From Candidatus Merdivivens pullicola (GTDB lineage Bacteria; Bacteroidota; Bacteroidia; Bacteroidales; UBA932): a stretch of DNA of 64,000 nucleotides. The stretch covers positions 19,179 to 83,178 of the forward strand of contig JADIMA010000036.1 in the NCBI GenBank assembly GCA_017694945.1, written 5' to 3'. The position numbers were made by a program, and so were the translations under genes. The notes below the pieces were generated by a model that saw only the letters and a list, made by a program, of their open reading frames with translations, made no database searches and had not been told where the DNA came from. Shown piece by piece: positions 1 to 64,000 of this stretch. The first letter of the stretch is position 1, and every line of letters starts with the position of its first letter.

Positions 1-1
1 G

Positions 2-76
2 AAGGAACTGTATCATATTTGCGGAAGCGATATCGAGGGCATATATGCAGTATTGCAGAAAAATTTTAAAAAATAA
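2..76 (+). CDS. 3' end of a truncated upstream ORF (..KELYHICGSDIEGIYAVLQKNFKK*), product unknown
   Basis: Open frame from window edge to TAA at 74-76; another frame is also open, so assignment is weak. Confidence 0.3.
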   Translation, partial: KELYHICGSDIEGIYAVLQKNFKK

Positions 77-86
77 TCAGAATAAT

Positions 87-117
87 TTTGCAAATATGAA
101 AAAAGGTCTTACCTTTG
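87..117 (+). promoter_or_regulatory. Bacteroidetes-type promoter for the tRNA-tuf operon (TTTG-N19-TACCTTTG)
   Basis: TTTG 87-90 and TACCTTTG 110-117, 19-nt spacer, about 50 nt upstream of first tRNA. Confidence 0.75.
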
Positions 118-165
118 CAATCCCTAAGCGGAAATCCTTTTAGGGGCACTGAGAATTGAAATGTT

Positions 166-242
166 GCCGGTGTAGCTCAGTTGGCCAGAGCAGCTGATTT
201 GTAATCAGCTGGTCGGGGGTTCGAATCCCTCCACCGGCTCCA
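166..242 (+). tRNA. tRNA-Thr (anticodon TGT)
   Basis: GCCGGTG/CACCGGC acceptor stem, CTGATTTGTAATCAG anticodon arm, GGTTCGAAT T-loop, CCA follows. Confidence 0.95.
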
Positions 243-265
243 GATGTTTGATATTTTGTAAATAG

Positions 266-348
266 GGGGAGATACCAAAGTGGCCAACTGGGGCAGACTG
301 TAAATCTGCTGGCTTATGCCTTCGTAAGTTCGAATCTTGCTCTCCCCA
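266..348 (+). tRNA. tRNA-Tyr (anticodon GTA), long variable arm
   Basis: GGGGAGA/TCTCCCC acceptor, CAGACTGTAAATCTG anticodon arm, class II variable arm. Confidence 0.95.
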
Positions 349-363
349 CTTTTTTTATGTAAT

Positions 364-436
364 GCGGAAGTAGCTCAGTCGGTAGAGCATCAGCCTTCCA
401 AGCTGAGGGTCGCGGGTTCGAACCTCGTCTTCCGCT
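364..436 (+). tRNA. tRNA-Gly (anticodon TCC)
   Basis: GCGGAAG/CTTCCGC acceptor, CAGCCTTCCAAGCTG anticodon arm. Confidence 0.95.
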
Positions 437-447
437 CTAAGACAAAA

Positions 448-519
448 GCCAGTGTAGCTCAGGGGTAGAGCGCTTCCTTGGTAAGGAAGAGGTCATGAGT
501 TCAAATCTCATCACCGGCT
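448..519 (+). tRNA. tRNA-Thr (anticodon GGT)
   Basis: CTTCCTTGGTAAGGAAG anticodon arm, AGTTCAAAT T-loop; acceptor stem has one A4:C69 mismatch. Confidence 0.9.
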
Positions 520-569
520 CTATGTTACTTTAAGGTATGCATATTTACTCAATAAAATAATAGGAAATT

Positions 570-1757
570 ATGGCAAAAGAGACTTTTAAAAGAGACAAAC
601 CGCATGTCAACATCGGTACTATCGGACACGTTGACCACGGTAAGACAACATTGACGGCTGCCATTACTACCGTTTTGGCGCGTCAGGGCCTTTCAGAGGT
701 TCGCTCCTTCGATTCAATTGACAACGCTCCTGAAGAGAAAGAGCGTGGTATTACTATCAACACCGCTCACGTAGAGTATCAGACTGCAAAGCGTCACTAT
801 GCTCACGTTGACTGCCCGGGCCACGCTGACTATGTGAAGAACATGGTTACAGGTGCTGCTCAGATGGACGGTGCGATCTTGGTTGTTGCTGCTACTGACG
901 GCCCTATGCCTCAGACCCGTGAGCACATCCTTCTCGCTCGCCAGGTGAACGTTCCTAAGATCGTCGTTTTCCTTAACAAGTGCGACCTCGTTGATGATGA
1001 GGAAATGCTCGAACTTGTTGAGATGGAAGTTCGCGACCTTCTTTCATTCTATGATTTCGATGGTGAAAATGCTCCTGTTATCCGTGGTTCCGCTCTTGGA
1101 GCACTCAACGGTGATCCTGCTTACGAGGCAAAGGTTATGGAACTCATGGACGCAGTAGATGAATATATTCCACTTCCTCCACGTGACAACGAGAAACCGT
1201 TCCTTATGCCAATCGAGGACATCTTCTCAATCACAGGCCGTGGTACCGTTGCTACCGGACGTATTGAAACAGGTATCGTTCGTACAGGTGACGAAGTGCA
1301 GATCGTAGGTCTCGGTGAAGAGCCTAAGAAGTCTGTCGTTACCGGTGTCGAGATGTTCCGTAAGATTCTTGACGAAGGTGAAGCCGGTGATAACGTAGGT
1401 CTGCTTCTCCGTGGTATCGACAAGAAAGAAATCAAGAGGGGACAGGTTATCGCACATCCGGGTACTATCACTCCTCACACTTGCTTCCAGGCTGAAATTT
1501 ATGTCCTGAAGAAAGAAGAGGGCGGACGTCATACACCATTCCACAACAAGTATCGTCCTCAGTTCTTTATCCGTACATTGGATATCACTGGCGAGATTAC
1601 ACTTCCGGAAGGTGTTGACATGGTGATGCCGGGCGATAACGTAACTATCACTGTTACTCTTATCTATCCGGTGGCTATCAACGAAGGTCTCCGTTTCGCT
1701 ATCCGCGAAGGTGGACGTACAGTTGGTGCAGGACAGGTTACCAAGATTCTTGAGTAA
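570..1757 (+). CDS. tuf: Elongation factor Tu
   Basis: 395 aa; [26 protein letters not shown] motifs. Confidence 0.99.
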
Positions 1758-1773
1758 TTTTGCATACAATGAT

Positions 1774-1810
1774 TTGAGGGAGGTTCTTTGCGACCTCTCT
1801 CAAATTTAAC
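1774..1810 (+). terminator. Hairpin after tuf (terminator or processing stem)
   Basis: TTGAGGGAGGT / ACCTCTCTCAA 11-bp stem. Confidence 0.6.
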
Positions 1811-1816
1811 ACATCA

Positions 1817-1887
1817 AGGGACATAGTTCAAGGGTAGAATAGTGGTCTCCAAAACCATTGATGGGCGTTCGAATCGCTCTGTCCCTG
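1817..1887 (+). tRNA. tRNA-Trp (anticodon CCA)
   Basis: AGGGACA/TGTCCCT acceptor, GTGGTCTCCAAAACCAT anticodon arm. Confidence 0.95.
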
Positions 1888-1972
1888 CAATATGCCATAG
1901 GTTACGCTACGGTAATGTTAAACGCAGGCAATCTCAACCGCTTCCAATTGATATTGCCAATTGATTGTTAAA

Positions 1973-2161
1973 ATGAGTAAGTTTACTAACTTTTTTAAAG
2001 AGTCTTATAGAGAGTTGACGCAAAAAGTCACTTGGCCGACATGGCAGAAGTTGCAGAGTTCTGCAATCGTAGTCATGGTGGCTTCGGTCATCTTTGCGGT
2101 AGTCATATTTCTGATGGATTTTGCTTTTCAGAACATATTGACTGCAATCTACTCGTTGTAA
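1973..2161 (+). CDS. secE: Preprotein translocase subunit SecE
   Basis: MSKFTNFFKESYRELTQKVTWPTWQ.. plus single TM; upstream of nusG; internal ATG at 1973 preferred. Confidence 0.95.
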   Translation: MSKFTNFFKESYRELTQKVTWPTWQKLQSSAIVVMVASVIFAVVIFLMDFAFQNILTAIYSL

Positions 2162-2184
2162 TCGATTAATTTTCCTTAAGCCTT

Positions 2185-2742
2185 ATGAGTGAGAGTACAA
2201 AGAAATGGTATGTGGTGAGAACGGCAGGCGGAAAGGAGAAGAAGGCCAAAGAGTATCTTGACAAGGAGATACAGCGCAGAGGCCTTCAGAATATGGTGTC
2301 CCAGGTGCTGATACCTACTGAAAAGGTTTATACCATGCGCAATGGCAAGAGGGTCGCTACAGAAAGGATGTTTTATCCGGGCTATATCCTCGTTGAATGC
2401 CATATGACAGGGGAAATACAGCACATGATACGTAATGAGATTCCGAACGTAGCCGGTTTCCTGACAGAAGGCAAGGGTAAAGACAAAGAGCCTATGCCTT
2501 TGCGCGATTCCGAAGTAAACAGGATTCTCGGTCGTGTTGATGAGGCATCCGAGGCTGAAATCGAAACCGTGACGACATTTGAAATTGGAGAAGCGGTTAA
2601 GATTATCGACGGCCCTTTCAGCGGTTTCAATGCTACTGTTGATGAAATACTCGCAGACAGAAGGAAACTTAAGGTAATGGTCATGATTTTCGGACGTAAG
2701 ACATTAATAGAGTTGAATTTTACTCAAGTGACTAAAGAATAG
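2185..2742 (+). CDS. nusG: Transcription termination/antitermination protein NusG
   Basis: [37 protein letters not shown]. Confidence 0.97.
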
Positions 2743-2750
2743 TTTTTATT

Positions 2751-3197
2751 ATGGCAAAAGAAGTTACTGGATTTATCAAGTTGCAGATTAAAGGCGGTGC
2801 AGCCAATCCTTCTCCTCCAGTAGGACCGGCACTCGGTTCCAAAGGTTTGAACATTATGGATTTCTGCAAACAGTTTAATGCCCGTACTCAGGACAAGGCC
2901 GGAAAGGTTTTGCCAGTGGTCATAACTGTTTACAGCGATAAGTCATTTTCTTTCATCGTAAAGCAGCCGCCTGTAGCAGTTCAGTTGAAAGAGGCTGCAA
3001 AGATAAAGAGCGGTTCTGCAGAGCCTAACCGTAAGAAAGTGGCAACCATTACATGGGAACAGGTACGCGCCATTGCTCAGGACAAACTTCCTGACATGAA
3101 TGCTTTTACTGTAAAGTCAGCAATGAAGATGGTAGCCGGTACGGCGAGAAGTATGGGTATTAACATCGAAGGTGAGTTCCCTTCTGATTTAAACTAG
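2751..3197 (+). CDS. rplK: 50S ribosomal protein L11
   Basis: [36 protein letters not shown]. Confidence 0.99.
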
Positions 3198-3207
3198 GAA
3201 GTGCGCA

Positions 3208-3909
3208 ATGAGTAAATTGACTAAGAATCAGAAAATCGTACTTGAAAAATATGATAGTGCGAAACTGTACAATATGTCAGAGGCCTGCAAACTGGTCAAA
3301 GATTTGACATATACGAAGTTCGATGCTTCTGTAGAACTCGCTGTCCGCTTGGGCGTGGATCCTCGTAAGGCGAACCAGATGGTGCGTGGCGTTGTGACCC
3401 TTCCTCACGGTACAGGAAAGCAGACAAGGGTACTTGTGCTCTGTACTCCGGATAAAGAGACCGAGGCAAAAGAGGCAGGAGCGGATTATGTAGGTCTTGA
3501 CGAATATATCGATAAGATCAAGGGCGGATGGACAGATATCGATGTGATTATCTGTACTCCTTCAGTCATGCCTAAGGTCGGTCCTATCGGTCGTATCCTC
3601 GGTCCGCGTGGCTTGATGCCTAACCCTAAGACCGGAACTGTTACGATGGATATCGCAGCGGCAGTCAAAGAGGTAAAAGCAGGTAAAATTGATTTCAAGG
3701 TTGACAAGACAGGTATCGTGCATGTAGCCATAGGCAAGGTGTCATTTACACCTGAGCAGATTTATGCAAATGCGCTTGAACTTCTCAACACTATCTTGAA
3801 ACTCAAGCCTCAGGCATTGAAAGGAACTTATATCAAGTCCATTTCGCTTTGCTCTACGATGAGTCCTGGTATTAATATTGATGTTAAAACATTCAGTGCT
3901 GCTGAATAA
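3208..3909 (+). CDS. rplA: 50S ribosomal protein L1
   Basis: L1 signature [18 protein letters not shown]. Confidence 0.99.
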
Positions 3910-3922
3910 AATGATTTAGGTT

Positions 3923-4444
3923 ATGAAAAAAGAAGTTAAATCACAGATTATCGACATTCTTGCGGCACAGCTCCAGGAGACTCCCAATTTTTATGTTACC
4001 GATGTGACAGGTTTGAATGCTGAGCAGACCACACGTCTCCGTCGTGCTTGCTTCGAAAAGCAGATCAAAATGCTTGTCGTAAAGAACAATTTGTTCCATA
4101 AGGCACTCCAGCGTCAGGAAAACGAAGAGATAAAGAATATTTATCCGTTGTTGAAGGGCAATACTGCCATCCTGTTCTGCATGACTCCGAATGCTCCGGC
4201 TAAACTTATCAAGGAAGTTTCAGCAGAAATCGGCAAGCCGGAACTTAAAGGTGCCTATGTACAGGATTGTGCATATATCGGTGCAGCAAACCTTCAGGTT
4301 CTTGCAGACATCAAGTCACGCGAAGAACTTATCGGAGACATCGTTGCATTGCTCCAGTCTCCTGCTCGCAATGTCATTTCGGCTTTGCAGTCGGCTGGCG
4401 GTAAGCTTGCAGGTATAGTTAAAACCCTTTCAGAAAGAGAATAA
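3923..4444 (+). CDS. rplJ: 50S ribosomal protein L10
   Basis: Position between L1 and L7/L12; L10-like sequence. Confidence 0.97.
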   Translation: MKKEVKSQIIDILAAQLQETPNFYVTDVTGLNAEQTTRLRRACFEKQIKMLVVKNNLFHKALQRQENEEIKNIYPLLKGNTAILFCMTPNAPAKLIKEVSAEIGKPELKGAYVQDCAYIGAANLQVLADIKSREELIGDIVALLQSPARNVISALQSAGGKLAGIVKTLSERE

Positions 4445-4475
4445 TAATTATAAAAACAATTAAATAGGTTAAATT

Positions 4476-4856
4476 ATGGCAGATATTAAAGCATTGGCAG
4501 AGCAGTTGGTAGGACTGACTGTAAAAGAAGTTCAGGAATTGGCACAGATTCTTAAGGACGAGTATGGTATTGAGCCTGCAGCCGCTGCTGTCGCAGTAGC
4601 AGCCGGCCCTGTAGCCGGAGGTGCTGCAGCTGAGGCAGAACAGACAGAGTTCGATGTAACTCTTATTTCAGCCGGTACAGCAAAACTTCAGGTAGTAAAG
4701 GCCGTTAAAGAGATTACTGGTCTCGGACTTAAAGAAGCAAAGGAACTTGTTGACCAGGCTCCTAAGGCTAAACTTAAAGAAAAAGTTTCCAAAGCTGACG
4801 CAGAATCTATCAAAGCTGCTATCGAAGAGGTCGGTGGAGAAGTTGAGATTAAATAA
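4476..4856 (+). CDS. rplL: 50S ribosomal protein L7/L12
   Basis: Ala-rich hinge and [16 protein letters not shown].. Confidence 0.99.
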
Positions 4857-4884
4857 CTTTTCCCCTCTCGAAGGGATTTATTCC

Positions 4885-4917
4885 AGGATTAGGGCTTAAA
4901 AGGCTCTAATCCTTTTT
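4885..4917 (+). terminator. Intra-operon terminator/attenuator-like hairpin between rplL and rpoB
   Basis: AGGATTAGGGC-TTAAAA-GGCTCTAATCCT then TTTTT. Confidence 0.65.
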
Positions 4918-4955
4918 GTCGTATAAAGTTTTTATATTCATTCAACAATAAAATA

Positions 4956-7900
4956 ATGTCGCAAAAGACTAACAATCAGCGTATCTCGTTCGCGCTTTCA
5001 AAGTCGCTTCTGGATTATCCGGATTTCCTGGAGGTCCAGTTGAAATCCTTCAAGGATTTCTTCCAGTTGGATACCACTGCTGAAAACAGAAAAAACGAAG
5101 GGCTTTACAAGGTTTTCCAGGAGACTTTTCCTATAACCGATACGAGAAATAATTTTGTACTGGAATTTATTGATTATTTCATTGATCCTCCGCGTTATAC
5201 GATAGAAGAATGTCTCGACAGAGGTTTGACCTACAGCGTTCCGTTGAAGGCAAAACTCAAACTTTACTGTACAGACCAGGAACACGAGGATTTTGATACT
5301 GAAATACAGGATGTTTATCTGGGTACTATCCCTTATATGACTCCTGCAGGTACTTTTGTGATAAACGGATCCGAACGTATAGTCGTATCCCAGTTGCACC
5401 GTTCCCCTGGCGTGTTTTTCGGACAGAGCGTTCATGCCAATGGAACAAAACTGTATTCAGCCCGCATCATCCCTTTCAAGGGGTCGTGGATTGAATTTGC
5501 TACTGACATCAACAATGTCATGTACGCATATATTGACAGGAAAAAGAAGTTGCCGGTTACTACGCTCCTGAGGGCAATAGGCTTCGAGAGCGACAAGGAC
5601 ATCATAAATATTTTCGGTCTCGCCGATGAAGTAGAGGCTACGCGCGAAAACCTTCAGAATTACATGGGGAGGAAACTTGCTGCCAGAGTTCTTACCACAT
5701 GGAATGAGGATTTCGTTGACGAGGATACCGGCGAGGTCGTTTACATAGAAAGGACAAGAGTGGTGGTGGAACGTGAAACCGAAATCACGGAAGAAGTGAT
5801 TGACTCTATTCTTGAGTCCGGCGTAAGCACCATCCTTATTCACAAGGAAGACGCGAATGCGAATGAGTATGCCATCATCCACAACACTCTCCAGAAAGAT
5901 ACATGCAATACAGAGAAGGAAGCAATCAATTATACTTACAAACAATTGCGTAATTCGGAACCGCCTGACGAGGCTACTGCGCGCGATGTGATAGAAAAAC
6001 TCTTCTTCTCTGACAAGAGATATGATTTGGGCGAGGTCGGCCGTTACCGTTTGAACAAGAAGTTGAATCTCAAGACTCCTGAGAACGTAAGGGTACTCAC
6101 CAAAGAAGACATAATCGAGATTATCAAATATCTCATCCAGTTGATAAACTCAAAAGCAATCGTGGATGATATCGACCACTTGAGCAACCGCCGTATAAGG
6201 ACTGTAGGCGAGCAACTTGCAAACCAGTTCAGCGTGGGGCTGGCAAGGATGGCGAGAACAATCCGCGAGCGTATGAACGTAAGGGACAACGAGGTGTTCG
6301 CACCGGTTGATCTTATAAATGCAAAGGCTCTGTCTTCCGTAATCAATTCTTTCTTCGGAACGAGCCAGTTGTCCCAGTTCATGGATCAGACGAACCCTCT
6401 GGCGGAAATGACCCACAAGCGCCGTCTTTCCGCTCTCGGCCCCGGCGGTCTTTCAAGGGACAGGGCCGGATTCGAGGTCAGGGACGTGCACTATACGCAT
6501 TACGGCAGGCTTTGCCCTATTGAAACTCCTGAAGGCCCGAATATCGGACTTATATCTTCCCTCTGCGTTTATGCGCGCATAAATGATCTGGGCTTTATCG
6601 AGACGCCGTACCGCAAGGTAGAGAACGGAGTCGTCGATCTGAGCGATAAAGGATATGTGTATATGAGCGCCGAGGAGGAGGAACATCAGAGGGTCGCGCT
6701 TGCAAACGTAGATATTGATGACGACGGCAATATCCTGACTGAGAGGATACAGTGCCGTGAAGAAGCGGATTTCCCTGTAGTCACGAAAGACGACGTACAA
6801 CTGATGGATGTCGCTCCGAACCAGATCGCTTCGATTGCGGCTTCCCTCATTCCGTTCCTTGAGCATGACGATGCCAACCGTGCGTTGATGGGTTCCAACA
6901 TGATGCGCCAGGCCGTGCCTCTTATCGCTCCGGAAGCTCCGATTGTCGGTACAGGTCTGGAAGCGCGCGTATGCCGTGACTCACGCACTCAGGTCGTTGC
7001 CGAGCGCGGTGGAGAAATCGTATATGTGGACGCCCGTGAAATACATGTCAGGTATGACATGACCGATGAAGAGAAATTCGTTAGTTTCGCTCCGGAAGTG
7101 ACAGTTTACAAACTTCCTATATACCGCAAGACCAACCAGAGCACTTCAATCTTCCTGAAACCTATAGTGCGCAAGGGACAGCGTGTCGAGGCCGGGGACA
7201 TTCTGACAGAAGGCTATGCGACAAGAAACGGGGAACTTGCACTCGGAAGGAACCTCAAGGTTGCGTTCATGCCTTGGAAAGGGTACAACTTTGAGGATGC
7301 TATCGTATTGTCTGAAAGGGTTATCCGTGAAGACATACTTACTTCGATACATGTCGATGAGTATATAATGGAAGTCCGTGATACCAAGCGTGGAATGGAG
7401 GAACTTACTTCCGATATCCCGAATGTCAGCGAGGAAGCGACGAAGGAACTCGATGAAAACGGTATCATAAGGATTGGTGCCAATGTGGAGCCTGGCGACA
7501 TACTTATCGGCAAGACCACGCCTAAGGGCGAGAGCGATCCTTCTCCGGAGGAGAAACTCCTCAGGGCCATTTTCGGTGACAAGGCCGGTGATGTAAAGGA
7601 TGCTTCGTTGAAAGCATCTCCTTCATTGAGCGGTACGATTGTCAACAAGGCACTCTATTCTAAGGTTGCGGCCACTACCGACAAGGACAAGTCGAAGAAA
7701 GACGCCCGCAAGGATGCCAAACTCAAGATTGAACTTGCAGAAGACGCATTCAACCGTAAAGTCGCTCTCCTGCGTGACAAGTTTATCGGAAAACTCAGCG
7801 CGCTGCTGGCCGGCAAGACGATGAATGCCATCTTTGACCTTTACGGCGTAGAGCAGTTGCCTGCCGGAGCAGAAGCCAAGGAAGATTTTCTGTACTCTAT

Positions 7901-8789
7901 CAATTACGAGAACATCGATCCTACGGGATGGACTACGGACGAACATTGCAACGAACTCATAAAGACGCTTATCAACAATTTCGTCATTTCCTATAAAGAG
8001 TATGACGCCGAGTTGAAGAGGCAGAAATACAATATCACCATAGGCGATGAACTTCCAACCGGAATCATGCAGCTGGCAAAAGTGTATGTTGCCAAGAAAC
8101 GTAAAATACGCGTGGGCGACAAAATGGCCGGACGCCACGGAAACAAAGGTATTGTCGCCAAGATAGTACGTGACGAGGATATGCCTTTCCTTTCGGACGG
8201 TACTCCTGTGGATATAGTATTGAACCCTCTCGGCGTGCCATCGCGTATGAACCTCGGACAGATATATGAAACCGTACTCGGTTGGGCCGGCAAGGAACTC
8301 GGGCTTAAATTCAGCACCCCTATTTTCGACGGTGCAAGCCTTGAGGATATCTGCGAATATACTGACAAGGCCGGACTGCCGCGATACGGAAAGACATATT
8401 TGAGGGACGGAGGCACGGGCGACTGGTTCGACCAGCCTGCTACCGTGGGTGTCATTTACATGATCAAACTCGGACACATGGTCGATGACAAGATGCATGC
8501 GCGTTCAATCGGCCCTTATTCGCTCATTACCCAGCAGCCTCTCGGAGGTAAGGCACAGTTCGGCGGCCAGCGTTTCGGAGAAATGGAGGTATGGGCCCTG
8601 GAGGCATTCGGTGCTGCAAACACGCTTCAGGAGATACTTACAGTCAAATCGGACGATGTTACAGGACGTTCAAGGGCTTACGAGGCAATAGTCAAAGGCG
8701 ATCCGATGCCGGCTCCTGGAATACCGGAATCTTTGAACGTATTGCTTCATGAACTCAGGGGACTTGGCTTGAGTGTCAAGCTCCAATAA
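4956..8789 (+). CDS. rpoB: DNA-directed RNA polymerase subunit beta
   Basis: 1277 aa; canonical RpoB motifs ([41 protein letters not shown]). Confidence 0.99.
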
Positions 8790-8832
8790 ATGTGATGTAG
8801 TTGACAATTTTTTAGGAAATCAAGTAAGAGAG

Positions 8833-11800
8833 ATGAAAAAAGACAATAAAATCAAAAGCAATTTCACTCAGATCAGCATCAGTCTGGCATCCCCGGAAGA
8901 AATTTATGAAAGGTCTTCCGGAGAGGTACTGAAGCCTGAAACCGTTAACTACAGGACTTACAAGCCGGAACGTGACGGTCTTTTCTGCGAACGCATATTC
9001 GGACCGACGAAGGATTACGAGTGCCATTGCGGCAAATATAAAAGAATACGCTACCGCGGCATCATCTGCGACCGTTGCGGCGTAGAGGTTACGGAGAAGA
9101 AGGTGCGCCGCGAAAGGATGGGGCATATCAAACTCACCGTCCCCGTCGCACATATCTGGTATTTCCGTTCCAACCCTAACAAGATCGGATACCTTCTCGG
9201 CATTCCTTCTAAAAAACTGGAATCCGTCATATATTATGAGAAATACATAGTAGTCAATGCCGGTGCGGCTTCTGAATACGGAGTTTCCAACGGCGACCTT
9301 CTTTCCGAAGACGAATATCTTGACCTGATGGACAAGTTGCCGGAGGAAAACAGGTCTCTTCCAGAGGAGGATCCGGAAAAGTTCGTCGCCGGAATGGGCG
9401 CGGAAATCATTTATGACATGCTGAAGAAGGTCGATTATGACCAGCTTTCATATGATCTGCGTTACAAGATAGAGACGGAGACATCCCAGCAGAGGAAGGC
9501 CGAGGCGCTCAAACGCCTTAGCGTAATCGAGGCTTTCCGCGAATCAAGGGATGTGAACAGGCCGGAGTGGATGATAATGAAAATCATTCCTGTCATCCCG
9601 CCTGATCTGAGGCCGCTCGTACCTCTCGATGGAGGCCGTTTTGCGACATCCGACCTGAACGACCTTTACAGGAGGGTGATTATCAGAAACAACCGTCTGA
9701 AGAGGCTTATTGAAATCAAGGCGCCTGAAGTAATTCTGAGAAACGAAAAACGTATGCTCCAGGAGGCGGTAGATTCGCTTTTCGACAATTCAAGGAAGTC
9801 CAATGCTGTCAAGACTGAAGCCAACAGGGCCCTCAAGTCTTTGTCCGACAGCCTTAAAGGAAAACAGGGACGTTTCCGTCAGAACCTTCTCGGTAAACGT
9901 GTCGATTATTCTGCCCGTTCTGTAATCGTAGTCGGCCCGGAACTCAAGATGCACGAGTGCGGTCTGCCTAAATTCATGGCGGCTGAACTTTACAAGCCGT
10001 TTATAATCAGAAAATTGATTGAAAGGGGCATTGTAAAGACCGTTAAATCCGCCAAGAAGATAGTCGATAGGAAGGATCCTGTAATCTGGGATATTCTGGA
10101 GAACGTGATGAAAGGTCACCCGGTGTTGTTGAACCGTGCGCCTACGCTTCACAGACTGGGTATCCAGGCTTTCCAGCCGAAACTTATCGAGGGCAAGGCA
10201 ATCCAGTTGCATCCGCTTGCATGTACGGCATTCAACGCCGACTTCGACGGTGACCAGATGGCAGTACACCTTCCTCTCGGAAATGCGGCGGTTCTGGAAG
10301 CGCAGTTGCTCATGCTCGGTTCGCACAATATATTGAATCCGGCAAACGGAGCCCCTATTACCGTGCCTTCGCAGGACATGGTGCTGGGACTTTACTATAT
10401 CACCAAGCCGCGTGCAGGTGCGAAAGGCGAGGGGATGAAGTTCTACGGGCCGGAGGAAGTCATCATAGCGCTCAATGAAAAAGCAGTTGACATGCATGCA
10501 AACATAGAAGTGCGCTATACCGACAAGGACGGAAATACTTCCATGGTGAAGACCACTGTGGGAAGGGTCATATTCAACCAATTGGTTCCTAAGGAAGTAG
10601 GCTATATCAATACCTTGCTTACAAAGAAGAACCTCCGCGATATCATATCCAGCGTCCTCAAGGCTACAAGCGTTGCCCGTACGGCGCAGTTCCTTGACGA
10701 TATAAAGCATCTCGGATATACTATGGCGTTCAAGGGCGGACTTTCATTCAACCTTGGGGACGTAATCATTCCTGATGAGAAGAAAGAACTCGTCGAGAAC
10801 GGATACAAGACCGTGGCCGAAATCATGAACAATTACGGCATGGGTTTCATTACGAACAACGAGCGTTACAACAAGATTATAGACTTGTGGACTACTGTCA
10901 ACAACAAATTGACAAAGATAGTCGAGCAGCGTATTTCCAATGACCAGCAAGGCTTTAATCCTGTGTTCATGATGCTTGACTCGGGAGCCCGTGGATCTAA
11001 AGAGCAGATCCGCCAGCTTTGCGGTATGCGAGGACTTATGGCAAAACCTCAGAAATCAGGTTCGCAGGGTGCGGAAATTATCGAGAACCCGATTCTTTCC
11101 AACTTCAAGGAAGGACTTTCCGTTCTTGAGTATTTCATTTCAACCCACGGCGCCCGCAAAGGTCTTGCCGATACGGCATTGAAAACGGCGGATGCCGGAT
11201 ACCTTACCCGTCGTCTTGTCGATGTCTCCCACGATGTCATCATCAACGAAGAGGACCGCGGTACTCTTAGGGGACTCATCGCCACAGCCGTGAAGAACAA
11301 GGACGAAGTCGTGGAAACGCTCGGTGAAAGGATTCTGGGCCGTACTTCGGTGCATGATATCTATAATCCTCTTACAGGTGATCTTATCATACGAGCCGGT
11401 GAAGAAATCACTGAAGACATCGCGGCGCTTATCGAAACTCTGCCTATCGAGCAGGTGGAAATCCGTTCGGTACTCACCTGCGATTCTCGCAAGGGCGTGT
11501 GCGCGAAGTGCTACGGACGAAACCTTGCTACCGGAAGAATGGTGGAGAAAGGTGAGGTCGTAGGTGTGATTGCGGCGCAGTCCATCGGAGAGCCTGGTAC
11601 CCAGTTGACCCTCCGTACATTCCATGTCGGCGGTACCGCGTCAAGCACGGCTTCCGAAAGCGAAATCATAGCAAAATACGATGGCCGTCTCGAGTTTGAA
11701 GAACTCAGGACGATCAAGAGCAAGGACGGTGACAAGGATCGTGTCATCGTGGTCAGCCGTACTACAGAAGTGCGTGTAATCGATGAGAATACTGGCATAA

Positions 11801-13083
11801 CGCTTTCCCAGTACGATGTGCCTTACGGTGCGACGCTTTACAAGGGGAACGGCGACAAGGTCAAGAAGGGAGACAAGATCTGCGAATGGGATGCTTACAA
11901 TGCCGTTACCATAGTAGAGACTTCAGGCCGTGCCGTTTATGACAGTCTTATTGAAGGCGTCACTTACAGGGAAGAGGCGGCAGACGAATACTCCCTGCAT
12001 AAGGAAAAGGTCATCATCGAATCCCGTGACCGTTCAAAGAACCCTACGATACATATCTTTGACAAGGACGGCAATGACATCAAGCAGTACAACCTTCCTG
12101 TCGGTGCCCATATCATGGTAGAAGACGGTGCGGAAGTGAATGTCGGTGACGTGATTATCAAGATTCCTAGGGCGATAGGCAAGTCGGGCGATATCACCGG
12201 AGGTCTGCCGCGTGTTACCGAACTGTTCGAGGCGCGCAATCCTTCCAATCCGGCAATCGTATCCGAAATCAACGGAGAGGTAGTCATGGGCAAGGTCAAG
12301 AGGGGCAACCGTGAAATCATCATCCAGAACAAGTCCGGTGAGAAAAAGACATATCTGGTTCCTCTGTCCAAGCAGATACTTGTTCAGGAGAACGATTATG
12401 TCAAGGCCGGAATGCGTTTGTCCGACGGAGCGGTTTCGCCTACAGACATACTTTCGATCCTCGGCCCTATCAAGGTTCAGGAATATATCGTCAATGAGAT
12501 CCAGAGCGTTTATCGTATGCAGGGCGTGAAGATCAACGACAAGCATTTTGAAATCATTGTCAGACAGATGATGCGCAAGGTGCAGATAGTTGATCCGGGA
12601 GATACGAGATTCCTGCCGGAGCAGATGGTTGACAAGTGGGATTTCGTAGAGGAAAACGATACTATCTTTGACAAGAAGTTCATTACCGATGCAGGCGATT
12701 CCACTAAACTGAAACCGGGCATGATTGTAACGGTACGCGAACTCCGTGACGAGAATACCTCCCTCAGAAGGCAGGATCTCCGTCTTGTCCAGTCGAGGGA
12801 CGCTATTCCGGCTACTTCAAACCAGGTGCTTCAGGGTATTACCCGCGCTGCATTGAGGACGAACAGTTTCATGTCGGCCGCTTCATTCCAGGAGACGACG
12901 AAAGTACTCAGCGAGGCTGCAATCAGAGGAAAAGTCGATACTCTTGAAGGCTTGAAGGAAAATGTTATCTGCGGACATCTGATTCCTGCCGGTACCGGTC
13001 TCAGGGAATACGGGGATCTGATTGTTACTTCAAAGGAAAGCCTGAGGAATTTTTCCGCGAAGGGAGAGACTGTTGAGAAATAA
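8833..13083 (+). CDS. rpoC: DNA-directed RNA polymerase subunit beta'
   Basis: [15 protein letters not shown] active site; zinc motif [23 protein letters not shown] at 8833 preferred over 8773. Confidence 0.98.
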
Positions 13084-13102
13084 TTATTTTTTCTGATACT
13101 TA

Positions 13103-13136
13103 AGGGGGTATGTCGTATGATGTACCCCCTTTTTTT
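13103..13136 (+). terminator. Rho-independent terminator after rpoC
   Basis: AGGGGGTA / TACCCCCT stem followed by T7. Confidence 0.85.
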
Positions 13137-13171
13137 ATATATTTGCACCGTCGTTGAAAGTAAAGGGAAAA

Positions 13172-13723
13172 ATGGCAATAATCAGAGAAGTACTCGGATT
13201 CAAGCCTGTTATGGGCAAAGGTTGTTTCATCGCGGAGAACGCTGCTGTCATAGGCGACGTGATCATGGGAGACGATTGCAGCATATGGTACGGAGCGGTG
13301 CTCAGGGGAGATGTTAATGCGATAAGGCTTGGCGACAGGGTGAACATCCAGGACGGCGCAGTATTGCATACATTGTACAAGAGGTCTGTGGTAGAGATAG
13401 GTAACGATGTCTCTGTCGGCCATAATGCGGTGATACACGGGGCGAAGGTTGGCAACAACGTACTTATCGGAATGGGGGCCGTACTTCTTGACAATGTTGT
13501 CGTGCCCGACAATACGGTCATAGCGGCAGGCGCGGTGGTTTTGAGCAATTCCGTCCTTGAGCCGGGCGTATATGCCGGAATTCCGGCCAAGAAGGTCAAA
13601 GATGCTTCGGAAAGCATTGCCTTGATGACCAGGAACAATGCCGCAGGGTATCTGAGGTATAAGGAATGGTTTCTTAATCCCGATGCAAGGGATGAAGTAA
13701 GAAATGCCGATAATAACTTTTAA
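13172..13723 (+). CDS. Gamma-carbonic anhydrase family protein (hexapeptide repeat, YrdA-like)
   Basis: Left-handed beta-helix hexapeptide repeats, DDCSIWYGAVLRGD. Confidence 0.9.
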   Translation: MAIIREVLGFKPVMGKGCFIAENAAVIGDVIMGDDCSIWYGAVLRGDVNAIRLGDRVNIQDGAVLHTLYKRSVVEIGNDVSVGHNAVIHGAKVGNNVLIGMGAVLLDNVVVPDNTVIAAGAVVLSNSVLEPGVYAGIPAKKVKDASESIALMTRNNAAGYLRYKEWFLNPDARDEVRNADNNF

Positions 13724-13735
13724 CAGTAATATATT

Positions 13736-14872
13736 ATGAATCACAAAATGTTTTTATTTGCCGGAGCCGTAGCGCTTTTGGCATCATGCAGCCAGGGAGG
13801 TTATGTCATCAACGGAACCTTTGTAAATCCCGGCGATACTGCAACTGTAGAGAGGCATGCATACCTTTCTTCGGATTTTTCCAACATAGTCGATACTGCC
13901 GATATCGTTGACGGCAAATTCGTTTTCAAAGGCGAGTGCGAACAGCCTCTCCCTTACAGGATAAGCATAGAGGGCATGCAGGGTGCTGCCGACTTTTTCC
14001 TTGAAAATGCCAAATATACTGCCGAAATAGAACAGAGGGGGCCGTATATTTACAAGGGTTATGTAAATGGCGGGAATACTCAGAGCGTCTTCTATAACAT
14101 AGCAAAGACCAATGACGATGTGCTTGAAAGATACGGCCTTGATGCCGAAACTTTCATGACCGAGTTTACGTCCGCCGAGACTACTGAAGAAAGGCGCGAG
14201 GAGATGACTCGTCTGCTCGATACCGCAATGGCGGAGTCGGATTCATTGCAGAGCATCATAATTGACGCCTACATGGCCGAAAATCCTGTTTCGTATTTCG
14301 GCCTGATGACTCTTTATTCGAACATCAGTTCGATGTCCCCTGACAAAATCTCGGAAGAGATCCAGCCTTATGTCGATGCACCCGAGTTTGCCGAGCATCC
14401 TATCGTAGTCGAAATATCCGAATACGTAAAGGCGAACAGCCATCTGATGAAAGGCCAGCCTGCACCGGACTTTACGGTTCCTGACATGGAAGGCAACGAG
14501 GTGGCGTTCTCTTCAATCTATCCGGGCTTCAAGGTCACTATGATTGATTTCTGGGCTTCATGGTGCGGCCCGTGCCGTAACTTCAATCCTGCACTCGTTG
14601 AGATATACAATGAATATCACGACAAAGGCTTTGAAATAGTAGGCGTATCAATGGATAACGACAAAGATTCCTGGCTCCAGGCAATAAAGGATGACGGTCT
14701 TACATGGATTCAACTTTCAGACCTCGCATACTGGAATACAAAACCGAGGGAACTCTACAATGTTTCCTATATTCCTCAGAATGTCCTTGTTGACGGCGAA
14801 GGCAAGATCATTGCTACCAAACTTGACGAGGAAGGTTTGAGGGAAGTACTTGATGAGTATCTTGGGAAATAA
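13736..14872 (+). CDS. TlpA-like thiol:disulfide lipoprotein with N-terminal DUF4369-like domain
   Basis: Lipobox LLASCSQ; thioredoxin motif FWASWCGPCRNFNP. Confidence 0.9.
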   Translation: MNHKMFLFAGAVALLASCSQGGYVINGTFVNPGDTATVERHAYLSSDFSNIVDTADIVDGKFVFKGECEQPLPYRISIEGMQGAADFFLENAKYTAEIEQRGPYIYKGYVNGGNTQSVFYNIAKTNDDVLERYGLDAETFMTEFTSAETTEERREEMTRLLDTAMAESDSLQSIIIDAYMAENPVSYFGLMTLYSNISSMSPDKISEEIQPYVDAPEFAEHPIVVEISEYVKANSHLMKGQPAPDFTVPDMEGNEVAFSSIYPGFKVTMIDFWASWCGPCRNFNPALVEIYNEYHDKGFEIVGVSMDNDKDSWLQAIKDDGLTWIQLSDLAYWNTKPRELYNVSYIPQNVLVDGEGKIIATKLDEEGLREVLDEYLGK

Positions 14873-14924
14873 TGAAGGACAGTAGCGGCGCCTGCATGGC
14901 AAAGCGCCCGATTTCCGGATAAAA

Positions 14925-14965
14925 AAACTCCCCGGCAGCGAAAGTTCGTGGCCGGGGAGTTTCTT
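14925..14965. terminator. Bidirectional terminator between convergent genes
   Basis: ACTCCCCGGC / GCCGGGGAGT flanked by A7 and TT. Confidence 0.85.
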
Positions 14966-14981
14966 TATTGGTTTGAAACAA

Positions 14982-15446
14982 TCAGAACGGCAGGTCGTCT
15001 TCTTCGATGTTCTGAAGGTTAAGCGGTTCAGGCTCTTTCTTTGCAGGGGCTGCCTGCTGGGCGTATGTTGCAGGCGTGGCGGTGGCGGCCGGCTCAGACG
15101 CCCTTGCCGGATTGTCCTGCCTTCGTCCGAGCAGCTGTATGTTGTCTGCCGTGATTTCTGTAACGTAGTGTTTCACTCCTGTCTGGTCGTCCCAGCTGCG
15201 TGTCCTGATGCGGCCTTCGATGAAGAGCTGGGTGCCTTTCCTGACAAACTGTTCGGTTATGTCGGCGTTCCTGCGCCAGCATACGATGTTGTGCCATTCC
15301 GTGTTTTCACGGAGTTCGTTGTTCCTGTCACGGTATTTTTCTGTGGTGGCAAGAGTGAATGTCGCTACCTTGGTGTTGTTATCAAGGTATCTGACTTCAG
15401 GGTCTTTCCCTGCGTTGCCTATAAGGAGTACTTTGTTCAGTGCCAT
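14982..15446 (-). CDS. ssb: Single-stranded DNA-binding protein
   Basis: MALNKVLLIGNAGKDPEVRYLDNNTKVATFTLATTE..; C-terminal EEDDLPF tip. Confidence 0.97.
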   Translation of the reverse strand: MALNKVLLIGNAGKDPEVRYLDNNTKVATFTLATTEKYRDRNNELRENTEWHNIVCWRRNADITEQFVRKGTQLFIEGRIRTRSWDDQTGVKHYVTEITADNIQLLGRRQDNPARASEPAATATPATYAQQAAPAKKEPEPLNLQNIEEDDLPF

Positions 15447-16315
15447 TACATGATTTTTTTGTTTTCTGAAATGTAGTTTAACATTGCGGCTTCGTCTGGG
15501 TCTTCTCCGGTGAGCATCCGGAAGCCTGTTATAGCCTGGGCTATCAGCCAGATTTCCCCGGAAAGGTAATAACACCTTTGCGGGATGCCGATAAAGTCGT
15601 TTTTGAATCTGATTCCTTCTTTGCCGATGGACATCCCGCGGTATTCACGTGAAAATGACGGGTTCCTGTAATTGGCTTCAAGTATGCTTTTCCCTGTGTA
15701 GAACCGTTTGGGAAGGCGGCTCAGTTCTTCCATTACTACAGGAATGGTGTAGATTATGAGCTGGCTTTCGTACATGAGGTTCTCAAGGTCGCGTATTTTT
15801 CCGCCAATGATTTTTTCATTTCCCGGCCTTGCGACAAATCTGTCAACTGCAGCCTGGGTGCGGTTGACAATCACGGTTTCCATGCCGAGGTCGGATGATG
15901 CGCAGGCGGCGGCCATTCCTGCTCCGCCGCATCCTATGACAAGGGCGCGGATGTTTTTCTGTACGCTGCTGTCGTCCTCGATTTCAAAATGGTCTCCAAG
16001 TACCATCTTGAGTCCTGAGTAGTCGCTGTTGTAGGCCCGGAGAAGCCCTTCGGGAGTTTTTACGAGGATGTTGGCGGCTCCGATGCGCTTTACCGTATCG
16101 TCTGAAATGTCGGCTTCTTCGGCAGCCATGCGTTTGTACGGCGATGTTATGTTTATCCCGTCGTATTCGGCCTTGAAGCGGAACATGGATTCGTTGAAGC
16201 CGGGTTCTTCAATCAGCCCATATGTGTATCTGCCGGCGTATGCGGCATTGAACAGGGCCGGGCTGAGCGAATGCCCTATGGGTTTTCCGATGAGTCCGAA
16301 TTTCTTTGTTGCCAT
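15446..16315 (-). CDS. aroE: Shikimate dehydrogenase
   Basis: FGLIGKPIGHSLSPALFNAAY; ATG at 16315; stop overlaps ssb start (TAATG). Confidence 0.95.
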   Translation of the reverse strand: MATKKFGLIGKPIGHSLSPALFNAAYAGRYTYGLIEEPGFNESMFRFKAEYDGINITSPYKRMAAEEADISDDTVKRIGAANILVKTPEGLLRAYNSDYSGLKMVLGDHFEIEDDSSVQKNIRALVIGCGGAGMAAACASSDLGMETVIVNRTQAAVDRFVARPGNEKIIGGKIRDLENLMYESQLIIYTIPVVMEELSRLPKRFYTGKSILEANYRNPSFSREYRGMSIGKEGIRFKNDFIGIPQRCYYLSGEIWLIAQAITGFRMLTGEDPDEAAMLNYISENKKIM

Positions 16316-16337
16316 GTTGGGTTCTGATGGTTTTATG

Positions 16338-17165
16338 TCATAAAGTCTTCGTTCCGACGCGCTGGCGGACGGCTTCATACAGCAGTATCGCCGCTGATAC
16401 GGAAACATTCAGCGAGTCCAGCCTGCCAAGCATGGGAATCCTGATGTGGCAGTCGGCAGCATTTCTCCATGCATGTCCGAGGCCTTTGTCTTCACTTCCC
16501 AGGACAATTGCGCAGCCTGTTTTCATGTCTGTGTCGTAATACGGCTCCGAATCCTGCAACTGTGCTGTAAGGATGCGTATCCCTTTTTCTTTAAGCCATG
16601 CAATCGCTTCTTCCGAACTGCATGCAACTGTAGGCACGCGGAATGCGGCGCCGATGCTTGCACGTATCAGGTTCGGGTTGTAAAGGTCGCATTTGGGGTC
16701 GCATACTATCAGGGCGTCGGCCCCGCATGCTTCTGCGCTTCTCAGGACAGCCCCTATGTTTCCCGGCTTTTCTACGGATTCAAGCACGACAACAAGGGGA
16801 TGCTCTCCTGTTTCAAGCCTTGAAAGGCCCCTGTCGTCTTTCGCATGCATTTCGCAGACTATGCCTTCCGTCCCTTCCCTGTAGGCTATTTTTGAATATG
16901 CGGAAGGCGAGGTCTCGAACAGGGCCGTATTCCCGGCCGCTTCCTCGGGAATGAGTTCCAGCAGATCCTCGGGTGTTCCTCCGGTTATCTCCGGCGAGTA
17001 GAAGATGGCGCGTGGAATGAATCCCGCTTCAAGGCAGTGCCTTGTCTCGCGCCTGCCTTCGACTACAAACAGCCGCTTTTCCCTTCTTGCGCGTGATTTT
17101 TCCATCAGCGCAAGAAGTTCGCGGATTTTCGGATTGCTGGCCGAAGTTATTTTCTCAATTTTCAT
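16338..17165 (-). CDS. TrmH/SpoU-family RNA 2'-O-methyltransferase
   Basis: [38 protein letters not shown]-type and [22 protein letters not shown] motifs. Confidence 0.93.
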
Positions 17166-18699
17166 CTTTGTTTTCCTTCTCCTCCCTTTTTTCAGGTCTC
17201 ATCTGAGGGAAGAAGAGCACGTCCTGTATGGTAGGCGAGCCTGTCATGAACATGGTAAGCCTGTCTATTCCTATCCCAAGTCCGGAAGTAGGCGGCATGC
17301 CGTATTCGAGGGCCCGTATGAAGTCCATGTCAATGAACATTGCTTCATCGTCGCCTTTGTCTTTGAGTCTTAACTGTTCCTTGAACCTTTCCAACTGGTC
17401 GATAGGGTCGTTGAGTTCGCTGTATGCATTGGCGAGTTCCTTTCCGTTTACGAAGAGTTCGAATCTCTCAGTAAGCGAAGGGTCTTCGCGGTGCCGTTTG
17501 GTAAGCGGGGAGGTCTCGACAGGATAATCGATGATGTATGTCGGCTGTATGAGGTTTTTCTCGCAGTATTCTCCGAAAATGGCATCTATGAGTTTTCCTT
17601 TTCCCATTGTCTTGTCAAACTCTACATCGAGTTTCCTGCATGTGTCGCGGAGCTGTTCTTCGTCCATGCCTTTTACATCTACGCCGGCATATTCCTTTAT
17701 CGCTTCAAGCATAGGAAGCCGGCGGAACGGGGCCTTGAATGAAATCTTCTTGCCCTCCAGTTCTACTTCTGTGGTTCCATGCAGCTTCAACGCTATCTTT
17801 TCAAGGAGTTTTTCCACAAATTCCATCATCCAGATGTAGTCTTTGTACGCCACGTATATCTCCACGCAGGTAAATTCAGGGTTGTGAGTCTTGTCCATGC
17901 CCTCGTTGCGGAAATTCTTGGCAAATTCATAGACGCCGTTGAAGCCTCCTACTATCAGCCTTTTGAGGTACAGTTCATTGGCTATCCTCAGGTAAAGGTC
18001 TATGTCAAGGGCGTTGTGGTGCGTTATGAACGGTCTTGCATTGGCCCCTCCGGGGATTGACTGCAATATCGGAGTCTCCACTTCAAGACAGCCCGCTTCG
18101 TTGAAATATTCGCGCATGGTGGAGATGATGATGCTTCTCTGGATAAATGTGTTTTTCACCTGCGGGTTGACGATGAGGTCAACGTAGCGCTGCCTGTATT
18201 TCAGTTCCGGATCCGAGAAGGCGTCGAAGACTTCTCCGTCCTTTTCCTTCACAATCGGGAGTATCCTGAGGGATTTGCAGAGTACCGTGATTTCTTTTGC
18301 GTGGACGGTGAGTTCTCCGGTGTTGGTTATGAACGCATATCCCTTGACTCCGATTATGTCCCCGATATCCAGAAGTTTCTTGAAGACGGTGTTGTACATT
18401 GTCTTGTCTTCTCCGGGACAGATTTCATCGCGTTTTATATAGACTTGGATGCGTCCGCTTTCATCTTGCAGTTCTATGAATGACGCCGCTCCCATGATTC
18501 TGCGGCTCATGATTCTTCCGGCAATCGTGACATCGGAAAAATTGCCTTTTTCTTCAGAGTACTTCTCTTTTATCTCGCCGGCTGACGCATTTACGGGATA
18601 AAGCGGTGCAGGGTACGGGTCTATGCCGAGTTCCCTGAGTTTCTCCAGTGAAGCCCTTCTCTGAAGCTCCATTTCATTTAAGTTATCCAAGTTGCTCAT
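17155..18699 (-). CDS. lysS: Lysyl-tRNA synthetase (class II)
   Basis: 514 aa; [46 protein letters not shown]. Confidence 0.98.
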
Positions 18700-18732
18700 T
18701 TCAGAATTAATTTATTTTATCTTATCAAACTA

Positions 18733-18761
18733 CAAATTTACTCAAAAAAATGATAACTTTG
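18733..18761. promoter_or_regulatory. Back-to-back -7 elements: TAAATTTG (minus, lysS) and TAACTTTG (plus, recJ)
   Basis: caaattta 18733-18740 and taactttg 18754-18761; no clear TTTG -33 on either side. Confidence 0.5.
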
Positions 18762-18767
18762 CAATCT

Positions 18768-20504
18768 ATGGCAATGACGAAAAAATGGGTGCTTAAACAG
18801 CCGGGGGATCCTGAAATAGTCGGCCGGCTTTCAACCGAACTCGGTATTGACAGAGTTCTGGCGGAACTGCTTGTACAGCGTGGAATTACCACATTCGAGG
18901 ATGCACGGGAGTTTTTCCGTCCGGATTTGTCCAGGCTACATGACCCTTTTCTGATGAAAGATATGGACAAGGCCGTCGAGAGGCTGCATAAAGCCGTTGC
19001 CGGAGGGGAAAAGATACTTGTTTACGGAGATTACGATGTCGATGGGACTACGGCTGTGGCTCTTGTGTATTCCTTTATTTCTTCCCTGACACACAATGTG
19101 GATTTCTACATACCGGATCGGTATGTTGACGGATACGGGCTTTCTTACAGGAGCCTTGACTGGGCGAAGGAACACGGTTTCTCGCTTGTCATCACCCTTG
19201 ATTGCGGCATAAAGGCCAATCCGAAGGTGGATTATGCAAGAGAACTGGGCCTTGACATAATTGTCTGCGACCACCATCTTCCTGAAGACGACATTCCTGC
19301 CGCCGTCGCCGTGCTTGATCCGAAGCGTTCAGACTGCAATTATCCCTTTGATGACCTTTCCGGCTGCGGAGTGGGTTTCAAACTCGTGCAGGCGTATGCT
19401 TCAGCACACGGAATACCTTTTGAGCAGATACTTCCCTATCTCGATTTGCTGGCGGTAAGCATAGCGGCGGATCTGGTGTCCGTGGTCGGGGAGAACAGGA
19501 TACTCGCTTATTACGGCCTGAAGCAGATAAACGAGGCTCCGAGGAAGGGCTTGCTTTCAATGATAAAACTTTCGGGTCTCGACAGGTGCAAAATAACCAT
19601 TGACGACATCGTTTTCAAAATAGGCCCGAGAATCAATGCCGCCGGAAGGATGGAGTCGGGCAGAAGGGCTGTAGAACTGCTGATATGCGATGACGATGAG
19701 GTGGCAAGCAGCATAGGCAGGGAGATAAATGAATATAACAACGAGCGTAAAAGCATAGACCGGGAGATAACGGAGCAGGCCAAGGAAATGGTCAGGTCTT
19801 CAGCCGGTTTCGCGAAATCGAGTTCGACCGTTGTCTATAACCCCGACTGGCACCGTGGCGTAGTGGGCATAGTTGCATCGCGGCTTGTGGAAGCCTTTTA
19901 CAAGCCTACCATAGTTCTGACGAGTTCGCAGAACGGTCTCATCACCGGTTCGGCGCGCAGTGTGGCCGGATTCGACCTGTACGAGGCCATAGAAAGCTGT
20001 TCGGACATACTTGAAAACTTCGGAGGGCACATATATGCCGCCGGCCTTACATTGAAGGAGGAAAATCTCAAGGAGTTCAGCCGCCGTTTTGAAGAGTATG
20101 TGGCTTCGCATATTTCCAAAGAGACGATAACTCCTGTGGTGAACATAGATTCCTATCTTAATTTCAACCAGATAACCCCTAAGTTTTTCAGGATACTCAA
20201 GCAGTTCCAGCCATTCGGCCCGGGCAACGCCTCGCCGATGTTCATGACTGAAAACGTGTATGACAACGGCAACGGCCGTAAGGTGGGGGCTGATGCCGGA
20301 CATCTGAAACTCGAACTCATACAGGAAGACCAGCCATACAGGCATATTTCGGCCATTGCTTTCAACAGATCGGAGCATTTCGAGCATCTGGCGGCCGGGA
20401 ATCCGATAGATGTATGCTACTCGATTGTAGAAAATTATTATCGTGGCAATGCTACGATACAGTTGAGGATAGCCGACATCAAGGCCCGGGAGGATATTAT
20501 CTGA
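18768..20504 (+). CDS. recJ: Single-stranded-DNA-specific exonuclease RecJ
   Basis: DHH motifs DYDVDGTTA, CDHHLPED; ATG 18768 preferred because 18750 lies in the -7 element. Confidence 0.96.
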   Translation: MAMTKKWVLKQPGDPEIVGRLSTELGIDRVLAELLVQRGITTFEDAREFFRPDLSRLHDPFLMKDMDKAVERLHKAVAGGEKILVYGDYDVDGTTAVALVYSFISSLTHNVDFYIPDRYVDGYGLSYRSLDWAKEHGFSLVITLDCGIKANPKVDYARELGLDIIVCDHHLPEDDIPAAVAVLDPKRSDCNYPFDDLSGCGVGFKLVQAYASAHGIPFEQILPYLDLLAVSIAADLVSVVGENRILAYYGLKQINEAPRKGLLSMIKLSGLDRCKITIDDIVFKIGPRINAAGRMESGRRAVELLICDDDEVASSIGREINEYNNERKSIDREITEQAKEMVRSSAGFAKSSSTVVYNPDWHRGVVGIVASRLVEAFYKPTIVLTSSQNGLITGSARSVAGFDLYEAIESCSDILENFGGHIYAAGLTLKEENLKEFSRRFEEYVASHISKETITPVVNIDSYLNFNQITPKFFRILKQFQPFGPGNASPMFMTENVYDNGNGRKVGADAGHLKLELIQEDQPYRHISAIAFNRSEHFEHLAAGNPIDVCYSIVENYYRGNATIQLRIADIKAREDII

Positions 20505-21009
20505 GACGGTTTTTGAGCATTTCCGGAGTAAGCGAATAGGGGTGTACGGTCATGGATGCGCACTCCGAATAGACGGTTTCGCGTTCGCTGAGGAGTCCTT
20601 TCACTTTCGATTCCAGATTGCCGCCCTTGAGCAGAGGCCGGTTTTCTATCCCGTCCGTTTTCAGATTGTCAATGAGTTCTTCAACAGGACATTTGAAATA
20701 TATTGTGCAGGTCTGCCTGCTGATAAGTTCTGCGGTCGGTCTATAAACCGGCGCACCTCCGCCTAATGCGAATATCAGGTGGTTCATTCCTTCTTTCCGG
20801 TATTTTGAAACCGTGTCTGAAATATAGGAGTATTCCAGTTTCCTGAATCCGGTTTCGGACAGGGAGGAGAAAATTTCCGGAATCTTCATTTTCTCTCCCT
20901 TTTCTATAAGAGCGTCGGAGTCGGCGAAATCCCATCCAAGGGCATCTGCAAGCGACTTGCCTACGCTGCTCTTTCCGCATCCCATGAAACCTATCAGTGT
21001 GAATATCAT
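20497..21009 (-). CDS. aroK: Shikimate kinase
   Basis: GFMGCGKSSVGKSLADALGWDFADSD. Confidence 0.95.
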   Translation of the reverse strand: MIFTLIGFMGCGKSSVGKSLADALGWDFADSDALIEKGEKMKIPEIFSSLSETGFRKLEYSYISDTVSKYRKEGMNHLIFALGGGAPVYRPTAELISRQTCTIYFKCPVEELIDNLKTDGIENRPLLKGGNLESKVKGLLSERETVYSECASMTVHPYSLTPEMLKNRLR

Positions 21010-21015
21010 GATGTC

Positions 21016-23583
21016 TCAGAACAATGTCCCTTCCGTGTCGTCCATATAGATTTCATCTTCCGGTTCTTCAGAGGCCGGTTCTATGAAGCCGATGGTGTCA
21101 ACCGAGTAGTTCGTGGCCCTTTTCCCTTTGGCGGTGAAGAGTTTTACACCGATGAAACTTTCGGCGTCTATTGTCTCCGGCTCGCGGTTGATGTTCTTCC
21201 CTCCGAAAGTTATCATTATCCTCGGTTTGGAGTCTTCGGATACGGCGATGAAATATGAACCCGGTTTTTCGGATATGAAGTTGCCGTGCTGGTTTTTTTC
21301 TATCTTGAACCTCTTGATATAATATGCTTCTATTTCACCGTCGTAGTAAATCACGGTATATACTTTGGAAGGATCGAGTTTTTCTACCTTTATCGGTTCT
21401 CCCTGGTAGCGGTTGCTCAGGTCGTAATTGGTCGTGTAGAATGTTCCGTCCTTGCACATCGCTACAATCTGGTCGTCTCCGGAGAACTCTCCGAGCAGCC
21501 TTCCCCTTGAATCTTCGTTGAGCCTGAAAATGTCTTCGTCGAACCAGATAGGTTTTCCGCCTATTGTCGATGCACCTTTCGATTTGAGGGAGATGCGGGC
21601 TATCTGGTTTTTTGTCACCATGTTCCCCATGGCCCCGCGTCCTTTGATCGCAAGGGAGGCGAAGTCGAATTCGTCGCTCAGTTTCTTTAATTTCGGCCTT
21701 GCCTTGAAATAAATCTTCAAGGTTTCAGCTTCGCCGTTCGGGTTTGCGCTGAACCATAGCACCGCCGAGTCCGGAGTCCCTTTTGTAAGGTCGTATTCCT
21801 TGTCCCTGGTGATGCCGCCGACGGCAAAACGCTTTGCGTATGCAGTGCCCGCCTTTCCGTCCCTGTAAATGACATTATATATAGTCCTGCTGTCGTTCCT
21901 GCTGAAGATGGCGGCGTGTATGATATTCTTGCCGACAAAAGACTTTTCCTGTACCTTGGTGATGATGTATTTCCCGTTTTTCAGGAAAACAATTATTTCG
22001 TCCATGTCGGAGCAGTCGCATACGAATTCACCGTTGTCTTCTTTTTTCAATCCCGTTCCGACGAATCCTTCGGCTTTGTTGACATACAGTTTTGCGTTTG
22101 TACTGCGGACGCGTGAAATCTCGATGTTTTCGAAATTGGCTATCCTCGTTTTTCTCGGATGGTCTTTACCGTACTTGGTTTTCAGGGTCTTGAACCAGTT
22201 TATGGCGTATTCGTCAAGATGTTCAAGATCGTACCGGCACTTCTCTATTTCCTTTTCTATGGAACGAATCTTTTCATCGACGGCCTTGACATCGAACTTG
22301 GAGATTTTTTTGACGGGTTTTTCTACGAGTTTCATGATGTCTTCCATGGTGATGTCCCTGCGGAGCATCTCCCGGTACCTGTTCATCTCGTTGAAGGTTT
22401 CGTCGAGTTGCTGTTCCCAGGTTCTGGCATTGTCGTTCTCAAGTATTTTGTAAACCCTCTTTTCAAAGAAGATTTTTTCCAGCGAAGAATAGTGCCATTC
22501 GTTTTCAAGTTCTCCGAGCCTTATTTCAAGTTCTTTTCCGAGAAGTTCCCTGGTGTGCATTGTGTTGTACTTCAGGAGTTCTTCGGTGTCGGTGAAGAAA
22601 GGCTTGTCGTCTTTGATGACGCACATGTTCGGGCTGATGGATGTTTCACAGTCCGTGAATGCATACAGCGCGTCTATGGTTTTGTCCGGAGATATGTCGT
22701 TTGACAGGTGTATGACTATTTCTGCCTGAGATGTGGAGAAATTTTCGATTTTCTTAATCTTGATCTTTCCTTTTTCGTTGGCTTTCAATATGCTGTCAAC
22801 AAGATCCGGGACAGTTTTTCCGTATGGGACTTCCTTTATGACAAGTGTCTTCTTGTCAAGTTTTTCTATGGCTACACGTACTTTTATGCTTCCTCCCCTG
22901 CGCCCTTTGTTGTATCGGGAGCAGTCGGCGGTGCCTCCTGTGGGAAAATCCGGATACAGTTCAAAGTCTTCGCCCTTTATGCAGGCTATCGATGCGTCAA
23001 GCAGTTCGTTGAAATTGTGGGGAAGTATTTTGGAGGCGAGACCTACGGCTATTCCCTCGGCTCCCTGTGCAAGCAGGAGAGGAAATTTGGCCGGGAGTTC
23101 CACCGGTTCCTGGTGCCGGCCGTCGTAGGAATTCATCCATTCCGTTGTTTTGGGATTGAAAAGTATTTCGTGGGCGAATTTTGTAAGCCTTGCCTCGATG
23201 TACCTTGCTGCAGCGTTCGGGTCTCCGGTGATGATGTTTCCCCAGTTACCCTGGCAGTCGATGAGAAAGCCTTTCTGGCCAAGTTGTACCAGTGCGCCGG
23301 AAATGGACGAGTCACCGTGAGGGTGGTATTTCATCGCTTCTCCTATCAGGGATGCGACTTTGGTATATCGTCCGTCGTCGGTAGTCTTCATTGAATGCAG
23401 AATCCTTCTCTGGACAGGCTTCAGGCCGTCGTTGATGTGTGGCACGGCCCTTTCAAGGATTACATAGGAAGCGTAATCCAAAAACCAGTCGCGGAACATT
23501 CCGGACAGAAGGTGTTTCTTGCCCGGCTGTTTTGTAATGCCTTCGAATCTTCCCGGCGCGTCGTTGTTTATCTCATCGTTCAT
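21016..23583 (-). CDS. parC: DNA topoisomerase IV subunit A (GyrA/ParC family)
   Basis: ASYVILERAVPHINDGLKPVQRRILHSM, AARYIEARLTKFA (catalytic Tyr). Confidence 0.93.
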   Translation of the reverse strand: MNDEINNDAPGRFEGITKQPGKKHLLSGMFRDWFLDYASYVILERAVPHINDGLKPVQRRILHSMKTTDDGRYTKVASLIGEAMKYHPHGDSSISGALVQLGQKGFLIDCQGNWGNIITGDPNAAARYIEARLTKFAHEILFNPKTTEWMNSYDGRHQEPVELPAKFPLLLAQGAEGIAVGLASKILPHNFNELLDASIACIKGEDFELYPDFPTGGTADCSRYNKGRRGGSIKVRVAIEKLDKKTLVIKEVPYGKTVPDLVDSILKANEKGKIKIKKIENFSTSQAEIVIHLSNDISPDKTIDALYAFTDCETSISPNMCVIKDDKPFFTDTEELLKYNTMHTRELLGKELEIRLGELENEWHYSSLEKIFFEKRVYKILENDNARTWEQQLDETFNEMNRYREMLRRDITMEDIMKLVEKPVKKISKFDVKAVDEKIRSIEKEIEKCRYDLEHLDEYAINWFKTLKTKYGKDHPRKTRIANFENIEISRVRSTNAKLYVNKAEGFVGTGLKKEDNGEFVCDCSDMDEIIVFLKNGKYIITKVQEKSFVGKNIIHAAIFSRNDSRTIYNVIYRDGKAGTAYAKRFAVGGITRDKEYDLTKGTPDSAVLWFSANPNGEAETLKIYFKARPKLKKLSDEFDFASLAIKGRGAMGNMVTKNQIARISLKSKGASTIGGKPIWFDEDIFRLNEDSRGRLLGEFSGDDQIVAMCKDGTFYTTNYDLSNRYQGEPIKVEKLDPSKVYTVIYYDGEIEAYYIKRFKIEKNQHGNFISEKPGSYFIAVSEDSKPRIMITFGGKNINREPETIDAESFIGVKLFTAKGKRATNYSVDTIGFIEPASEEPEDEIYMDDTEGTLF

Positions 23584-23593
23584 TTTGCTTCAT

Positions 23594-24499
23594 TTAAAAT
23601 TCGTAGCCGAAACGTTTCAGTTCTTTCTTCTCGTTTCTCCAGTCCGGATCGACCTTGACGAAGAGTTCAAGAAATACTTTCTTTTCAAAAAAATCTTCCA
23701 TGTCGAGCCTTGCCTCGGTTCCCGTTTTCTTCAATGAGGCGCCTCCTTTGCCTATGAGTATCCCTTTCTGGCTGTCCCTCATGACATTGATTACCGCGCT
23801 TATTTCATATCTCTGGGGGCCCTCCTTGAATCTTTCTATGGTTACTTCGCAGCAATAGGGGATTTCCTGTTCGTAGTTCAGGAATATTTTTTCCCGGATT
23901 ATTTCGGATGCGAAGAACCTCAGGTTCTTGTCGGTGAAGGTGTCTTTGTCGAACCATGCAGGCGCTTCAGGAAGATGTCCGACGATATTGTCGAAAATGT
24001 TTTCAAGGTTGAACCTTTCCTTGGCGGATGCAGGAATGACAACCGCTTTCGGAAGTTCGTCGTGCCATTCCTTCATCAGCCGCAGCACATCGTCCTGGCT
24101 GCTTATGTCTATCTTGTTTATGACGACTATTACAGGACAGTCGATTTTTTTCAGTTTTTCAAGATAAGCAGCATTCTTGTCTCTTTTTTCTATTGTGTCG
24201 GTTACATACAAAATGATGTCGGCGTCCCCGAGGGCCGTATCGACGAAATCCAGCATGTCCTGTTGCAGTCTGTAATTGGGCTTGAGGATGCCTGGCGTAT
24301 CCGAATAGACTATCTGGTAGTCCTCTCCGTTCACAATACCCATTATGCGGTGCCTGGTAGTCTGTGCCTTGGCGGTGACTATCGACAGTTTTTCGCCGAC
24401 AAGTGCGTTCATCAGGGTGGATTTGCCGACATTCGGGTTTCCTATGATGTTTACAAATCCCGCGCGGTGCTTTCCTTTTGTATGCCGGGTGCCTTCCAT
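23594..24499 (-). CDS. era: GTPase Era
   Basis: GNPNVGKSTLMNALVGEKLSIVTAKAQTTRHRIMG, KH domain. Confidence 0.97.
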   Translation of the reverse strand: MEGTRHTKGKHRAGFVNIIGNPNVGKSTLMNALVGEKLSIVTAKAQTTRHRIMGIVNGEDYQIVYSDTPGILKPNYRLQQDMLDFVDTALGDADIILYVTDTIEKRDKNAAYLEKLKKIDCPVIVVINKIDISSQDDVLRLMKEWHDELPKAVVIPASAKERFNLENIFDNIVGHLPEAPAWFDKDTFTDKNLRFFASEIIREKIFLNYEQEIPYCCEVTIERFKEGPQRYEISAVINVMRDSQKGILIGKGGASLKKTGTEARLDMEDFFEKKVFLELFVKVDPDWRNEKKELKRFGYEF

Positions 24500-25665
24500 T
24501 ATTCGTATGCCCCCATCATTAGAATATTGACTTCTTTCTGGTCAAGGTATCTCCACTCTCCGCGTCTCAGGCCTTTTTTCGTGAGCCCGGCGAAATATAC
24601 CCTGTCGAGTTTTGTGACTTTATAGCCGAGCGACTCGAAGATTCTTCTGATAATCCTGTTTCTTCCGGAATGTATTGCGATTCCGATGACCGAGCGGTCG
24701 TTATCGACATAGGCCATTTCATCCGCATTTATCATGCCGTCTGAAAGCCATATACCTTTTAGGATGCTGTCGAAATCTTCTTTTGTCAAAGGTTTGTCGA
24801 GTGTTACCTGATAAATCTTTTTCTTGTCATATGAAGGATGGGTGAGATGTTCTGCCATCTTTCCGTCATTGGTGAAAAGCAGCACGCCGGTTGTCGATTT
24901 GTCAAGTCGTCCGACCGGGAAAACACGTTCCTTGCATCCGGTAAGCAGATCCATTACGGTCTTTTCTGCATGAGGGTCGCTCGTAGTGGTTACGAAATCC
25001 CTCGGTTTGTTCATCAGGATATATACTTTCTTTTCACCGGTGAGGCGTTCGCCGTTGAATCTCACATCGTCGCCCATTTTAATCTTGGTTCCGAGTTCGG
25101 TTACGATATTGCCGTTTACCGAGACTACGCCTGCCTGTATGTATTTGTCCGCTTCCCTTCTGGAGCATAACCCCGAATTGGCTATGAATTTGTTGAGGCG
25201 CACTTCATCGCTGTCGCGTATTTCGGTCTTCTTATAGACAGTCTTGCTGCGTTCCTGCCTGAGTTTTGCCGCATTGTCCCTTCTTTTCAATTCAAAGTCT
25301 GCTCTGCTGCGTTTTCTGATCCCGTCGCCTCGTTTCTCGAAAGGACGGTCTCCATGTCTTTCAAATGGACGGTCACCGCGTCTCTCAAATGGACGGTCTC
25401 CGCGTCTCTCGAATGGACGGTCTCCACGTCTCTCGAAAGGACGGTCGTTACGTTTCCCGAATGAAGGCCTTTCACGGAATCCTTCCCGCTTCTGTTCCCT
25501 TGCAGGCCCCTGTCCGCGCCACGGTTTTTCTTCGCGGTCGCTGTCAAAATGTTTTTTTCCGAATCTTCTGTTTTCAAATGGCCTGCCGTCTCTGCTGCGG
25601 TAAGGCTTCCTTGGGGCTGCGCCATCTCCGGCGGAACTCCCTTTACGTTTAAAATCCTTAAGCAT
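24499..25665 (-). CDS. RluB-type pseudouridine synthase with long basic N-terminal extension
   Basis: S4 domain; GRLDKSTTGVLLFTNDG catalytic motif; RRGDRPFE repeats in N-terminus. Confidence 0.93.
   Translation of the reverse strand: MLKDFKRKGSSAGDGAAPRKPYRSRDGRPFENRRFGKKHFDSDREEKPWRGQGPAREQKREGFRERPSFGKRNDRPFERRGDRPFERRGDRPFERRGDRPFERHGDRPFEKRGDGIRKRSRADFELKRRDNAAKLRQERSKTVYKKTEIRDSDEVRLNKFIANSGLCSRREADKYIQAGVVSVNGNIVTELGTKIKMGDDVRFNGERLTGEKKVYILMNKPRDFVTTTSDPHAEKTVMDLLTGCKERVFPVGRLDKSTTGVLLFTNDGKMAEHLTHPSYDKKKIYQVTLDKPLTKEDFDSILKGIWLSDGMINADEMAYVDNDRSVIGIAIHSGRNRIIRRIFESLGYKVTKLDRVYFAGLTKKGLRRGEWRYLDQKEVNILMMGAYE
25336..25455 (-). repeat. Five 24-bp tandem repeats encoding (R/K)RGDRPFE-type units
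   Basis: 25336-59, 25360-83, 25384-407, 25408-31, 25432-55 share xTCxAAxGGACGGTC core. Confidence 0.9.
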
Positions 25666-25671
25666 TTTAAT

Positions 25672-26466
25672 TTATTTTAGTCTAAAATAATATGTTATAG
25701 TACCTTCTTGAAGAAGTGGAGCTTCGGAACTTACGTTGAATTTTGTTTTCAATGCGGCCTCCTTTACGGCTTCCCACAGTTCCTTGCTGGTTATTGTAGT
25801 CCCTACTTCTCCCGGATAGGCGTTCTTGACTGTGCCGTGCTGGTCAACTTGTATTTTTACGACAATCTTTCCGTCAATCTGTACGCCGTATTCAGGCTCG
25901 GGAAGGCTCCCTTCAGTCCATCGGCCTGCAAGTATGACATTCGGGGTGTCTTCATTTTCCCCGTCTGAAGTATTGCCTGACGGATGTCCGGCACGCAGTC
26001 CCTTGGATACTATTGCAGCAGTCTGTGCCGCCAGAGTGTCTTTTTTCGCTTTGTTGTCCGCTGACGGGAAGAGGGCGCGTTTGTCTATTTCTTTCTTTTC
26101 TTCTTCAGTTCTCGGATCCTCGGTCTCAACGTCGCCGAAATCGTCATTGACTGCTTCCTCGGCTTCGTTCGGCCTGCTTCCTTCGTAAGGGGAGGCGGAC
26201 GCCTTTGCCAGTCTTATATCCTTGTCAGGATCGGCAACCGGGGCTTTCGGCGCCGTGCCTGCTGTGGCCCTGATAGGCTGAGGCGGTTCCGGCTCTTCTT
26301 CAAAGGAAATTTCTATTCCGGCCTCGGGAGGAGGCGGATAGATATATCTGAGTCCGGTAAACAGCAGCAGGGCGAGTACGACGGCATGGAAAACGGCTGC
26401 CGATACGATACCGGCGGCTACTGATTTCTTCCGGTTTTCTTCCCTTAACTGTTTGTAGTTCCCCAT
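25672..26466 (-). CDS. TonB-family energy transducer
   Basis: N-terminal TM, Pro/Glu-rich spacer, C-terminal TonB-like domain; ATG at 26466 likely. Confidence 0.8.
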   Translation of the reverse strand: MGNYKQLREENRKKSVAAGIVSAAVFHAVVLALLLFTGLRYIYPPPPEAGIEISFEEEPEPPQPIRATAGTAPKAPVADPDKDIRLAKASASPYEGSRPNEAEEAVNDDFGDVETEDPRTEEEKKEIDKRALFPSADNKAKKDTLAAQTAAIVSKGLRAGHPSGNTSDGENEDTPNVILAGRWTEGSLPEPEYGVQIDGKIVVKIQVDQHGTVKNAYPGEVGTTITSKELWEAVKEAALKTKFNVSSEAPLLQEGTITYYFRLK

Positions 26467-26479
26467 TTTTTCCAATTCC

Positions 26480-26893
26480 TTATTCCGGAGAGGTCGCAAG
26501 TATCACCTTATAGTGGTTGCGCTTGGCTATATTCATTATTTTCACTACCTCGCTGATCGGTACGGTTTCGTCGGCGTAAATTGAGAATGTCGGGTCTTCT
26601 TCATCATTCAGAATCTCGTTTAGCCGTTCCTCTATCTCGCTGAACCTTACCGGTTCCTGGTCGCCGTTTATGTGGTAGGAAAATGTCCCTCTGTCAATGT
26701 AGTGCTTTATGGATACGCTTGCCGTGGCTTTTGCGGCCACCTGCCCTGTGCTTTTAGGCAACAGCAGTTTCAGCGCATTCGGGTTTATCAATGTCGAAGT
26801 GACAAGAAAAAATATCAACAACAGGAAAACGATGTCCGTCATTGACGACATTGAAAATGATGCTTCGACTTGTGTCCTTCTTTTTATGGCCAT
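26480..26893 (-). CDS. exbD: ExbD/TolR biopolymer transporter
   Basis: SSMTDIVFLLLIFFLVTSTL TM with conserved Asp. Confidence 0.93.
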   Translation of the reverse strand: MAIKRRTQVEASFSMSSMTDIVFLLLIFFLVTSTLINPNALKLLLPKSTGQVAAKATASVSIKHYIDRGTFSYHINGDQEPVRFSEIEERLNEILNDEEDPTFSIYADETVPISEVVKIMNIAKRNHYKVILATSPE

Positions 26894-26912
26894 GGTGCAG
26901 TGTGGGTGTGAC

Positions 26913-27620
26913 TTATTTTTCAGCCGGTTCGTTCAATATGTCCATAAAATCTATGGTTGTGCTCTCCATCTTGAAAACAAGATCGGAGATGCTGGATGTC
27001 AGGTAGTTGTATCCGAAATATGCAAGGATGCCGACTATAAGTCCTCCGACGGTGGTCACCATTGCGGTATATATGCCTCCTGAAAGCAGCGTGATGTCGA
27101 TGTTGTTTCCTGCCTGCGACATGTTGAAAAAGGCCTGTATCATACCCATGACTGTTCCAAGGAAACCTATCATAGGGGCTCCTCCGGCGACAGTCGCCAG
27201 AAGCGGAAGGCCTTTTTCAAGGCGTGCGACTTCTACGTTGCCGGTGTTTTCTACCGTAGTCTGTATGTCCTGCAGCGGGCGTCCTATCCTTTCTATCCCC
27301 TTTTGTACCAGCCTTGCTATAGGAGAGTCGAACTGTTCGCACAGGGATACGGCTGCCTTGGTCTTGCCTTCGTGTATGAGGTCATGTATGTCTTTCATGA
27401 AATTCTTGTCAATCTTTCCGGCTTTCCGTATCATCCACCATTTCTGTCCGAAAATATATATTGCGACAATGGAAAGGGCGAGGAGTACGAGCATGAGCCA
27501 GCCTCCCTTTACGGCCATGTCAATCAATGAAAAAGTCATCTCCTCTTGAACGGGTTCTACTTCAGCCACCGCCCCTGTTGCGGTAGTGTTCAGGCTGTTT
27601 AATAATAGGGTCAAAATCAT
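26913..27620 (-). CDS. exbB: MotA/TolQ/ExbB proton channel protein
   Basis: GAPMIGFLGTVMGMIQAF, GGIYTAMVTTVGGLIVGI. Confidence 0.95.
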   Translation of the reverse strand: MILTLLLNSLNTTATGAVAEVEPVQEEMTFSLIDMAVKGGWLMLVLLALSIVAIYIFGQKWWMIRKAGKIDKNFMKDIHDLIHEGKTKAAVSLCEQFDSPIARLVQKGIERIGRPLQDIQTTVENTGNVEVARLEKGLPLLATVAGGAPMIGFLGTVMGMIQAFFNMSQAGNNIDITLLSGGIYTAMVTTVGGLIVGILAYFGYNYLTSSISDLVFKMESTTIDFMDILNEPAEK

Positions 27621-27688
27621 AACAGTTGTAGTCGTATAATATTAAGGCGGCAAAGTTATGAATCGGTTTTGAATTTTTCAAAAAAAAA

Positions 27689-28480
27689 TCAGTATTCCAC
27701 TTTTGTCAGGAAGAGCGCCCTGCCCGGTACGGACTGTCCGGCGGAGCACCTGTTCTTCGACTCGATGACCTCGCTGATCCATTCAGGAGGGCGTTTCCCC
27801 CTTCCGATATCAAGCAAGGTTCCTGCGATTGCCCTCACCATGTTGCGGAGGAAGCGGTTGGCCGAAATCTCGAAAACAAGGTAGTCCTGTCTGTCCTGAG
27901 GGGCAAGTCCGGCGGCCGACAGGTATGAAGGCACATAGCATTCCCATTTCGCCGAAAATACTTTGCAGACGGATGTCGAATTGCTTGTGCCTGTTTTCTC
28001 AAACGCGCTGAAATCTTTTTCGCCGACAAGGCGGGCGGCCGCCGAATTCATTTTTTCAATGTCGAGTTCATAGGGGTATCTGTAGGAAAAATTTTCTATG
28101 AAAGGATCTTTCTTCTTATTTACAAAGTAGTTGTATGTCCTTCTGACGGCATCGAACCTCGCGTGGAAGTTTTCGCTGCATTGTTCGATAGAATGAAATA
28201 CAATTCCCTTTCCTACAATGGCATTTAATTTGTATAGCAGGTACGTTGCTTCAATCGGGAGTTCCGTGTCGAAGTGTGCCGGATAGTGAAGGGCGTTGAC
28301 CCCCGTGTCGGTCCTGCCTGCCCCGGTAACCGATACCTGATGTCCGAGAAGCACGGAAAGAGCCCTTTCGACTTCTCCCTGTACGGTAGGGGCATTGTCC
28401 TGAATCTGCCAGCCGCAGTACGGGGCTCCGGAGTATGAAAATGTTATTTTGTAACGCATTTGTGATTTTGATAAGAACAA
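27689..28480 (-). CDS. truA: tRNA pseudouridine(38-40) synthase
   Basis: GAGRTDTGVNAL; RFLRNMVRAIAGTLLDIG. Confidence 0.96.
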   Translation of the reverse strand: MFLSKSQMRYKITFSYSGAPYCGWQIQDNAPTVQGEVERALSVLLGHQVSVTGAGRTDTGVNALHYPAHFDTELPIEATYLLYKLNAIVGKGIVFHSIEQCSENFHARFDAVRRTYNYFVNKKKDPFIENFSYRYPYELDIEKMNSAAARLVGEKDFSAFEKTGTSNSTSVCKVFSAKWECYVPSYLSAAGLAPQDRQDYLVFEISANRFLRNMVRAIAGTLLDIGRGKRPPEWISEVIESKNRCSAGQSVPGRALFLTKVEY

Positions 28481-28507
28481 AAGACAAAATTATAAAAAAT
28501 TAAATTT

Positions 28508-29500
28508 ATGGATAGTGTAAACATCAAAGAGTTGAACGACCGCATCCAGAAAGAAAGCGCTTTCGTCGATATCCTTACGATGGAAATGAACAAAGTGATA
28601 GTGGGGCAGAAGCACCTGGTGGAAAATCTGCTTATAGGTTTGCTGGCGGACGGACATATACTTCTTGAAGGTGTTCCGGGGCTTGCCAAGACATTGGCAA
28701 TTAACACCCTTGCTTCGGCAGTGGATGCTAAGTTCAACAGGATACAGTTTACTCCGGACCTGCTTCCGGCCGATCTTATCGGTACTATGATTTACAGTCA
28801 GAAAAGCGAGCAGTTCCAGATAAAGAAAGGTCCTGTTTTCGCCAATTTCATCCTTGCCGATGAAATCAACCGTTCTCCGGCGAAAGTGCAGTCGGCACTT
28901 CTTGAAGCGATGCAGGAGAGGCAGGTGACGATAGGCGAGCAGACATTCAAGTTGCCGGAACCTTTCCTGGTGATGGCCACTCAGAACCCGATTGAACAGG
29001 AGGGTACTTATCCTCTGCCCGAAGCGCAGGTTGACCGTTTCATGCTGAAGGTAGTGGTGACTTATCCTAAAAAAGAGGAAGAACGCCTGATTGTGAGGAT
29101 GAACAACAGCGGTGCTTTTCCAAAACCGAACCCGGTGCTGAAGCCTGAAGACATCATCCGTGCGCGCGAAGTCGTCAGGGATGTGTATATGGATGAAAAG
29201 ATTGAACGTTATATTGTTGACATAGTATATGCGACAAGGACTCCCGAGGATTACGGTCTCAAGAAACTTTCGGGCCTTATTTCCTACGGCGGTTCGCCGC
29301 GTGCCTCCATATCGCTTTCAATGGCGGCGAAGGCTTATGCTTTCATAAAGAGGAGGGGTTATGTCATTCCTGAAGATGTGAGGGCGGTATGCTACGAAGT
29401 GCTCAGGCACAGGATAGGCCTTACCTACGAAGCGGAGGCGGAAAACATTACTTCTGAACAGATTATTTCCGATATAATCAATACAGTAGAAGTTCCATAG
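28508..29500 (+). CDS. MoxR-family AAA ATPase
   Basis: LEGVPGLAKT, FILADEINRSPAKVQSALLEAMQE, ATQNPIEQEGTYPLPEAQ. Confidence 0.97.
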   Translation: MDSVNIKELNDRIQKESAFVDILTMEMNKVIVGQKHLVENLLIGLLADGHILLEGVPGLAKTLAINTLASAVDAKFNRIQFTPDLLPADLIGTMIYSQKSEQFQIKKGPVFANFILADEINRSPAKVQSALLEAMQERQVTIGEQTFKLPEPFLVMATQNPIEQEGTYPLPEAQVDRFMLKVVVTYPKKEEERLIVRMNNSGAFPKPNPVLKPEDIIRAREVVRDVYMDEKIERYIVDIVYATRTPEDYGLKKLSGLISYGGSPRASISLSMAAKAYAFIKRRGYVIPEDVRAVCYEVLRHRIGLTYEAEAENITSEQIISDIINTVEVP

Positions 29501-29518
29501 CGGTTGGGGGATTGAGCC

Positions 29519-30397
29519 ATGGTTAATGATCTTCTGAAAAAAGTAAGAAAAATCGAGATCAAAACAAGGAAGCTCTCCCATCAGATCTTCGCCGGCGAAT
29601 ATCATTCTGCCTTTAAAGGAAGGGGAATGGCATTCAGCGAGGTGAGGGAATACCAGTACGGCGACGATGTGCGCAATATGGATTGGAACGTTACGGCCCG
29701 TCTGCGGAATCCCTATGTCAAGGTTTTTGAGGAGGAAAGGGAACTTACGGTCATGTTGCTTATCGATGTGAGCGCATCCAGGCTTTTCGGTACGGTAGGC
29801 GAGAGCAAACGGGACATGATGGCTGAAATAGCCGCCGTCATATCTTTCTCGGCCTCGATAAACAACGATAAGGTGGGAGCCTTGTTTTTCAGTGACAGGA
29901 TTGAGCAGTTCATACCTCCGAAAAAAGGCCGGACTCATCTGCTGAGGATTATCAGCGAGATACTTGAATTCGAACCGAAGGGGACCGGTACGGACATAGG
30001 TGCGGCATTGAGGTTTCTTACAAATGCCATCAAGCGCAAATGTACGGCTTTTCTTCTTTCGGATATGATGGATCTGGACAAAGATGCGAGTCCGCGTTAT
30101 GAAGATGTGTTGAAGATAGCAGTGAACCGTCACGATATAGCGGTTGTCAATGTTTATGACAGGATGGAAAGGGAGATTCCTCCGGTAGGGCTTCTTCATG
30201 TGATTGATTCCGAAAGCGGCGAGGGCATGTGGGTGGATACTTCCAGCCGCCGTGTGAGAGAATATTACGAGGAATGGGCCCGCAAGGCATACGAGTCCAC
30301 CCTGACATTGTTGAACAAGTACAAGGTGGACAGCGTGAGCATAGCGACGGATCAGGATTATGTCAAGGGCCTGATGGCTCTTTTCAAAAACAGATGA
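29519..30397 (+). CDS. DUF58 (vWA-like) protein
   Basis: FSEVREYQYGDDVRNMDWNVTAR. Confidence 0.95.
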   Translation: MVNDLLKKVRKIEIKTRKLSHQIFAGEYHSAFKGRGMAFSEVREYQYGDDVRNMDWNVTARLRNPYVKVFEEERELTVMLLIDVSASRLFGTVGESKRDMMAEIAAVISFSASINNDKVGALFFSDRIEQFIPPKKGRTHLLRIISEILEFEPKGTGTDIGAALRFLTNAIKRKCTAFLLSDMMDLDKDASPRYEDVLKIAVNRHDIAVVNVYDRMEREIPPVGLLHVIDSESGEGMWVDTSSRRVREYYEEWARKAYESTLTLLNKYKVDSVSIATDQDYVKGLMALFKNR

Positions 30398-30398
30398 T

Positions 30399-31358
30399 AT
30401 GGGCAGGTTTTTCAGTTTGTTGGCTGTTCTGGCTTTTCTGACCGTTCCCAGTGTCCCGCTATCGGCGGCAGGGGACGGAGACAAGCCGGTTTTTGAGAAT
30501 CTTCAGAAAAGGGATTCGGTTCTGATAGGCGATCAGATAAAATACGGATTCCGTCTTACGGTTGAGGACGGAAGTGCTGTTTCCGTATCCGACATGGATA
30601 TGGCGGAAGGCGTGGAGGTGATTTCCGGCCTGTCTCTCGATACATTGAAAAACAGAAAGGGCGTCCTTGACCTTGAAGGCTCCTTTGTGCTTACATCGTT
30701 CGACAGCGGTTCTTTCGTGCTCCCTCCGTTCAAAGTGGCTGTCCTGAAAAAGGACGGGACATCCGATACGCTCGTTTTCAGGAATGATACGTTGAAGGTG
30801 ACCACTTTTCCGATAGATACCGCGACTTTCGTGAAACACGACATCAAGGGGCAGATAAAGTATCCGCTGACATTCAAGGAACTTCTTCCATGGATAGGCG
30901 GGGCCTTGCTGCTATGCGTGATAGTCGCCGGGATTGTATGGATAGCGAAACGAACAAGGAAAGTCCATGAAGCGGCCGGGGAGCCGGCCCACATAACGGC
31001 TTTACGGAAACTCGACGCCCTGCGCGGCTCGAAATATTGGGAGCCGTCCAAGCAGAAGATGTTTTATACCGGTGTTACCGATGCCGTGAGGGAATATATT
31101 AATGCGAGATACGGCATAAGCGCCATGGAAATGACGACTGCGGAGATTTTCAGCGCTCTTTCAGAGGAAATCCGTGACAAGAAGCAGTACGAAGATCTCA
31201 TGACGCTTTTTGAGCGGGCCGATTTTGTGAAGTTTGCCAAATACGTTGCAAGCGAGCAGGAGAATGCGGCGGCAGTGCCGGTGGCTGTCAAGTTCGTTAA
31301 TGATACTTACCAACATGATCTGGAGGCTCCGGGTACCGGCGGGCCGAAAGACGAGTAA
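30399..31358 (+). CDS. Exported, membrane-anchored Bat-operon protein of unknown function
   Basis: Signal peptide, central TM LPWIGGALLLCVIVAGIVWIA, position between DUF58 and BatA. Confidence 0.75.
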   Translation: MGRFFSLLAVLAFLTVPSVPLSAAGDGDKPVFENLQKRDSVLIGDQIKYGFRLTVEDGSAVSVSDMDMAEGVEVISGLSLDTLKNRKGVLDLEGSFVLTSFDSGSFVLPPFKVAVLKKDGTSDTLVFRNDTLKVTTFPIDTATFVKHDIKGQIKYPLTFKELLPWIGGALLLCVIVAGIVWIAKRTRKVHEAAGEPAHITALRKLDALRGSKYWEPSKQKMFYTGVTDAVREYINARYGISAMEMTTAEIFSALSEEIRDKKQYEDLMTLFERADFVKFAKYVASEQENAAAVPVAVKFVNDTYQHDLEAPGTGGPKDE

Positions 31359-31371
31359 GGAGGAATGATTT

Positions 31372-32358
31372 ATGTTTTTTGAATATCCCGATTTATTGTG
31401 GCTTGAACTCCTGCTGGTTCCATTGCTTCTGCATTATCTGTACATGGAACTGAAAGGCAGGGCTCCGCATGTGCGGGTATCCTCCATATTCCCGTGGAAG
31501 GGCCGCGGAGGGTATTTTATGAGGATTGCCAGGCATGTGCCTTTTGTCATGAGGATGTGCGCGGTGGCTCTGATAATAGTCGCGATAGCAAGGCCGAGGT
31601 CTTCCGATAATTTCGAGAATATAGACACCGAGGGCATAGACATCGTTCTTGCAATGGATGTGTCCACATCGATGGCCGCAAGGGATTTTACCCCGGACAG
31701 GATAGGGGCTGCCAAGGATATTGCGATACAGTTCATAGCACAACGGCCTTCGGACAGGATAGGCATCGTGGTGTTTGCCGGTGAAAGTTATACCCAGGCT
31801 CCGCTTACTACGGACAGGCAGACATTGATCAATCTTATGAAGGAAGTTGAAATAGGACTGATAGACGATGGTACGGCCATAGGAAACGGACTTGCGACAG
31901 CCGTTGCGAGGATGAAAGATTCGGATGCTGTGAGCCGTGTCATAATACTTCTGACCGACGGTGTCAACAACAGCGGAGAGATTTCTCCGCAGATGGCGGC
32001 GGAAATAGCCAGGACATACGGAGTGAGGGTATATACCATAGGTGTAGGAGCCGAGGGTGTGGCCCCTTATCCGGTAATGACGCCGTGGGGAGTTGAACTT
32101 CAGCAGGTTAAGGTTGAAATAGATGAAGACCTGCTAAAGAACATTGCCGATATGACCGGCGGAAAATATTTCCGTGCCACGGACAATACGAAACTCATGG
32201 AGATATACGGAGAAATCAACCAGATGGAAAAAACGCGCACCACCGTGGACAGTTTCCCGGTTTACAAGGAACTGTATCTCGGCTACGCCCTTGCGGCCCT
32301 TGCGGCCCTTCTTGTCGAAATGCTGTTCCGTCTTTTAATTATAAGGAGGCTGCCGTAA
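31372..32358 (+). CDS. batA: BatA-like vWA membrane protein
   Basis: vWA MIDAS DVSTSM, terminal TMs, operon context. Confidence 0.9.
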   Translation: MFFEYPDLLWLELLLVPLLLHYLYMELKGRAPHVRVSSIFPWKGRGGYFMRIARHVPFVMRMCAVALIIVAIARPRSSDNFENIDTEGIDIVLAMDVSTSMAARDFTPDRIGAAKDIAIQFIAQRPSDRIGIVVFAGESYTQAPLTTDRQTLINLMKEVEIGLIDDGTAIGNGLATAVARMKDSDAVSRVIILLTDGVNNSGEISPQMAAEIARTYGVRVYTIGVGAEGVAPYPVMTPWGVELQQVKVEIDEDLLKNIADMTGGKYFRATDNTKLMEIYGEINQMEKTRTTVDSFPVYKELYLGYALAALAALLVEMLFRLLIIRRLP

Positions 32359-32359
32359 T

Positions 32360-34045
32360 ATGATTAATTTTGCAAATCCACAATATATTTTTCTTCTGCT
32401 GCTTATTCCCGTGTTCTTCATCATATACGGGATTGGAAGGAGAGTCCGTCGCCGCAGGATATCCAGGATGGGGGACCCGGGGCTGGTGGAGTCGCTGATG
32501 CCTTCGCGTTCCCGTGTAAAAGGATGGGTGAGGATGGTTCTGTTTTCCGCTGCCTTTTTCTTTTTTGTAATAGGCCTGATGCGCCCGCAGATAGGAGCGA
32601 GGCTGAAAGAACAGGAAAAAAGCGGGGCGGAGATAATGATAGTTCTCGATGTTTCCAATTCAATGCTTGCCGAAGACTATACTCCCAACAGGCTGGAGAG
32701 GGCCAAATTGTCCATATCGAGTCTTGTGGACAGGCTTCGTGACGACAGGATAGGGCTGGTCATTTTCGCCGGTACATCCTTCGTGCAGCTTCCGATAACA
32801 GCGGACTATGTTTCGGCCAAGATTTTTCTCAATTCGATATCGACCAATTCAATTCCCGTACAGGGGACGGCCATAGGCGATGCCCTTGCGACTTCCATAC
32901 GGGGATTCAGTTCCCAAAGTGAAGGAAGCCGGGCCATAATCCTGATAACTGACGGCGAAAACCATGAAGACGACCCGGTCGCTTTGGCGAAAGAGGCGGC
33001 CGAGATGGGAATCAGGGTCTTCTGTATAGGCGTGGGGTCGCCGGAAGGAGAGCCGATACCTTATGAAGGAGGGCTCCTGAAAGACAAGGACGGGAACATT
33101 GTCGTGACAAGGCTTGACGAAGATGTCCTTAAAGAAGTCGCGTATGCAGGCAACGGCCTTTATATCAGGGCTGGAAACAGTGAGTTCGGCCTGAATCCGA
33201 TAATAGATGAAATCCGGAACATGGATGCGGAGAAATTCAAATCCGTAGTCTTTGAAGATTTTGATGAACAGTATATGTATTTCTTTGCCATTGCCCTTGT
33301 GCTTCTTGTTATCGAGATGCTTATAGGTGAAAGACGCGTGGGGCGGAAGATTTTTACTACGGCCCTGGTATTCATGCTTTCGGCAGGTCTTGCCTCCGCC
33401 CAGCCTGACAAAAAGGATATCCGTAAAGGCAACAGGGATTTCAAGAAAGAGTCTTATGCGGAAGCCGATATAGATTACAGGAAGGCCTTGTTGAAAGATT
33501 CGATGTCGGTCGCCGCCAATTACAATCTTGCCAACACTTTGTACAGGCAGGGCGATTTTGACGGCGCGGCTTCGTTTTACAGCAAAATCACGGATTCTAC
33601 TGCTTTGGGACGCTATTATTCCGATTACAATTACAATCTCGGCAATCTGTCTTTGGAGCAGAAAGACTACGAAAAAGCGGTAGAAGCATATAAAAATGCG
33701 TTGAGGCGTAATCCTGCCGATTTGGATGCCAAGGAAAATCTCGCTTATGCCCAGAAAATGCTGAAAAACCAGCAGCAGAATCAGCAGAACCAACAGCAGA
33801 ACCAGCAGCAAGACCAACAGCAAAATCAGCAGCAGGATCAACAGCAAGACCAGAAGCAAGACCAGAAGCAGGATCAACAGCAGAACAGGCAGGACGGTCG
33901 GCAGCCTTCCGACTCAAAACTGACTCCGCAGGCGGCCCAGCAGATGCTTCAGGCCATACAGGCAAAGGAGAAAGAAACACAGGATAAAGTGAAGAAGGAA
34001 AAGGCGGAAGCCTTGAAATCCCGTCAGAAAGAAAAAAATTGGTAA
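32360..34045 (+). CDS. BatB (vWA) - BatC (TPR) fusion with Gln-rich C-terminus
   Basis: vWA MIDAS DVSNSM; TM; internal signal-like KIFTTALVFMLSAGLASAQ; TPRs. Confidence 0.88.
   Translation: MINFANPQYIFLLLLIPVFFIIYGIGRRVRRRRISRMGDPGLVESLMPSRSRVKGWVRMVLFSAAFFFFVIGLMRPQIGARLKEQEKSGAEIMIVLDVSNSMLAEDYTPNRLERAKLSISSLVDRLRDDRIGLVIFAGTSFVQLPITADYVSAKIFLNSISTNSIPVQGTAIGDALATSIRGFSSQSEGSRAIILITDGENHEDDPVALAKEAAEMGIRVFCIGVGSPEGEPIPYEGGLLKDKDGNIVVTRLDEDVLKEVAYAGNGLYIRAGNSEFGLNPIIDEIRNMDAEKFKSVVFEDFDEQYMYFFAIALVLLVIEMLIGERRVGRKIFTTALVFMLSAGLASAQPDKKDIRKGNRDFKKESYAEADIDYRKALLKDSMSVAANYNLANTLYRQGDFDGAASFYSKITDSTALGRYYSDYNYNLGNLSLEQKDYEKAVEAYKNALRRNPADLDAKENLAYAQKMLKNQQQNQQNQQQNQQQDQQQNQQQDQQQDQKQDQKQDQQQNRQDGRQPSDSKLTPQAAQQMLQAIQAKEKETQDKVKKEKAEALKSRQKEKNW
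33770..33895 (+). repeat. Low-complexity CAG/CAA-rich tract encoding (Q/N/D/K) repeats
   Basis: NQQQNQQNQQQNQQQDQQQNQQQDQQQDQKQDQKQDQQQ. Confidence 0.95.
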
Positions 34046-34063
34046 GAAGGGAGGAGTTAATAT

Positions 34064-36667
34064 ATGACAAGCAGATTGAAGTTTATTTTGACAATAGCCC
34101 TGGCAGCGTTGTGCCATCCGCTTTTTTCCCAGGATCTCTCAGTACAGGCGCCGAAAATAGTTGCTTACGGAGAACAGTTCACTGTCGTGTTTTCGGCGGA
34201 AGGTTCCAAAGTAAGCGATTTCAAATGGGAACACGGCGAGGACTTCAATCTTGTATGGGGCCCCGTGAGCGGGACCAGCAGGAACTTTACGAGTATAAAC
34301 GGCAAATCCTCAAGGACGGTCATACATACTTATTCGTATGTTCTTGAGGCAAAAAACGAAGGTTCTTTCAAACTGCCTCCGGCCTCGGCGGTCATTGAAG
34401 GCAAGGAATATACGACTTCTCCTCTGGATATAGAAGTCATAGCCCGATCCTCTGCATCCGGGAGCGGTAGCGGGCAAAGTTCTCAGGGTGATGATGACCG
34501 GACGGACTCATCTGGCGATGTTTTCATGACTTTGTCTCTTAATAAGAACAGGGCCGTGGTGGGTGAGCCTATAATAGCTACGTTGAAACTATATACGAAT
34601 GCCGACCTGAGCGGCGTAGAAAATCCGCAGTTCCCCGTATTCAACGGTTTTTGGAGCCAGGAAATAGATGCTCCGGTGAATCTAAATTTTCAGCGTGAAA
34701 ATGTGGACGGAAGGCTTTACCAGAGTGCATTGCTGCGAAGGTACATGCTTATCCCGCAGCAGAGCGGCCAGTTGACAATCGAGCCGGCGGAAATGGTGGC
34801 AGTCGTCATAGTGAGAAACTCTTCTCGCGGAGGCGCAAGTATATTTGACAATTTCTTCGACAGTTATCAGACAGTGCGCCGCCGCCTCAGGACAGACAGT
34901 TATACGGTGAATGTTTCACCTCTTCCAGACGGTGCGCCGGAGTCTTTCAGGGGAGGCGTGGGCAGATTTTCCATGGAGGTGTCTGCAAACAGCGACACCC
35001 TGAAGGCGCATGAGGCCGGAACTGTCACGGTGACTGTAACAGGGAACGGGAATGTTTCCCTTATAGAACCCCCGACGGTAGTTTTCCCGGCAGATTTCGA
35101 GTCATACGATGTGAAAGTTTCGGATTCGGGAGGCAAAGGCATGTCAGGAACGAAAAAATATGAGTTCCCTTTCATACCGCGTACTCCGGGAACTTTCGAC
35201 ATCCCGTCCGTGGAATATTCCTACTACGATGTGTCAACCCGTAAATATGTTACGCTCCGCAGCGAACCGCTCAGGATAACAGTCCTGAAAGGAGAAGATG
35301 CCGGCGGGCGGCAGGAGTCCTATTCCACTGGTGTTAACAGACAGTCCGTCAAAAACCTGAATGAGGACATAAGGTTCATAGCGACGGGCAATCCGTCTTT
35401 CAGTGAGAAAGACAGGTTTTTCGTAGCCAGTCCGTTGTTTTTCATCCTTTCTTTTGCAGTCGTGGCACTCTTTCTCATAACGGTGTTCGTGGCAAGAAAA
35501 TACATCAGGATGAGTTCAGATGTGGTCTCTTCAAGAAACAGGAAGGCTACGAAGATGGCCATGAGACGCCTTCATGCGGCAGGAGCGTATCTGAAAGAAG
35601 GAATATATTCGGCGTTTTACGAAGAACTCCACAAGGCTTTGCTTGGCTATGTTTCGGACAAACTGGCCATTGATGTAGTGGACATGACGAAAGAGAACAT
35701 GTCTCTGCAATTTGCCGGGCACGGCGTTTCAGAAGAGATAAAGGCTGCTTTCATGGCACTTCTGGATGCGTGCGAGTTTGCACGGTATTCTCCTCAGGGG
35801 AGCCATGACGCTATGCAGAACCACTACAATGAAGCAGTAAGGATTATATCTACTATGGACGGAATGATAAAGAATGCCGCGAAGGGATTCAAGGGCGTTA
35901 AAACGACGGCGGTAATTGTATTGATGCTTGCAGCAGGCTCGTTCTGGCAGCCGGCCAGAGGCCAGGATGTCTCTGTTTTGTGGACGGAGGCCAATGCGGA
36001 CTATGAAGCCGGAGAGTGGGATTCGGCTCTGGAAAAGTACAATGCCATACTTGCTTCCGGCGTGGAGTCGGACAGACTGTATTACAATATGGGCAATGCC
36101 TGCTACAAGGCCGGGGACATATCCCATGCGATTCTGAATTACGAGCGTGCGCTCAGGCTGAATCCGTCATTCGAGGATGCGCGCAACAATCTTGACATGG
36201 CTTCCTCCCTTACTGTCGATAGGATAGACAATGTTCCGGAGTTCATACTTAAGACATGGCTGGACAATTGCCGCCGGTCAATGGGTTCCGATTCATGGGC
36301 GGTGGTATTTATCGTGCTTTTTGCGCTTGCGGCCCTGTCTTTCCTTGCGTTCATGTTCATAAAGGCTGGCAGGGGCGTTAAAATCACGTTTTTCGTTGCA
36401 GGTATAGTGTTTGTCGTGTTCTCTGCAATATCGATAGCGTTTTCCCTGAAGCAAAGGGCGGACTGTCTGTCGGAAGACTATGCCGTAATCGTGTCGGCCG
36501 TGTCTCCTGTAAGGAGTTCTCCGTCGGATGAGAACACAAAAAGCCTGTTCATGCTTCATGAAGGCACGAAAGTGGAGATTCTTGAGGAACTGGGCGAATG
36601 GTCGAAGGTTGAAATAGCCGATGGCCGCCAGGGGTGGATACAGAAAGAGGATATGGAGATTATTTAA
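34064..36667 (+). CDS. BatD - BatE (TPR/SH3) fusion
   Basis: 867 aa; BatD-like N-terminus, TMs, internal signal-like segment, TPR, C-terminal SH3 ..VRSSPSDENTKSLFMLHEGTKVEILEELGEWSKVEIADGRQGWI. Confidence 0.88.
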   Translation: MTSRLKFILTIALAALCHPLFSQDLSVQAPKIVAYGEQFTVVFSAEGSKVSDFKWEHGEDFNLVWGPVSGTSRNFTSINGKSSRTVIHTYSYVLEAKNEGSFKLPPASAVIEGKEYTTSPLDIEVIARSSASGSGSGQSSQGDDDRTDSSGDVFMTLSLNKNRAVVGEPIIATLKLYTNADLSGVENPQFPVFNGFWSQEIDAPVNLNFQRENVDGRLYQSALLRRYMLIPQQSGQLTIEPAEMVAVVIVRNSSRGGASIFDNFFDSYQTVRRRLRTDSYTVNVSPLPDGAPESFRGGVGRFSMEVSANSDTLKAHEAGTVTVTVTGNGNVSLIEPPTVVFPADFESYDVKVSDSGGKGMSGTKKYEFPFIPRTPGTFDIPSVEYSYYDVSTRKYVTLRSEPLRITVLKGEDAGGRQESYSTGVNRQSVKNLNEDIRFIATGNPSFSEKDRFFVASPLFFILSFAVVALFLITVFVARKYIRMSSDVVSSRNRKATKMAMRRLHAAGAYLKEGIYSAFYEELHKALLGYVSDKLAIDVVDMTKENMSLQFAGHGVSEEIKAAFMALLDACEFARYSPQGSHDAMQNHYNEAVRIISTMDGMIKNAAKGFKGVKTTAVIVLMLAAGSFWQPARGQDVSVLWTEANADYEAGEWDSALEKYNAILASGVESDRLYYNMGNACYKAGDISHAILNYERALRLNPSFEDARNNLDMASSLTVDRIDNVPEFILKTWLDNCRRSMGSDSWAVVFIVLFALAALSFLAFMFIKAGRGVKITFFVAGIVFVVFSAISIAFSLKQRADCLSEDYAVIVSAVSPVRSSPSDENTKSLFMLHEGTKVEILEELGEWSKVEIADGRQGWIQKEDMEII

Positions 36668-37383
36668 TCCCCGTATCCTTCCAATCCGAGCATCCCGGCC
36701 AGTTTTCTCATTCCTTCAGTGGCTTTCATAGGTATTTTCACAAGCCTGCCGTCCCTTAGTTCCGCCGGTTTCGGGTCAACGAGGTATATCGGGGTGTCGT
36801 TCCCTGCGTAGCGGTACAGCCCGGCGGCTGGATATACTTGCAGGGAAGTGCCTACGATGATCAGTATGTCGGCTTCCGAAACGAGGGTAATCGCTTTTTC
36901 GATGTTCGGTACCGGTTCTCCGAACCAAACTATGTGCGGACGGAGTTGTGCTCCGTTAGGCGCCTTGTCTCCGAGATGCACGGGCTCGTAGCCTATGTCG
37001 AAAACGGATTGGGTTGAAAATCCGTCTCTGTCGTTGTAGCAGTTTTCAGGCCGCACCTTGGTCAGTTCGCCGTGCAGATGCAGCACATGTGTACTTCCTG
37101 CCTTTTCATGCAGGTTGTCAACGTTCTGGGTTATGACATCCGTCTTGTACCTGCTTTCCAGGGCTGCTATTATCCTGTGTGCTTCGTTAGGTCTGCTGTT
37201 TTCCAGCTCTTTCCTCCGCGTGTTGTAAAACTCGAGCATCAATCCGGGATTACGGTGCCAGCCTTCAATGCTGGCAACCTCTTCGACCGGATAATTTTCC
37301 CAGAGCCCTCCGCTGTCCCTGAAGGTCTTGATTCCGCTTTCGGCGCTTACTCCCGCGCCTGTTAGGACTGCTATCCGTTTCAT
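36664..37383 (-). CDS. cobB: Sir2-family NAD-dependent protein deacylase
   Basis: VLTGAGVSAESGIKTFRD, TQNVDNLHEKAGS, VGTSLQVYPAAGL. Confidence 0.95.
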   Translation of the reverse strand: MKRIAVLTGAGVSAESGIKTFRDSGGLWENYPVEEVASIEGWHRNPGLMLEFYNTRRKELENSRPNEAHRIIAALESRYKTDVITQNVDNLHEKAGSTHVLHLHGELTKVRPENCYNDRDGFSTQSVFDIGYEPVHLGDKAPNGAQLRPHIVWFGEPVPNIEKAITLVSEADILIIVGTSLQVYPAAGLYRYAGNDTPIYLVDPKPAELRDGRLVKIPMKATEGMRKLAGMLGLEGYGD

Positions 37384-38540
37384 GTCTCTTGTTTGAAATA
37401 ATATTTTTTCATCCAGTATTTGAAAAGCGGGTCTATTACGTGCGGGATGTCCTTTTCATCGAAAGTTATGATTTCTTTCTTTTTCAAGGCGTCTTTCAGC
37501 CTGCGGACATTCGCCGACGAGTTAAGCCCGTATTTTTCAATCGTTTCGGTCGCGCTGAACCTGGTCACTCCGTCAAGAATCGCCCTGAACATGTCTGTCT
37601 GGAATCCGGTCATGCCGTCAACCATGTCCCTGAAGCGCAGGCTGTGTACGGCAATCAGCATCTTCAACGCGTCCATTAACGTGTTTTCATTGATGTATCC
37701 TCTTGATAACGAATCGCATATCGATGCAAACTGATTGATGTACCAGCAATTGTTCTCAAAAAGGCGGACGGCTCCGAGTACGAGGTCGTGTTCTATTATC
37801 TTGCCGCCCCTTGAGAATCCGCGTATGACATATTCGGTGATTTCCCTTTCATCGATAGTCTGCAGAGGCACGTGTTCGGCGAACCGGTAAAAGCGCCTTT
37901 CTTCTTCAAAGATGCTTTTCATCGCGTTGATTCTGGAGCCGGAAAATATGTAAGTCGCGTTTTCCCTCTCGTTCAGTACCGACTCCATTGTGTCAAGTAT
38001 CTCGTCGCTGTCATCGAACATCAGGAGATTCTGGAATTCTTCAATGACGATTATTACCGCCGTCCCGCAATAGCCGGCGATCTTTTCACCGAGTTCGAAT
38101 ACCGCTTTTTCATCTTCACGGGAAGGGGCTTTTTCCGGCCGGAATATGCCCTTGCCGTTCTCTTCGGCAAGATCCAGGCTGAGGAATGTTCCGGCAAGGA
38201 ATCTGTCGTAAATCTCTTTCATTCCGCCGGCTTCGGATGCTGCGGCTTTTACGAGCGCGGAGGCGTATGAGGCAAGGAATCCGGCCCTTTCCCTGATGTT
38301 GCCGAGGCTGACATGGCAGGCGATGAATGGATACGAGCCTATCTTCAGATTGTAGAGTACATGTCTTATCAGTGACCCCTTGCCTGTTTTTGGAGCATCG
38401 TAAAGCAGTACGTTCTGTTTGCTCCTCAACATGCTTTCAAGGATTACTGTTTCCGATTTGCGTCCGATAAAATTTTTCCCGCTTGCGTATCTGTCGTATG
38501 GGAACGGCGTTTCCATCGATTCTCTAAAACCGTTTATCAT
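37380..38540 (-). CDS. AAA/STAND-like ATP-binding protein with winged-helix-like C-terminus
   Basis: P-loop-like YDAPKTGKGSLI, Walker B AVIIVIEEFQNLL, sensor-like YIFSGSR. Confidence 0.8.
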   Translation of the reverse strand: MINGFRESMETPFPYDRYASGKNFIGRKSETVILESMLRSKQNVLLYDAPKTGKGSLIRHVLYNLKIGSYPFIACHVSLGNIRERAGFLASYASALVKAAASEAGGMKEIYDRFLAGTFLSLDLAEENGKGIFRPEKAPSREDEKAVFELGEKIAGYCGTAVIIVIEEFQNLLMFDDSDEILDTMESVLNERENATYIFSGSRINAMKSIFEEERRFYRFAEHVPLQTIDEREITEYVIRGFSRGGKIIEHDLVLGAVRLFENNCWYINQFASICDSLSRGYINENTLMDALKMLIAVHSLRFRDMVDGMTGFQTDMFRAILDGVTRFSATETIEKYGLNSSANVRRLKDALKKKEIITFDEKDIPHVIDPLFKYWMKKYYFKQET

Positions 38541-38588
38541 ACAAAAATAATAAAAGATGCTGACAAAAAATAATTTTTGCCTTTCATG

Positions 38589-39969
38589 TTACTCTCCTAT
38601 GTAATACCATCCGCGGTAGGTGGTGCCGGTGGCTGAACTTTCCACTCTCCATCCGCTGACTGTATTGTTGTCTGCGCTGATATTCATGACATAGCGGTTG
38701 TTGTCCGTGATTATTCCATATTCGCTCATCATCCATTCGCCTACGTGTACTCCGGAGGAGGTGCCTTTTGTAAAGACATATCCCTGAGGGTCTCCGGAAT
38801 CAGTAGTGTTTCCGAAAAGGGTTCCGTCGTTGCTTGCCGTTGTGCCCATGCTTTTCATGAATCCGGCCTTGTCGAACAGTATTGCCTCGCCTGTTTCAGT
38901 GTCAACGAGCGCCGGGTAGTTTATGTCAGAACTTGGTTCGGAACCGCTTTCGTCAGTGTAGAAATCATAGAATGTGCAGGCTATGTATCTTCCGTTAGGG
39001 GAAATGCAGTATCTTTCTGCGTTTTTCTTGAGATAGGCATAGTCTTCCACCTCGTCGAGTTCTCCGGTAAACATGTTGGATACAAGTGTAGTGCGCGCGA
39101 TGGCGGTTTCTTTGGCGATATATTTCATTTCACCGTTTTTCCAGTAAACGACTCCCTGCGTGTCCCATTCGGAGCCGTAAACCACGCTTCCGTCTTCTGA
39201 ACATCCGCGCGCCATCGCTCCGTTTCTCAGTTGCGTCCCGTTCATGTTCTCTTCAGGAATCTGGAGAAGTTCCGGTTCGAGGCCGTTCCATTTCACGGGC
39301 ATGTATTTTCTGCCTTCGGATTCCTGCGCGTATCCCACCATGATGCTTCCGTCTCCGTTGAATCCTTCTACATTGATGTTTTTATAGCCAGGTATTTCAA
39401 GGGAAAGTTTTTCACCGTTCTTGAATACTACGCATGACAGGCTCGTGCCGATCGACAGCATCGTGCCGTCATTGTTGACTGCTTTTACATCGGTATATTC
39501 AGTACTGCCTTCGAGCCTTGTCGTTTCGCCCGTTTCGGCATTTATTATAAGCGGGTATTTTACTGCGGTGTTTCCGTCTTCCAGATATTCATGGTCGTAG
39601 GTCGCATAGTATTTCCCGTTTTTTGAGAATACGGGTTTGTCCGCAAATTCGCGCATGTCAACGAACAGCCCATTGAAGCCTTCGTAAAACTGTGATACGG
39701 TTATTCCTGCTTCGGCTGTGCCGCATGCAAGCGTTATTGTCGTTTCTCTTATCGAGCCGGTGCTGTTGGCCTGTGCTGTCAGCGTAATCATGCCCGATGC
39801 CTGGTCTGTTTCGACCTGAAGCCAGGTCTCGTCCCAGCCTTCTGCCAGCCATTCGTCCGACGAGTCTTTCAAGCCTTCCGTCCGTGTCCTTTCTTTCAGA
39901 ACACGATGCGAAAAGCGCGGAGAATGCAATGATTACGCTGGCAAACAGTATGCTGGTGTTCCTTTTCAT
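38589..39969 (-). pseudogene. BACON-domain lipoprotein with HAF-like repeats; N-terminus in a different frame
   Basis: Lipoprotein signal MKRNTSILFASVIIAFSALFASC from 39969 is in a different frame from the BACON/propeller body (38589-39929). Confidence 0.7.
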
Positions 39970-40039
39970 GTGTATTTTCAATAAAAAAGAAACTGCACCA
40001 AAGTTATTTTTGGCACAGTTTCTCTGTTTCAAACAACCG

Positions 40040-42163
40040 TTATCTGTTGAGCAGTTCCATCATTTTTATGGCTGCATAACTGATAGGTGTGCCCGGGCCG
40101 AAGATTGCGGCGGCTCCTGCTTTGTAGAGGGCGTCGTAATCCTGCGGAGGAATGACACCGCCGACAATTACTATGATGTCTTCGCGGCCGAGTTTCTTCA
40201 GTTCGTTGATGATCTGAGGTACAAGGGTGAGGTGTCCTGCAGCAAGAGACGATACGCCTACGATGTGTACGTCGTTCTCCACGGCCTGCCTTGCAGCTTC
40301 TTCAGGGGTCTGGAACAATGGTCCCATATCGACATCGAAGCCGCAGTCTGCATAACCCGTTGCGACTACCTTGGCTCCGCGGTCGTGTCCGTCCTGTCCG
40401 AGTTTTGCAATCATGATACGAGGCTGGCGGCCTTCTTTCTTGGCAAATTCGGCAACCATTGCCTTTGCTTTCTCGAATTCGCTGTCATTGTGAACTTCTG
40501 ATGAATATACGCCTGTGTTCATACGGATGGTTGCTTTATAACGTCCTACGATTTTTTCGCATGCGTCCGAGATTTCGCCGAGGGTAGCCCTAACTTTCGC
40601 TGCTTCCACTGCAAGTTCAAGCAGGTTGCCCTCGCCTGTCTCAACGCATTTCGTGATGGCCTCAAGTGCTTTCTCTACGGCTGCATTGTCACGTTTTGCA
40701 CGAAGTTCCTGAAGTCTCTTTATCTGGCTTTCGCGTACCGCGGTGTTGTCGATTGTGAGGACTTCGATAGGGTCTTCGTGGTCAAGACGGTATTTGTTGA
40801 TGCCGACGATGGTGTCATGTCCGGAGTCGATTCTTGCCTGCTTGCGTGCGGCTGCTTCCTCGATGCGGAGTTTAGGGAGTCCGGTCTCAATGGCTTTTGC
40901 CATGCCGCCGAGTTTTTCCACTTCCTGTATGTGCTCCCACGCCCTGTGTGCTATGTCGTTGGTGAGCGATTCAACATAGTATGAACCGGCCCACGGGTCT
41001 ATGCTGCGGCATACGTTCGTTTCTTCCTGAATGTATATCTGGGTGTTGCGTGCGATACGCGCCGAGAAGTCGGTAGGCAATGCAATGGCTTCGTCCAGCG
41101 CGTTGGTGTGCAGGGACTGGGTGTGTCCGAGAGCGGCTCCCATCGCTTCGATGCAGGTACGCGCCACGTTGTTGAACGGATCCTGCTCGGTGAGCGACCA
41201 GCCTGAAGTCTGGCAGTGGGTGCGGAGCGAAAGGGATTTAGGGTTCTTTGGATTGAATTGTTTTACAATCTTCGCCCAGAGCATACGTGCCGCACGCATT
41301 TTTGCGATTTCCATGAAATGGTTCATTCCGATAGCCCAGAAGAACGAGAGCCTCGGAGCAAATGCGTCCACATCTATGCCTGCCTTGATACCTGTACGGA
41401 GGTATTCAAGACCGTCGGCAAGAGTGTAGGCCATTTCAATGTCGCATGTCGCTCCTGCTTCCTGCATGTGGTATCCCGAGATGGAAATGGAGTTGAACTT
41501 AGGCATATATTTAGAGGTATATGCGAAAATGTCTCCGATAATCCTCATTGAAAATTCAGGAGGGTATATGTACGTGTTACGTACCATGAATTCCTTAAGG
41601 ATGTCGTTCTGGATGGTGCCGGCCATTTCTTCAAGTTTGGCTCCCTGCTCAAGGCCAGCCACGATGTAAAAGGCCATGATAGGAAGGACGGCTCCGTTCA
41701 TTGTCATGGAAACGGACATCTTGTTGAGCGGAATCTGGTCGAAAAGCACTTTCATGTCTTCAACACTGCAGATGCTTACTCCGGCCTTGCCGACATCGCC
41801 GACTACCCTTGGATGGTCTGCGTCGTATCCTCTGTGTGTAGCAAGGTCAAATGCCACGGAAAGACCTTTCTGTCCTGCTGCGAGATTCCTGCGATAGAAT
41901 GCATTGGACTCTTCAGCAGTGGAAAATCCGGCATACTGGCGGATAGTCCAAGGTTTCTGTACGTACATTGTGGAATAAGGCCCGCGGAGATAAGGGGCTA
42001 CTCCGGCCGCATAGTTGAGGTGTTCCATGCCTTCAAGGTCGGCGGCGGTGTAAAGAGGTTTTACCGGAATCTGTTCCGGGGTATTCCAAACAGGCGCTTC
42101 GGCCGTATTTGCGTGACCGCAACTGTTGTTGCTGAATTCTATATCTTTAAAATTCGGTTTCAT
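40040..42163 (-). CDS. mutB: Methylmalonyl-CoA mutase large subunit
   Basis: [18 protein letters not shown]..; B12-binding DGHDRGAKV. Confidence 0.98.
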
Positions 42164-42181
42164 CTCTTATTGTCTTTTATG

Positions 42182-44041
42182 TTAAAGCTCTTTGATGCCC
42201 ATTTTTTCCTGATACTGTTTGAGTGTTTCAAGAACGTTGCATTTTACGTTGATGAAATGGGTGATGCCTTTGGCGATGAGTTCTTCATTTTCGCCTCCGG
42301 CTACAACCAAAAGTGCTTTGTCCCCGAGTTTTTCTGCAATCTGAGGGACTGCTTCAGGATATTCTTCATCCGATGAGCAGGCAACCACGATGTCGGCCTT
42401 GGCGTCGATGGCAGCCTTTACGCCTTCCTCAATAGTGGAGAAGCGGTTGTTGTCAACTACTTTAAAGCCGGCCACCGCAAAGAAGTTGCAGGCGAACTGC
42501 GCCCTTGCCCTGCACATTGCGAGGTTCCCGAAAGTGAGCATGAAGGCCATAGGCTGCTTTCCGCTCTTGTCGGTCGAATAACGAAGTTCCTCAAATGGCT
42601 GTGCGGCGCGGTATTTTTCAAGCGGCTCCGCAATCTGCGGCTGGTTGATTTCAGGTTTGACCGCTCCACGCTTTACTATGTCGAGAGTGATGCCGTCGTG
42701 AATCTTTTCCAGGAAGTTAGGATACTGGTTGGTTCCGAGTATGGTTGCCCGGCGAGTTTCGAACTTCTTGTCGCGGTCGGCTGACACTGCCTTGATTTCT
42801 TTCTGTATATGTCCTGATTTGAATGCTTCTACGTAGCCGCCTTCGTCTATTACTTTCTTGAAAATGTCCCATGCCACTTTTGCTATTGAAGCAGTGAGGT
42901 TTTCAACATAGTATGAACCGGCTGCGGGATCGGCAACTTTGTCAAAGTGGCTTTCTTCCTTGAGGATGTTCTGCACATTGCGGGCGATATGGTTGCTGAA
43001 CTCGTCCGCTTTCTGGAATGCGTGGTCGAATGGAAGCACTTCCAGGGAGTCAACGCCTGCTATGGTGGCGCTCATCGCTTCGGTAGTGTCGCGGAGCATG
43101 TTCACATATGCGTCATATACAGTCTGGTTCCATGCGCTTGTCACGGCATGTATCTTCATCTTCATGGAGCATCCGCACTGTACGCCGTAATCTTTTACGA
43201 TGTTGGCCCACAGCATGCGTGCTGCACGGAATTTGGCTATTTCCATGAAATAATTCGAACTTACGGCGAAGGTGAATTTGATGCGGCGGGCGATTTCATC
43301 GGCAGCAATGCCGAGGTCTGTGAGCCTGTCCATGTATTCGACACCCATTGCCAGCCCGAATCCGAGTTCCTGGGTTATGGATGCGCCGGCGTCGTTGAAA
43401 ACGTAAGGTCTTACTCCGACTACCCTTATGCCTTTGTAATCTTTTACGAGCCTTATGCATTCTGCCGCCGTTTCAAATACTTTGTCGTTGCAGAAATATC
43501 CTTTGGTGTTGAGGGTGCGGATTGGGTCGAAGTCGAACGAAGCCCTTATCTTGTCTTTGTCATAGCCCTTTGATTCCACGTATGAGAGAAAACGGCCTAT
43601 GGTTTCAGGTGCTTCAGTGCAAAGTGAAACGAAATTGATTTCAGCGGCTGTAAGTTCGATGCCGTTGAGGAGCATGTTCATTTCGGCCTCGCTAATCGCT
43701 CCTTTCATTACAAAACCAATCGATTCGGCGCCTTTCATGAGTGCGTCGAGTGCGTGTGCGTTGGCCTTGTCATAGCCTTCGCATACGCAGAAGTCCTGGC
43801 GGATCAGCCAGTGGTTGTCTTCTTTGGTTCCACGGACATAAGGGAATTCGCCCGGCTGTGTGCCGAGGTGTTTTATCCCCTGAAGATCTTCGGCGCGGTA
43901 ATATGGACGTACATCAAAACCTTCGCCTGTTCTCCAGACCAGTTTCTTGTTGTAGTCAGCACCTTTGAGATCCCTGTTGATGACCTCCTCCCACTCTTGG
44001 GTGGTTACAGGAGGAAACTCAGCAAATAATTTCTCTGCCAT
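42182..44041 (-). CDS. mutA: Methylmalonyl-CoA mutase small subunit
   Basis: 619 aa mutase-like; lacks DxHxxG B12 motif; adjacent to mutB. Confidence 0.96.
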   Translation of the reverse strand: MAEKLFAEFPPVTTQEWEEVINRDLKGADYNKKLVWRTGEGFDVRPYYRAEDLQGIKHLGTQPGEFPYVRGTKEDNHWLIRQDFCVCEGYDKANAHALDALMKGAESIGFVMKGAISEAEMNMLLNGIELTAAEINFVSLCTEAPETIGRFLSYVESKGYDKDKIRASFDFDPIRTLNTKGYFCNDKVFETAAECIRLVKDYKGIRVVGVRPYVFNDAGASITQELGFGLAMGVEYMDRLTDLGIAADEIARRIKFTFAVSSNYFMEIAKFRAARMLWANIVKDYGVQCGCSMKMKIHAVTSAWNQTVYDAYVNMLRDTTEAMSATIAGVDSLEVLPFDHAFQKADEFSNHIARNVQNILKEESHFDKVADPAAGSYYVENLTASIAKVAWDIFKKVIDEGGYVEAFKSGHIQKEIKAVSADRDKKFETRRATILGTNQYPNFLEKIHDGITLDIVKRGAVKPEINQPQIAEPLEKYRAAQPFEELRYSTDKSGKQPMAFMLTFGNLAMCRARAQFACNFFAVAGFKVVDNNRFSTIEEGVKAAIDAKADIVVACSSDEEYPEAVPQIAEKLGDKALLVVAGGENEELIAKGITHFINVKCNVLETLKQYQEKMGIKEL

Positions 44042-44240
44042 TTTCTGATATTTTAGATAAAAACTTGTTTTCTGTCATTAACTCGGCAAAGTTACATAAA
44101 TTTCTGACAGTTTGAACAGTTTTGAAATATAGGATTGCCGAAAAATCCGTGTAGGCAATTCCAGCACGCTTTTCCGTTGATGCATTGGCCTTTTGTGGCT
44201 TGGAAATTGCAATAACTAATATTTTTAGTTATACATTCTC

Positions 44241-46247
44241 ATGAAAAAAATTATGTGTCCGGTAGTTTTTACCGCGTTGTTTTTCCTGTTTTCACCGCAG
44301 TCGGTTTTTTCACAGTCTGTCTGGCTGTGGCCGATAAAAGGATATGAGACAGGTCATGGTCTGGCGGGGTGGCCGCAGCTGGAAATGGGAGGAGAATTGA
44401 ATTTTGACAATATTTTCATTGCTGCTCCGGAAGGCACGGAAGTCGTTTGCCCCGCCGACGGGATTGTGTCTCATTTTTCAGTCGGATTCCATAGTTCATT
44501 GACATCCTCTTCTTCGTACCATTTCGACTCTGACAATTTCAATGCGATATTCGACGAACTTGCAGCCAAGGGAGAATATAAGGGTCTTCCGGTGCCGGCG
44601 GAATATCTGTGCGGAGATATAACGATAAGGACAGACGACGGCAGGAATATATTTATTTCCGGGCTTTCAGGGGATGTCCCGATGAAAACTGGTATGCGGC
44701 TAAACAAAGGAGATATAATAGGAGAGGTGAAATATGCTTATCATAAGATAAAGGAACCTCATATAATGCTGAATGTCTATGACCGTGACGGGACGGTGAG
44801 CGATCCGATGTCGCCTTTTGGACTTAAATCCACTTTCAAGGAGGGTGATGAGTCTAAGGCCGCTCCGGAATGGTTGACCGCAGAGCAGGCGGAAAAGGAT
44901 TTTGCCATACTCATGGAAACTTACAAAGAGTGTTTTCCTTCATTGGACGAGATAGTGACGCCGGAGCAGATGAAGGCATTTGAAGCCGATGCCGCAGAGG
45001 CTTTCAAGGAGGGCATTAGTTATGAGGGTTTTTATGATATAGTACGTAGTTCGGTAAGTTCAAGGCTTGTACATGATTCACACGTTAAATTGCTCACGCC
45101 TAATCCGAAAGTAGATAGTCCGGTGGAGAGTTATGTGCCGAACATCGCTCACGGAATATTGGACGGGAGCGTTTTTGTCAAAGTCGTGTCCGAACAGTAT
45201 CGTGAGCATTTGGGCAAAAGGATAGTTTCCATAGATGGCATCCCTTCCGATGAAATCATCCGTATCAGCAAAGAAAGGGCGATAATGTTCGATGGCAGGA
45301 ATGAAAGCCGTGTGGAGAGGTCGTTGCTGATGAATAACTGGTTTTTGTACAATGATGTCAGTCGTCCCCGGACGGCTGTGATAGTCCTGGAGGATGGGAC
45401 GGTTATCAGGGACGAATGGGATAAATGGCCGTCGGGCAAAAAATATTATCCGCAGTGGACTGAAAATTCGGCGTATATAAAAAATCTGATGAACGCCAGA
45501 AGGAAATTCAGTTTTGCCGCACTTGACGATAGTACCGTACTTTTCCGTATCAGTACTTTTTCTCTTAATGATACAGAGATGGATGAACTCCGTGATTCGC
45601 TTTCGCATTATATGGACATGCCTAATATGATTGTCGATGTCAGAAACAATGCCGGTGGTGATGTGCGGGTGGTGAAAAAACTGGCTTCCGTTTTTCTAAA
45701 TGACACTTCAGCAGGGCTGGATTCATACAGAATGGTTAAGGACACGGCTTTCCGCAGTATGAAATACTCGTTGAATTATCCCGAGACGGCTATTTTCAGC
45801 GGATATGAAAAACTGGATGGAAAACCTGGTTTTTACAAGGCTGATTATGAGGTTTCCGGAGAAATTGTTCCGGATAATAATCTTAATTATAAGGGATGGC
45901 TGTATGTACTGACCGATGAAACTTCTTGTTCGGCGGCTTCCCTTTTTCCTTCGATATTGGTGAAGGCCGGTCGTGCCGTGACTGTAGGGCGAGAGACAGG
46001 GTCTGGATATCATTACATAACAGCATATGATTTTGCCCTAATAAGGCTTCCAAATTCACTCATCACAGTAAGGATTCCTCTTGTAAAATGTGTGTTCGAC
46101 GAGATTGTTTCAGAACGCTTCCCGGAAGGGCGTGGTCTGATGCCTGATTATGAAGTGCCGCTGACATACAAAGAAGTCTATACGAGCGAGGAGGATCCAG
46201 TGCTGGAAAAGGCTTTGGAATTGATAAGTGAAAGAAAATTTTTGTAA
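44241..46247 (+). CDS. Exported protein: M23/LytM-like N-terminus + S41 (CTP/tricorn-like) peptidase
   Basis: IAAPEGTEVVCPADGIVSHFSVG (M23-like) and S41 DVRNNAGGDVRVVKKLA / TDETSCSAASLFPSILVKAGRAVTVGRETG. Confidence 0.8.
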   Translation: MKKIMCPVVFTALFFLFSPQSVFSQSVWLWPIKGYETGHGLAGWPQLEMGGELNFDNIFIAAPEGTEVVCPADGIVSHFSVGFHSSLTSSSSYHFDSDNFNAIFDELAAKGEYKGLPVPAEYLCGDITIRTDDGRNIFISGLSGDVPMKTGMRLNKGDIIGEVKYAYHKIKEPHIMLNVYDRDGTVSDPMSPFGLKSTFKEGDESKAAPEWLTAEQAEKDFAILMETYKECFPSLDEIVTPEQMKAFEADAAEAFKEGISYEGFYDIVRSSVSSRLVHDSHVKLLTPNPKVDSPVESYVPNIAHGILDGSVFVKVVSEQYREHLGKRIVSIDGIPSDEIIRISKERAIMFDGRNESRVERSLLMNNWFLYNDVSRPRTAVIVLEDGTVIRDEWDKWPSGKKYYPQWTENSAYIKNLMNARRKFSFAALDDSTVLFRISTFSLNDTEMDELRDSLSHYMDMPNMIVDVRNNAGGDVRVVKKLASVFLNDTSAGLDSYRMVKDTAFRSMKYSLNYPETAIFSGYEKLDGKPGFYKADYEVSGEIVPDNNLNYKGWLYVLTDETSCSAASLFPSILVKAGRAVTVGRETGSGYHYITAYDFALIRLPNSLITVRIPLVKCVFDEIVSERFPEGRGLMPDYEVPLTYKEVYTSEEDPVLEKALELISERKFL

Positions 46248-46270
46248 TTGCCGAAATTTCCTTAACTTTG
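46241..46270 (+). promoter_or_regulatory. Promoter for rpsU (TTTG-N18-TAACTTTG)
   Basis: TTTG 46241-46244, TAACTTTG 46263-46270. Confidence 0.65.
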
Positions 46271-46282
46271 CACCCCGGAATA

Positions 46283-46292
46283 AAAGGAGGTG
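46283..46292 (+). promoter_or_regulatory. Extended Shine-Dalgarno AAAGGAGGTG upstream of rpsU GTG start
   Basis: Perfect complement to canonical 16S 3' tail; 8 nt to GTG at 46301. Confidence 0.8.
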
Positions 46293-46300
46293 TGTGTTAA

Positions 46301-46492
46301 GTGATTATTGTACCAGTAAAAGAGGGCGAAAACATTGAAAAGGCTCTTAAGAAATTCAAAAGGAAATTCGAGAAAACCGGTGCTCTCCGCGAGCTCCGCG
46401 CCAGGAAGACTTTCGTGAAACCATCTGTCAAGAGAAGGGAAGAAATCAAGAAAGCCATTTATGTACAGCACATGCAGCTTCGTGACGAATAA
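46301..46492 (+). CDS. rpsU: 30S ribosomal protein S21 (GTG start)
   Basis: IIVPVKEGENIEKALKKFKRKFEKTGALRELRARKTFVKPS. Confidence 0.97.
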   Translation: MIIVPVKEGENIEKALKKFKRKFEKTGALRELRARKTFVKPSVKRREEIKKAIYVQHMQLRDE

Positions 46493-46514
46493 GTCAATTA
46501 TGTGAAAACGATAT

Positions 46515-46547
46515 GCCGTGTCCCGAACAGGGGCGCGGCTTTTTTTT
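46515..46547 (+). terminator. Rho-independent terminator after rpsU
   Basis: GCCGTGTCCC-GAACA-GGGGCGCGGC followed by T8. Confidence 0.92.
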
Positions 46548-46551
46548 GATT

Positions 46552-46910
46552 ATGATTATCCGCAAAATACCCCTTATGTGCATGGGGGGGGGGAAAGTGC
46601 CTCCGGCAGTATGCGTCGGGCATGGCGGTCTGCATTGCGTAACGGCATGAAGCGCACGCAAGGCCACGCCCCGACTTAACTTTTGTTTATACAACACATT
46701 GTAAATCAGGAATAAATAATAAGCATCCCGAAAAACAAGTGTGGATTTCAAGGGCTTCCCGACCCCTCAGAATCCACACTTATAAAATATTGTTACAGTA
46801 GCAATTCACTATATATCAATATATTGCAACATTTTTAAATTAAGTCGGGGCGTGGCGCAAAGAAGGCGTACCCGGTTATTCTTCAAGGGGTATTTTTGCG
46901 GATAATCGTA
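46552..46910. mobile_element. Candidate MITE-like/nested inverted-repeat element (non-coding)
   Basis: Outer IR 46554-46575/46885-46907, inner perfect 17-bp IR 46663-46679/46840-46856, central hairpin 46737-46747/46771-46781, flanking 10-bp direct repeat TTTTTTGATT. Confidence 0.6.
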
Positions 46911-47017
46911 TTTTTTGATTTGCAAAAGCATACCTATGGGTGCCTTGCAGAAGTTTATTTTGGAAATATTCTGTTTTTTCCCTAAATTGCATTGTTTCAT
47001 TCTTAAAGCATATCATT

Positions 47018-47335
47018 ATGTACTGTCAATATTGTGGCAAGGAACTGGCACCTCAGGCGGTGACATGCCCTAATTGCGGGGCTCCGGTGCGAAGGGTGGT
47101 TTATTGTTATGAGGATTCGAGCCCAAAGAGCCGTCTCGTTGCTGCTCTGTTGTGTTTTTTTCTGGGACACATAGGCGTTCACAGGTTTTATGCAGGACGG
47201 ATACTCTCAGGAATCTTCATGCTTTTCACATTTGGGCTGTTGGGCATTTGGACTATAATCGACCTTGTCGTGATACTTTGCGGTGAATTCAAGGATTCGC
47301 AGGGGATGAAAATCCGGAACTGGCTGGATTATTGA
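47018..47335 (+). CDS. TM2-domain protein with N-terminal zinc ribbon
   Basis: CQYCGKELAPQAVTCPNCG; TM2 ALLCFFLGHIGVHRFYAGRI. Confidence 0.88.
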   Translation: MYCQYCGKELAPQAVTCPNCGAPVRRVVYCYEDSSPKSRLVAALLCFFLGHIGVHRFYAGRILSGIFMLFTFGLLGIWTIIDLVVILCGEFKDSQGMKIRNWLDY

Positions 47336-47356
47336 TAATGTTGGAAAACGGCGTTT

Positions 47357-48367
47357 ATGAAAAGCAATGGCAATCTGATGGGCGGCTTTATTGATTACCT
47401 CGTATATGAAAAGAGGTATTCGGTCAATACTGTTGAAAACTATCTGAGAGATGTCGCCGATTATTTTTCAAAATCAGGGCTGGATGTGTCCGGTCCGGGG
47501 GAGACGGTCATTCCCGAATCCCTCCGTGCGCTTTTGTCGTCCGGCGGAGTCGAGATATGCAGGAAGATGCTGTCCTTTTCGACGGATGATGTGCTGTCCT
47601 GTCTTACCAAGGACATGCTCCGTGCATACGTGATGTCCGAGGTTAAGGAAGGCAGGGCGGCTTCTACTGTAAACCGCCGGCTCTCGTCTGTGAGTTGTCT
47701 TTGCCGTCTTGCCGTCAAGGCAGGCATGCTTCCTTCCAATCCGGTGAACAAGGTAAGGCATCTCAAACAGCCTGTACGGCTTCCGGCTTTCTATACAGAA
47801 GAGGCTCTTGCCGGCTATGTGGAAGACAATCCCCTGGAGGCATGTTCTGTTTCCGACACCCGGAACAGGCTGATTGTGCTGCTGCTTTATTCGACTGGAA
47901 TCAGGCGCGGCGAACTGGTCTCTTTAAAGGTGGAGGATGTGGATCTGTCGAGGCGCGTACTCAGAGTTATGGGAAAAGGAGGAAAAATGCGTGAAATTCC
48001 ACTGACGGATGAGATAAGTGAAAAAATTTTACTATATTTACGCAAAGTTGGTGCGAAGCCGGGGATGCCGCTCTTCGTTACAGACTCGGGAAAACCTCTG
48101 TATCCTGCGTTCGTAAACAGGGTTATAAAGGCGCAACTGGTTGATGACGAAGGTTTTGTTGGAAAGAAGAGTCCTCATGTGCTGAGGCATACGATAGCAA
48201 CACATCTGCTTAACAGAGGAGCGGATTTGAACGCCATCAAAGAGATGCTGGGCCATGCCACTCTTGCTTCGACGCAGGTATATACCCACAATAGTTTCGA
48301 ACAACTCAAGAAAACATATTTAACCGCTCACCCAAGAGCAAAAAAAGGAGGGAAACATGGAGATTAG
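47357..48367 (+). CDS. xerC: Tyrosine recombinase XerC-like
   Basis: LLYSTGIRRGEL, HVLRHTIATHLLNRGADLNAIKEMLGHATLASTQVYTH. Confidence 0.9.
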   Translation: MKSNGNLMGGFIDYLVYEKRYSVNTVENYLRDVADYFSKSGLDVSGPGETVIPESLRALLSSGGVEICRKMLSFSTDDVLSCLTKDMLRAYVMSEVKEGRAASTVNRRLSSVSCLCRLAVKAGMLPSNPVNKVRHLKQPVRLPAFYTEEALAGYVEDNPLEACSVSDTRNRLIVLLLYSTGIRRGELVSLKVEDVDLSRRVLRVMGKGGKMREIPLTDEISEKILLYLRKVGAKPGMPLFVTDSGKPLYPAFVNRVIKAQLVDDEGFVGKKSPHVLRHTIATHLLNRGADLNAIKEMLGHATLASTQVYTHNSFEQLKKTYLTAHPRAKKGGKHGD

Positions 48368-48683
48368 AGTTCAATCGGTCAAGTTCAACGCTGATCAGAA
48401 ACTGTTGGATTTCATTGACAAGAAAGTCGGGAAACTTTCAAGATTCTTCGATGATGTAATCAGAACTGAAGTAGTACTCTCGTTGCTCCCTGATGTGGAC
48501 AACAAAAATGTAAAGATCAAAGTGATGGTTCCTGGTAATGATCTTGTCGTGGAAAAAAATGCTTCTACTTTTGAAGATGCCGTAGTCGATTGTGTCGCTG
48601 TTCTCAAGGATCAACTCGTGCGCGCTAAAGAAAAGAGGAGCGATGTCAGAAAGACAACCCCAGTGGATCAGTTGCTTGGATGA
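48357..48683 (+). CDS. hpf: Ribosome hibernation-promoting factor (HPF/RaiA family)
   Basis: 108 aa HPF-like; overlaps xerC end by 11 bp. Confidence 0.92.
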   Translation: MEIRVQSVKFNADQKLLDFIDKKVGKLSRFFDDVIRTEVVLSLLPDVDNKNVKIKVMVPGNDLVVEKNASTFEDAVVDCVAVLKDQLVRAKEKRSDVRKTTPVDQLLG

Positions 48684-48713
48684 TTCTTCTATTAATAAAG
48701 TGAAAAATTTACG

Positions 48714-48741
48714 GGAGGGTGCGAGGGCATCCTCCTTTTTT
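48714..48741 (+). terminator. Terminator after hpf
   Basis: GGAGGGTGC-GAGG-GCATCCTCC followed by T6. Confidence 0.8.
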
Positions 48742-48756
48742 GGATATAAATAGACG

Positions 48757-50157
48757 ATGGAGATTTATGTAGGAAACACTTCAGAGAGACATGCAGGAGA
48801 AGCGGTCGCATTGTGTGTCATACACTTGGCGCATGAGCGCGGTTTGGGGAATGATGCAATGTTTACTGTATTTGCAGGAAATGGTGGAAATGGGAGAGAC
48901 GGTATGAAAACCGCCTCAGTGCTTTCTTCCAAAGGCTTCAAGTGCGAGGTGGTTGGACTTGAGGATGCAGGTTCATATCTTGAATCCCATGCCGGCAGAA
49001 AGGCCGGCATGGGGGAGATATACATAGACGCCATTTCCGGTGCAGATGAACATGCGGGTTTTTGCGGCATTGCACGTGCTCTTGCAGGATATATAAATAG
49101 TTCTGGCGCCTTTGTCGTTTCCATCGGCATACCGTCCGGTATGCCTGCAAACCCTTTTACACAAGAAACTGCGACCGAAATAGTCAAGGCTGATGTTACT
49201 GTGGCGGTGGATTATCCCGAATTGTCCATGCTGCTGCCTCTTTATGGAAACAATGCCGGGAGAATCGTCATAGTCGGTTCGGGAGTGGAAAGCAACAATG
49301 CTTCCAACAGCAGTGGGAAATATTTTTATGTGGATGAAGCAGCGTATAATGAGATAGTTTCAACAGAGCCGTGCCTTTGCAGGCATGATAAGTTCACACA
49401 TAAAGGTGACAACGGCCATCTGCTTCTGGTGTGCGGCTGCAAAGGTATGACCGGTGCAGCGGTGTTGGCTACAAAGGCCGCCCTGAGGTCAGGGTGCGGT
49501 ATCGTGACATCGCATGTGCCTGAGTCGGAACGTGCCGTGATACATACGGCCTGTCCTTCGGCTATTGTGAGTTGTGATGAAGGGGAATGCTTCACCATGC
49601 TTCCGGACAATATGCAGAAATACACGGCTGTCTGTACAGGGTGCGGGCTTGGAAAAGACAGACGGACTGCAAATGCTCTCGGCTCTTTGCTGGAATGCGG
49701 GAAGCCGATGGTGATAGATGCTGATGCACTCAATCTTATTTCGTCAGATTCCGGATTAAAATCCCTTGTCCCGAAAGGCTCGGTGTTGACTCCTCATCTG
49801 GGTGAATTGAAGAGGCTGACTGGTACATGGGCCGATGAAAAAGAAAAAATTGAAAAGGCTGTCGCGCTTGCTGCGTCCTTGTCTTCAGTTGTGGTAGTGA
49901 AGGGGGCGCATACGATGACGGTCTCTCCTGACGGGAGAATGTTTTTTAATTCTACCGGAACCCCAGGCATGGCCAAGGGAGGGTGCGGTGATGTGCTTGC
50001 GGGATATATAGGAGGCTTGCTTGCAAGGGGGTGTTCGGCATTGTCGGCGGCGATAGTGGGCGTTTATCGTCACGGTGCGGCAGGAGAAAGGGCAGAGGCC
50101 GTTTTTGGTTATGAGGCCATGAATTCATCGGATATATCTGATTTTCTTAGGCGGTGA
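48757..50157 (+). CDS. nnr: NAD(P)HX repair enzyme (YjeF_N-like + ADP-dependent dehydratase)
   Basis: C-terminal dehydratase GTPGMAKGGCGDVLAGYIGGLLARG; degenerate N-terminal epimerase-like domain. Confidence 0.88.
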   Translation: MEIYVGNTSERHAGEAVALCVIHLAHERGLGNDAMFTVFAGNGGNGRDGMKTASVLSSKGFKCEVVGLEDAGSYLESHAGRKAGMGEIYIDAISGADEHAGFCGIARALAGYINSSGAFVVSIGIPSGMPANPFTQETATEIVKADVTVAVDYPELSMLLPLYGNNAGRIVIVGSGVESNNASNSSGKYFYVDEAAYNEIVSTEPCLCRHDKFTHKGDNGHLLLVCGCKGMTGAAVLATKAALRSGCGIVTSHVPESERAVIHTACPSAIVSCDEGECFTMLPDNMQKYTAVCTGCGLGKDRRTANALGSLLECGKPMVIDADALNLISSDSGLKSLVPKGSVLTPHLGELKRLTGTWADEKEKIEKAVALAASLSSVVVVKGAHTMTVSPDGRMFFNSTGTPGMAKGGCGDVLAGYIGGLLARGCSALSAAIVGVYRHGAAGERAEAVFGYEAMNSSDISDFLRR

Positions 50158-50226
50158 TAAGTTAAATATATGATAATCATTTTAAATTATTTATCTTTGC
50201 AATTCGTTTGATTAATTTTATTAGGT

Positions 50227-51480
50227 ATGAAAAAGATTTTAATGGCAATGCTTGCGTTACCGTTTCTTGTGTTTGGCTCATGCGTTCCTGAAACAACGAC
50301 GAGCGGGATGATGCCTTACAAGAAAGGATTTGAAAACCTGTCTTCGGTGACTATTTTCGGAACCGGTACTGAAAAAGCGGAGGAACTTTATCTGAATCTG
50401 CTGGATGACATAGGAGAATTGCAGAAGAAATATTCTTCATCATGGACTGTTACGTTTTCCGGGGAAAGCCTCGACGAGGCCCTGGCTTCTTATGACGAGC
50501 AGGCACTGGAAGGCTATGACGATGCTGTGGCTGCAATGCAGGGATTGCTGGACGAGTTTGAAACTACTGTGGGTTCAGGAGATTTCGGCAAGGGGTCTTT
50601 CGAGCTCGTGTATGTGTATAAAGTGAGCCGTGACAAAGTGCTCGCCGAGTCGGAAGAGTTCACTTTCGCTTATTCGGGCTCCAATCAGGGAGGCCAGGAA
50701 CCGGATCCTGATCCTGATCCTGATCCGGAACCTTCAGGCCCGGCCAAATTCGGAGATTACTATTATTCCGACGGGACCTGGTCAACTGAACTTGATCCTT
50801 CAAAAACGGTTATAGGAGTGGTTTTCTGGACAGGAGACCCTACCGGGCAGGATCCTACATTGAAAAAGGATCACCCGGAATGTACGAACGGGCTTGCTCT
50901 TGCAATAAACGGTGAAGAATTCAGTACATGGCAGTCCAATTTTTCCGCTTACGGGGAAAGGGTTGACGACTGGGTCTCTGCAAATACCTCATTCCATTCA
51001 ATTGCCACTACGGTAGAGCCCGGCGACCATTTCAACCAGATTCTCGGTTACAACCACACCAAGGCCATAGAGGCTTTCAATGCCGCTCAGGAAAACAGCG
51101 GCTGGCCGGTGGATGCCGTACAGAAGGCGGTTGAATACCGTTCCGCCGTTCCTGCTCCGTCAAGCAGCAGCGACTGGTATCTTCCGTCCCCTAAGGAGAT
51201 ATTCATCATTTGCAACAAGGATGTTGACAATATATATTATTATACGCCTATGGTTCAGGACAATATGTTGGAACTCAACAAAGTTCTCGCTACCATAGAC
51301 GGGGCGCAGCAACTCGGTACCGACGAACTTTCGTTTTACAGAACGAGTGCGGAGGCGTCATATTATGATTCGCCGAGTTACAAGGACAAGAGTTACAGCA
51401 TGTCGTTTATCATGGCTATCATTTCTCCGAATAGCAAGACATTCGAACAGAGTCTTGTGCGGTTCGTGCTTGCGTTTTAG
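50227..51480 (+). CDS. Lipoprotein of unknown function with Pro-Asp repeat linker
   Basis: Lipobox LVFGSCVP; PDPDPDPDPEP linker. Confidence 0.7.
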   Translation: MKKILMAMLALPFLVFGSCVPETTTSGMMPYKKGFENLSSVTIFGTGTEKAEELYLNLLDDIGELQKKYSSSWTVTFSGESLDEALASYDEQALEGYDDAVAAMQGLLDEFETTVGSGDFGKGSFELVYVYKVSRDKVLAESEEFTFAYSGSNQGGQEPDPDPDPDPEPSGPAKFGDYYYSDGTWSTELDPSKTVIGVVFWTGDPTGQDPTLKKDHPECTNGLALAINGEEFSTWQSNFSAYGERVDDWVSANTSFHSIATTVEPGDHFNQILGYNHTKAIEAFNAAQENSGWPVDAVQKAVEYRSAVPAPSSSSDWYLPSPKEIFIICNKDVDNIYYYTPMVQDNMLELNKVLATIDGAQQLGTDELSFYRTSAEASYYDSPSYKDKSYSMSFIMAIISPNSKTFEQSLVRFVLAF

Positions 51481-51504
51481 GCCGGTAAATGAAAGGTATT
51501 GCGA

Positions 51505-51544
51505 ACATGGCCGATGCAGTTCTGATTTTCTGCATCGGCCATGT
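51505..51544. terminator. Bidirectional terminator between convergent genes
   Basis: Perfect 15-bp palindrome ACATGGCCGATGCAG / CTGCATCGGCCATGT. Confidence 0.85.
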
Positions 51545-51567
51545 CGGTTTTATGTGACTGATTGGTG

Positions 51568-52140
51568 TTAAAGCCTTTCCGCTACTTTTTCCCAGTCGAT
51601 ATGTTCCCATACCGCCTTGAGATAATCGGCGCGCCTGTTGCGGTAGTCGATGTAGTATGCGTGTTCCCATACATCGAGAGTCATTATTGGCTTGAGACCG
51701 CTGCGCATCGGATTGCCTGCATTTGATTCAGTGGTGATGACAAGTTTTCCGTCCCTGTTGATAGAAAGCCATCCCCAGCCGGAGCCGAATTGGCCCGCAG
51801 CCTTTGCGATGAACTGGTCGCGGAACTGTTCTTCGGAACCGAAGTCGCGTTTTACCATTTCGGCAAGCCTTGAAGGCATCGCTTTAGGAGACGGGGTGAG
51901 GGTCATGAAGAACAGGGTGTGGTTCCATGCCTGGGCGGCATTGTTGTAAACAGGGCCTTCGGCATGCATGATGATTTCCTCAAGGCTCTCGTTTTCATGT
52001 TCGGTACCTTCTACGAGTTTGTTGAGGGTGTCTATGTATGTCTGCAAGTGTTTCCCATAATGGAAATCAAAACTCTCCTTGCTCAATACGGGAGAAAACG
52101 CTTCCGTGCTGTAAGGAAGCTGCGGCATTGAATGTTTCAT
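51568..52140 (-). CDS. sodB: Superoxide dismutase (Fe/Mn)
   Basis: FHYGKHLQTYIDTLN, AAQAWNHTLFF, LDVWEHAYYIDYRNRRADYL. Confidence 0.97.
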   Translation of the reverse strand: MKHSMPQLPYSTEAFSPVLSKESFDFHYGKHLQTYIDTLNKLVEGTEHENESLEEIIMHAEGPVYNNAAQAWNHTLFFMTLTPSPKAMPSRLAEMVKRDFGSEEQFRDQFIAKAAGQFGSGWGWLSINRDGKLVITTESNAGNPMRSGLKPIMTLDVWEHAYYIDYRNRRADYLKAVWEHIDWEKVAERL

Positions 52141-52230
52141 ATTGTATCAAGTGTTAATATTGGTTTCACAAACAACAAATTTACCAACTTTTTTTTATGT
52201 TTGCATCCAAAGGTTAAAAAATGCGCTGCA

Positions 52231-52917
52231 ATGGAATTCGATTTTTGCCGGCTTGTAAGGGATGCCGTATATGATAATTTAGATAAGATATTGTCTTTCA
52301 GGGATACCCGCCGTTTGAAACCTGACGGTTCATGGGTTACGGACGGGGATATGTACGTGCATTCGCTCGTCGATTCCCTGCTGTGCGGAAGCAGGGGGGA
52401 TGTACTTCTTGTTTCCGAGGAGAAGAAACCTGAACTTTCAGGCCTGGATAATGCCGAATACGTGGTTACCCTCGACCCGATTGACGGCACGTCCAATTTT
52501 ACTTACGGACTTGCCGAATGGGGCGTGCTTGTGTCGGTATATAGGCGCATGAAGCATTGGCAGAGCATGATATGTCTTCCAGAACTGCACCGCTGCCTGA
52601 TTACAGGAGACGGTTTCCGCCGGCCGGCGGGGGCGAGGCTTGCAGGCCTGCCGTCGATAGTCCCCCCGGATGACTATGCTTCTCTGGCCGGGGATATCGA
52701 ATACAGTACAATGGGAAGCTGCGCCGTTAATTTTTATTATGCCGTAACCGGTTCTTATCGTTCCATAAGGCATTATCGCGGTGCATATTCGTGGGACATG
52801 CTGGCCGGATTGAATCTTGCACTTGAACACGGCCTAAAGGCCTATGTTGATGACAGGCCTTATTGCGGGGAGTGGCTGGCGCCGGGCATAAGACATCGCT
52901 ATCTTGTTACAGAATAA
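52231..52917 (+). CDS. Inositol-monophosphatase superfamily protein
   Basis: TLDPIDGTSNFTYGLAEWGV motif; late YSWDMLAGLNLALEHG. Confidence 0.85.
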   Translation: MEFDFCRLVRDAVYDNLDKILSFRDTRRLKPDGSWVTDGDMYVHSLVDSLLCGSRGDVLLVSEEKKPELSGLDNAEYVVTLDPIDGTSNFTYGLAEWGVLVSVYRRMKHWQSMICLPELHRCLITGDGFRRPAGARLAGLPSIVPPDDYASLAGDIEYSTMGSCAVNFYYAVTGSYRSIRHYRGAYSWDMLAGLNLALEHGLKAYVDDRPYCGEWLAPGIRHRYLVTE

Positions 52918-52920
52918 GCC

Positions 52921-53832
52921 ATGGACAAACAGTTTTCCGAAGCCTCGGCGGATTTCGGGGTCTATCTCAAGTTGGAAAGAAGGCTTTCAGACAATACGGT
53001 ATCTTCATATCTGAGCGACCTGTCGTTTTTTTTCGGTTATCTGTCCGATGCAGGTCTGGAAAAACCTGAAGACTGTACAAAAGACGCGGTGTATTCGTAT
53101 CTTGAATCGCGTGTGCCGGAGTTGTCGTCCCGTTCACAGGCGAGGGTTCTCACTTCAATCAGGACATTTTACAATTTCATGATGGAAGAGGGCCGTTGCG
53201 GCTCGAATCCCTGCGAACTCATAGAAGTTCCCAAACTTCTGAAGAAACTTCCGGTCGTACTTTCCGTGGAAGAGATAGACCGCATGGTTTCTTCGATAAA
53301 CCTTGCAGAGCCGCTCGGGCATAGGAACAAGGCTATCCTTGAACTGATGTACGGTTGCGGACTGCGGGTCAGCGAGGCCATATCTGTACGGGTGTCGGAT
53401 ATTTTTCCCGAGGAACAGTTCATCCGCATCATAGGCAAGGGGGACAAGCAAAGAGTCGTGCCAGTAGGAGAATGCGCCTTGTCGGCGATAGGCTACTACC
53501 TTCCGGACAGGAACCGCATTCTTGCTTCAAATCCGTCGGCGAAGGATACGGATGTGCTTTTCCTGAACCGCCGCGGCTGTCCGATGACACGGGTGATGGT
53601 GTTTAAAATAGTAAAGGATGCTGCGGCCAATGCTGGAATAACCAAGGACATATCCCCGCATACCCTCCGGCATTCTTTTGCCACGCATCTTATAGAAAAT
53701 GGCGCTGACCTTCGTGCCGTGCAGCAGATGCTCGGGCATGAAAGTATCCTGACGACAGAGATCTACACTCATGTCGAGACTTCGAAATGGCAGAAGTCCA
53801 TACTTTCCCACCATCCGAGGGGCAACAGGTGA
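52921..53832 (+). CDS. xerD: Tyrosine recombinase XerD-like
   Basis: LMYGCGLRVSEAISV, HTLRHSFATHLIENGADLRAVQQMLGHESILTTEIYTHV. Confidence 0.93.
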   Translation: MDKQFSEASADFGVYLKLERRLSDNTVSSYLSDLSFFFGYLSDAGLEKPEDCTKDAVYSYLESRVPELSSRSQARVLTSIRTFYNFMMEEGRCGSNPCELIEVPKLLKKLPVVLSVEEIDRMVSSINLAEPLGHRNKAILELMYGCGLRVSEAISVRVSDIFPEEQFIRIIGKGDKQRVVPVGECALSAIGYYLPDRNRILASNPSAKDTDVLFLNRRGCPMTRVMVFKIVKDAAANAGITKDISPHTLRHSFATHLIENGADLRAVQQMLGHESILTTEIYTHVETSKWQKSILSHHPRGNR

Positions 53833-53898
53833 TCGCATCTGAAAATTTCGTATTTTTGCATCCGTCAGGTGTGGTTGTCCGACTGATGAAGTTGGATT

Positions 53899-55782
53899 AT
53901 GTGCTGTGGATTTCCGTATGCCGGGAGGCTGTTCCTGGCTGTCTTGCTGTTTTTCTGTTGTTCAAGTTCCTATGCCCAGTCTCCGGCTGCCCCGGATGAA
54001 AAGGATTATGATGCGGTTGCGGATTCTTTGTATTCGCTGCTGGCCGAAGATGCCGGCATTGACGGGGAGGCCGCCGCCGATTATGTGGATGAACTTATTG
54101 GCTCCTATAGGAGGTTTCTGCGTTTTCCGTTGGACATTAACAAGGCTTCCCGCCGCGAACTTGAGAGGGCGGGTTTTCTGGGGCAGTACAGGATAGCCTC
54201 GTTTCTGGATTACAGGGAAAGGTTCGGGGATGTCCTGTCGCTTACCGAACTTGCAAACATTCCGGGTTTCGGGAGAGATTATGTAAAAGGCATATCAGGG
54301 ATGATTTCTTTGGGGAATTATGTCCCTGCCGGCTATTCGTCCGCACAAGGCGGAGACTGGGCCCATGATATAATGTCCAGATTGAAATACAGGGCTTTCG
54401 GCGCAGAGAAAATGGCCAATCCGGTGGACAGGTTGTTTAAATACAAGGCTGCTTCTGTGTCCGGAGTGTCTTTCGGGATTGCGGCCCGATCTGTTCCGGG
54501 AGATGGTTTTTTCCCTCCCGGAAGTCTTTCCGCTTTTGTTTCGTATGAACCGAAGTCCAAGGTGTTCAGGAAAATAATAATCGGTGATTATAATGCACGG
54601 TTCGGTCAGGGAGGGCTTATGTGGAGTTCGTTCACGATGAATTCGTTGTCTTCCGGGACGGCGTTCATGAAAACGGAGCCGGGCATAACGGGATATTGCA
54701 CCGGAGGGAGCGGTGTGCGGCTGAGGGGCACTGCCGTGGAACTTGCGGCAGGAGATGTGTCTGTATCGTTGATGGGTTCGTATAAATACGATTATGCCGC
54801 TGCCGGAGGGCATGCTGGAGTCCCTTTCCTTGCCGGTGCCAATTTTTCGTATTGGTTTCCGAGGTTTAAGGTGGGGATTACGGGGATATGGTACGGGACG
54901 GACGGCGGAGGTGCTTTAAAGGATGCCGGTTATGGAGTGTCGGCGGATGTGCGGTTGCAGTTGTCGGCGGTGTCTCTGTATGCCGAGGCTGCCTATGAGG
55001 AAAGTTTAGGTGTATGGGCCGGGGCGGAAATGCCGGTTGGGGAGCGTTGGGATTGTTCTGTGGCCGGCAGGTTCGTCCCGACCGGTTTCAAAGGTGAATA
55101 TTCTTCTCCTTTTTCGAGTGATTCCGGTGCCGGGAACGAATGCGCGCTTTCCGTGTTGCTGCGCCGCCGTGCAGGGATGTCGAAGGATATGATTCTGGCA
55201 GCGGACATGGCGTATTTTCCCGAAACAAAAAGTATAGGGAGCGGAGTGGATTTTCAGTTCAAGTGCCGTGGGGAGTGGAGGAAGGATGCGTTGAAAACGG
55301 TTGCGTCCCTGACACTCAGGGGAATGTATGATATAACTTCTTCTTTTCGTGCCGAATGGTATGCCGGGCTTCCCAAAGATGTCAATGGAAGCGGCTTCGC
55401 TGTGAATGTGAGGGCGGATGTTTCGCTGTATTCCGGACTGACGGCTGAATCTTCGCCTGTCGGTTGCGGGAGGGCCGTCTCTGCCGAAGGCAGTTACCGT
55501 GTGGCTGGGCGTTTTTCGTCTGTACTTGCCGTGTATGCCCGTCTGGCGCTTTTTCATTGCGACGGCTGGGGGGAGAGGATTTATTGTTATGAGCGGGATC
55601 TTTATGGCTCCATGTCCGTGCCGGCCTTGTACGGAAGGGGGGTGTCGTCTTATTTGATGGCGGTTTACAGGCCGTGCAGATGGCTCAAACTGTCGTTCAA
55701 GGCAGGAGCGGGATGGTATAACCGTAAAAAAGAAGAGACCTGCATCGTGGACTTGAAGTTCCAGTGCGAGGTCTCTCTGTGA
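53899..55782 (+). CDS. Exported helix-hairpin-helix protein with probable beta-barrel region
   Basis: Signal peptide ..VLLFFCCSSSYAQ; ComEA-like LDINKASRRELERAGFLG.. and LTELANIPGFGRDYVKGI; long aromatic-alternating C-terminal region. Confidence 0.75.
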   Translation: MCCGFPYAGRLFLAVLLFFCCSSSYAQSPAAPDEKDYDAVADSLYSLLAEDAGIDGEAAADYVDELIGSYRRFLRFPLDINKASRRELERAGFLGQYRIASFLDYRERFGDVLSLTELANIPGFGRDYVKGISGMISLGNYVPAGYSSAQGGDWAHDIMSRLKYRAFGAEKMANPVDRLFKYKAASVSGVSFGIAARSVPGDGFFPPGSLSAFVSYEPKSKVFRKIIIGDYNARFGQGGLMWSSFTMNSLSSGTAFMKTEPGITGYCTGGSGVRLRGTAVELAAGDVSVSLMGSYKYDYAAAGGHAGVPFLAGANFSYWFPRFKVGITGIWYGTDGGGALKDAGYGVSADVRLQLSAVSLYAEAAYEESLGVWAGAEMPVGERWDCSVAGRFVPTGFKGEYSSPFSSDSGAGNECALSVLLRRRAGMSKDMILAADMAYFPETKSIGSGVDFQFKCRGEWRKDALKTVASLTLRGMYDITSSFRAEWYAGLPKDVNGSGFAVNVRADVSLYSGLTAESSPVGCGRAVSAEGSYRVAGRFSSVLAVYARLALFHCDGWGERIYCYERDLYGSMSVPALYGRGVSSYLMAVYRPCRWLKLSFKAGAGWYNRKKEETCIVDLKFQCEVSL

Positions 55783-55798
55783 GGAATCAAAGGCCGGA

Positions 55799-57784
55799 TT
55801 ATGCCTTTTTAATCCTGATTTTCATTCCAGGGTATATCTTGGAGTTCTTGTCCATGCCGTTGAGGGACATGATTCCTTTGGATGTGGTTCCCGGGAATTT
55901 CTTGGCTATGTCCCAGAAAGTATCCCCTTTCTGAACCGTATAGACTATGTATCCGTTTTCTACAGTCCCGTTTTCTGAGCCTGAATGGGCGATTCCGTCT
56001 GTATATATCGTAAGTTTCTGGCCTACACGGATCCGGTCTGACCTGAGCCCGTTCCAATTCTTGATTTCCGAAACAGTCACTCCGTGCCTGATGGCTATGT
56101 CTCCGAGGACGTCTCCGCTCTTGACCGTGTAAACCGTCTTTTCACCGCCGCCTGATGCCGAAGGGCCTCCGTTTGTGTATATCGTGAGTTTTTGTCCGAT
56201 GCTTATTTTGTCGGATTTGAGCCCGTTCCATTTTTTTATTGAGGCTACGGAAACGCCGTGGCGGATTGCGATTTTCCCTAAGACATCCCCGCTCTTGACC
56301 GTATAGGTTATCTTCTCACCGCTGGTCGATGTGCCGCCGCCGGACGAGGATGAGGTCGAAGATGAGGCTGCAGGGCCGTTGCCTCCCCGATAGATGATAA
56401 GCCGTTGGTTTACCCTGATGCGGTCGGATTTAAGACCGTTCCATCTTTTTATTTTTGCGACCGTGGTGCCGTAGCGCATGGCTATTTTCCCGAGGACGTC
56501 GCCGCTTTTTACGCGATATACTATCCTCTCGCCGTCCCCGCCGTCTTTTATCTTTTTAAGTTCTACCGGGTTGAAATATTTGTCTGCCTGGTAGTCGTAA
56601 ATCTCTTTCTCGTGGTCTATGAATGCGTTTGTATAATTGTATGGCAGGCGCAGTATGTATTCGGCTTCGTTTCCGGGAATGATGTTGTGTACGTATTGCG
56701 GATTCAGATCCTTGAGTTCCTGGAGTTTGATGCCTGTAAGCGCGCTTACCTGTTCCAGATGCAGCATCTTGTGCACGTGGATTGTGTCAACGTGCGGAGG
56801 AAGTGCGATGGATTCCGGCTGGAGGTTGTGTTCCTTGTAGTATTTCAAAGTATAGAGGGCTGCTACGAAGGCAGGGACATATCCTCTTGTTTCTCGTGGA
56901 AGATAATAATATATTTCCCAGAAGTCCTTGGAATTGCCGCTCCGTCTTATTGCTTTGTTGACATTTCCGGCTCCGCAGTTGTATGATGCGATTGCAAGCG
57001 CCCAGTCTCCGAAGATTTCGTATGCGTCCTTCATGTACTGGGCGGCCGCATAAGTGGATTTGATCGGATCCAGCCTTTCGTCAACGAAAGAGTTTATAGT
57101 CAGCCCGTAATGCCTTGCCGTCGGATATATGAACTGCCACATGCCCTTTGCGCTTGCCCTTGAAACGGCGGTAGGGTTCAGGGCGGACTCGATTACGGCC
57201 ATTGCCTTGAGTTCCTGCGGAAGCCCGTATGATGTGAAGATTTCTTCGAATATAGGCATGTAATATGCGGAAAGGCCGAGAATCTTCCCGACAGCCGTAG
57301 GCATTTTTTCCGTATATTGAATGATGTAGTTCTTTACGACTGAATTGTATGGGAGGGTTATGAAGGAGTTCATCTCTTCCAGCCTGCGTATATATACCGA
57401 ATCTGGTATGTTGGATGTGTATTCCACATCGTCGAGATTTATGTTCGGGTCATAATCGTTGAGCCTGCGCTGCATGTAATATATGCTCAGCAGAGAGTCA
57501 AGCGATGCGGTGCTGTCGCGTATAATGAGCCCGTCTCCGATTTCTTCTTCATAATGGCCGAAAATCACGTCAGTGATGCTGTCGTTGGAGCGTGTGAGTT
57601 CTTCAAGATCGCTGAGCCTTATCGTGAGCGAGTCGAGAGCATTTCTAAGCGAGTCATTTTCCGATATCAGTTCTTTCCGCGTTTTCCTTTTTTTTACAGG
57701 TGTTTTTGAATATGCCTCGGCTATGCCGCTTCCGAAAAAAATGATTGTCGTGATTGCCAATAATGCTATTTTTCTGTCCATCAT
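55799..57784 (-). CDS. mltD: Membrane-bound lytic transglycosylase (SLT) with four LysM domains
   Basis: ESALNPTAVSRASAKGMWQFIYPTARHYGL; four LysM units (VKSGDVLGKIA..). Confidence 0.92.
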   Translation of the reverse strand: MMDRKIALLAITTIIFFGSGIAEAYSKTPVKKRKTRKELISENDSLRNALDSLTIRLSDLEELTRSNDSITDVIFGHYEEEIGDGLIIRDSTASLDSLLSIYYMQRRLNDYDPNINLDDVEYTSNIPDSVYIRRLEEMNSFITLPYNSVVKNYIIQYTEKMPTAVGKILGLSAYYMPIFEEIFTSYGLPQELKAMAVIESALNPTAVSRASAKGMWQFIYPTARHYGLTINSFVDERLDPIKSTYAAAQYMKDAYEIFGDWALAIASYNCGAGNVNKAIRRSGNSKDFWEIYYYLPRETRGYVPAFVAALYTLKYYKEHNLQPESIALPPHVDTIHVHKMLHLEQVSALTGIKLQELKDLNPQYVHNIIPGNEAEYILRLPYNYTNAFIDHEKEIYDYQADKYFNPVELKKIKDGGDGERIVYRVKSGDVLGKIAMRYGTTVAKIKRWNGLKSDRIRVNQRLIIYRGGNGPAASSSTSSSSGGGTSTSGEKITYTVKSGDVLGKIAIRHGVSVASIKKWNGLKSDKISIGQKLTIYTNGGPSASGGGEKTVYTVKSGDVLGDIAIRHGVTVSEIKNWNGLRSDRIRVGQKLTIYTDGIAHSGSENGTVENGYIVYTVQKGDTFWDIAKKFPGTTSKGIMSLNGMDKNSKIYPGMKIRIKKA

Positions 57785-57794
57785 GAATTTATAA

Positions 57795-58769
57795 TTAAAA
57801 ATTAATGCCGATTCTCAGTCCCACCGCGCTGTCGGCTCCCAATGCCGTTCCAACGGAGGCGTATTCCAGATTGAGGGGTGAAATGATTGTCGGTTCGAGT
57901 TTTACGTTGACTGCGAGGTTGTCTGATATGTCGAAATCGGCCATGTATGAAAATACGTTCGCGTCTATAATCTGAAGGAAATAAACGAGGACTGTCGCTA
58001 CTACCGCTATGTCTCTACTGCGCCTGAAGGAATCCCTGTAGTACAGGGCTGTTTCGGCGGCTATAGGGCCTTCATAAGGTATGTCGGGGTTGGTGGCCTC
58101 GTTGTGTATCCTTTTGTATCTCTGGTATTGTTTGTTGTAGAATGTCCAGAAATATACTCCGGCTGTCAGTCCTCCGGTGTATATCGGGACTTTCCAGTAT
58201 TCTTCATTGTATATCTGCCCGGCTCCAGGGAAGAGGATTGAATATACGGTGGCTTTTCCTGCAGATTTGGTGGTCTTGATGTCGTAACTGATGTTTACAT
58301 CAAGCAGTTGCGCCCAGTATATGAGACCGGCTCCGATGAAACATGCCGTGCTGATGTCTTTGTATTTCTGGTTCGGTACGGCGCCTTCTATGCCTTCGGC
58401 TGCCGCTGCCGACTGCTTGTAAAGATTGTTGTAATGTACTCCGAAGCCGATCGTGGTCCCAAGGCCAGCGTAAATCACGGGAATCTTCCAGTAGTCGCGG
58501 TTGTAAACCTGTCCCAGGCCGGGTACTATCATGCTTGCCCCGAATGCGTAGCCTACTGCCATTGTGTCCTTGTGGGCCAGGCCTCTGAAAAGCCTTTTGA
58601 AACTGAAAACCTGTTCTACCGTGGTGTCGTTGCGCGCCTGCCTGTTGTTGACGGTCTGCCCGGATGAACTGCCGAAACCTCCGCCCATGGGGAATTGTGC
58701 GAAGATTTCCCCCGCAGACAGCAACAGTATGGTAAGCGCCAAAAGCGCGCATTTGTATATGTGCTTCAT
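57795..58769 (-). CDS. DUF5683-type membrane protein
   Basis: Repeated PGLGQVYNRDYWKIP / PGAGQIYNEEYWKVPIY motif. Confidence 0.8.
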   Translation of the reverse strand: MKHIYKCALLALTILLLSAGEIFAQFPMGGGFGSSSGQTVNNRQARNDTTVEQVFSFKRLFRGLAHKDTMAVGYAFGASMIVPGLGQVYNRDYWKIPVIYAGLGTTIGFGVHYNNLYKQSAAAAEGIEGAVPNQKYKDISTACFIGAGLIYWAQLLDVNISYDIKTTKSAGKATVYSILFPGAGQIYNEEYWKVPIYTGGLTAGVYFWTFYNKQYQRYKRIHNEATNPDIPYEGPIAAETALYYRDSFRRSRDIAVVATVLVYFLQIIDANVFSYMADFDISDNLAVNVKLEPTIISPLNLEYASVGTALGADSAVGLRIGINF

Positions 58770-58779
58770 CTGTAAATTC

Positions 58780-59742
58780 TCAAATGTCTTTGTCCTCCAA
58801 TGCCTTGAGGAATCTTTCCACTTCTTTGTCGGATTCGAAATGAATGGTCATCATTCCTTTTCCGTTGTCATTGCGTTTGAGACTTATGCGGTTGTCGAAG
58901 AATTTTCCTATCCTGTCAAGCACTCTCATGTAAGGCTCCGGAAGTTCCGGGCTTTCCTTTTTCACGATGCTTGCTTCGCGCTGCATTTTCCTGACTTTCT
59001 GCTCAAGTTGCCTTACTGACAGGTCGGAAGCGATGGTCTCTTCGCACAGTCTGTCCTGCAGGTTTTCGTCTTCTATTCCGAGCAGGACTTTTGCGTGCCC
59101 TACAGATATCTTGCCAATCTTGAGCGCATGCTGGGCAGAGGCGGTAAGTTTCAGCAGTCTCAGGTAATTTGTCACCGAGGCCCTTTTCTTTCCGACTCTC
59201 ACGGCCATTTCTTCCTGGGTAAGGCGGCATTCTTCGATGAGCCTTCTGAAACTCATGGCGATTTCGATAGGGTCGAGGTTCTCCCTTTGCAGGTTTTCCA
59301 CGATTGCCATCTCAAGCATTCCGACATCGTCTGTTTCGCGGATATATGCCGGTACGCTTTCTATGCCGGCCATGCGGCAGGCCCTGTATCGTCTTTCACC
59401 GCTTATGATCTGGTATTTGGATGGCGTAATGCGACGTACTGTTATAGGTTGGATCAGGCCCAGGGCTTTTATCGATTCGGCAAGTTCGGACAGGGCCTCT
59501 TCGTCGAATTCCTTTCTTGGCTGGAACGGGTTAGGTTCAATCTGGCTGATTGGAATTTCGCTGATTGCGGCGCCTGCCGCTGCCGTGGCTGCCGCATTTT
59601 TTTCAGGCGCGTTGTCTTCCGTCGATTTGTCCGGGATGTGGTGCGGCGTTTCGGAAACGTACCTGACTTCGCGTCCGATGTTGTCGAATTCGTTCCCTAA
59701 AAGGGCTCCCAATCCTTTGCCGAGTGCTGGTTTCTTTGCCAT
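58780..59742 (-). CDS. parB: Chromosome-partitioning protein ParB
   Basis: PFQPRKEFDEEALSELAESIK, ISGERRYRAC, HTH LTQEEMAVRVGKKRASVTNYLRLL. Confidence 0.97.
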   Translation of the reverse strand: MAKKPALGKGLGALLGNEFDNIGREVRYVSETPHHIPDKSTEDNAPEKNAAATAAAGAAISEIPISQIEPNPFQPRKEFDEEALSELAESIKALGLIQPITVRRITPSKYQIISGERRYRACRMAGIESVPAYIRETDDVGMLEMAIVENLQRENLDPIEIAMSFRRLIEECRLTQEEMAVRVGKKRASVTNYLRLLKLTASAQHALKIGKISVGHAKVLLGIEDENLQDRLCEETIASDLSVRQLEQKVRKMQREASIVKKESPELPEPYMRVLDRIGKFFDNRISLKRNDNGKGMMTIHFESDKEVERFLKALEDKDI

Positions 59743-59756
59743 CTGTTGTCTCCTGT

Positions 59757-60542
59757 CTATGCCTTTTTCGTGTCTTTGTCGTTATGGCTGATAACCTCTT
59801 TCGCAAGGTTAAGGTAATTGTTGGTGCCGGAGCATATGGCATCGTAAAGTATTACCGGTTTCCCATGCGAAGGGGCTTCGCTCAGGCGTATATTCCTCTG
59901 TATCGATGTCTCGAATACCGCTTTCCCGAAGTGGCTCCTGACTTCTTCCACGACCTGGTTGTGTACCCTGAGCCTGCTGTCGTACAGCGTGAAAAGGAAG
60001 CCTTCGATGGTGAGCGAAGGATTGAGCCTTGCCTGTACCAGTTTGATGGTGTTAAGCAGTTTTCCGAGTCCTTCCAAAGCAAAATATTCGGGTTGCACCG
60101 GGATGATTACTGAATCGGCTGCCGTAAGTGAGTTGACTGTAATCAGTCCGAGGGAAGGGGAGCAGTCGATGATGATGTAGTCATAGTTTTCCTTGATTCC
60201 GTCCAAGGCTTTTTTCAGCATCTTTTCCCTGTCGTCGAACTGGATCATTTCAAGTTCCGCACCGACAAGGTTTATGTGGGACGGAATCATGTGCAGGTTG
60301 TGCAGTTCTGTCTGCAGCAATGTGTCGGATGCGTCGATCTGGCCTATAAGTACTTCGTACAGAGTGCGCTTTTTGTTGGAATCCGGGGAAAAATTCAGTC
60401 CGGACGTAGTGTTGGCTTGAGGATCCGCGTCTATGATGAGGACTCTCCTGTCAAGTACGGCCAGTGAGGCCGCAAGATTGATGGCGGTAGTCGTTTTTCC
60501 TACCCCTCCTTTCTGGTTCGCTATAGCAATGACTTTTCCCAT
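59757..60542 (-). CDS. parA: Chromosome-partitioning ATPase ParA
   Basis: IAIANQKGGVGKTTTAINLAASLA; ATG at 60542. Confidence 0.97.
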   Translation of the reverse strand: MGKVIAIANQKGGVGKTTTAINLAASLAVLDRRVLIIDADPQANTTSGLNFSPDSNKKRTLYEVLIGQIDASDTLLQTELHNLHMIPSHINLVGAELEMIQFDDREKMLKKALDGIKENYDYIIIDCSPSLGLITVNSLTAADSVIIPVQPEYFALEGLGKLLNTIKLVQARLNPSLTIEGFLFTLYDSRLRVHNQVVEEVRSHFGKAVFETSIQRNIRLSEAPSHGKPVILYDAICSGTNNYLNLAKEVISHNDKDTKKA

Positions 60543-60572
60543 TTTTTTACAAAAATTCCTTCCCAAACGGGG

Positions 60573-60605
60573 CAAAATTACAAAATCTTTTTTGAAATTT
60601 TCAAA
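60573..60605 (-). promoter_or_regulatory. parA promoter (TTTG-N21-TAATTTTG on minus strand)
   Basis: CAAA 60602-60605 and CAAAATTA 60573-60580 on plus strand. Confidence 0.55.
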
Positions 60606-60621
60606 CAGCTTCTTACTTTTG
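60591..60621 (+). promoter_or_regulatory. Promoter for lipid kinase (TTTG-N19-TACTTTTG)
   Basis: TTTG 60591-60594, TACTTTTG 60614-60621. Confidence 0.65.
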
Positions 60622-60654
60622 TCGCTCTGTTTTCGGATATGAAAATTTTGTTAA

Positions 60655-61584
60655 ATGGAACAGGCAGGAAAGGACCGTTGGTTCGTGGTCTTCAATCCCA
60701 TGGCAGGCAGCAGGTGCGCTTCCCAGTTGTCGAAGGAAATAGAAAGTGCCCTGCTCGGGAACGGGATGGATTATGAGCCGTTTTTTATAAAGGAAGATAT
60801 ATATGCGGCGGATTTCGTGGCCGCTGCCGTTAAAAAAGGCTTCAGGCGTTTTATTGCCGTGGGGGGCGACGGTACTCTGAACCAGGTTCTGTGCGGAATA
60901 ATGTCGGCAGGGCATGTGGAGGAGCGCATCGTTCTGGGGGTCATTCCTGTGGGCTCGGGCAACGACTGGATTAAACTTTATGGCATTCCGAAGGACTACA
61001 GGGAGGCTGTCAAGGTCATTGCAGGCGGACGGAGGATTCCTCAGGATGTGGGGAAGGTCACTTTTCTTTCTGACGGAAAGACATATTATCTGATGAATGT
61101 GGCTGGAGCCGGGCTGGATGCCTATGTGTGCGAATGCGTGAACAGGATGAAGTCTGAGGGAAAACGCGGAAGGAGGATTTATGTCGAGGGGCTGGCGAGG
61201 GCTTTTTTTTCCTATAAAAACAGGAATGCGAGAATATTCTGTGACGGCAGGGAGGTATATGAAGGAAGGCTGCTGTCCGTTTCTGTCGGCAATGGCCGAT
61301 ATACCGGAGGCGGAATGTTGCAGACTCCGGATGCGGTTCCCGATGACGGCCTTTTCGATGTCAGTGTCATCAGGGCTATTCCTTTCGGAAAACTGATTTT
61401 CAAAGTTAAAAAACTTTTTAACGGTTCGCTGCCGTCGGATCCGTATGTCATAGCCGGCAGATGCCGTTCTGTAAGGATCGAATCTTCTCCTTCTACTTTG
61501 GTCGAGGTTGACGGAGAAGTCCTGGGCTCTTCTCCTGTATTGATTGAAAATATGAATCTTGCGATCGATGTGATGATCCCGTGA
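60655..61584 (+). CDS. Diacylglycerol/lipid kinase family protein (YegS/BmrU-like)
   Basis: FNPMAGSR, AVGGDGTLNQVLCGI, IPVGSGNDWIKL. Confidence 0.92.
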   Translation: MEQAGKDRWFVVFNPMAGSRCASQLSKEIESALLGNGMDYEPFFIKEDIYAADFVAAAVKKGFRRFIAVGGDGTLNQVLCGIMSAGHVEERIVLGVIPVGSGNDWIKLYGIPKDYREAVKVIAGGRRIPQDVGKVTFLSDGKTYYLMNVAGAGLDAYVCECVNRMKSEGKRGRRIYVEGLARAFFSYKNRNARIFCDGREVYEGRLLSVSVGNGRYTGGGMLQTPDAVPDDGLFDVSVIRAIPFGKLIFKVKKLFNGSLPSDPYVIAGRCRSVRIESSPSTLVEVDGEVLGSSPVLIENMNLAIDVMIP

Positions 61585-61602
61585 CGGCTCTGTCCGGGTT
61601 GT

Positions 61603-63837
61603 CTATAGCGGGTCGGGGTTGAAAAAATACTCGCTGCGGCTGTTTTTCATTATATCCTCTGTGATTCCGATGATCCTGCGTTTTGATGCGGGCAGGTTTC
61701 TGTCCCGTTTCAGCCTTATGCGTATAACGCATAGGTGCCTGCCGGCTATTTTGTCAACCTGGGGGCTTACCGGTATTCCGACATGACCGTTGATTCCGGA
61801 TGACAGAAGTGCGCGGTAAAGTTTTCCCGCATCATCGGAGACGCATTTTTCGTCTTTCCCCCTTATTGTGATTTCTACCATCCTTGTGAACGGGGGATAA
61901 TCGAAAGCCTGTCTTTCTTTCAGCCCCTCTTCTTCCGGTTCGTGTAGCAGGAAACGCCGGTAAACAGGGTGTTCGGGCTGTTCTGTCTGTATTACGAACA
62001 AGCCGTTCTGCTCCCTGCGCGCGCATCTTCCTTTAAGTTGCTCAAGAAGTTGCAGGGCGTTTTCATCGGCGCGGAAGTTCTGTATTCCTATCAGTGAGTC
62101 TGCATTCAGTATTGCGACAAGCGATACGTTGCTGAAGTCGAATCCTTTGGCGATGACCTGCGTGCCGATCAGGATGTCGGTTTCGCCTGCCGCGAAATCC
62201 CGGAGCGTCTTTTTCTCGACGGCAGGGTTTCTGGCGATGTCAGAATCCAGCCTTGCTACCCTGGCATGGGGGAACATCTCCTTTATTTCTTCTTCTATTT
62301 TTTCGGTTCCGGCCCCTCTGCCTTTGAGCGGGCCGCCGCATTTCGGGCAAGTCCCCGTATATTCAAACCTGCTTCCGCAATAGTGGCATTCAAGGTAGCC
62401 GTCGCTTTTGTGGTGGCTGAGATACGCGTTGCAGTCCGGGCATTTTGGCATTTCGCCGCATTCGCCGCATTGCAGTACGGGAGAGTACGAGCGTCTTGAC
62501 CGGAAGATCATTATCTGTTTTCCTGCGTTGAGAGTGTCCTGCATCATTCCGGCAAGTTTTCTTGAGACAGAGCCGTGCATCCCTCTTTTGCGCCTTTCGG
62601 CCAGAGTGTCTATTATAATTGTTTCAGCGACGCCTCCTTTGTGGTATCTTTCATCTATGCATACTTCAGCCAGTTTCCCTGTGATGACATTGTATATGCT
62701 TTCGTATGACGGGGTCGCGGAGCCGAGCAGCAGAGGGGAGCCGGTTATTGCGGAGAGCAATGCGGCAGTGTCGCGGCCGTTGTATCTCGGGGCGGGCTCG
62801 GTCTGTTTGTATGAACTGTCGTTTTCTTCATCGACTATGATGCAGCCGAGATTGGGCCAGGGCAGGAAAAGGGCGGAGCGTGTGCCGAGTATGAACAGGT
62901 TTTCGCCGCTTCTGAGCCTTGATGATACTTCGTCCTTTTTTATATAGGGTTCTTTTGAATGATATACGAGGACTTTGTCGTGGAAAAATGATTTTATCCT
63001 GTCTTCAAGTTGGCGGCTGAGGGATATTTCCGGTACGAGCATGAGCACGCTTTTGCCGGATTTCATGATATCGGCGGCTATGCTTGCGTATATTTCGGTC
63101 TTTCCGGAGCCGGCCACGCCTTTGAGGAGTACTCTTTTCCCGATGGCGAAATTTTCAAGTACCGAGTTTTTCGCGGCTTCCTGCCTTTTGGAAAGTACTG
63201 GTGCGTCGATGCAGTTTTCATCCGTGTTTTCCTGTTTTCCGCCTTTCCCGGATGACATCCTTTCCGCCAGTATCCGGCTCAGGGAACGTATTTCTTCCCG
63301 GCTGTATTCTTTGATCTGTATTATGGGACGGTCTTCTTTGAGAAAACGGCCCAATACCCGGCTTTTGATGAATAGGTCTTCCCTGGATGCCGCGCTTTGG
63401 ATGATTTTTTTTTCTATCCGTGAAAATTCTCTTGCCAGTTTGGCTTCTATTTCATAGGCCAGTCTTGCTTTTCTCTGTTCGGATGCCTCTTTTTTTTGTG
63501 CGCGCTGTTCTTCTCTTGCTACTTTCCTCGGAGGGTAGGCGCATTTGAAGACTTCTCCGATTGTACACATGTAGTATTCGGATATCTGTCTCCACAGGCT
63601 GATTTCTTGTCCGCTGACTTTGGGCAGCTGCTCTACTGTGATGATGTCTTTGATGCGGTTATCGGGTATTTCGGCGGCAATGTCCGTCGCCGTTACTGTT
63701 CCAAGATATTTTTTGGCTCCGAAAGGGACTGTCACCCAGTCTCCTGTTTCTGCTTCCACGCCTTCGGGCAGCGCATATGTGACTTCCCCCGGGAACTTTA
63801 CCGGAACAACCGCTTTTATGTATCTTCGCCTGCCCAT
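61603..63837 (-). CDS. priA: Primosomal protein N' (PriA helicase)
   Basis: GVAGSGKTEIYASIAADIM, VDEENDSSYKQTEPAPRYNGRD, zinc motifs CGECGEMPKCPDCNAYL. Confidence 0.96.
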   Translation of the reverse strand: MGRRRYIKAVVPVKFPGEVTYALPEGVEAETGDWVTVPFGAKKYLGTVTATDIAAEIPDNRIKDIITVEQLPKVSGQEISLWRQISEYYMCTIGEVFKCAYPPRKVAREEQRAQKKEASEQRKARLAYEIEAKLAREFSRIEKKIIQSAASREDLFIKSRVLGRFLKEDRPIIQIKEYSREEIRSLSRILAERMSSGKGGKQENTDENCIDAPVLSKRQEAAKNSVLENFAIGKRVLLKGVAGSGKTEIYASIAADIMKSGKSVLMLVPEISLSRQLEDRIKSFFHDKVLVYHSKEPYIKKDEVSSRLRSGENLFILGTRSALFLPWPNLGCIIVDEENDSSYKQTEPAPRYNGRDTAALLSAITGSPLLLGSATPSYESIYNVITGKLAEVCIDERYHKGGVAETIIIDTLAERRKRGMHGSVSRKLAGMMQDTLNAGKQIMIFRSRRSYSPVLQCGECGEMPKCPDCNAYLSHHKSDGYLECHYCGSRFEYTGTCPKCGGPLKGRGAGTEKIEEEIKEMFPHARVARLDSDIARNPAVEKKTLRDFAAGETDILIGTQVIAKGFDFSNVSLVAILNADSLIGIQNFRADENALQLLEQLKGRCARREQNGLFVIQTEQPEHPVYRRFLLHEPEEEGLKERQAFDYPPFTRMVEITIRGKDEKCVSDDAGKLYRALLSSGINGHVGIPVSPQVDKIAGRHLCVIRIRLKRDRNLPASKRRIIGITEDIMKNSRSEYFFNPDPL

Positions 63838-63916
63838 AATCTTTTAACTAAGCCTGTGCGAAAATACGCATAATCGTTGTGACGGCAAAGGCGGATTGAA
63901 AATTTTGCAAGAAAAT

Positions 63917-63947
63917 TTTGCAGATTCAAAAATTCCGCCTATATTTG
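63917..63947 (+). promoter_or_regulatory. Consensus promoter reading out of the window (TTTG-N19-TATATTTG)
   Basis: TTTG 63917-63920, TATATTTG 63940-63947. Confidence 0.65.
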
Positions 63948-64000
63948 CACTCCCGTTTCAGGAAATACCCGTAAGGGGCTGGACGGATGTAGGGTGCCAT

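Follow-up and report, generated by a model that had tools for sequence, protein, structure and literature searches.

REP and REPIN families are usually regarded as tied to one vertically inherited RAYT and as slow to spread, and a MITE does not require its parent transposase in the same genome. In REP systems, each RAYT gene is known to have one repeat family of its own (PMC6006769), and REPINs appear to conserve both spacer length and hairpin capacity (PMC3116915). Biochemically, E. coli TnpA-REP has been reported to act on single-stranded DNA (PMC6006769 and references there). For Bacteroidetes, that paper remarks briefly, and without detail in its text, that genes of TnpA-REP subclass 2.6 (RAYT group 5) are flanked by 'atypical secondary structures' that recur elsewhere in the same genome (PMC6006769). 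In TIRYTs or TIRtrons, long inverted repeats take the place of REPs on either side of a RAYT-like gene, and some of these have repeat families elsewhere (PMC3733652). Capture of one mobile system by another is represented in mammals by the MER6 MITE, which carries a SINE V domain (PMC6887750).

We describe a repeat unit in Candidatus Merdivivens, a Bacteroidales genus described from chicken gut, which we read as two unrelated mobile systems combined in a chimera, an IS1595-type MITE shell carrying a RAYT-type core (probability about 0.83). Comparisons were made within its own genome (G000; 1.89 Mb, assembly 93.7% complete), with two relatives of the same genus, Candidatus Merdivivens pullistercoris (G001) and 'Muribaculum' sp. 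An289 (G002), and with more distant members of the family.

A nested repeat unit downstream of rpsU

The window, a 64,000-nucleotide stretch of contig JADIMA010000036.1, contains at 46552-46909 a nested inverted-repeat unit made of two elements, one enclosed by the other, as seen in the raw sequence and by comparison of copies (Table 1). The outer arms reported in the preliminary description (46554-46575 and 46885-46907, inverted, with one 1-base indel) are present in the raw sequence, and the repeat proved longer than first noted, extending to about 46552-46576 and 46885-46909 (AYGATTATCC...). The perfect 17-bp inner pair, the 11-bp central stem and the 10-bp direct repeat at both flanks were likewise found where they had been placed, and duplications also flank other copies. 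A terminator scan places the rpsU terminator so that the insertion falls within its T tract, as had been proposed, and this terminator is left intact by the window copy. The G10 run of the left module is likely slippage-prone.

Table 1. Features of the composite unit and its surroundings (window coordinates)
Feature	Position	Strand	Basis
rpsU (ribosomal protein S21), upstream neighbour	46301..46492	+	63-aa ORF with S21 sequence; named from sequence
rpsU intrinsic terminator, 10-pair stem and T8 tract; the T tract holds the insertion	46515..46547	+	terminator scan
Left target-site duplication TTTTTTGATT	46542..46551	+	sequence; flank analysis across copies
Left outer (IS1595-type) terminal inverted repeat, consensus AYGATTATCCGCAAAAATACCCC, one A missing here	46552..46576	+	also bounds autonomous IS1595 transposons
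Variable left module, length and content differing among copies, G10 at 46584-46593	46577..46662	+	copy comparison
Left inner (core) arm GCCACGCCCCGACTTAA	46663..46679	+	sequence; arm search
Core, 190-bp RAYT-associated repeat element, type I	46665..46854	+	length, conservation, RAYT flanking, tree
Conserved internal motif ATTGTAAATCA	46698..46708	+	core alignment
Central hairpin (stem 46737-46747 / 46771-46781) with A tract before it; position kept, sequence differing among core families	46731..46781	+	
Conserved internal motif around AATTCACTATATATCAATATATTG	46803..46826	+	core alignment
Right inner (core) arm, inverted	46840..46856	-	sequence; arm search
Right module, near-constant length among copies	46857..46884	+	copy comparison
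Right outer (IS1595-type) terminal inverted repeat	46885..46909	-	sequence; outer-repeat search; flank analysis
Right target-site duplication TTTTTTGATT	46911..46920	+	sequence; flank analysis

Homologue searches of this genome and its relatives found the unit in many copies, so it is not a single-copy sequence lacking homologues. Roughly 30-50 full or partial copies occur in its own genome, where a search with the window element gave 59 matched pieces, most of the long matches having 79-93% identity. There were 56 matches of the outer repeat versus 0 for a reversed control, and 85 of the inner arm versus 7 for its control. The single-stranded DNA fold of 46552-46910 is 8 SD better than that of dinucleotide shuffles, and the recurrence in the genome excludes chance more directly than such folding. 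The proposal of a non-autonomous MITE/BIME-like element with a target duplication and no transposase inside was right, except that two different elements are present instead of one, a MITE shell and a RAYT-associated core of REP/REPIN- or BIME-like kind.

The rpsU locus of the other Merdivivens genomes offered no clean empty allele of the window copy, since that of G001 is too diverged and that of sp. An289 carries a different repeat. The rpsU-xerC intergenic region of sp. An289 (L220:1151-1320) holds another RAYT-type element where the window has the composite, and the spot seems prone to repeat insertion.

The outer shell

Elements bounded by inverted copies of AYGATTATCCGCAAAAATACCCC are numerous in two Merdivivens genomes, where they range from about 80 to 400 bp and have very different interiors. 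Their ends are terminal inverted repeats (TIRs) of about 23 bp, with A+T-rich target duplications of 8-10 bp; a best-duplication score of at least 8 was obtained for 35% of 26 elements, versus 6% when left and right flanks were mis-paired. In some TIR copies (L094-L096, L105), ragged internal deletions have removed the core.

Shell ends were present in 38 of 300 genomes of the bacterial family, and complete IS1595 parent elements were found in this search only in genomes of genus g23. One complete transposon (G209:C6) is 7,581 bp long, with perfect GATTATCCGCAAAAATACCCC ends and the duplication AAAAAGATT; another (G171:C10) is 3,241 bp long, with the duplication AAAAAATG. Their proteins match DDE_Tnp_IS1595 (E 8e-20 and 2e-16) and Zn_ribbon_IS1595, above the Pfam cut-offs, and 21 of 21 positions agree between the ends of the G209:C6 transposon and both the window copy's right end and the family consensus. 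Since identical or near-identical ends bound transposase-bearing IS1595-type elements in relatives, the shell is a non-autonomous IS1595-family element (MITE). Both transposons also carry other genes; the passengers of the larger one (L265, G209:C6:5300-13400) include a radical SAM/SPASM protein, and two other examined ORFs there had no Pfam match.

A relative of the transposase of these two transposons was found neither in the unit's own genome, whose assembly is 93.7% complete, nor in G001 or G002, and the single-ended TIR loci read in the own genome showed no transposase-like ORF beside them. With no IS1595 transposase of this kind in the own assembly, present mobility is unproven. In genus g7 genomes, the same outer ends bound non-coding TIR elements of 690-1,090 bp (L258-L262, L266, L267), unusually long for MITEs; we considered these as parents and rejected them, as they have no transposase ORF. 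Two TIR elements of ~168 bp in G001 (L131, L136) share the outer ends and have another interior, a long palindrome starting GCAGTAATTGCCACGGACAG. Additionally, a palindromic module around GGTTCACTTTCCCGG was seen both inside TIR elements and beside solo cores (L120:16-327; flanks of L063, L076 and L079).

The inner core and its RAYT genes

The core also exists without the shell at unrelated loci, and such free cores are present in all three Merdivivens species; in sp. An289, none of the 16 cores has an outer end. All 33 solo cores are 189-191 bp long and 26 of them exactly 190 bp, these 26 having a mean mutual divergence of 34%. Under neutral decay many changes of length should have accumulated, yet the cores are fixed in size, so their length is probably under constraint. 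In the core alignment, conservation is seen in both inverted arms (15-17 bp), in a pair of internal A+T-rich motifs, in an A tract and in the central hairpin, at fixed spacing.

The three Merdivivens genomes have 28, 20 and 9 copies of the pattern GACTTAA-N(150-168)-TTAAGTC, and a search of 45 further genomes of the family gave no copy. When 84,980 GTDB genomes were scanned for the exact pattern, 15 stretches were returned, all on contigs of the two named Merdivivens genomes save one on a 3-kb contig. This contig, DXGG01000003.1 (L107), is filed as Ca. Onthomorpha and bears a Merdivivens-type core with an outer end; it is probably mis-binned. A further core family, type II, with arms GGAACGGGACGACTTAA, fills TIR elements of ~392 bp in G001. 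The foot of the hairpin and the outer arm appear coupled, as GTGG/CCAC in type I and GTTCC/GGAAC in type II, a coupling broken by one type II copy (L110).

Both arms are better read as putative sites for protein binding than as halves of an RNA stem, since the base at the degenerate position 4 (A or G) of one arm is independent of that in the other: the combinations GG, GA, AG and AA were seen 18, 8, 6 and 4 times, against an expectation of about 17, 9, 7 and 3. We accordingly rejected arm base pairing as the main selected feature. No convincing target duplications were detected at the core (2.3 versus 1.7 for the control). Insertion of the core into palindromic targets was also rejected; TTCAGGC[core]GCCTGAA is seen at RAYT-adjacent copies and is not general (mean flank complementarity 4.3 versus 4.2 for the control). 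The arms are compatible with degenerate attC boxes, and one of the internal motifs is similar to dif; we judged this to be no more than a resemblance to integron attC or dif-like sites.

These features bear on whether the unit is a structured or cis-regulatory RNA, such as a 3'-end or terminator element, that was spread by a transposon and whose long stem is selected as RNA. The strong folding, the central hairpin with its flanking A/T tracts and the position of several copies just downstream of genes would fit such an RNA; the preliminary description had named a structured RNA as an alternative. However, Rfam gave no family at gathering level and, at relaxed thresholds, sub-threshold chance matches only, and the RNAalifold pair counts had a covariation term that was nearly nil (-0.55). 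Furthermore, arm position 4 has no pairing preference, the terminator scan calls the rpsU terminator only and not the core hairpin, and core length is locked even in unpaired stretches. We consider this explanation very unlikely.

The preferred reading, a RAYT-type core within a MITE shell, draws on the genes that cores adjoin. Two cores enclose a ~285-codon RAYT gene, at a spacing of tens of bp, in both the own genome (C76:18070-18918) and sp. An289 (C35:71372-72220), and the two proteins are 80% identical. The G001 orthologue (C29:2833-3678) has the downstream core, and its upstream flank continues without interruption (TTTCAGGCCTGAACC), consistent with an empty site. The proteins have the HUH pair (NHVH) and the tyrosine (YVLRNP) of Y1 transposases, the histidines and the tyrosine being invariant in 10 homologues, and a conserved C-terminal helix-turn-helix-like stretch. 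The NCBIfam model for REP-associated tyrosine transposase (NF047646) matched with E-values of 2e-6 to 2e-7, short of its curated cut-off; for Pfam Y1_Tnp, the RAYT is below the cut-off and relatives are above it. A sequence comparison with solved structures gave no match. Judged by these motifs and profile matches, the core-flanked gene is a predicted Y1 HUH transposase of RAYT type.

A paralogous RAYT of sp. An289 (C31) has a different element family on both sides, in the same layout and with other arms (CCACCCCATAGCCAG). This family has the hairpin TTGGGTAC/GTACCCAA, and one of its copies lies downstream of rpsU in sp. An289. As the core flanks RAYT genes in three genomes, and as the paralogous RAYT has its own, different family, the core is a REP/REPIN-like element of a poorly described Bacteroidetes type. 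An internally deleted RAYT pseudogene lies beside a type II-like arm in G001 (L218, G001:C23:22672-23024), and the type II repeats of this genome may have lost their RAYT.

Origin of the composite and comparison with known systems

In a maximum-likelihood phylogeny built from 62 type I cores, a single clade (supports 99/94) contains all 29 TIR-borne cores, which were contributed by the own genome, G001 and the stray contig and mostly sit on short end branches. All RAYT-flanking cores and 21 of the 28 solo cores fall outside this clade, most on longer branches. In the seven solo cores inside it, outer ends were undetected; some of these cores are located at the end of a contig or next to rearranged flanking sequence. 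Some solo cores are orthologous across species, such as L079 of G002 and L082 of G001, as is the RAYT-downstream core of G000 and G001. The confinement of the 29 TIR-borne cores to a single short-branched clade suggests one capture followed by a burst, and the simplest history is that one old core was captured by an IS1595 MITE before G000 and G001 split and then spread as cargo.

The tree also bears on a reading of the unit as a plain IS1595-type MITE, with inner palindromes that are the rearranged interior of its parent and an incidental likeness to RAYT-flanking repeats. MITE interiors often drift, and different interiors are indeed found in further TIR elements of G001 and genus g7. However, the core is found without ends in all three species, including every core of sp. 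An289, and cores flank RAYT genes in all three genomes; TIR-borne cores nest within free-core diversity, and the free cores outside the TIR clade already contradict a plain MITE. We therefore hold this reading to be highly improbable. An inverton, in which the 190 bp enclosed by the 17-bp inner arms would be flipped by a recombinase, is scarcely credible: the perfect inverted arms lie at a fixed distance and one core is reversed, but this is a single copy among the composites compared, we noticed no dedicated invertase in the neighbourhood of those copies that were read, and the copies occupy unrelated loci. The core of that copy (L020, G000:C35:8136-8440) is reversed relative to the shell modules, probably by one inversion across the inner arms.

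We observe two nested sets of inverted ends, duplications at the outer ends only, and cores that bound RAYT genes. For the chimera of shell and core, these observations suggest two modes of transposition. A trans-acting IS1595 transposase would recognize the ~23-bp ends, insert the unit into A+T-rich DNA and duplicate 8-10 bp, a catalytic role suggested by the shell ends, the duplications and the transposase-bearing partner that we observed. By analogy with E. coli TnpA-REP and from its family membership, we infer that the RAYT mobilizes the core as single-stranded DNA, acting, or once having acted, on its folded form. Since its capture, the core would have multiplied mainly as shell cargo, which could account for the short branches of the TIR clade.

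More tentatively, the core may represent a distinct RAYT-dependent class, about 170-190 bp long and length-locked. Its members would share two arm sites and two internal motifs, each family having a central hairpin of its own, and the class would have diversified alongside paralogous RAYTs in these Bacteroidales. On this extended and rather doubtful proposal, the Merdivivens composite would be doubly mobile, by HUH single-strand transposition through the core and DDE double-strand transposition through the shell, and capture would have given an ageing REP-like family a new burst.

Compared with described IS1595 insertion sequences and MITEs, the shell is alike in having terminal repeats identical to those of transposase-bearing elements of the same family, A+T-rich duplications of 8-10 bp, where about 8 bp is expected of such a MITE, and no gene inside. 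In contrast, it encloses an entire element that belongs to a different transposition system, and no parent transposase was found in its own genome. The core resembles a REPIN as an extragenic inverted pair at fixed spacing that forms an intragenomic family and flanks its cognate RAYT, with one family per RAYT. It is longer, at 190 bp versus 71-110 bp in REPINs, and differs in its long central hairpin, its two conserved internal motifs and its moderate copy number. In a canonical REPIN, each site is itself a palindrome of 20-40 bp bearing a GTAG/GTGG foot. Because no GTAG foot was recognized and the arms are not self-palindromic and form no hairpins by themselves, the core is not a canonical REPIN.

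Among RAYT groups, the available description of TnpA-REP subclass 2.6 is close in that a Bacteroidetes RAYT is flanked by unusual structures copied elsewhere in the genome. Of the motifs given there for the subclass (NH[LIV]H and YIH[QN]NP; PMC6006769), the Merdivivens NHVH fits and YVLRNP does not, which leaves the subclass uncertain. The layout recalls TIRYTs and TIRtrons, in which a RAYT-like gene also lies between inverted repeats rather than REPs. However, the Merdivivens gene has a complete 190-bp element on each side, and the arms, GGGGYGTG, do not fit GGGGWSAS (PMC3733652).

A search of the open-licence literature found no case of a bacterial RAYT repeat amplified inside a MITE, which is no proof of priority. 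The main value of the composite is the captured RAYT-type core together with its length-locked anatomy. This anatomy (fixed length, arms, motifs and hairpin) makes the loosely described Bacteroidetes RAYT repeats readable, and the isolate-derived sp. An289, with several RAYT-repeat pairs, is suited to recognition testing. As in MER6, part of one mobile system has spread by capture in a DNA-transposon MITE; unlike MER6, which is eukaryotic and holds a retroelement part in a mariner MITE, the Merdivivens composite joins two DNA systems, both bacterial, one of which was captured as a complete unit. A REP-like unit riding in a cut-and-paste MITE represents a second route of amplification, comparable to that of SINE domains in mammalian DNA transposons.
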